Assembly: GCA_018402015.1 (NCBI GenBank)
Contig: JAGYJL010000030.1
Location: 1 to 32,241 of the forward strand
Length of the DNA: 32,241 nucleotides
Source of the DNA: Flavobacteriales bacterium
GTDB lineage: Bacteria > Bacteroidota > Bacteroidia > UBA10329
Direction of reading: 5' to 3'
A program made the position numbers and the translations under genes. A model generated the notes under the pieces. The model searched no databases and was not told the DNA's origin. It worked only from the letters and a program-made list of their open reading frames with translations. Each line of letters opens with the position of its first letter. Position 1 is the stretch's first letter. Positions 1 to 32,241 of the stretch are shown one piece after another.

Positions 1-36
1 CCTACTGATTTGATGATGGAATGATTAGCTAATCAG

Positions 37-1734
37 CTAATTAATCGTCACACTCAACTCCCTCACGTTTCCAACCTTGTCTGTTGCTTTAATACGGAAC
101 GTATTCTGACCGTTGATGAAGCGTTCATCCTTGATATAGTAAAGTAGATTATTCTTCGGGTCTTGTTCTAGAAGAACCCACTTTCCGTTCAATGTTCCAG
201 AAACGGAAGCAACCCCAGAGAGATTATCAGAAAGTGTGAACTCCAATCTGCTAATGCCAGGGCTAGAGGTTTGGTCTTTGAAGTTTTTTGGTTTCAAAAT
301 AGGAGCTGTGGTATCTACCATTACAGCATAATCGCCAAAAGAGCGGGTAGTTGCTGTCATCCAATTCCATTTGGTAGAACCTCCTTCCGCAATCGGTTTT
401 CCTTTACTATCGAAAGAAACCATGACCGCTTTTTCGGCTGTAGCTTCTGAAACGTCATTCAACTTAACGGAAACGGTCATCGACCTATCAAGCGGTGTGT
501 CAGAGAGTTTTCCAATGGAATGAACAGCGGAGACACATTCCCCGCAGGGAGGTTTCAGGTCGTATTTGAACTTGAGGGTGTCATACAGGCATCCTGCAGG
601 AATGTTGATCCGTACCGAATTATTACTGAACGCATTCTCCTTTTGTGGATAGAAGATGTCGGTCACATTTTCCTTATTGGAAAGCAATGCTCCTTTTTGT
701 TCTTGGCCAAATATGGTGAATTTGAAAACAGAGTTGTTCCCAACGTGATCGGTTACATCAACTTCAACATCGTACGTTTTTCCTGGTTCGATTTTCGTTG
801 TCCCACCATTTTTGATGTTCGGGTAGAGGTCGAGTGTGTTATTGGGAGCGATGTACGTTCTGTAAACGAAATGCTTTTCCGTTTTCCGTTTTTCGTAATC
901 AACATGGCAGTTCACCATTCGTTTTTTCGAGAAAGGGAATTTGTCTATCTGCTGTTGATGAATAATTTCCCCGTTCACTTTTACCGTCATGCCGTAAATG
1001 CCGCATACGTTCTGTGCAGCTGAAAATCGGTCAATGGCAGCCACTCCGAAACTCAAAACACCTGCAGCTCTAATTGTATCAACTCCAATGGAATACTTGC
1101 CAGTACTACCATTGACCGAAAAGCCTTTTTCAGTCCGAAGCCCCTCGATATGACCGTTGGGCGCGTGATTATAGATCCATAGTTTCTGTAGTTCTGGATG
1201 TTTTTCATCACGCACTTTAAAACCATAATTCAGCGGGTTTTCAGGAATTTGTCCGATGGTTTCTCGGATTTCGAAGTGAACATGTGGTCCCCCAGATCCG
1301 CCTGAGTTACCGCTTTTTGCGATGAGCTGTCCTTTCTTAATGGGAAACTGAGAAGCCGATAAATTCAAGTCAAGCTCAAAAGATTCTTTGGCGTATTGTT
1401 GCTGTTTAACATAGCGCGCTATGTCAGGATTGAAATCGCTGAGATGACCATAAACGGACGTCTTTCCGTTGGGATGTTCGAGGTAGATCGCTTTGCCGAA
1501 ACCATCGCCAGAAACGAAAATCCTGCTTACGAATCCATCAGCAACGGCATAAACAGGCTTTCCTTCTACGCCCCCGGTTTTAAAGTCAAGACCAGAATGG
1601 AAATGATTTCCTCTTATCTCGCCAAAATTGCCCGAAAGAATAAGTTCGCCATCTAACGGATTAGCGTATTCTTGGGCATTTGTTGCCAACGAAAAGAATA
1701 GCAGAATGGGTATGATTAAATTTGAGAATCGCAT
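37..1734 (-). CDS. Secreted M23 family metallopeptidase (LytM-like)
   Basis: This 565-residue protein is predicted to be a zinc endopeptidase that cuts peptidoglycan cross-bridges in the periplasm. Residues 1-20 form a signal peptide ending in TNA-Q. The M23 domain lies at about 25-170. Its zinc and catalytic residues are visible: H46 and D50 in HFHSGLDFK, H97 in YGHL, and H151/H153 in HVHFE. The long C-terminal part (about 180-565) looks like beta-sandwich modules and contains a stretch resembling Ig-like folds (about 470-565). It is cysteine-poor, apart from a CGEC pair. The ATG at 1734 is the only start that keeps the signal peptide. The gene is divergent from the zapA cluster, with an 81-bp gap between them. 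The peptidase assignment is firm because all ligands are present. Substrate and cellular role (division, growth or remodelling) are inferred from the family only. Confidence 0.93.
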   Translation of the reverse strand: MRFSNLIIPILLFFSLATNAQEYANPLDGELILSGNFGEIRGNHFHSGLDFKTGGVEGKPVYAVADGFVSRIFVSGDGFGKAIYLEHPNGKTSVYGHLSDFNPDIARYVKQQQYAKESFELDLNLSASQFPIKKGQLIAKSGNSGGSGGPHVHFEIRETIGQIPENPLNYGFKVRDEKHPELQKLWIYNHAPNGHIEGLRTEKGFSVNGSTGKYSIGVDTIRAAGVLSFGVAAIDRFSAAQNVCGIYGMTVKVNGEIIHQQQIDKFPFSKKRMVNCHVDYEKRKTEKHFVYRTYIAPNNTLDLYPNIKNGGTTKIEPGKTYDVEVDVTDHVGNNSVFKFTIFGQEQKGALLSNKENVTDIFYPQKENAFSNNSVRINIPAGCLYDTLKFKYDLKPPCGECVSAVHSIGKLSDTPLDRSMTVSVKLNDVSEATAEKAVMVSFDSKGKPIAEGGSTKWNWMTATTRSFGDYAVMVDTTAPILKPKNFKDQTSSPGISRLEFTLSDNLSGVASVSGTLNGKWVLLEQDPKNNLLYYIKDERFINGQNTFRIKATDKVGNVRELSVTIN

Positions 1735-1791
1735 TTAAAGCAAAGTACAAGGATCACACCAAAAGATTCCAAAATCTGACATCTTTAAAGG

Positions 1792-1799
1792 TATGTTTG
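1792..1799 (+). promoter_or_regulatory. Bacteroidota-type -7 promoter box before the zapA cluster
   Basis: TATGTTTG matches the Bacteroidota sigma-factor -7 consensus TAnnTTTG. It ends 16 nt before the ATG at 1816, so the expected 5' leader is only about 10 nt. I see no clear -33 TTG at the right distance, which lowers confidence. Confidence 0.45.
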
Positions 1800-1815
1800 T
1801 ATTTTCAATCTTTCT

Positions 1816-2106
1816 ATGGAAAATCTGAACACTTTCTTAAGTCAGCTGAATAGCAAGGTGGAAAAACTGGTACAGTTGCAAGCCGATCTTCAGTCTGAAA
1901 ATACTGGTCTGAAGAGAAAAAACGAAGAGTTGGAGCAGTTGGTAAGTGCGCAAAAAAATGCGTTGACGGAACTAGAGGAACAGAATAAAGTTGTTAAAAT
2001 TGCAAAGGCGGTAACCGATGATGACGAGGACCGTAAGGAGCAGAGGAAGAGGTTGAATGAATTAGTGCGGGAAGTAGACAAGTGTATAGCACTTCTGAAT
2101 AATTAA
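1816..2106 (+). CDS. Small coiled-coil protein, ZapB-like
   Basis: This 96-residue protein is predicted to be almost entirely helical. Residues 1-60 form a strong heptad-repeat coiled coil (leucines in NTFLSQLNSKVEKLVQL and following). An acidic-basic stretch follows (DDDEDRKEQRKR, about 69-80), then a short C-terminal helix with leucines. It has no signal peptide or membrane segment. It lies 16 nt upstream of zapA and almost certainly shares its transcript. By size, coiled-coil character and position it resembles ZapB-type division factors that bridge ZapA and the Z-ring, but coiled coils are not diagnostic, so no symbol is given. The real gene status is supported by the tight spacing and the promoter box upstream. 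Confidence 0.8.
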   Translation: MENLNTFLSQLNSKVEKLVQLQADLQSENTGLKRKNEELEQLVSAQKNALTELEEQNKVVKIAKAVTDDDEDRKEQRKRLNELVREVDKCIALLNN

Positions 2107-2122
2107 GGATCATTCTTGTTGA

Positions 2123-2416
2123 ATGGGAACTCAAGCAATAACAGTAAGAATAGCAGGGAAGAGTTACCCAATGACGGTGGATACACCGCAGGAAGAAGAA
2201 ACCATAAGGAAGGCGGAGCGGCAGATAAGGGAGAGGTTGAAGATGTATGAGGAGAAATATGCCGTTACGGATGTTAGGGACCTGTTAAGCATGTGTGTGC
2301 TGCAATTTGCCACCGAAGCCATGGAGAACGAGGAGCGGGTTGACAATGTAGAACACGATGTGTTGGATAGGTTAAAGGTTATCGGGCAATTGCTCGATTC
2401 CACACTTGATAAGTAA
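2123..2416 (+). CDS. zapA: Cell division protein ZapA
   Basis: This 97-residue protein belongs to the ZapA family, which binds FtsZ and bundles protofilaments at the division septum. The N-terminal half has the family pattern ITVRIAGKSYPM followed by a helix with the TIRKAERQIRERL pattern. The C-terminal half is the dimerising coiled coil (about 52-97). The length is normal for the family. It follows the coiled-coil gene by 16 nt, and a 6S-like RNA lies just downstream, then rny. In E. coli the zapA gene (ygfE) is likewise followed by the 6S RNA gene, which supports both calls. The ATG at 2123 gives the canonical N-terminus. Confidence 0.9.
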   Translation: MGTQAITVRIAGKSYPMTVDTPQEEETIRKAERQIRERLKMYEEKYAVTDVRDLLSMCVLQFATEAMENEERVDNVEHDVLDRLKVIGQLLDSTLDK

Positions 2417-2471
2417 GTAGTACGTTCTTTACATAAAATATACGCGAAGGTGTGATTGCCTTCGCAACGAT

Positions 2472-2671
2472 TTCCCGCATAGATCGATCGTTTGTTAAAC
2501 TCAACGTTTAAAAAATTGAGATTAAGCTCATGGGTGTTAAAGAAAGGCCTCAACTGTACTTCGGTACAGTTTCCGAACTTGTTCGGGACAGTGGAACTCT
2601 GATGCGCTCGGCAGTCTCAATCATGTCTTAATTGGAGTTTAATTAAGCCAAGGATCTGTGCGGGTTTTTTT
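2472..2671 (+). ncRNA. ssrS: 6S-like regulatory RNA candidate with terminal U-run
   Basis: The 278-nt gap between zapA and rny can fold into a long interrupted rod. The closing stem is 2474-2485 with 2653-2664 (12 pairs, one G-U). Inside it are 2495-2502 with 2635-2642, then 2515-2521 with 2615-2621. The apical part holds a hairpin at 2552-2571 with a UUCG loop and a second one at about 2573-2586. The closing stem is followed directly by seven U residues (2665-2671), so it doubles as a terminator. A length of about 200 nt, a rod with internal loops and a place next to zapA all fit 6S RNA, which binds the housekeeping RNA polymerase holoenzyme and regulates transcription in stationary phase. 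The fold was done by eye. The identity is inferred from shape and context, not from a covariance search. Confidence 0.72.
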
Positions 2672-2694
2672 ATGAACCAAATTGAAGTAAAAAC

Positions 2695-4257
2695 ATGACA
2701 ATAGTAGTAGGATTAGTGGCGGCTTTGGTCGGTGTAATTCTGGGTGGTGCGGGAATGCTGATGTACAACAAGAAAGTTGTTAGTTCGCAAGCAGAAGCCA
2801 TCTTGGAGGAAGCGAAAGCCAAAGGAGAAGTTATCCGAGAAAAACGGATTCTTCAGGCCAAAGAAAAGTTTCAGGAGTTGAAGACCAAACACGATAGCGA
2901 GGTACAATCTCGGAACAGTAAATTGGTAGAGGCCGAAAATCGCGTTAAGCAAAAAGAAGGCTCTCTCAACAAGAAGTTCGAGGATGTGAAACGCGAGCGG
3001 GAGGCTGCATTGCGTGAAACAGATGAGGCCAGGAAAAAACAGGAGAAACTAGATGGCCAGATTGAGGTTTTCAATAAAAAGCTGGAAGAGGTTGAACGCG
3101 ATCGTCAAAAACAAGTAGAGCAGCTTGAAAAGGTTGCTGGTATGAAAGCCGATGAAGCCAAAGCTCAGTTGGTTGAAGCCTTGAAAGCAGAAGCGCAAAC
3201 AGCGGCTATGGCTGCCATCAACGAAACAGTTGAAGAGGCAAAACTGCAGGCTGATAAGCAAGCTAAGAAGATCGTGATCCAAACCATTCAGCGCGTAGCA
3301 ACTGAGCACACGATTGAGAATGCTGTGTCTATTTTCAACATTGAAAGTGACGAGATCAAAGGCCGTATTATCGGTAGAGAAGGACGTAACATCCGTGCGT
3401 TAGAAGCAGCTACAGGAATTGAGATCATCGTAGACGATACGCCAGAAGCAATTATCCTTTCAGGTTTTGATCCTGTTAAGCGCGAAACAGCTCGTTTGGC
3501 ACTGCATCAATTAGTTACGGATGGTAGAATCCATCCTGCTCGAATTGAGGAGGTGGTAGCCAAGACCAAGAAGCGGTTGGAAGAAGAGATCATCGAGATA
3601 GGTAAACGTACCGCTATAGATCTTGGAATCCACGGTCTTCACCCGGAACTGACCAGAATGGTTGGACGTATGAAGTATCGCTCTTCCTACGGGCAGAACC
3701 TGCTTCAGCATAGCCGCGAGGTTGCAAACATGTGTTCCATCATGGCTGCGGAACTGGGCTTGGACCCGAAGAAAGCGAAACGTGCGGGCTTGCTTCACGA
3801 TATTGGAAAAGTTCCAGATGAGGAGCCGGAATTGCCACACGCCATTTTGGGTATGAAGTTGGCTGAGAAATATGGAGAGAAACCAGACATCTGCAACGCC
3901 ATTGGTGCTCACCACGATGAGATTGAGATGACCACCATGATCTCTCCGATCATTCAGGTATGTGATGCCATTTCTGGAGCAAGACCTGGAGCAAGACGAG
4001 AGATCGTTGAAAGCTACATCAAGCGTATAAACGAGCTTGAAGCGCTAGCATTGGCTTACCCGGGCGTTACCAAAACATATGCTATTCAGGCGGGTCGAGA
4101 GCTACGTGTGATTGTTGAAAGTGAGAAGGTAACAGATGCACAGTCAGATCAATTGGCCATGGATATCTCCATGAAGATTCAGGATGAAATGACTTATCCG
4201 GGTCAGGTGAGAGTGACAGTAATTCGTGAGAAGCGAGCAGTTGCTTACGCCAAGTAA
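2695..4257 (+). CDS. rny: Ribonuclease Y
   Basis: This 520-residue protein is a membrane-anchored endoribonuclease that initiates mRNA decay. Domains in order are: an N-terminal transmembrane helix (about 3-24), a long charged coiled coil (about 30-200), a KH RNA-binding domain with the loop [10 protein letters not shown] (223-232), and an HD metal-dependent phosphohydrolase domain with H339, the H368-D369 pair in LLHDIGK, and GAHHDE (404-409). Length and order match RNase Y from Firmicutes and Bacteroidota. The ATG at 2695 gives the expected hydrophobic start. The gene follows the 6S-like RNA after its U-run by 23 nt, so it probably has its own promoter or depends on read-through. A strong hairpin terminator follows at about 4293. 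Confidence 0.97.
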
Positions 4258-4290
4258 TTTATGATTGGCTTTTTTGCCAATTACATAATG

Positions 4291-4320
4291 AAGGGCTTGC
4301 TTTGGCAAGCCCTTTTTTGT
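4291..4320. terminator. Bidirectional terminator between rny and the convergent acyltransferase
   Basis: GGGCTTGC at 4293-4300 pairs with GCAAGCCC at 4305-4312 around a 4-nt loop. The stem is followed by six T residues on the plus strand. Just upstream a second hairpin, ATTGGC (4264-4269) with GCCAAT (4276-4281), has a T-run as its loop. The main hairpin ends rny and touches the stop codon of the convergent gene. On the minus strand the flanking A/T content is weaker, so termination in that direction is less certain. Confidence 0.8.
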
Positions 4321-5249
4321 TACAACAGTTTCAGCAGTTTCGAGTCTGTCTTTCGAATCTCGAAATACGGTGTTTGTTTGGCTCCAAAGGACCGAAAGAA
4401 GCGCTCCACAGGTTCGATCATACTTCCTTCAAAATTGAACTTAATAGTAACGCCAGAAGCAAATAGAATGGCTGTCCACATAAGCAGACTCATGGCACCC
4501 GAGTTTTTGTTGTAAGGGTCTGCTGCGCCTGCCAGATAATAGGCCGAATCTTCGTCCCAAACGAGTAGGAGAGAGGCTACAGCCTTTTGGTCTGAATCGT
4601 ATGCAACCCATGCTTTACAAGCATCTTTGGCCTTCAGTTTCTCAAATACACGGTCGAAATAGGCAGCATTATAATTGACCTCGTTACCTTTTTCTGCGTA
4701 ATCCTTTAGTTTCAGTTCGTGTAGGATTCTCACATCATTGCAATCCGACATGCTGAGACTTTTTTGAGCTTTGGCTATCTCTCTTCTGATATTGCCTTGG
4801 AGGTTCTGGTAAAGGGCATCGGGATCTGTTAGATCGTCAATTACGTATGTGTACCTGGTCGATTGTTCAAATCCATTCCAATAGAATGGCAGCCAATTGC
4901 TTACTTCCGGGTGGAAATATTGAATGAACTTATCTGTTTTGGGAAGCTGTGCAATCAACTGCTCAAACATCTTCTTTTCAAACGAAAGTCGTGTAGATTC
5001 CTTTTGCCCTTCCGGATAATGAAGCCATGGCCCCATGTAAGGAGTTAGTGGAGGAATTGTAATGATATCGAACTGTAATTTCTGTTTTTTGAAATAGGGC
5101 ATAAACGCCTGAACTTCATGTTCTGTGCTCACCACCGCCACATCCCATTGTTCTGGTTTGGCAACGATTTCCATCCAATCGTATTGGAGAAACAGGGGAA
5201 TATCTGTGCGTTTATTACACCATGCTCGATAAACCTCCTTGTTGGTCAT
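4320..5249 (-). CDS. GNAT/FemAB-like acyltransferase
   Basis: This 309-residue cytoplasmic protein looks like a two-lobed GNAT-fold (FemAB/BioF2-like) acyltransferase of the type common in Bacteroidota. Supporting stretches are the N-terminal IPLFLQYDWMEIV, the PPLTPYMGPWL segment seen in these proteins, and a C-terminal acetyltransferase-like core with VAYDSDQKAVASLLLVWDEDSAYYLAGAA broken over about 215-245, followed by FNFEGSMIEPVERFFRSFGA near the end. It has no signal peptide or membrane span. The substrate is unknown. The gene sits 22 nt downstream of the transglutaminase-fold gene on the same strand, so they are probably co-transcribed. It converges on rny. The family assignment comes from overall pattern, not from a diagnostic catalytic residue. 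Confidence 0.68.
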   Translation of the reverse strand: MTNKEVYRAWCNKRTDIPLFLQYDWMEIVAKPEQWDVAVVSTEHEVQAFMPYFKKQKLQFDIITIPPLTPYMGPWLHYPEGQKESTRLSFEKKMFEQLIAQLPKTDKFIQYFHPEVSNWLPFYWNGFEQSTRYTYVIDDLTDPDALYQNLQGNIRREIAKAQKSLSMSDCNDVRILHELKLKDYAEKGNEVNYNAAYFDRVFEKLKAKDACKAWVAYDSDQKAVASLLLVWDEDSAYYLAGAADPYNKNSGAMSLLMWTAILFASGVTIKFNFEGSMIEPVERFFRSFGAKQTPYFEIRKTDSKLLKLL

Positions 5250-5271
5250 TGCTGTGATACGGGAATTTCTG

Positions 5272-6144
5272 CTACTTATTGCTTGAACTTAGCATTCGAA
5301 TAAGCTTTGAGACTTCATCCATTTTCTTGTATTTCCCAGATCGCTGATAGCATGCCTTTAATTCCACCAACATACGTTGAACGATTTCCACGTTACTCAT
5401 CGGTTTAAGTTCTGGCGTGGGTGTCTCAACCTGCAACTTCTCCATGTAACGTTCCAATTCGCCTCTTCCAAATACAGCTCCTTTACTATATGGGTTAATG
5501 TAGAACAAGAGTTCGTTGCCTGTGTGGTTGTAAACATCGCGATAGCCGAGTATGAAATGATGTGGTAGGTCGATCCCAACAATCGGAAGGTCCAGCATAT
5601 CGGCCAAAACTTTATACAGAATACCTAAGGTCATTGGGCTGCCAGAATGGTTATCCAACAGATTGTTCAGAAAGAAACTCTGTTCAGAAGTATGGTACTT
5701 AGTGTACGGTCTGAATTGGTGTACGTCATAAAGGATATGATTGATGACACGTACTTTTTCCAGTGATGTGAGGTTATCGTTAAGTTCTATCCAAACATCG
5801 CGATGGAGTACCAAAAGTTGTTTGCGTATCGCTTCGAAATCGATATCAGGATACTGAAACGTAGCCGCGATGAGTGCTCCGGTTGCCAGATCATCTGTCT
5901 GTGTGGCTTTCCAATCTATCAATGCTTTGCACGCGGCTTCAAATTCAATCTCTTCAATGATCTGAATGATTCTCTCCTGAATCGCATTCTGACCTACAGT
6001 TTCCCATTCACTTTCTAGAACCGGAATGACCGTTTTACCGAAAGAGACCAGTTTTCCGTGAACGTTCTCATAAACATCCGAATCTGGGTCATCCAGTAAC
6101 CGTATCAGTGCATGTAATTGAGAATTGGAATGTGGGAGTCTCAT
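5272..6144 (-). CDS. SirB1/transglutaminase-like family protein
   Basis: This protein of about 290 residues belongs to the SirB1 group of transglutaminase-fold proteins with helical-repeat extensions. The core signature SPMTLGILYKVLADMLDLP, then GIDLPHHFILGY, lies in the middle (about 165-200). An N-terminal helical region (about 1-110) reads like HEAT/TPR-type helices. The canonical transglutaminase Cys is replaced by S/P in this segment, as is usual for SirB1 proteins, so catalysis is doubtful. I chose the ATG at 6144 rather than a TTG three codons upstream (6153). The likely downstream partner is the acyltransferase 22 nt away. The family is known across proteobacteria and Bacteroidota, but its molecular role is not established. 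Confidence 0.8.
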   Translation of the reverse strand: MRLPHSNSQLHALIRLLDDPDSDVYENVHGKLVSFGKTVIPVLESEWETVGQNAIQERIIQIIEEIEFEAACKALIDWKATQTDDLATGALIAATFQYPDIDFEAIRKQLLVLHRDVWIELNDNLTSLEKVRVINHILYDVHQFRPYTKYHTSEQSFFLNNLLDNHSGSPMTLGILYKVLADMLDLPIVGIDLPHHFILGYRDVYNHTGNELLFYINPYSKGAVFGRGELERYMEKLQVETPTPELKPMSNVEIVQRMLVELKACYQRSGKYKKMDEVSKLIRMLSSSNK

Positions 6145-6269
6145 CGTTCGCAAATTACGATCGAGATCACTCCTCGTAAGGGGTTGATAATCACAGTTTT
6201 CAGCACGACAATGTTAATTATCGATCAATTGATTCATTATCTTGACCAACTCAAGATTTTCATCGATCA

Positions 6270-8330
6270 ATGAAGGTTTGGAACTCATTTCCGATGTTGA
6301 GGATAATTCTCCCATTCCTACTTGGAGTGGTGGTTTCTGCTTTTTCGGTTGAATGGATAATATGGAAGGAAGGAGCAATTCAGTTCGTTTCCTGCACGCT
6401 CATCGCGGTTTTTACTATCTTTTGTATGATTGCCATTCTGCACAGAAAACAACATCACTTCGGATGGGCGCTTTCTGTAATCATGTTTACGCTTGGGTCG
6501 GGTTTAGCGTTGTCTGTATCTCAGAATGTATACCCTGATGGAATCTCGTCAGGGGGGCTCGTTGGAGAATCGCTCGAATATTTGATTGAGGTTATTGAAG
6601 AGCCGCAAGTGAAAGACAATTCAGTTAAGGTTGTAGCAACTGTTTCCGATCTGAATGTTGAGCATACTGGCAAGGTTTTGTTCTATTTCAATAAAGATTC
6701 CACCAGCGAGCGAATCAAATACGGACAGCAATTGTTGGTGAGTGCTGTTTTACACGAGGTAGAAAATCTTGGGAATCCCAATGAGTTCAACTACAAAAGA
6801 TACTTGAGATTCCATGGAATTTCACATCGGGCGCATATAAAGTCTGGTGCATTCAAGTTACTCGCCAACGGAAACCCTGGGTTGCGGGGGTGGATGTATG
6901 ATTTGCGTTCACAACTCATTCAGAAATTTCGAGATAGCGGACTGGAAGACGAAGAGTTATCCGTTGCTTCGGCACTCATTTTGGGATATAGAACAGAGTT
7001 GGATCGCGAACTCATGTCGGCTTATGCTGGTGCAGGAGCCACTCATGTTCTTGCAGTATCCGGTCTTCATGTAGGTATCGTTTATGTAATTCTCAACACC
7101 TTACTTAAGTTCTTAGATAGGAGGAAATATGGAAGGTTCATTAAAACCTTGCTGCTGATATTTGCGCTTTTCGGCTATGCAGGACTCACGGGTTTATCTG
7201 CATCTGTGTTTCGTGCTGCAACCATGTTCACCTTTGTTGCAATTGGAAAGGCATTTAGTCGGGATACCAATATATTCAACACGCTAGGTGTTTCAGCGTT
7301 TGTGCTCGTGGCTATTGATCCGATGATCATCATGCAGGTCGGCTTTCAGCTTTCCTATCTTGCAGTTATTGGAATTGTGCTGATCCAGCCTATGCTCTTT
7401 AATCTCTGGGCTAGCGAAAACAGATACCTGGATTGGGCCTGGTCCATAACCTGTGTTTCCATAGCAGCGCAAATTGCCACCGCACCGCTTGGACTTCTCT
7501 ATTTCCATCAATTTCCCAATTTGTTTCTGGTGTCCAACCTGTTGGTTATACCCGCTGCAGCTGTAATTCTCTATTTGGGTTTTGCGCTTTTCGTGTTCTC
7601 TTTTTGGAAACCAACATTGTTGTACTTCGGTTTTCTACTCAAAACTGTGATATCCTCACTCAACCAAATCGTAGTATGGATAGAACAGATTCCTTACTCT
7701 GTTCTTTCGGGTATTGATATTTCCACAGTTGAATCGTTAATGATCTACGCGATTATAGCTGGCGTACTCGTGTTCATCGTTCATAAACAACGACTTGCGT
7801 TCTATTCCATTTTAGTGGTTGGAATAGTGTTTATGGCAATGCAGTGTTTGGAAGTGTATGAACAGCAGAACCAAAAGTTTCTTACCGTCTATAATGTGAG
7901 AGGGGAAACGGCCGTAGCTCTTTTCAATGGAACAGATGTCACTTTCATGTCAAGCACAGAGTTCTATGAAAATGAACAGGCCATGCTTTTTCATGTCAGG
8001 CACCATTGGTGGAGATTAGGAATTGAAAATGAGAGATTCATTCCACTTAATGCTGAAACGAATAACCGAAGTCTTGGCTTCGGAGATGACCAGTTTGCTA
8101 TTCTCGATTTAGGGAAGCAGGAGAATGGAGTAGAGGTAAATATCTTAGGCAATGATGGTCTCGTTGTAATTCTAAATTCCATTGATTGGAATCTTATTGA
8201 TAAGTTAAGCAGCGACTCCGTTAGTGATTTCGTTGTCTCCAATAGATTCGGACCAAGAGTAACTCAAAAACTGAAGGATTATCGAAGTACCACCTTTGTT
8301 GCGGAGCAAGGAGCATTAATTTTCAGATAA
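6270..8330 (+). CDS. comEC: ComEC/Rec2 family DNA-uptake channel protein
   Basis: This 686-residue polytopic membrane protein is predicted to be the inner-membrane channel for single-stranded DNA in natural transformation. The N-terminus has three membrane helices (about 7-80), then a periplasmic DUF4131/OB-like domain (about 85-200). The competence domain spans about 220-510, with the hallmark GAGATHVLAVSGLHVG and around ten further helices. The C-terminal 150 residues keep a beta-rich shape similar to the metallo-beta-lactamase part of longer ComEC proteins. They lack an HxHxDH motif, so nuclease activity is not expected there. That shorter form is common in Bacteroidota. The ATG at 6270 gives the expected N-in start. 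A strong terminator follows at 8338. Confidence 0.92.
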   Translation: MKVWNSFPMLRIILPFLLGVVVSAFSVEWIIWKEGAIQFVSCTLIAVFTIFCMIAILHRKQHHFGWALSVIMFTLGSGLALSVSQNVYPDGISSGGLVGESLEYLIEVIEEPQVKDNSVKVVATVSDLNVEHTGKVLFYFNKDSTSERIKYGQQLLVSAVLHEVENLGNPNEFNYKRYLRFHGISHRAHIKSGAFKLLANGNPGLRGWMYDLRSQLIQKFRDSGLEDEELSVASALILGYRTELDRELMSAYAGAGATHVLAVSGLHVGIVYVILNTLLKFLDRRKYGRFIKTLLLIFALFGYAGLTGLSASVFRAATMFTFVAIGKAFSRDTNIFNTLGVSAFVLVAIDPMIIMQVGFQLSYLAVIGIVLIQPMLFNLWASENRYLDWAWSITCVSIAAQIATAPLGLLYFHQFPNLFLVSNLLVIPAAAVILYLGFALFVFSFWKPTLLYFGFLLKTVISSLNQIVVWIEQIPYSVLSGIDISTVESLMIYAIIAGVLVFIVHKQRLAFYSILVVGIVFMAMQCLEVYEQQNQKFLTVYNVRGETAVALFNGTDVTFMSSTEFYENEQAMLFHVRHHWWRLGIENERFIPLNAETNNRSLGFGDDQFAILDLGKQENGVEVNILGNDGLVVILNSIDWNLIDKLSSDSVSDFVVSNRFGPRVTQKLKDYRSTTFVAEQGALIFR

Positions 8331-8331
8331 T

Positions 8332-8360
8332 AAAAAAGGACCCAATTTGGGTCCTTTTTT
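8332..8360. terminator. Bidirectional terminator between comEC and the giant secreted protein gene
   Basis: GGACCCA (8338-8344) pairs with TGGGTCC (8348-8354) around a 3-nt loop. It is flanked by A6 on the left and T6 on the right, so both convergent transcripts meet a stem followed by a U-run. Confidence 0.9.
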
Positions 8361-8378
8361 ATTGTTGTCGATACACGA

Positions 8379-11300
8379 TTATGGTTCGTGAACACGAAGC
8401 TTACTACCTGAATCAGAATCGATTTTTAGTAAGTCAGCTATGTTACCCAATACCCGTATATGAAATACATCTCCTATTACTCCTCCCGTAATCAATGGGG
8501 TATTTCCTCCTATCGGGGAAGCAGGGATGATCACATCCGATGTGGCATCTGGAACACCGCAGTCCCAATTGGTAGGATCTTGCCAAAATTGATCAGTCAT
8601 TCCTGTCCATGTAAATGATGGTGATGTTATAGGAGTAGATGTACCAACGGTTGCGCTGCTAGATGCTGTACAAGCGTTATCGTCTGCTACGGTTACATTA
8701 TACACTCCAGGAGAAAGTCCAGTAAGGTCTTCATTGTTGGATGAAAAACCAGCAGGTCCAGCCCAGTTGTACAGATAAGCAGGCGCAGGCGTAATAGGCG
8801 TTCCTCCAGATACGGTGATTTCCAATTCACCATTATTAGTTACATAGCACCATGTATCTGTTATATCGATATTGTCGATTGTCAATACAGTTGGTTCAGC
8901 AATAGGAATGTTTGATTCATTCTCATTGCACTCTGCAACGTCCCAAACAGAAACAGTATAAGTACCAGGAGGTAAATCACAGAATTGGTTGTCTGGCAGT
9001 TGTTCAGATCCAAATGTTACTGTTGGCTCTGGGCTAACCAGCTTTCTAACACGAACGTTTCTAATTCTGTGTTCATTATTCGCACCGCCAGTTCTACATC
9101 CAAAACCAAAATAGTCGCCAACGTTATCGTTTGGCAGGTTGGTTCTTTCTAATCTCATTACACCGTCTAGATACATTCTACCTGTGGTGTTGAACTGTTC
9201 GATTCTTCCTGTTCTCCAAGTAGCGTTATCGTGGTTAGCTTCGAAATTAGTTCCATAAGTAACACCATTGTGTTTTATTTGGTGCTCATTTTGCCAAGTG
9301 TCGTACGCAAATACATAACCACCATGGTTTTGATCTTCACTGATATATCCGTTTCCTGGGTTATCTGCGTCTGAATAGAGCCACAGTCCATCTGCACCGT
9401 TTCCTCCACCAATCCAGAACTCAAAGTCAGTAACGTAGCCGTTACCACCAGTGGATATGTTTTGGACTCTTCTAAGCTGACCTGATTGAGAATTAAAAGC
9501 TTGAGTCAAGCGTACAAACTGATGGTCAATGTAGGTTGCGTTGTTGATAAGCGCACCAGAAGGAGTTCCTTGCATATCTTCATACCACCAGAATGTGTTG
9601 TCAGGGTCACTCTGAGAAGATAACGCAGGGTTTCCATAAGTCATGTACAGAGTAGTCCCACCCGTTGGAACATTCGGAACCTTTACATACACTACCGCAT
9701 TATTTGAAAGGCTGTAACTCTCTATGTAGTAGGGTAGAATGTCTCCAAGGTTTCCAGGTGTACCATCATAAAATCTCAGATCAGCAAAATCTGCTCTCAT
9801 CTGTCCCGTATAGGCCACCGTCATTTTGACTTGGTAATCCGTTAAAGTTTGATTTGGAACAACGTTGTTGCTGACAGTTAACTCTTTCATCCTACCATCA
9901 TACACTCTGATTTCTCCGTTTGGTCCTTCGATTAAATATGGGGCTTCTCCAGAAGTTGGCACGACTGAAATGCATCCGTCATCATCGCCATTACAAACTA
10001 CATCGGTAGGCGTGTTTGTTGAAACTAAATCTGATACATACACGGTCATTTCATCGTCAATCGTACAAATACCAACCATCTCTACTTGAAGTGTATAGGT
10101 GATATCGTTAGTAAGACCACTAACAGTTGGATTCAAGATATTAGGATTACTTAGTCCAGTGGAAGGAGACCAAGTATAGTTGATTGTCGTTAGGTCATAA
10201 GGAGGCTGAAACAAATACGCAGAGTTTGTTTCCGTCCAATTCCCTTGGCTGTTATGCGAAGTCGTTGCTAAGGAACCGGTGGCGTTCTCAATTCCTTGAG
10301 TATTACCACCACCGTCAGCATTTACGGCATCATTATGTATCTCAATATTGTTCGTGGATTCGTAAAGTTGAATCTGACCAGTAACTGGATTACCTCCACC
10401 AAAATGTTGGATATTCGAATATTCAACAACAAAAATTCGGTTAGGGGCTGTTCCAAATACGCCATATTGTATAGTACCACCATTGTTAGGATTTAAGTCT
10501 TCCCAACAGAGTGCTATAATATTATTAGGTGCTCCTCCATTAGGAACGAATTGTCCCGTGCAGCAACCACTATTGGCATCGTTATTAAATGTTATGAAAC
10601 CATTTGAGGAGATTCGTACGTTACTGTACGTGTTTCCGTAGAACGTAAACGGGAAGCCAATGCCGACAAACCCACTTACTTGATCATCTCCTAGTGAAAC
10701 AGGTGTCCAAGAAGGGGATCTTGGAACATAATCAATCGATGACAGGGCGTAATTGCTGCTTCCACCTCCAGCTACCGTAACTGCATTGACATCGAGTTGA
10801 GCATTCATTGTGAAACTAGTCCCCGCACATATGTACCTGTCAATACCTGCATTGGCATCAAACGGACCTCCAATGGTTTCTTCAAATGGTATCTCACAAC
10901 CATTATTATCTCTGACTATAATTGGGTAGTCACCACTTCCCAGATTAGAAAAAACGTTTGTTCCTGAGAAACCACCACCGTTAAAAGAGTAAGTGAAGCC
11001 AGGCGAGCCCCCACTTGCATTAACAGTGATTTGACCATCCGTACCTGTACAATTGGTGTTGTTTACTACAGTTGTAGAAACGGTAATAATTGGTGGTTCT
11101 GATATGGTATATGGCCCCACATTAGTGGTACATCCAAATCTGTCTGTAATTGTTATGTTATACGTTCCAGCTACTACGTTAAAAGTTGCCGTTTCCCCAA
11201 TTGCATTTGTAGTGTCCTTGTATGATTTAACTCCGCTAGCAACATCAATTGCATATGAGGCGGTCCCACCAGAAGTTACAGTTACAGTAACCTGACCATC

Positions 11301-14300
11301 TTCAGCACCGTTACAGTTTGCGTCTGCCGCGGTAACAGTAACTACCGGTAAACTTGGAGGGTCGATTACAACAGGATTGCCAACATAGCTCGTTGTGCAG
11401 TTGTTGTCATCTATTACAATAACATTGTAGCTTCCAGCTCCCAAATTGGTTTGAGTATTGAAAGCAACATAAGAACTTCCGTTGTCGTATGAATATTGGA
11501 ATGGGGAATTCCCAACTGCATTCACAGAGATGACGCCATTATCGTTACTGCAGTCAGTTACATTGGTAGAGGTGATCGAACTTATAGTTGGAGGGCTATT
11601 CCATGTAATGATTCGAGAATCGCTGAAACTTAATGCAGAACACGCCCCAGTTCCATTAACCGTCAAAGTAGCCAAAATCTGACCAGCGCCAATCGCTGGT
11701 GTGAATGCTGCGGAAGGTGCTGAAACTCCTTGGTTCCAAGCACCCACAGATGGGTCGAAATTCGACCAAGAATAACTACTGATATTTGAAGTACTAGCAC
11801 CAGTCATGGTAATGGTTCCTGCTCCAGAGCAGACATCAATATCACTCCCGGCATCAACCGTTGGTCCAGGACTCCAGGTAATAAGTCTTGTTGCAGTAGG
11901 ATTCGTGCCTAGACATGCTCCAGATCCTGTAACCGTTAGTGTCGAAGTGAAAGAACCAGAAGGTGTTGAAGGAGTGAACACCCATTGGCTTGGGTCTGTT
12001 GGATGAGTAGTGGTCCAAGTTCCATTAGGATTACCGCTCCAGCTTATGGAACTATAGGTTCCCGATGCAACAGCTCCGACCATGATATGAGGAGCGTTGC
12101 CACAAGTAGTGGTAGCAGCACCAGCAATGGCTACAGGCGTTTCAGACCAATCTATGGTTCTTGTATCACTGAATGATTCAGTGGAACAAGCTCCGTTTCC
12201 GTTGACAGTAAGCTGAGCCAAGAACGAACCACTATTGCCTATTGGAGTGAAGTTTGCTGCGGATACAGAACCAGCTTGGCTCCAAGATCCAAATGTTGGG
12301 TCACCCCCAGACCAGGTGTAGCCGCTAATATTAGAAGCACTCGCTCCAGTCATTGCAATAGCTCCAGAACCGTAACAAACATCTAAGTCAGTTCCTGCAT
12401 TTAGAATTGGGAGTGGGTCAAAGGTGATTGTAACATAATCGTAATCGATTGTACTGCCGCAGATAGAACCGGAGCCAGTAACGGCAAGTTCGAGAATGGC
12501 AGTACCAGCACTAGTTGGCGTGTAAACCCATAGGCTTGGATTGGTAGGGGGGGAGGTTGTAAACGATCCTTTAGCCGTACCTCCAGTTTGTGTCCATGCA
12601 ATCGCTGATGCAGGACCTCCACTGATAGAGGCTCCACTCATGCTTTGGGCGGTTCCTTCACATGCAGAATAGTCTGAACCTGCATTGGCAACAGGTGGGT
12701 TGGCCCAATTGACAGTCATAATCGCACTGGCATCGTTTCCATTGTCTTCGCATCCACCATTTCCATCGGATACAATTTCCAGAGAGTATTGTCCACTTGT
12801 TGTTGTTGGGTCAAATGTTGGCGAAACGGTGGCTCCTCCTGATGTAATAGATGCTGTACCACTTACCGATGTTAAATTCCAAGTTAAATCTCCGTTACCC
12901 GAAGCAGATGCACCACTAATAGTAAATGGCGCATCACCAGTACAACTGTTTTGAGGTGAGGTTGTGCTAACACTAGGAGCTTCGTCCCAAGTAAACACAA
13001 GGTCATCAGTGATGTTCGAACCAGAACATGCTGCAGGAGGAACAGAGGTTAATCGGAATGTCAAACTTCCAGAAGCAGAAGTCGGGGTGAATCCCCAAGT
13101 TGTTGGGTCGCTTCCGCTACCTGTGATAATGATACCAGTTCCTGTACCACCTTGGTTTGTCCAGGAAACGGTAGACCCAGAAGATGCTGACGAACCTGTA
13201 AATGATACAGCAGCATTTCCGCATTGAGTTATGTCTGGCCCTGCAGTAGCAGTAGGTGATGCAGACCATTCAAATACCATTTGATCTGAGGTGTTAGCAC
13301 AACCACCTGTTCCAGTTACATTCAGAGTCATAGTTACTTGACCTGTTCCCGAAGTAGGAGTAATCGTTGGTCCATTTAGAGACCCAGTGCCACTAACTGT
13401 GGCCGTACCAGCGTCAACATTAAAAGTCCAGTTGTTTAGTGTGCCTGAGCCGCTAATAGTTGCCCCGCTGATGGTAAACGGGTTAGTATTACACTGAGAT
13501 TGGTCCACACCTGCATTTGCCGTTGGAGGAGTATTTACAGTTACCAATTGGCTCCAACAGCCTGTTGTGTTTGTACATGCATTTGCTCCAGAAGCAACCC
13601 TGCGCACATAATAAGTTGTATTTGAGGACGGAGAAACGGTAATAGACGCGCCTGTTCCCAGTAAGGAACCACTTCCGCAGCCCCCAGCATACCATTGATA
13701 AGTCGCACCACTTCCATTCGAGCCACCTGTCGCAGTCAGCGTGGTGCTACCGCCACATATCGAGGTTGTTCCACTTATGCCAGTTGGGGCAGTAGGAGGT
13801 GTGTTGGTGGTTAACACGTAAGTGTCGGTAGCAGTTTGTCCGCATGCATGTGTCACGGTTAAAGTGTAGGTTCCAGCCGCTGCGTTAGCACGACTCATAC
13901 TAGCTCCACTTGCTGTATAGCCTCCAGGACCAGACCAACTAAATGAAAAAGGACCATAGTTAGAGGAACCAGTTGCGTCTAGGTTTAATGTAGAACCAGC
14001 ACATAAAGTGCCAGACGCACCTTGGTTGATACTTGCTGATACGGTTGGAGTAATTGACTCTGTCCATAAGGTGACTCGGTTACCTCCTCCTCCTTCAAAA
14101 TATTCCAGAACTAGGTTGACATTTCCATTCAGATAAACGTAGGGAGTATAGTGGTCATCTCCCCAACCTTGGCCATACCACCATTCGCCAAGCCACGTAG
14201 CTCCACCATCAATACTTATTCGATGTCCATCATCACCACGTAGTCGGAACCGATAAATACCACACGGGAAGTTTCTGGTATTTTTATATCGAACTGAAAA

Positions 14301-15692
14301 AGTCTCTGTATAAACCTGACAACCATTGGTGCTGTATTGTGCGTAATCTCCCCCAAATGTTTGATCAAAATCGTTTGCTTCTGTTACATAACCAGCATAC
14401 TCTGTGAAATTGTCATTGTGATAAACGTAACCTAGCCATTGATTGGATCCATATGATGTCTGATCGCCCAAAGGCGTGCAACAATCTACGTTAAGAGCAA
14501 AACCGGGCGCAGTTACCGATCCATCGGTTGTAAATCGAACCGTTAATGCACCGTTTGCTGCGGTAGAAACTATTGTTGGGATTGTTTGGTTTCCTGATCC
14601 TGACCAAATTAGAGATCCCGTTCCTGTTCCGTTGTAGATGTACACGAAATCGCAACAGCCCTCTGTATTGATTGAACCAGAGAGAATTACCTTTCCTCCT
14701 GGAGTTGTCGGATTTAATACGGTATAACCGTCCGAGCTATTGAGATAGTCAGCAGACGGTCCCATATAATCGTAAATAGTGCTACTACATGTGGTTACAG
14801 AACCTGGAGAATAGAGTGTTCCTGCAGACAACCAGTTATTCATGTTTGCGGCACCATAAGAGCCACCTCCATATTCCCTAAATCGAATCTCAACTTGAGA
14901 TGTTCCATCCAAATAACCGGTCCATATACCATAATCAGTTCCGCAACAACCTCCAGAATAAATCAAGCTACCATTGACATAAAGTAGGTAATCATCATCC
15001 CTACCTACATCAATGCTGTAGAATCCAGCAGGAAATCCCTGACGTTTATATATGAACGAGTGATTGTCATTACCTACTGGACATCCCAAATAGCCTGAAG
15101 CACTTGAAGGCGTTCCGCCAGTTCCCCATCTGTTAGCCGAGTTAAAACTCAGATTGTTTTCAACATAATAGCCGCTATAGGTGTTAAAGTTGTTGCCATC
15201 GTATACGTAAACGTTCCAAGTGTTACTACCAAACACAGCAGGATTTCCTTGAACGCTGCATGGTGGTGTAGGCAAACTGATCAGTTGAATCTGAACAGTC
15301 ATACAGGTAGTCTGAGATCCACAGAAATACCGGTTCAGAACAGAATATAAGTTTCCTCCAGGAGAAGTAAAAGTTACTTGAGACTGTAAGCCACAGAAAT
15401 CATCGTTATAGCCTATGTATCCGCAACCTGTAGTATATATCGAAAGTTGGGTGTCAAAATCTGTGTCACCACATGTAAAAACACGGTATACCGCACCAGC
15501 AACTGTGTTGAAAATAGTTGATCTTTCTTCACCCCATTGACAAGTAGTAATTGTTCCTGTCTGACCTGGAACCCACCCTGCAACATTTATGCTTGCATAA
15601 TTCGAGGCGTTACAATCGCACTGCGCGTTGACTTCGGTCTGAAAAACGATTGAGGTAAGTAGTACGAAGAATAAACTTATAAATCTGGTCAT
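8379..15692 (-). CDS. Giant multidomain secreted protein with PA14-like, CUB-like, Ig/PKD-like, SprB and DUF2341/lectin modules
   Basis: This 2437-residue protein has a signal peptide (about 1-23, VNAQ). By eye the order is: a cysteine-rich beta domain (25-145); a PA14-like module (150-290); a CUB-like domain (300-405); a second PA14-like module (410-545); Ig-like modules (548-720); about seven PKD/Ig-like repeats starting with patterns such as ANAG-D---C (720-1370); three SprB repeats (1370-1610); a nidogen-like region with SSNGFITF (1640-1830); a SprB repeat interrupted by DUF2341 plus an L-type-lectin-like domain (about 1910-2250); a further SprB repeat; and a WTG-type module at the end. 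It should be exported and act in adhesion or as an extracellular coat. It ends LRVHEP with no recognisable type IX secretion C-terminal domain, and a terminator follows at once. Domain borders are estimates. The function is inferred from architecture. Confidence 0.85.
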   Translation of the reverse strand: MTRFISLFFVLLTSIVFQTEVNAQCDCNASNYASINVAGWVPGQTGTITTCQWGEERSTIFNTVAGAVYRVFTCGDTDFDTQLSIYTTGCGYIGYNDDFCGLQSQVTFTSPGGNLYSVLNRYFCGSQTTCMTVQIQLISLPTPPCSVQGNPAVFGSNTWNVYVYDGNNFNTYSGYYVENNLSFNSANRWGTGGTPSSASGYLGCPVGNDNHSFIYKRQGFPAGFYSIDVGRDDDYLLYVNGSLIYSGGCCGTDYGIWTGYLDGTSQVEIRFREYGGGSYGAANMNNWLSAGTLYSPGSVTTCSSTIYDYMGPSADYLNSSDGYTVLNPTTPGGKVILSGSINTEGCCDFVYIYNGTGTGSLIWSGSGNQTIPTIVSTAANGALTVRFTTDGSVTAPGFALNVDCCTPLGDQTSYGSNQWLGYVYHNDNFTEYAGYVTEANDFDQTFGGDYAQYSTNGCQVYTETFSVRYKNTRNFPCGIYRFRLRGDDGHRISIDGGATWLGEWWYGQGWGDDHYTPYVYLNGNVNLVLEYFEGGGGNRVTLWTESITPTVSASINQGASGTLCAGSTLNLDATGSSNYGPFSFSWSGPGGYTASGASMSRANAAAGTYTLTVTHACGQTATDTYVLTTNTPPTAPTGISGTTSICGGSTTLTATGGSNGSGATYQWYAGGCGSGSLLGTGASITVSPSSNTTYYVRRVASGANACTNTTGCWSQLVTVNTPPTANAGVDQSQCNTNPFTISGATISGSGTLNNWTFNVDAGTATVSGTGSLNGPTITPTSGTGQVTMTLNVTGTGGCANTSDQMVFEWSASPTATAGPDITQCGNAAVSFTGSSASSGSTVSWTNQGGTGTGIIITGSGSDPTTWGFTPTSASGSLTFRLTSVPPAACSGSNITDDLVFTWDEAPSVSTTSPQNSCTGDAPFTISGASASGNGDLTWNLTSVSGTASITSGGATVSPTFDPTTTSGQYSLEIVSDGNGGCEDNGNDASAIMTVNWANPPVANAGSDYSACEGTAQSMSGASISGGPASAIAWTQTGGTAKGSFTTSPPTNPSLWVYTPTSAGTAILELAVTGSGSICGSTIDYDYVTITFDPLPILNAGTDLDVCYGSGAIAMTGASASNISGYTWSGGDPTFGSWSQAGSVSAANFTPIGNSGSFLAQLTVNGNGACSTESFSDTRTIDWSETPVAIAGAATTTCGNAPHIMVGAVASGTYSSISWSGNPNGTWTTTHPTDPSQWVFTPSTPSGSFTSTLTVTGSGACLGTNPTATRLITWSPGPTVDAGSDIDVCSGAGTITMTGASTSNISSYSWSNFDPSVGAWNQGVSAPSAAFTPAIGAGQILATLTVNGTGACSALSFSDSRIITWNSPPTISSITSTNVTDCSNDNGVISVNAVGNSPFQYSYDNGSSYVAFNTQTNLGAGSYNVIVIDDNNCTTSYVGNPVVIDPPSLPVVTVTAADANCNGAEDGQVTVTVTSGGTASYAIDVASGVKSYKDTTNAIGETATFNVVAGTYNITITDRFGCTTNVGPYTISEPPIITVSTTVVNNTNCTGTDGQITVNASGGSPGFTYSFNGGGFSGTNVFSNLGSGDYPIIVRDNNGCEIPFEETIGGPFDANAGIDRYICAGTSFTMNAQLDVNAVTVAGGGSSNYALSSIDYVPRSPSWTPVSLGDDQVSGFVGIGFPFTFYGNTYSNVRISSNGFITFNNDANSGCCTGQFVPNGGAPNNIIALCWEDLNPNNGGTIQYGVFGTAPNRIFVVEYSNIQHFGGGNPVTGQIQLYESTNNIEIHNDAVNADGGGNTQGIENATGSLATTSHNSQGNWTETNSAYLFQPPYDLTTINYTWSPSTGLSNPNILNPTVSGLTNDITYTLQVEMVGICTIDDEMTVYVSDLVSTNTPTDVVCNGDDDGCISVVPTSGEAPYLIEGPNGEIRVYDGRMKELTVSNNVVPNQTLTDYQVKMTVAYTGQMRADFADLRFYDGTPGNLGDILPYYIESYSLSNNAVVYVKVPNVPTGGTTLYMTYGNPALSSQSDPDNTFWWYEDMQGTPSGALINNATYIDHQFVRLTQAFNSQSGQLRRVQNISTGGNGYVTDFEFWIGGGNGADGLWLYSDADNPGNGYISEDQNHGGYVFAYDTWQNEHQIKHNGVTYGTNFEANHDNATWRTGRIEQFNTTGRMYLDGVMRLERTNLPNDNVGDYFGFGCRTGGANNEHRIRNVRVRKLVSPEPTVTFGSEQLPDNQFCDLPPGTYTVSVWDVAECNENESNIPIAEPTVLTIDNIDITDTWCYVTNNGELEITVSGGTPITPAPAYLYNWAGPAGFSSNNEDLTGLSPGVYNVTVADDNACTASSSATVGTSTPITSPSFTWTGMTDQFWQDPTNWDCGVPDATSDVIIPASPIGGNTPLITGGVIGDVFHIRVLGNIADLLKIDSDSGSKLRVHEP

Positions 15693-15757
15693 TTCTTAAA
15701 ATCATGCCATTTATACAACAGGGTTGGATGTTCATACTTGAACACTAACAAGAGCTA

Positions 15758-16246
15758 CTATTTAGTCAAACTCTTGTTTTTCTCTTGAATAGCCTTTTGG
15801 TCTAATTCCTTCTGCTCATCGCTTCGTTGATCTGAAATCAATCTCCCCATTTCTATGGAAAACGCCTGGAACTTTGATTGCAGCTCAGAATACTGAATTG
15901 CAGAATCATCAAGCCTTCTGGTAAGGTGCTCAATCAACCCTTGTTGTTCCTTAATCGCTTCAAGCAGGACAGGAACCATGTGGCTGTACTGAACTGATTT
16001 GTAACCTTCGTCATTCGTATTCACCAATTCAGGGTAAATTTTCTCCAAATCTTGAGCAATGAAACCTATTTCCGTTTGAGAACCAAACGATCGTTCTGGG
16101 AATTCGTTTTGTCGCCAATTGTAAGTCACACCTTGAATTTTCAGAACGTTTTCTAAAGCACCATTTAATTTTTCGATGTTTTTCTTATACCGTGCGTCAG
16201 AAAGTTCTTCAATGCCATAAGAGTTGAATTTTCCGGTGTTATCCAA
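15758..16246 (-). CDS. S74/endosialidase-type intramolecular chaperone domain (intact C-terminal part of fibre-like protein)
   Basis: These 162 codons are the readable 3' end of a longer gene that starts near 18274. The stretch LSDARYKKNIEKLNGAL with the SD-R-K--I pattern, then EIGFIAQDLEKIYPELV and YSHMVPVLLEAIKEQQ, is the signature of the chaperone-of-endosialidase (peptidase S74) domain. In phage tail fibres this domain drives trimer folding and then cuts itself off after folding. The end is a coiled coil rich in Q, E and K (about 118-162). The catalytic Ser in the SD motif is present. The 65-nt gap to the giant protein gene on the same strand suggests a joint transcript. An ATG-started version at 16246 is only what remains open. 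The true protein is much longer. Confidence 0.88.
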   Translation of the reverse strand: MDNTGKFNSYGIEELSDARYKKNIEKLNGALENVLKIQGVTYNWRQNEFPERSFGSQTEIGFIAQDLEKIYPELVNTNDEGYKSVQYSHMVPVLLEAIKEQQGLIEHLTRRLDDSAIQYSELQSKFQAFSIEMGRLISDQRSDEQKELDQKAIQEKNKSLTK

Positions 16247-18274
16247 GCGTTTCCAGAAGCATCAACACAGCATTCTTCCGTTCCGTTCTGTGCCAAAATC
16301 ATCAGATTCCCACTTGCTGCGTCCACATCCAATTTAGCATCGTAACGCGTCACCTATAACAAACATTACCTGCAGAAAGTATAGTAAGTCTTGAATCGGT
16401 ATCTTTGCATCTACTGCAGTGTTATCTGCAGAGTTTCATCAAGAAGTGTAGTTTGCCGCGGCTAAAATCGGAAGTCCTTTCATAGTAGATTCCGTTTTCA
16501 CGTTGTTTCCATTATCCATATTACTGAACCCAATTCCAACACCAGTTTGACCTGAATTAATGGCTCCTTCATTTCTTATTAACAAGGGAAAACTTTGCCT
16601 GAATTTGATTGACACTAACGTGAAGCTTTTGAGCTGCAGTCGCTGTCTAATCCCTACATTTCCATTGACTAGAAGACCATCATTCCTGCTATATTGACAG
16701 CACCATCCGTAGCATTAATAGTCCTTCCTAATTCATATCTGCGTTTCCATCGTAAGCTCTGCCTGCTAAGCCACATCTGCAGCAGAAATAGAGGTTGGGT
16801 CAGTTCAAACCATTGTACCATCGCCAGAGGATACCGGCACAAAACCTGCCAAGCTGCTGTACCTCCTCGCATTCTAATTATGCCATCAACATCAAGGTCG
16901 GTGTTGGCGCACCAATGCCGATACCAATCCTATCTAGAATCTGCATCAAGGAAAAACATGTTTGGGTCATTTAAAGATTCAACTTCTAAAGTTTCTATCG
17001 TTGCCTACTTCGTTAAATACAACATCACCATCGCCAAGGAATCGCATGATTAACGCTTCCATTGTTATACACTTGAATTCGACCATCATCTTCCACCTAT
17101 TCCAGCATCAGAAATGTCAACTAGCACCGTGCCTGATGTACTTCCTGTCTCCGAACGTCACATCTGCCCCCGAAAAAGCATTCCATCATTGTCGCTGATT
17201 TCGAAATGATTCACCCACCATCTTGTACTATAAAGTCGCCTGTGCTGTTAAGGTTGAAAACCGTATCAAAAGGTTCTGAGCGATCGTTGTAGCCTCAGCT
17301 GGTCAACGGTCCACCAAGTTGAACTCTGTCCAGCGCGACATCCATCATTCAATCCATTGTTTGCGGCTACATCTAAGTCGATTGCGGTAGCATTACCACT
17401 ATTTACCAAAGCGTCACCCGCATTCACTGACTGAACCCCAGCAGCACCCCAGATAGGGTCAACTCCCCATCCTTGAGAAACCAATACCTTAATATCGTAC
17501 CAAGGAACCGTTCAGTTGGAAGTCGCCAGTAAGATTCACGTTCCGTCAAAATATCCGCAATGTGTTCCGCCCGCACCATACACGGCATAGGAATTGCTGC
17601 CTGAAGTATGGTAGCTTCAAATAACCATTTGTTTCAGTTGGAGTGACGGTTCTACCTCTAATCGCATAGTATGATTGAGCAGTACTGGTGGATGCCTGCT
17701 TCCGAAAATAGGCAGCGCTCGCGAATTAGCGGTGTAAGAATGAATCCCGTATTTAGTACAAAGCAATCTAGATACCTTACATAAATTCCCTGTGTTCCAC
17801 TATTTGCCAATACACTCAATTTGAAACTGATCAGAGTTAAAGTTACTGGCTGTTTGACCCGCGACAGTTAGTCCACCAGCACCTTGAATATCAACTACAC
17901 CAGCGTCAGCATTGATGAAAAATTCCGCCATCGTAAGCGTCAGTATCTGCTGACACAGCCGGAATGCTTCTGTAATGTTTGGAATTTCTTGCCAGTTTGT
18001 ACCATCCCAGTACCACAACTGTCTGTTGTTGTATCATACTAATTATCAGACCATCATCAGACCCATTGGTCGGAGTTATCGAAGTGTGGTCATTACGCGA
18101 GGCAACAGAACTCCTTTCGTAGTCTGAAGAAAGTCATCAAGAACTGCCTGAGCATCAGCAGGGTCGCCATTGCCATTGATAGCTACTTTGACCGCCCGAA
18201 ACTATTGTTCAGGTTCGAAAGAAGGATAATTGAGATGATAATCAGTGATTTAGAAAAGTTGAAATTTTTCTCAT
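16247..18274 (-). pseudogene. Frame-broken 5' part of the S74-terminated fibre-like secreted protein
   Basis: The rest of the fibre gene can be read only by hopping frames. An ATG at 18274 opens MRKI, then after one frame change a hydrophobic run LIIISIILLSNL, which is a signal peptide. Next comes QTTKGVLLPR and LWYWDGTNWQEIPN (about 18000), a pattern common at the N-terminus of Bacteroidota tail-fibre-like proteins. Further along are GVDPIWGAAGVQSVNAGDALVNSG (about 17440, over two stretches), APTPTLDVDG (about 16900), GRTINATDGAVNIAG (about 16700) and GTEECCVDASGNAW (about 16250). The restored protein would be about 830 residues. At least a dozen small insertions or deletions separate these pieces. 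They lie in one of two error-dense blocks, so sequence error is more likely than gene decay. Confidence 0.75.
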
Positions 18275-18343
18275 GCTCTTTTATTGTGTGGCTAAACGTA
18301 TTCCAAGAAAATTTATCGATCAGAAAGTATTATTGAACGAACA

Positions 18344-18351
18344 CAAAAATA
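18344..18351 (-). promoter_or_regulatory. Possible -7 box of the fibre-like gene
   Basis: On the minus strand this reads TATTTTTG, a match to TAnnTTTG, about 69 nt upstream of the ATG at 18274. It lies in an AT-rich divergent intergenic region (18275-18457) that otherwise shows nothing I can name. The sequence here may contain errors, so this is weak support. Confidence 0.25.
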
Positions 18352-18457
18352 GTATACCTATTCTGAATTGAACCTGAATGGTAAACTGTATTAAGTGCTT
18401 TTTAAATTTCAAATTACTATATTGCACAGATTTAATTACTTTTCGACTTGTAAATCA

Positions 18458-20015
18458 ATGTCCAAAAGATAAACTTTTAGTCCGATCCACTCTCTGGAGT
18501 TGAATGAGAAGAGGTATCTCAAACTTCAATCTTCCGTTCGAAGAAGGGAGAGCAATCTCGTGCGCTTGTTTCATTGGTTATGCTGATGCAAAGGGAGTTT
18601 GATGAGGGGAAGAGTTACAGGTTCCAAGTGAAAAGTTTCTCGATCAGCTTGGTTGTTACCCAGAACCATCTCTATTGATTCCATTTTGAGAGGCATGCGA
18701 CTTTATCATCTGAAAAGACCTCTTGAGTTCAGATTCATAGGGCATGCTTCCTAAGATGTCAATTTTGTAATGAGAAAGTTACCAGAACAATCTGAAGTTA
18801 TGTTATGAAAAGTTCAGAAAAGGGCTTTGAGCAAGAATGATTACTTCTCATTATTTTAAGTGTCCCTTTTGGATTGGGAATCAAGTTGCTTTCTGAAGGG
18901 GCTTTCTTATGTGGGTAAAGAAGATGAACAGGACATTGACCAATTGTCAGAAGAGTAATATGAGATCTTGGGTGCTTTGCAGAACGAATGGAGTATATCG
19001 ATCTGCAATCAAACATCTTCAACAACTATTATAAGATAGAGTAGAAAAAGGAACAACACAGGGTATAAACGAACGACGTATCATTAACCAGTCTTGCTCT
19101 AAAAGACCCTAATCGAGCGCTTACCTTCCTGTCTCTAAATGCTGTTACCTTTAATATACATGCGCAATACAATAAGATAAACGGTACTGGGAAAAGGCCT
19201 ATGAGTATCGTATGCAGCTCTTAGAATTGTTAAGGCTGATTTCGGAGAACCAGTTTCAATAAGGGATGTCAATAAGAGATACCTCTGTTGCCCTGAAACA
19301 ACTTGATTCCCATCAGTGTAAAGTTGCGTAAATGTAATTGTAAGGAAGGGAGTTGATTGTGAAAAATGGAGTCTATTGGAAAAACAGTTCCTGAAACCAT
19401 TTCTCGGAAAAGAAATGAGGAGTGAGGATGATCTTTATGCAGGCATCTAATGCCAAGTTGGCTGTTTATGCACGACTAGGCATGAAGGGGAGGGATTGAA
19501 CCAGGGAAAAGTTGGGTTCGATGAAACTGAATCCAGCCAATTACCACAGGGGAAGTACGCATTACTACATCCATTTCAATATTTCTATTTTTACTGTTGG
19601 TAAGTTCTTCCAGGTGAGATCTGCTGGCTGAATTTCTGTCTCTTAATGATACAGATATTAAAACGGCAGAGCATCTACAATGCATCAACTAGAATTCCTA
19701 GTCTTTGCCGTGTCTGGAATTGGGTGGTGTTCAACTTTTAGATTATCTCGCACGATCAACTCATCGTTTCTGAACAAACTTGGAAAGTCTATACAAGCTC
19801 TGAAGAGGTCATGTTATCCTTTTGCGAAGAAGTTCTAAGAACATCGGCTACGATTTGACATGGAATGCACGTGAATCTTAAGAACTGCATCTTTTAGAAG
19901 CTGGGTATGAGCCAAGGAAAAGCGCTTTGTCAACTATTGACCATCGCATGGGTTGATTCTAAAATATCTGAGCGACCTTTGGACGAAGTTCTAAAGGAGA
20001 AAAATAATGGTTGAG
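18458..20015 (+). pseudogene. Frame-broken helical-repeat protein of a Bacteroidota family
   Basis: No long frame is open, but frame-hopping restores pieces of a protein of about 510 residues typical of Bacteroidota: SLELNEKRYLKLQSSV near the start (about 18497), then ILRGMRLYHLKRPLEFR, KGLSYVGKEDEQ, QLSEEYEILGALQNEW, KDPNRAL, EKAYEYRMQLLELL (about 19190-19240), VSIRDVNKRYL, and AWVDSKI-ERPLDEVLKEKN at the end. The family consists of tandem helical hairpins (TPR-like) in cytoplasmic proteins of unknown role; this I know from memory of similar sequences. The start is taken as the ATG at 18458 because it precedes the conserved beginning. The end overlaps the start of the ammonia-lyase gene by a few bases, so the two are probably co-transcribed. 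The breaks look like sequence error. Confidence 0.55.
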
Positions 20016-21484
20016 GATAGACTTACAATCGCTGAACTTTTTGACGAAGTTCTGATGAAACTTGTAATAAGTGAGGAATCAATTGCACTTATAGAGGTTT
20101 CACCATCACCTGACCGCATTGGTAGAACAAATGAAACGGTCTATGGTGTAAACACAGGCTTCGGTTCGTTAAGCAATATTCGTATCGATAAGATGATGGA
20201 TTGCATCAACCTAATCCAACCTGATTCTGTCGCATGCTTGCGGCACCGGGAAAAGAGTTCCGGATAATATAGTGCGAGCCATGCTTGCCTCAAGGTCAGA
20301 AATATGCCTCTTACGGCAACAGTGGGGTACAAAAAGAAACCGTAAATTAGGCTTGTTTGAACATCACTTCAATGAAGATGTACTCCTCCGGTAGTTTATA
20401 CACAAGGCTGCTTGGAGCAAGTGGAGACCTTGCGCCTCTTGCTCACTTGTGTTTGCCATTGATAGGCGAAGGAATCGTGAAATTAGCTGGAAAAGAAGTT
20501 CAAGCAAAAGAAGCCTTGGAATCATTGGGCTGGAAGCCTTTGCAACTCAAAATGAAGGAAGGCTTAGCGCTATTGAATGGAACTCAGTTCATGTCTGCTT
20601 ATGGCGCTTATTGCGTGTTTCATGCCGAGCGATTAGCGTTTATTGCAGATCTTGTAGGTGCAATTGCTTTAGACGCATATGGAGGTTTGACCGATCCCTT
20701 CGATCCTCTAGTTCATGCTGTTCGACCTCATCCAGGACAGATAGAATCGGCAAGAAGACTTCGAGAATTGCTATTGCATAGCCCGTTGGCAAACGAATCG
20801 AAAGAACATATTCAAGATCCGTACTCCTTTCGGTGTATGCCGCAGGTACATGGCGCAAGTATAGATGCCATCGAACATGTTAAAATGGTGGTTGAGAGAG
20901 AGTTGAATTCGGTCTCTGACAACCCGCTCATCTTTCCCGAAGAGGATAAAGTGATTTCGGCAGGGAATTTTCATGGTCAGCCCCTCGCCATTAATTACGA
21001 TTACTTGGCTATTGCTCTTTCCGAATTGGCCAACATTTCAGAGCGCAGAACTTTCCAGTTGATCATGGGTAAGAACGGGTTGCCAGTTTATCTCGTTAAA
21101 AAACCAGGTCTTCACTCAGGCTTCATGATTCCTCAGTATACTTCTGCAGGAATTGTTAGTCAGAATAAGCAGTTGTGCAGTCCGGCATCTGTAGACAGTA
21201 TTGTTAGTTCCAATGGTCAGGAAGATCACGTAAGCATGGGGGCAAACGCAGCCACCAAATTATATGAAGTGGTTGAAAACGTGTATCAGGTTCTCGCTAT
21301 CGAACTTTTTACTGCAGCACAAGCGTTGGACTTTCGTAGACCGAAGAAGAGTTCACCTATAATTGAGTTATTCTTAGAAGAGTACAGGAAGGTGGTTCCT
21401 TTTCTTCATGAAGATGAGCAGATGCATCCACACATGGTCAATACAAAGGATTACCTAATGAAGGTGGATCTTCCTGTAGTGTGA
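20007..21484 (+). CDS. hutH: Histidine ammonia-lyase (frame-broken in its first third)
   Basis: This enzyme converts L-histidine to urocanate and ammonia in the cytoplasm. From 20357 to the stop the frame is intact and carries the Ala-Ser-Gly triad in GASGDLAPLAHL (about 20415), which cyclises into the MIO cofactor, plus SDNPLIFPEE, GNFHGQPLA and VSSNGQEDHVSMG. The first part starts at ATG 20007 (MVEDRLTIAELFDEV) and has NETVYGVNTGFGSL. After a frame change at about 20215 it reads NLILSHACGTGKRVPDN. The Ser-His pair there is the residue pair that marks histidine rather than tyrosine or phenylalanine lyases. At least three net frame changes lie between 20200 and 20415. The repaired length of about 490 residues is normal for the family. 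No other hut gene is in the window. Confidence 0.85.
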
Positions 21485-22156
21485 TCAGAAGTTGTCGGGA
21501 TCGTTTCCCATAAACACGTACTGAACCAGATTTGCACCCATTTGTAGCGCTTTCTGATGTGCTTCGTTCGAATCGCCATGAACTTCCGGACTTTCCCACC
21601 CATCGCCTAGATCGCATTCGTAGCTGTAGAATAGAACGAGTCGTCCGTTATGAATAATACCTAATCCTTGAGGACGCTTGTCATCATGTTCATGGATTTT
21701 AGGCAAACCATTTTTGAATTCGTATTGCTGATGGTAAATTGGGTGCGAGAATGGTAATTCCACCAATTCGTATTCAGGAAACAGTTTTTTCAATTCCGTT
21801 CTCACAAACTGATCCATGCCATAGTTATCATCAATATGAAGAAATCCGCCAGATAAGAGATACTTTCTCAGGTTCTGAATTTCTTGATCGGAGAAAATGA
21901 CATTCCCATGTCCAGTCATATGGACAAAAGCATATTTGAACAGTTCTTTTGAGCCAACTTCTACAACTTCCTGCTCTGCATTGATCTCGGTTTTCAATTC
22001 CTTATTACAGAATTGAATAAGATTCGGAACAGATGTGGTGAGATTGGCATACCAATCGCCACCGCCATTATACTTCAGTACGGCTAGTTTGAAATTCTGA
22101 GCTGCTGCTACAGAACAAGTTATCAACAGAATTGCTATTAAATTCCAGACTTTCAT
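21485..22156 (-). CDS. DUF4159 domain-containing exported protein
   Basis: This 223-residue protein has a signal peptide (about 1-19, AAAQ) and a single DUF4159 domain, which has a glutamine-amidotransferase-like Rossmann fold. Visible hallmarks are LKYNGGGDWYAN after the signal, FVHMTGHGNV (about 77-86), LRKYLLSGGFLHIDDNYG (about 96-113) and LVLFYSYECDLGDGWE near the end. The exact role is unknown. Its start codon overlaps the rsmE stop codon in ATGA (22153-22156), so the two genes are translationally coupled, an arrangement I recall as common in Bacteroidota. Its own stop abuts the stop of histidine ammonia-lyase with no gap (TGATCA). Confidence 0.88.
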   Translation of the reverse strand: MKVWNLIAILLITCSVAAAQNFKLAVLKYNGGGDWYANLTTSVPNLIQFCNKELKTEINAEQEVVEVGSKELFKYAFVHMTGHGNVIFSDQEIQNLRKYLLSGGFLHIDDNYGMDQFVRTELKKLFPEYELVELPFSHPIYHQQYEFKNGLPKIHEHDDKRPQGLGIIHNGRLVLFYSYECDLGDGWESPEVHGDSNEAHQKALQMGANLVQYVFMGNDPDNF

Positions 22157-22839
22157 GATTTAAGATAATTCATCACCGAAAGTGCAAATATTCCAGCGGT
22201 TTCTGTCCGTAAACGGCTTTTTCCAAGATCTATTTCTGTAGCACCTTTATTTAAAGCCAAATGAATTTCTTCCATTGTAAAATCCCCTTCCGGACCGATC
22301 ATTATCCACGCATTGGTTTTGAGTTCAGCGCTCAACGTCACTTTCTTCGCCTCGCGGCAGTGGGCCATAAGCAACGGTTCGTTTGCTAGAGCTAAGAAAT
22401 CGGAGTAGGAGGTAAGTTCATGCAATTTCGGAAGCCAATTGCGCTGACTTTGCTTCATTGCGGCAAGCAGAATCTTTTCGCTGCGGTCAGATTTTAGAAT
22501 TCTTCGTTCAGAATTTGAACACAGAATAGGGCAGATTTCCCCTACACCTATTTCAACAGCTTTTTCCAGAAACCACTCAAATCGGTCTATGTTCTTAGTA
22601 GGAGCAATCGCTACTTTGGGTAGGATGGGCTCAACTTCCAAGGTCTGCTCAAGAATTCTGAATGAACAGGTTCTTTTAGAAACTTCGGTCAATTCTGCTT
22701 TGGTCCGAATACCTCTGCCGTCCGAAACTTCAACAACATCTCCCGAATTCAGCCTAAGCACTCGAACTGCGTGCCTTGCTTCTTCCTCACTCAGTTCGAG
22801 CAGACCGTTATTAAGTTCTGGTTGATAGAATTGATGCAT
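22153..22839 (-). CDS. rsmE: 16S rRNA m3U1498 methyltransferase RsmE
   Basis: This 228-residue SPOUT-family enzyme methylates N3 of U1498 in 16S rRNA using S-adenosylmethionine. The N-terminal PUA-like domain (about 1-70) contains EEARHAVRVLRL. The SPOUT domain (about 72-228) has the knot motifs MIGPEGDFT (180-188) and LGKSRLRTETA (205-215), both diagnostic of RsmE. The length is slightly short but within the family range. The ATG at 22839 lies just after the pckA terminator, so the gene needs its own promoter in or near that hairpin. The downstream gene, DUF4159, overlaps by 4 nt. Confidence 0.95.
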   Translation of the reverse strand: MHQFYQPELNNGLLELSEEEARHAVRVLRLNSGDVVEVSDGRGIRTKAELTEVSKRTCSFRILEQTLEVEPILPKVAIAPTKNIDRFEWFLEKAVEIGVGEICPILCSNSERRILKSDRSEKILLAAMKQSQRNWLPKLHELTSYSDFLALANEPLLMAHCREAKKVTLSAELKTNAWIMIGPEGDFTMEEIHLALNKGATEIDLGKSRLRTETAGIFALSVMNYLKS

Positions 22840-22850
22840 CTTCTAAAAAT

Positions 22851-22882
22851 AAAAACCCTTCCCGTTTCCGAGAAGGGTTTTT
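22851..22882 (-). terminator. Intrinsic terminator of pckA
   Basis: AAAAACCCTTC (22851-22861) pairs with GAAGGGTTTTT (22872-22882). On the minus strand the stem is followed by a T-rich run, 18 nt after the pckA stop. The hairpin also lies right before the rsmE start, leaving little room for an rsmE promoter. Confidence 0.85.
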
Positions 22883-22900
22883 ACAGGTCAATTGAATTTA

Positions 22901-24514
22901 TTAAGCGGTTTGAGAAACCTTTGGCGCAGCTCCCATGATCTCATCATTGGCGGTATCTGCATACTGCTCGAAGTTCTTGATGAACGATGCAGCCAATTTC
23001 TCCGCTTTCGCATCGTAAGCAGCTTTATCGGACCAGGTTTCGCGTGGATTAAGCAATTCCGTAGGAACATCCGGACATGAAGTTGGCATTGCCAGACCGA
23101 AAATGCTATCAGACTTGAATTCAATCGAATCCAACGTTCCATTCATAGCCGCAGTGATCATTGCGCGCGTGTACTTCAGTTTAATGCGGCTTCCAACACC
23201 ATAAGAACCACCAGACCAGCCTGTGTTTATCAACCAGACATTCACCTTGTGTTCTTTCAATTTCTCGCCCAACAGCTCTGCGTAACGTGTAGCAGGCAGC
23301 GGAAGGAAAGCCTCTCCAAATCCAGCAGAGAATGTCTGCTGTGGTTCTGTTACTCCAACCTCGGTTCCAGCAACTTTGGCAGTGTAACCAGAGATGAAGT
23401 AATACATAGCCTGACCAGGAGTAAGTTTCGAGATCGGAGGAAGTATTCCGAATGCATCTGCAGTAAGAAGGAAGATGTTCTTCGGGTTCTTACCGTAAGA
23501 AGGGTTCATTACATTGTCGATGTGATGGATCGGATACGCAGCACGTGTATTCTCCGTTTTCTCAACGTTCTCATAATCAACAGTACTTGTCCCTTCGTAG
23601 AAGTTGATGTTTTCCACCAACGCTCCAAACTTGATAGCATCGAAAATCTGAGGTTCCTTCTCTCTCGTAAGGTCTATACACTTGGCATAGCAACCACCTT
23701 CAAAATTGAAGATGGTATCGCCATCCCATCCGTGCTCGTCATCTCCGATCAGTTTTCTCTCAGGATCAGCAGAAAGAGTGGTTTTACCAGTGCCAGAAAG
23801 ACCGAAGAAAATGGCTGTATCGCCATCTTTTCCAACATTGGCAGAGCAGTGCATTGAAAGCACGTTTCTTTCGTGCGGAAGAACAAAATTCAGCACAGAG
23901 AAAATTCCTTTCTTGATCTCTCCCGTGTAAGCTGTTCCGCCAATAAGAATCATCTTTTTGGTGAAATTCAATATTGCAAAATTGTGCTGACGGGTTCCAT
24001 CTGTTTCAGGATCGGCATGAAAACCTGGAGCACAGATAATCGTCCATTCAGGTTCGAAGTTTTTAACTTCTTCTGTTGTTGGGCGAAGGAAAAGATTGTT
24101 TGCAAACAGGTTGCTCCAAGGCAATTCTGTTGCAACTCTGATATTCATTCGGTGCTTCTCACTTGCGCAAGCATATGCATCTCTTACATACACTTCTTTT
24201 CCTTGGAAATAGGTACACACCTTTTCGTACAGGTGGTCGAATTTTTCAGGTGTGAATTTGATGTTGATGTTTCCCCAACCGACAGCATTTTCGGTTTTCT
24301 CATCGCAAACTATGAAACGGTCTTTTGGCGAACGGCCTGTGAATTCTCCCGTGTCAACAGCCAGCGCTCCAGTATCAGTAAGCGAACCCATCCCGTTCAT
24401 AAGTGTCTCTTCAACCAGCTCAGCAGGAGTAAGATTCCAGTAGGCAGCTGCCACGTTTTTCAAGCCAAGGTCAGCAACAGTTGCTCCTTCTGCCTTCAAT
24501 CCGTATTCATCCAT
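22901..24514 (-). CDS. pckA: Phosphoenolpyruvate carboxykinase (ATP)
   Basis: This 537-residue enzyme converts oxaloacetate and ATP to phosphoenolpyruvate, CO2 and ADP in gluconeogenesis. The ATP-type signature is complete: MHCSANVG (221-228), the P-loop GLSGTGKTT (238-246), LIGDDEHGW (255-263), and the substrate-binding GRSPKDRF (60-67). The length is standard for the ATP-dependent class. It has no signal peptide. The ATG at 24514 gives the normal N-terminus, and a -7 box lies upstream at 24546-24553. It is the first gene of a minus-strand series with rsmE and DUF4159 but is separated from them by a strong terminator. Confidence 0.97.
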   Translation of the reverse strand: MDEYGLKAEGATVADLGLKNVAAAYWNLTPAELVEETLMNGMGSLTDTGALAVDTGEFTGRSPKDRFIVCDEKTENAVGWGNINIKFTPEKFDHLYEKVCTYFQGKEVYVRDAYACASEKHRMNIRVATELPWSNLFANNLFLRPTTEEVKNFEPEWTIICAPGFHADPETDGTRQHNFAILNFTKKMILIGGTAYTGEIKKGIFSVLNFVLPHERNVLSMHCSANVGKDGDTAIFFGLSGTGKTTLSADPERKLIGDDEHGWDGDTIFNFEGGCYAKCIDLTREKEPQIFDAIKFGALVENINFYEGTSTVDYENVEKTENTRAAYPIHHIDNVMNPSYGKNPKNIFLLTADAFGILPPISKLTPGQAMYYFISGYTAKVAGTEVGVTEPQQTFSAGFGEAFLPLPATRYAELLGEKLKEHKVNVWLINTGWSGGSYGVGSRIKLKYTRAMITAAMNGTLDSIEFKSDSIFGLAMPTSCPDVPTELLNPRETWSDKAAYDAKAEKLAASFIKNFEQYADTANDEIMGAAPKVSQTA

Positions 24515-24545
24515 GTGTTAGATTTTGGTTAGTGTAAAGAATGCG

Positions 24546-24553
24546 CAAAGGTA
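24546..24553 (-). promoter_or_regulatory. Bacteroidota-type -7 promoter box of pckA
   Basis: On the minus strand this reads TACCTTTG, matching TAnnTTTG, and ends 31 nt before the pckA ATG. No clear -33 element is visible at the right distance. Confidence 0.5.
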
Positions 24554-24697
24554 ATTCTTCTGCTCTACTTGAAGTCTTGTTTTGAGGCTGACGGTTGTCA
24601 GTTTTCCACATAATTCAGGCGCTTATCAACTAATATACTCGATAGTAAATTGTTATTCTTGGACTGGGTTTTGTTTCACCCATACTTCTAACGGGTT

Positions 24698-24705
24698 TAT
24701 ATTTG
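24698..24705 (+). promoter_or_regulatory. Bacteroidota-type -7 promoter box just before the hydroxylase
   Basis: TATATTTG matches TAnnTTTG and ends 5 nt before the ATG at 24711. The transcript would then start at or next to the start codon. A possible -33 TTTG is at 24670-24673, with a slightly long spacer of 24 nt. Confidence 0.5.
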
Positions 24706-24710
24706 ACGGA

Positions 24711-25436
24711 ATGGAGTCTTTCAACATTCTGGTCAGCAAACTCTGGAATTTTGAGTTTAAAAAGGTTACCAACGCACATCTCAAATTGGTGTTGGTCTCC
24801 GTTGTTTTGGTTGGGTTGGTCTATGTGGTTGGCGAAGTTCTTTTCGGACTCAATCCTTTGGCTGGAGGTTTTTCGGTTTTAGATTTCTTTCATGCTGGGG
24901 ATTCCCGTATTGCTTCATCCGAAGGTTGGAAAGTTCATTTTCCTGAGATCTGGCTATCAATTGCGGTTCTAGTTGTTATCGTCCGTGTATCGGTCATCAT
25001 TCTAAGCTATTTGAAAGCTAAACAGGTGCTTGGCGAAGTGGCATTTGCTCGCTACATCATTACCTATTTCAGCTCCTTTGCTTTTGCCTCCATTTTGAGT
25101 TTGAGCATTTTGTGGATTCTTATGCTGGTAGCAGGTCTGTTCGGAATACACCCTTCCTCTGGTTTCAATGTGCTCACCAATTTTGTGGTCTGGTTAGAAG
25201 CATTGGCTAATGCGTATTTACCAACCGTTTTCAATGTGCATTCTTATTGGTTAGCCATAGTTTTAAGCATTTTTCTCTCGGCTCTACCAGGGTATCTTGT
25301 GCATTGGCTCAGCCATAAACTCCGCTTTTTCTGGTACGTTTTTCACCGAGCTCACCATTGCCCAGAGTTTCTGCATCCACTTGGTGCTCCGCCAGCGTTT
25401 GCCTTTGAATTTGTTCTGGTAATTCCTCTCGACTAA
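24711..25436 (+). CDS. Sterol desaturase/fatty acid hydroxylase family membrane protein (frame lost near the end)
   Basis: These are the intact first 241 codons of a di-iron membrane hydroxylase. I start at ATG 24711 (MESFNIL), not at the upstream in-frame ATG 24582, because only then does the -7 box precede the gene. Several membrane helices are visible (about 23-50, 75-100, 120-150, 180-200). The histidine clusters HWLSH and HRAHH (about 208-226) are the first two iron-binding motifs of the superfamily. After 25436 the protein continues in other frames: AHHPAKPNDQTINLGALLI, then FWDRLFGK, with the third histidine cluster, at about 25620-25710, and ENKNWFTRLKVLLG at about 25820-25860. The full gene therefore ends near 25.9 kb. 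The substrate is unknown. Confidence 0.82.
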   Translation: MESFNILVSKLWNFEFKKVTNAHLKLVLVSVVLVGLVYVVGEVLFGLNPLAGGFSVLDFFHAGDSRIASSEGWKVHFPEIWLSIAVLVVIVRVSVIILSYLKAKQVLGEVAFARYIITYFSSFAFASILSLSILWILMLVAGLFGIHPSSGFNVLTNFVVWLEALANAYLPTVFNVHSYWLAIVLSIFLSALPGYLVHWLSHKLRFFWYVFHRAHHCPEFLHPLGAPPAFAFEFVLVIPLD

Positions 25437-25890
25437 TGGTACTGTGATTTCAAAGTTGATATATACAGAACCATTGGTGATGGAAAATGGGCTTTAAGGG
25501 TTCAGCATTTGATATGTCTGAAATTTTCACAACCACTCCATTGTGCATGACTTCTGCTTACCGAAACATTTTTGTTCGGGAAATATTATAGGTTGTTCGA
25601 GATAGAGGAGGTATCAATTGCACATCATCCTGCTAAGCCAAACGATCAAACCATTAACCTTGGGGCGCTACTCATTTCTATTTTGGGATAGATTATTCGG
25701 AAAATGCACTGGAAACCGTATATAAGTGCACTTCCTTTGGGTCTTACGAACACGCTCCAAAATTCATCACAATCCATTGCAATCATTTTGAGTGTATTTC
25801 AACACTTTTGAACTGAGGGAGAATAAGAATTGGTTTACGCGATTAAAAGTCCTTTTGGGCTGATTCATTATGATGCCTCTCAAACCAAGG
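25437..25890 (+). pseudogene. Frame-broken 3' part of the fatty acid hydroxylase-like gene
   Basis: This is a continuation of the preceding gene in changing frames. The HH pair followed by a G-x-L-I-FWDRLFG pattern at about 25620-25710 is the expected third histidine motif. ENKNWFTRLKVLLG at about 25820-25860 resembles the usual C-terminus of Bacteroidota members. Several single-base changes are needed to join the pieces. The first error falls within about 20 nt of 25436, and from there to about 30.0 kb all genes are broken. Confidence 0.65.
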
Positions 25891-25916
25891 GAGTATCTTT
25901 GATTCTTTGTTACTGA

Positions 25917-26345
25917 AACACCTCCTTCTGTCCCGTCAGAATATTCGATCATAAACACGTCCGATTTGGGGGAACGTTCAGAAGCACCATCAGGTTTGCG
26001 TGGTCTTTCTATACTTAATTGCGCGTCAGTAATTTCTTCTAACTTTGCTTCGATTTCATCTCCCTTCTTTGGGTGATAATGCGTTTCAGTTTCTTGCCAG
26101 CTTTGTTACTGCAGGTAATCGTAATGTCGAAAACTGTGATAGAATTTCGTTGCTGTTCAATGCATCCTGCACATAATGGATTTCAGGTTTTCAGGGAATT
26201 TTCTTCCATTTCCCACTTGTTCCTATCACTCTTCTGTCTGATACATATGTACATCTTTTAATAGTGTTCCAAGCTGCTAACAAACTTCTGATATCCAATT
26301 AGCCATAAAAGAAAATCATGATACCATCAAACTGAAGCTTTGCCA
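25917..26345 (-). pseudogene. Unidentified frame-broken gene with a DVFMIxYxxG module
   Basis: On the minus strand the pieces KKGDEIEAKLEEITDAQLS and PKSDVFMIEYSDGT can be read at 26090-25920. A pattern of this kind (AKVxEIT, then KSDVFMIKYxxG) recurs in small secreted proteins of Bacteroidota of unknown function; this is from memory. No clear start could be chosen and the ends are uncertain. The gene converges on, and probably overlaps, the hydroxylase. Confidence 0.35.
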
Positions 26346-26354
26346 TTTTAACTA

Positions 26355-26757
26355 CTAGGTAATGCTGACATTGCTTTTGATGCGGTCCAATATCTGAGAC
26401 CAGCTTCCTGGGTGACTAGTTTCAACAGTTTTGGTTTTAGTTCCATTTGTTTGATGAGCCACTAACCTTCCTGAAAGCACTGCTGCTAATGCTATGCCAC
26501 TTTCAGTTTTAGATGGACATGCACACCTGCTGTCGGGATTCAGGGTCATCCCCACCTCAAAGGCTTTCCGCTGAAACTGCCATCTACAACTTAAGTATCG
26601 TCGATCCTAAAACCACAATTCCTAGACTCCTCGGTTTTTACGGTTTGAAGCACTAGGTCTATTTCTTCAAGAGAAATGTCCTTGAAAAAGATTTGGCCTT
26701 CCTATGACCATAAAGGCGGTTAGGAAGAGCATTTGTCCATAACGATTGGAATTTCAT
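26355..26757 (-). pseudogene. Unidentified frame-broken small gene downstream of the M32 peptidase
   Basis: A GGAGG sequence 5 nt before the ATG at 26757, and 13 nt after the M32 stop, marks a likely start. Readable pieces on the minus strand are MLFLTAFMVIG (a possible export signal), FFKDISLEEIDLVLQTVK, and from about 26555 a 66-residue open stretch with ALAAVLSGRLVAHQTNGT. I do not recognise the family. It is probably co-transcribed with the M32 gene. Confidence 0.35.
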
Positions 26758-26770
26758 TTAAGCCTCCAAT

Positions 26771-28253
26771 TTATAGTAATACGTCAGAAGAGGTAATTGT
26801 ACCAAATTCATAAATCACCCCGTACTTCTTTTAGCGTAATCCATAAAGTATTAGTGAGTTCAACGGTTCCTCCGCTGATGCGTTCAAAGCCTTTGAACTG
26901 TGTAAAGCCTGCATTGATGGATATTCTCACGCAAACCGCGGTTTCACTAGATTCTCCAAATACGGTTTTGATTATTTGTCTTAATTTGTTTCGACTTTTC
27001 TGCCTTGCAGCATGGAATTGAGCGCATAAAAGCTTCCGATAGAGTAGGTTGGGAAGTAACTGATGGAACCCATGACTCCAGTGAATATCCTGCAAAAACA
27101 CTGGCTATCAAGCTCGGCATATCAACCCCTAAATAATTTTGTATTTATGGTTCCAAGCAGCAGGCATCAACTGCATTCAGCTTCTTCCATGATGCCTTTT
27201 CCATCTCATATCGAATGAGAATATGGAATGGTAAATAATCTGTCTGCGTTTCGCATGCGTATCAAACTCGGACTGAATCCTTTATTCATCGCTTTAAGAA
27301 ATCCAAAGCAGAAACGCCCTGAATTGAGCTGGGAAAAATTCTTCAAACGGGCAAATTTCCATTCCCAAAAAGGAAGCGATCGGCCTATAATACCTCCCAC
27401 AATCGGCCGGGCTTCGTGAAGGCCCACCAGATCGTCGCCACTTGCAGGGCCATATTCGCTATCGGGCAAGCCTTGCTCGTATAGTGCATGACCACCTTCG
27501 TGAATACAACTCCACAACATTTCGCTGGAAGGTTTCTTCCGAACACGTGGTTACCCTGAAATATCTGTTGGTGAGAAATTGATGGTAAATGATGACCTGA
27601 ATCGTCCCGTCTTCCGCCTTCAAAATCGTAAACATCTTCAGCACCTCAACTCTGAAATCCCATTGTTTATCGTGGTTAGCTATCATCCATAAAGCTGTCA
27701 TTCACCTGCGGCTTGGCTTTGATGGCGTCCAACAGCGGCTTCGAATCTTCTTCACGCCTTCGAACAGCATCCAATCAGCAACGGCAATCAGGTTCAAACT
27801 CATCGCACAGCGCATCATACGTGATGACCTCTTCGTAACCCAAGCAATTTCTACCCTTCTGCTTCAGTTCAATCACCTTGAGGAAAGGCGCATACAACGA
27901 AAATCATTCTTCTTTTGGCCTCTTGCCACGAAGAAGGCTTGCCAGCACGGTCATCTCTCTTCCACAAACTTGCTATCGAACAGCGTTTTACGCTTCCCTC
28001 GTGACCACGCGCAGTTTGCTTTGATATTGATGCTTGTTTCGTATCAGCAGGAAGGTTCACAACAAATCATCTACCAACCTTTTCACCCCGACTGGCGCTT
28101 TAATGTGCGCCAACTTAGAAAGGTAACATCTGCTGTGCTCCTTTCAGGCATGGTTTTCTGCACAGGTCTCCAAATCCAGTGGAGCAGGGTGGCAGTGGCG
28201 TGAGAAACATCAGCATCTCTGAAAGTGCTTGTGTATTGAGTGTATTTTTCCAT
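26771..28253 (-). pseudogene. M32 family carboxypeptidase (Taq-type), frame-broken
   Basis: This zinc carboxypeptidase removes C-terminal residues from peptides in the cytoplasm. The metal site HEGGHALYEQGLPDSEYG is readable at about 27505-27450. Around it, frame-hopping gives IGRSLPFWEW, FLKAMNK, a tail LQDIHWSHG (about 27095-27070) with the usual C-terminus, and at the start MEKYTQYT followed by a W-D-ETMPE-like segment (about 28190), all family landmarks. The ATG at 28253 and a stop at about 26771 give a length of about 494 codons, matching the family's 500. Many small frame changes are needed. It diverges from the ThDP enzyme gene with a 175-bp gap (28254-28428) in which I see nothing specific. 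Confidence 0.8.
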
Positions 28254-28428
28254 GGTACAGAGACATGTGCGAATTAGTGAATCTATGAATGTAAAAGAAT
28301 CCTCAACCATTGAGGGCTGTGTTGAGCCCAATCCCCCTTTAAAGAGGGTGGACTGAAATGAAGCTCAATTGGTAGGACGGGGATTTTTGCTTTAAAATCG
28401 TTCTGAATTTCAGACTAATAAAACGGAT

Positions 28429-30024
28429 ATGAGCAAGGCAAAGAGCAATGGCGCAAAAGCGCCGATCAATACACTGACCAACGCGTGGATTGACAATTGC
28501 TTCACTAATCCGGCACTCTTGAATGTATTTTGTCGCTGCGTCGATAATTCCTTGAAATGCGTACTGACACTTTTGAAGGTGTGGCACCAGCGGCTGATGT
28601 TTGCATGCCCGAATTGCTAAAAAGCCAGCCGCCACTTTGCTGCATCTGGGTTGCGGACTGGAAACGGTCTTGCCAATCTGCACACCAGAAAGGTGTCTGA
28701 TGGACACATTGTGGGCGATCATGCCAAATACCATGTGCAGTATGATGCGCAGCTTCAGTCAGACATTGAAACGCTGTACGTAATGCCCGGCGGGTGAAAA
28801 CCTCAGGAAACAAGTGAGATCGGGGCTGATACGGCCGAGGCGACTGCAGCAGCCATGAGCCAGCCAAACCAGATATCCACGCTTATTCTTCCTGCGGATG
28901 TTTCAGGCGAAGGTAAGGAGGCTGTTACTGATTTCTGCAACCTGCACCAGAGCCAGTCGATGCCATGCAAATGCCATTGCTGGCGACAACTATGGGGACA
29001 AAGACCGCCATCTCTGTTGACGAAGAGGCAACGCAAGAGGCGGGTTTGATGGCTGCTTCTAAATTGCCAGAAGACAGGTAAAAGCTTTTGCCGAAGTATT
29101 CCCAACAGATTACAACGCGGTGCTGGCTTGCCAAATGTGGAGCGTATTGCTCATTTGGCCGAAACGGTCTCTGGCAATTGGGGGTCGCGACCATTTGATT
29201 TCGATTGATGCCAAAGCGCCTGCTCTATTTTCAGTTTCATCCATAAAGAAAAGTTACCTCGTTCTGTGATGATTGCAAACTCTACATTCAATGAACGGAC
29301 AGAGCCAGCCTTAGCCTTGGTTGCGGTAGTAGGAGCTTCAGATACGGTCTGAAGTTGCAAGAGAAGTCTCGCGTCCAAAACTTCCTCTTCGGGAAAAATT
29401 GAATGCAGAGAAGCATCACACAGGCAGTCGGTGCCTTGCTTCCAGCCAACGCCATCACTTCTGATGAGGGCGCAACTTCCGGTCTCGTTGCCTAGCAACA
29501 CGGCTTTAGCGGTGCCAAAATACGATCTCTCGACGCTTGGCAGAGGTAACGGGCAAGGTTTGCCAGTGGCTGTTGCGCTGCTGTAGCAGGCAAAAACCGA
29601 CCGTTCGGCGGCACCGATCGGATGTCTCTCTATGTACACCATCCAATCGCTTTGGAATTCAGTCAGGCTGGTGCGTTGGATGTGACCACAGTTACTGCGG
29701 AATAATGTTCGTACGCCATTCTAATATCGAATTGAAAGGTAGAGCGGACAAAGCCATTCAAAGGCCTTGGCGCAATTGGATATCTCAATCCTAATTGACT
29801 TCGTTTCCATCGCTAAAGGAATGAATGCTCTGCTGAGCGCGTGCGGACCGTTGAAGAATTCAACCTGCAATAGAACGTGCATTCAGAACGGTACCATTTG
29901 ATTGGATGCCATTGTGCCGAGCGAATATGAAGGCTTCAACTGGAGGCGCCTTTACTTGCTGAATTCGCTGGATAAAATCCCAAATCCAATCGCGAAAGCG
30001 ATTAAGAATAAGTTGGCTCCTTAA
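28429..30024 (+). pseudogene. Acetolactate-synthase-like thiamine diphosphate enzyme, frame-broken
   Basis: This large-subunit-type ThDP enzyme would decarboxylate a 2-oxo acid and perhaps join it to a second one. Hopping frames gives: MSKAKSNGAKAPINTLTNA at the start, LLHLGCGL and GLANLHNARK-like text (about 28650), VGDHAKYHVQYDAQLQSDIE (about 28710-28770), EIGADTAEATAAAMSQPNQ, STLILPADVS (about 28880-28910), the ThDP-binding region near 29440-29700 and AKAIKNKLAP before the stop at 30022-30024. The order and total of about 530 codons fit the acetolactate synthase/benzoylformate decarboxylase family. The true substrate cannot be told. A regulatory small subunit gene is not present. All breaks lie in the error-dense block. 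Confidence 0.72.
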
Positions 30025-30039
30025 CCGAAGAATCAGTCG

Positions 30040-30101
30040 TGCTGAACTTGTTTCAGCATCTATTTAAATAAGGAGGATAGACCCTGAAATAAATTCAGGG
30101 T
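30040..30101. repeat. REP-like pair of intergenic hairpins
   Basis: TGCTGAA (30040-30046) pairs with TTCAGCA (30052-30058), and ACCCTGAA (30081-30088) pairs with TTCAGGGT (30094-30101). Both stems share a CTGAA/TTCAG core. The texts resemble the short palindromic repeats found between genes in many Bacteroidota. Only one copy is in this window, so the repeat nature is inferred. They may also end the ThDP enzyme transcript. Confidence 0.45.
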
Positions 30102-30113
30102 GACGGCAGATGT

Positions 30114-30497
30114 TTACTTCTTCCTCATAAACTGCACCGCAACGCTTAGCCAAGCGGCAACGAGTATGAGTCCGCCAATTGGCGTGGCCAAACCAATGGC
30201 TTTAACGCCTTCCATTCCGTGAACAGGGATGGTGGAAAGCAGGAAAATGGAACCTGAGAAGAAAAGAATGCCAATGGTGAAAAGCCAAAGCGACACTCTT
30301 AGATTTACATTAAATTGTTTCGAAAGCACCACGCAACCTGCAATGGCAAAAATGTGCCACATCTGATATCGCACTCCTGTTGCAAAGCTGTTTAATTGAA
30401 CCTCACTCAATGTGTTCCTTAAGGTGTGTGCCCCGATGGCTCCAAGAATGACGGTGATGGCTCCAAGAACAGCAGCTAAGATTATCCAGTTTTTCAT
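30114..30497 (-). CDS. DUF423 membrane protein (YgdD-like)
   Basis: This 127-residue inner-membrane protein has four predicted helices (about 4-24, 42-62, 70-90, 98-120). The pattern GAIGAHTLRNTL followed by FATGVRYQMWH (about 19-48) is the family signature, and LATPIGGLILVAAW lies near the end. The length is typical. The biological role is not known. A -7 box lies 5 nt upstream of its ATG. The gene is outside the error-dense block and has an intact frame. Confidence 0.93.
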   Translation of the reverse strand: MKNWIILAAVLGAITVILGAIGAHTLRNTLSEVQLNSFATGVRYQMWHIFAIAGCVVLSKQFNVNLRVSLWLFTIGILFFSGSIFLLSTIPVHGMEGVKAIGLATPIGGLILVAAWLSVAVQFMRKK

Positions 30498-30502
30498 GAG
30501 TT

Positions 30503-30510
30503 CAAATCTA
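30503..30510 (-). promoter_or_regulatory. Bacteroidota-type -7 box next to the DUF423 start
   Basis: On the minus strand this reads TAGATTTG, matching TAnnTTTG, and ends 5 nt before the ATG at 30497, which predicts a leaderless mRNA. No clear -33 TTG lies at a consensus distance. Confidence 0.45.
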
Positions 30511-30563
30511 GGGTTATGCTGAGTGTCATTAAATCAACCCATCACTCAACTCTTATTTGTAAA

Positions 30564-30920
30564 TCAATAATCCTGTACCAGTACTTCCGTAGGAATGTGA
30601 AGCGAAGTGCTGAGTTTTCTGATCATATCGAGCGTAAGTTTTCGTTTACGGTTCAGGATTTCGCTGACGCGGCTTTTCAGTCCGATCAATTCCGCAAGGT
30701 CCTTTTGTTTCATACCCATCTGCTCCATACGGAACTTAATGGCCTCAATCGGGTCGGGGAGATGTATCGGGTAATGCTCATCTTCGTATTTCTCTATTAA
30801 GATGGAAAGAACCTCAGCCTCATCTCCTTCTAGAGTGTCAGCTTCGGCATGAAATATCTTTTCCAATCTTGCCAACGCTTCGTTATAATCCTGTTCTGTT
30901 TTAATTGCGCGTATTTTCAT
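30564..30920 (-). CDS. higA: HigA-type antitoxin, XRE-like
   Basis: This antitoxin has 118 residues from the ATG at 30920, which lies one base after the toxin stop. An upstream in-frame ATG at 30950 inside the toxin gene is less likely. The N-terminal part (about 1-65) is acidic. The helix-turn-helix occupies about 65-105 (QKDLAELIGLKSRVSEILN). It should neutralise the HigB-like toxin and repress the operon. The order toxin then antitoxin is characteristic of higBA. Confidence 0.88.
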   Translation of the reverse strand: MKIRAIKTEQDYNEALARLEKIFHAEADTLEGDEAEVLSILIEKYEDEHYPIHLPDPIEAIKFRMEQMGMKQKDLAELIGLKSRVSEILNRKRKLTLDMIRKLSTSLHIPTEVLVQDY

Positions 30921-30921
30921 C

Positions 30922-31215
30922 TCAAATAGTGTTTGCATCGATTTTGTCATACTCTTTGTGCGTTCCTACAAACCGTATGAACATCCATTTCCTTTTGTAG
31001 TTAATGTCGGTTATCAGTCTGTACTTGTTCCCACAGATATTGAAAACCACTCGTCCATTTTTGAGAATACTCGCTGAGGCGTGTTGATTTTTTATTTCGT
31101 TCGGATTTTCCCACTCCGCCTTGCTGCTCTCCTTATACCATGAAGCTAGTTGCTCTTCACTGTCGGGGTGTTTTTCCCAAAATTCCCTCAGCGCTTTTTT
31201 GGCAATTATTCTCAT
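30922..31215 (-). CDS. higB: HigB-type mRNA interferase toxin
   Basis: This 97-residue toxin is of the HigB family with a RelE-like fold. Such toxins cut mRNA on the ribosome and slow growth. The pattern AKKALREFWEKHPDSEEQL, then ILKNGRVVFNICGNKYRLI and WMFIRFVGTHKEYDKIDA, matches the family across its length. It is basic, has no signal peptide, and is followed by higA after one base. A -7 box lies 8 nt upstream of the ATG. Confidence 0.92.
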   Translation of the reverse strand: MRIIAKKALREFWEKHPDSEEQLASWYKESSKAEWENPNEIKNQHASASILKNGRVVFNICGNKYRLITDINYKRKWMFIRFVGTHKEYDKIDANTI

Positions 31216-31223
31216 TGACCTTA

Positions 31224-31231
31224 CAAAAGTA
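31224..31231 (-). promoter_or_regulatory. Bacteroidota-type -7 box of higBA
   Basis: On the minus strand this reads TACTTTTG, matching TAnnTTTG, and ends 8 nt before the higB ATG. The leader would be 0-2 nt. No clear -33 box is visible. Confidence 0.45.
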
Positions 31232-31256
31232 ACTAAAGTTCCCGAATTGGTAACTT

Positions 31257-31628
31257 TCAGATCAACCCACCCTTATCATACAACTCAACTCCTTTATTCA
31301 CCATTTCGCCAATCTCATCTTCCAGTTCGGGACTCAGCTTTTTGATGTGAAAACAGCTTTTGCCTTTCAGACATTTCTTCAGTTCGTCTGATGGCGCAAA
31401 CTCAGTCGGGTGTGTGTAAATAGGGAAGTAATACACTCGGATGTCTGAAGGTTTGGGCACCACGCTGGCGAAGTAATAACCATCCACTTTCTGTTTGCCC
31501 TGCATCGCTTCTTTCTTGCCGCAAAGCTCCAGTACGTTCTTCTCGTCTTTCCGCACGCGCAGAGTCGGAACATGCGATCTCAGGATCGCACGAAGCGTAG
31601 CTTCAATTTCGTTCAGTTCTGTTTTCAT
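31257..31628 (-). CDS. Small DUF1801-like protein
   Basis: This 123-residue cytoplasmic protein has the pattern typical of a Bacteroidota group related to DUF1801/YdhG: GKKEAMQGKQKVDGYYFASVV over about 42-62, then FPIYTH (about 68-73) and KKCLKGKSCFHIKKL (about 84-98). It has two or three Cys but no clear catalytic set. The function is unknown. It sits upstream of higBA on the same strand with 41 nt between, and diverges from the palindrome array and the saccharopine-dehydrogenase-like gene. The family call is by overall similarity recalled from memory. Confidence 0.6.
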   Translation of the reverse strand: MKTELNEIEATLRAILRSHVPTLRVRKDEKNVLELCGKKEAMQGKQKVDGYYFASVVPKPSDIRVYYFPIYTHPTEFAPSDELKKCLKGKSCFHIKKLSPELEDEIGEMVNKGVELYDKGGLI

Positions 31629-31697
31629 GCTGTGAAGATAGTCGATGGTTGATGGTCCATGGTATACAGGGTTTTCATGTTAATGAAAGTATCGTTC

Positions 31698-31921
31698 TGG
31701 CGATCTGCCGGAAGCAATATGTCCGAACATATCAATGCTGGCAAACTGCCAGAACCATTCTACCGCAGACGATTGTTGATGGCAAACTGCCAGAAGCATT
31801 CGGAAAGATCGGAGTACCGATGGCAATTTGCCGGAAGCAATTGGTTAGAACATATCAATGGAGGCAAAATGCCAGCACCATTTTACCCCAAACAAATGTC
31901 AGTGGCATTTTGCCACCATCA
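31698..31921. repeat. Array of six palindromic 19-nt units at exact 41-bp spacing
   Basis: Units begin at 31698, 31739, 31780, 31821, 31862 and 31903, each exactly 41 bp from the next. The consensus is TGGCAAACTGCCAGAAGCA with changes. The core GGCA-N3-TGCC is a perfect 4-base inverted repeat in units 2 to 6 (GGCAAACTGCC, same, GGCAATTTGCC, GGCAAAATGCC, GGCATTTTGCC), and nearly so in unit 1 (GGCGATCTGCC). The 22-nt spacers differ, but units 1-2 and 4-5 share spacer text, so a 123-bp block was duplicated. The array lies between divergent genes. The central base triplets vary while the arms stay paired, as expected for a binding site or structure rather than random sequence. Confidence 0.9.
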
Positions 31922-32067
31922 ATCTGCTCGAATGGATTCCTTTATCCATCAGGGTTTCAGAGGTTTTAGGGTGCTGTGACCTGACGACACTGTTGAAAGG
32001 AAGATGGCTAAGGTTAAGGGTTCAAAAAAAACTGGTCGCTGGTCGCAATCCGCTCTTCGCTTAATAC

Positions 32068-32075
32068 TAAGTTTG
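32068..32075 (+). promoter_or_regulatory. Bacteroidota-type -7 box before the saccharopine-dehydrogenase-like gene
   Basis: TAAGTTTG matches TAnnTTTG and ends 6 nt before the ATG at 32082. The palindrome array lies about 150-370 bp upstream, so it could act on this promoter. Confidence 0.45.
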
Positions 32076-32081
32076 CCCTTC

Positions 32082-32241
32082 ATGAAGAACATTCTCATCA
32101 TAGGAGCAGGACGCTCCGCAACAACCTTGATCGCTTACTTTTTAGAGCATTCCGAGACGAATGATTGGCGCATTACCGTTGGCGATATATCAGCGGAATT
32201 GTGCGAAAAGAAGATCGGTTCGCATCCCCGCGGAAGTGCCA
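32082..32241 (+). CDS. Saccharopine dehydrogenase-like protein (5' part only)
   Basis: 53 codons are present before the window ends. The N-terminus MKNILIIGAGRSATTLIAYFL holds a Rossmann NAD(P)-binding loop (GAGRSA), followed by WRITVGDISAELCEKKIG, which is the expected second strand and helix of the saccharopine dehydrogenase/lysine 2-ketoglutarate reductase group, and HPRG. Bacteroidota members have about 450 residues. The role is probably in lysine metabolism, but this is inferred from family only. Confidence 0.85.
   Translation, partial: MKNILIIGAGRSATTLIAYFLEHSETNDWRITVGDISAELCEKKIGSHPRGSA

Follow-up and report, generated by a model that had tools for sequence, protein, structure and literature searches.

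The window analysed here, a stretch of 32,241 nucleotides, ends within a gene that starts at ATG 32082 or, in frame, at 32004. The 53-residue piece of this gene has no Pfam match of its own; its description as saccharopine-dehydrogenase-like is borne out by the orthologue in a relative (G003, locus L214), which matches PF16653 (E 1e-81) and PF03435 (E 1.6e-15). The left neighbour, on the opposite strand, makes the intergenic region divergent, as first described from the sequence. This gene had been called DUF1801-like, but the match is below threshold (E 0.086; 13.7 bits against a cut-off of 27.2). A higBA pair was correctly placed close by: the HigB toxin gene matches PF09907 (E 1.1e-33) and adjoins an HTH_3 antitoxin-like gene. 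No tRNA was found in the window.

Table 1. Positions of the palindrome array, its parts and the neighbouring genes in the window.
Feature	Position	Strand	Basis
HTH_3 antitoxin-like gene, neighbourhood	30564..30950	-	
HigB-type toxin gene, neighbourhood	30922..31215	-	PF09907
Left neighbour, 123 aa	31257..31628	-	DUF1801 resemblance below cut-off
Stretch between the two blocks aligned with G003 (383 bp; 111 bp in G003)	31643..32025	.	
Extended inverted repeat centred on the linker of cores 1/2 (arms 35 nt, 71% complementary)	31688..31761	.	
Entire array, six 41-bp units (linkers related in units 1/4 and 2/5, 123-bp order)	31699..31944	.	
Core 1, GGCGATCTGCC (one arm change, G.T)	31699..31709	.	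motif scan
Core 2, GGCAAACTGCC	31740..31750	.	motif scan
Core 3, GGCAAACTGCC	31781..31791	.	motif scan
Core 4, GGCAATTTGCC	31822..31832	.	motif scan
Core 5, GGCAAAATGCC	31863..31873	.	motif scan
Core 6, GGCATTTTGCC	31904..31914	.	motif scan
Extended inverted repeat centred on the linker of cores 5/6 (arms 49 nt, 71% complementary)	31835..31942	.	
Terminal flank common to the G004 array (84%, 31 aligned positions)	31938..31967	+	
Right neighbour, 5' end of saccharopine dehydrogenase gene, truncated by the contig end	32082..32241	+	Pfam matches of the orthologue

Between the divergent genes lie six GGC-N5-GCC palindromes, all at steps of exactly 41 bp (Table 1). The sequence-only reading had reported this phasing, which holds for the six cores, and had counted six copies of GGCA-N3-TGCC, of which five are perfect but the first (GGCGATCTGCC) has one arm base altered, giving a G.T at the fourth stem pair. 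The five perfect cores keep their arms paired around precisely the centres that it had listed (AAC, AAC, ATT, AAA and TTT). Beyond these five, the 32-kb window has no perfect site; 300 first-order Markov surrogates of it contain 0.42 sites on average and never (0/300) two at one constant spacing between 20 and 100 bp. The six units are 0.96 identical over the eight arm positions, against 0.49 in the linker. Linkers of units 1 and 4 are 80% identical and those of units 2 and 5 70%, so that the array, a product of duplication, also shows an order of 123 bp. Among the nine letters 3' of the core, an A at unit position 15, CA at 17-18 and a T at 20 are common to the six units; the left flanks of cores 1-6 read CGTTCT, AATGCT, GTTGAT, ACCGAT, AATGGA and GTCAGT, and the right flanks GGAAGC, AGAACC, AGAAGC, GGAAGC, AGCACC and ACCATC. 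The array is thus a genuine but unusual repeat, of unproven function. Immediately to its left, 7-bp repeats (GATGGTC) occupy 31637-31663, and AGTCGATGGTTGATGG from this stretch reappears within the array as AGACGATTGTTGATGG (31767-31782).

The dyad of the cores extends weakly through the linkers. In the window, 9, 8, 7, 6 and 6 of 15 linker midpoint pairs are complementary, against 3.7 for shuffled linkers, and when the outer three pairs, which adjoin the cores, are dropped the mean is 6.4 of 12 against 3.1. This inner symmetry exceeds that of shuffles in 17 of 19 arrays (L253 included): the window, L016, L017, L196, L114 and L096 show it clearly, L049, L064, L077 and L057 slightly, and L041 and L059, which fall below the shuffles, not at all. 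The values are descriptive, because the units of one array are not independent. We dropped the notion of a separate second dyad at the linker midpoints, which in a periodic array is the core dyad's own symmetry continued through the linker. Both strands of the array fold more strongly than shuffled sequences (z of -6.1 and -6.3), their near equality being expected because the array is strand-symmetric.

Two relatives keep the gene pair and lack the array. In G003 the right gene is 92% identical in amino acids over 53 residues and the left neighbour is likewise kept; the gap has no core and measures 111 bp between the aligned blocks, against 383 bp in the window. In G008 the corresponding gap is 87 bp long, also without a core. 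Upstream of the orthologous gene, GGC-N5-GCC cores are absent from all seven loci surveyed in six genomes (900 bp each, 210 bp in L215; altered cores could be missed), G001 and G002 having yielded no orthologue. The absence of the array from the orthologous locus of relatives implies a lineage-specific gain here or a loss there. In G003 the array's slot (L214, about 1370-1440) is occupied by another palindromic repeat, CGTCATTGCGAG...GGCAATCTC...TTCGCAATGA, and a stretch similar to it, GGAGATTGC...CGCAATGACGG, lies 3' of the array in L019 and L028.

Related arrays occur at other loci within the genus. A three-core pattern with up to three mismatches detects arrays in two of its nine genomes, the one analysed here (G000) and G007, and misses that of G004 because its core differs. 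The three 41-bp units of G004 (GGAAGGGTTCT, GGAAGAATTCC and GGAAGAGTTCC) are of core type GGAA-N3-TTCC and have AGAAGCA behind the core, as does unit 3 of the window; compared with the window, one stem pair differs on both sides (C-G, A-T), with step and flank kept. Their linkers match that of window unit 3 at 17, 17 and 19 of 30 positions, where the best shuffled match averages 11.5 (95th percentile 14, maximum 19). When spacing was left open (27-57 bp), TGGAA-N3-TTCCA pairs were found in a single genome of the 395 in the class, namely G004, at 41. The G004 and window arrays further have a terminus in common, TCCTTTAT(C/T)CAT...GGTTTT (84% over 31 positions), which begins in both 24 positions beyond the last core base, beside different genes; it is short, with a pairwise E of 0.001, and a local alignment from the last core onward scores 59.5, where 500 shuffles reach at most 53. 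The G004 array (contig C67) lies between convergent genes, one AlgH-like and one encoding an aminotransferase IV. Two 41-bp arrays of G007 (L016 and L017), at separate loci, match at 85% over 328 bp, a length that takes in short flanks at both ends, and the one on contig C61 is also between convergent genes (enoyl-CoA hydratase and MazG), if an adjoining unassigned ORF of 102 aa is ignored. A third place in G007 holds a possibly coding 42-bp array (L018 1113-1470, C20), which we set aside because one frame stays open across it. Its unit has a second palindrome and contains TTGCCGGAAGCAGT, resembling TGCCGGAAGCAAT of window units 1 and 4.

These settings bear on the proposal that the palindromes form a cooperative operator array for the divergent genes. 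Arrays are intergenic with neighbouring genes in mixed orientations, two of those in the same genus (G004 C67 and G007 C61) lie between convergent genes, and the conservation at orthologous promoters that would mark an operator array is absent (0/7 relative loci with a GGC-N5-GCC core). The convergent and mixed settings, together with the empty orthologous slots in G003 and G008, are evidence against an operator, and we consider it unlikely that the array serves as one for the neighbouring gene. The suggestion of a new repeat family is right, being supported by the related 41-bp arrays that further members of the genus and class possess.

The 41-bp step recurs when spacing is not imposed. Pairs of GGCA-N3-TGCC at any spacing of 27-57 bp were found in 24 of 395 genomes of the class, compared with 8 of 395 for the pattern read backwards. 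Four genomes (G000, G007, G011 and G093) have pairs at 41, in each case within a longer array; G007 also has one pair at 42. Many pairs at different steps were seen in G360 (about 27-31 bp and longer) and in G307 (44), and the remaining 18 genomes contain no more than two pairs each, their steps being scattered. In the order of Maribellus, where 19 of 295 genomes have pairs, the genome at the centre of the scan (G395) has nine, all at 41 among those listed, and a single pair at 41 in G591 led to an array of six GGC units flanked on both sides by a degenerate one; other steps were seen in G542 (48) and G511 (50). A step of 48 was also seen in G786. Hence, the 41-bp step is present in four genomes that had not been selected for an array (G007, G011, G093 and G591), from three lineages. 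Four species of genus g4 have an orthologous array with seven aligned units and no indels inside. In arrays of Maribellus and Gaoshiqia (L049, L064, L077 and L114), cores are 0.95-1.00 identical and linkers 0.33-0.40; these come from a scan requiring three cores at 41, so that their step partly reflects selection by the scan, which could also miss units with indels.

The sequence-only reading had proposed a search of relatives for the 41-bp array and for its position relative to saccharopine dehydrogenase genes, and the outcome is divided: related arrays occur in the genus and class, but no GGC-N5-GCC core lies upstream of the orthologue (0/7 loci). Of the findings that it had named as adverse, one was made, the arrays being scattered with no tie to promoters, but the other was not, as those found keep the step and, mostly, the pairing. 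In its own genome (G000, 83% complete) the array is the only one found, and a looser unit pattern has 11 matches there, five in the array and six as singles with three mismatches, against three for the backward control. A different palindromic repeat, of higher copy number, is found on G360:C1 (places identical to G934:C1; also on G934:C3), with sixty GGCA-N3-TGCC pairs, mostly 27-31 bp apart among those listed.

Scanning the whole genome collection with the step fixed at 41 gave 103 stretches from many phyla, Treponema being conspicuous; because the scan fixed the spacing, the stretches are a lead only, and no evidence that 41 is special outside Bacteroidota. Units were tabulated for these 103 stretches plus L123, L016, L017 and L019, with L017 lacking an exact triple. 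The Treponema MAG HAN028 (G402; L057, L059, L073, L088 and L122) has many long 41-bp arrays, of up to 19 units by a lenient count, and 133 overlapping triples within three mismatches, apparently of one unit type in both orientations. With open spacing, 41-bp pairs were found in G402 alone among 59 genomes of its genus, three of which have any pair. A phylum scan centred on G404, which partly overlaps with the 395 genomes of the class, found pairs in 18 of 198 genomes, with no new 41-bp array and one lone pair at that step (G795).

The arms of these arrays change in ways that sometimes preserve pairing, although covariation is thin. In G591, GGCA/TGCC (GGCATTTTGCC) stands beside GGCG/CGCC (GGCGTTTCGCC), and the degenerate last unit (CAGTGTTTCGCTG) has CAGTG/CGCTG, with one wobble; the L028 core (GGTATTTTACC) has the paired change GGTA/TACC. 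Over the core pairs of 16 Bacteroidota arrays (G004 excluded), three double changes are all paired, against 0 to 2 paired doubles in slid registers, and 13 of 19 single changes break the pairing. The orthologous arrays of genus g4 are 0.908 identical in the arms, 0.835 in the linkers and 0.897 in the left flank, with an invariant centre (1.0); their fourth core pair is often A.C or A.A, the right arm being the one that varies. Arm pairing is a tendency and not a rule, and template switching could yield two-sided changes without selection. We dropped a strand bias of A.C versus G.T mismatches, since the scan pattern fixed the A in the left arm.

We favour, with a probability of about 0.6, the reading that the array is a dispersed, intergenic, dyad-symmetric tandem repeat resembling REP/BIME elements, gained or lost at differing loci, of which mainly the paired arms and the four-turn phasing are kept. 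Each 41-bp unit would contain a short palindrome, with GGCA/TGCC as stem and a 3-nt centre free to vary, whose dyad runs weakly into the linker, so that hairpins or cruciforms could form from single units and adjoining pairs on both strands alike. The units would multiply through tandem duplication, and arrays would arise at, or disappear from, non-orthologous loci. As arrays age, their linkers would drift while the 41-bp step, which is about four helical turns, and most of the arm pairing are retained, so that DNA structure and phasing would be kept and not an operator sequence of saccharopine dehydrogenase. The phasing might be used by the DNA structure itself or by an architectural protein, in the manner of DNA gyrase on E. 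coli BIME-2; we infer this use, as well as the mode of movement.

The closest known systems are similar in part. According to PMC2817692, BIMEs are regularly spaced REPs of alternating orientation, BIME-2 binds gyrase strongly, and RAYT genes are always flanked by REPs. The E. coli BIME-2 and Xanthomonas REP clusters described there resemble the array in their short extragenic palindromes, regular clusters, extended inverted repeats and lack of a set relation to neighbouring genes. By the same account, REPs are oriented, alternate and exceed 100 copies, whereas the array units are near-symmetric, head-to-tail and in a 41-bp register, and form one array here. The palindromes of the array are short and extragenic, as are REPs, but the flanks of the six window cores have no GTAG or CGTC tag at the palindrome foot, the one array in G000 is far from a high dispersed copy number, and no RAYT gene flanked by array palindromes was found, an array being present at one of the 30 Y1_Tnp loci examined. 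The array is not classed as a REP. It has the regular step of BIMEs, arms inverted across adjoining units and symmetric linkers, and the orientation of the window units is ill defined because they are near-symmetric. We have moderate confidence that the array works like a BIME. The CGTC-tagged REPs of Bacteroidetes and Spirochaetes, as described by Di Nocera et al. 2013 (PMC3733652), form mostly head-head dimers, with head-tail ones negligible; they occupy a similar intergenic slot, but the array sequence is unrelated to theirs. In our judgement, the repeat starting CGTCATTGCGAG in the G003 slot belongs to this class. PMC3733652 also gives 24-48 bp as the size of CRISPR repeats. As in CRISPRs, constant and variable parts alternate at fixed length in the array, but its constant part consists of eight arm bases round a variable centre, and where CRISPRs have near-identical repeats and unrelated spacers, its linkers are interrelated (80% for units 1/4, 70% for units 2/5).

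Tandem units also define the bacterial minisatellites, or VNTRs, and template switching during replication can mutationally correct quasi-palindromes. The array might thus be a neutral minisatellite, in which slippage multiplies units and template switching corrects them, with no function. Its tandem origin is plain, the number of 41-bp units varies between arrays (3-19 by the lenient count, unrelated arrays included), presence is sporadic, the arms in genus g4 are hardly more conserved than the linkers, and paired arm changes are products of template switching as well. We nevertheless find this rather unlikely, because palindrome and step survive longer than linker sequence. The window keeps a step of exactly 41 bp with linkers 0.49 identical, L049, L064, L077 and L114 appear to keep it with linkers at 0.33-0.40, albeit as finds of the fixed-41 scan, and the step recurs in separate lineages.

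A binding track for a dimeric sequence-specific protein, whether an operator array or a nucleoid protein, would place the sites on one helix face and agrees with near-invariant arms, a free 3-nt centre and exact four-turn phasing, both in the window and in those arrays of Maribellus whose linkers are nearly random. Inside the array, the - strand has three promoter-like matches (1.0 on average in shuffles, s.d. 0.8), each using a core arm as its first hexamer, although the consensus is of sigma-70 type and may not apply to this host; some effect of the array on transcription is thus conceivable. Yet, core letters vary among arrays of one genus (GGCA/TGCC and GGAA/TTCC), arrays are not linked to one gene or to promoters, and in g4 the centre is fixed while the right arm varies, which together make a sequence-specific track improbable. 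In itself, the exact 41-bp phasing across diverged linkers would be compatible with the nucleoid-protein track that had been suggested. A transcribed string of hairpins, acting as regulatory or sponge RNA, fits the strong folding (z about -6) and a - strand site at core 6 that resembles a terminator (31918-31900; two sites in the region against 0.8 shuffled), but is very improbable given that both strands fold about equally and neither is singled out, that nothing in 31200-32241 reaches the gathering score of an Rfam model (mir-450 comes closest, with 26.4 bits against 60), and that in other arrays 13 of 19 one-sided arm changes disrupt the pairing. A phage or plasmid origin was rejected, neither collection having a match at E 0.01; the 41-bp triple pattern occurs in one viral contig (L123), whose four units are identical to each other and unlike those of the window.

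We regard as speculative, and doubtful at present, the broader view that phased 41-bp palindrome arrays form a class recurring in Bacteroidota, with Spirochaetota and Fibrobacterota as possible further hosts. In such a class, selection or the mechanism of formation would measure dyad and pitch, and not the letters of core or linker, be it as the track of an architectural protein polymerising every four turns or as a repeat made by a hairpin-measuring enzyme. None of the open-access titles and abstract beginnings surveyed names 41-bp palindromic arrays, which does not prove that none has been published. Should the phasing be under selection, the arrays offer a natural readout of some protein or process by which four helical turns are counted, in bacteria whose chromosome architecture is little known; if they are neutral, they would provide a clean example of palindromes maintained by mutation. 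Either way, they caution that a divergent region may contain phased palindromes which are not operators.

Finally, we considered RAYT/Y1 transposases as general mobilisers of the dispersed repeat. Y1_Tnp matches are present in 18 of 24 genomes, 17 of them over the cut-off, including in the array's own genome one match (E 7.6e-10) within an 872-aa frame, at a locus (L177) without core. The candidate was rejected: among the 30 transposase loci examined, a subset of the matches, one has an array (L185), 1.1 kb away. This locus is in Maribellus sediminis (L185/L077), where the array lies about 1.1 kb from an IS200-like Y1 transposase gene, and the gene between the two resembles the DUF6261 gene that adjoins the array of Maribellus maritimus (L064).
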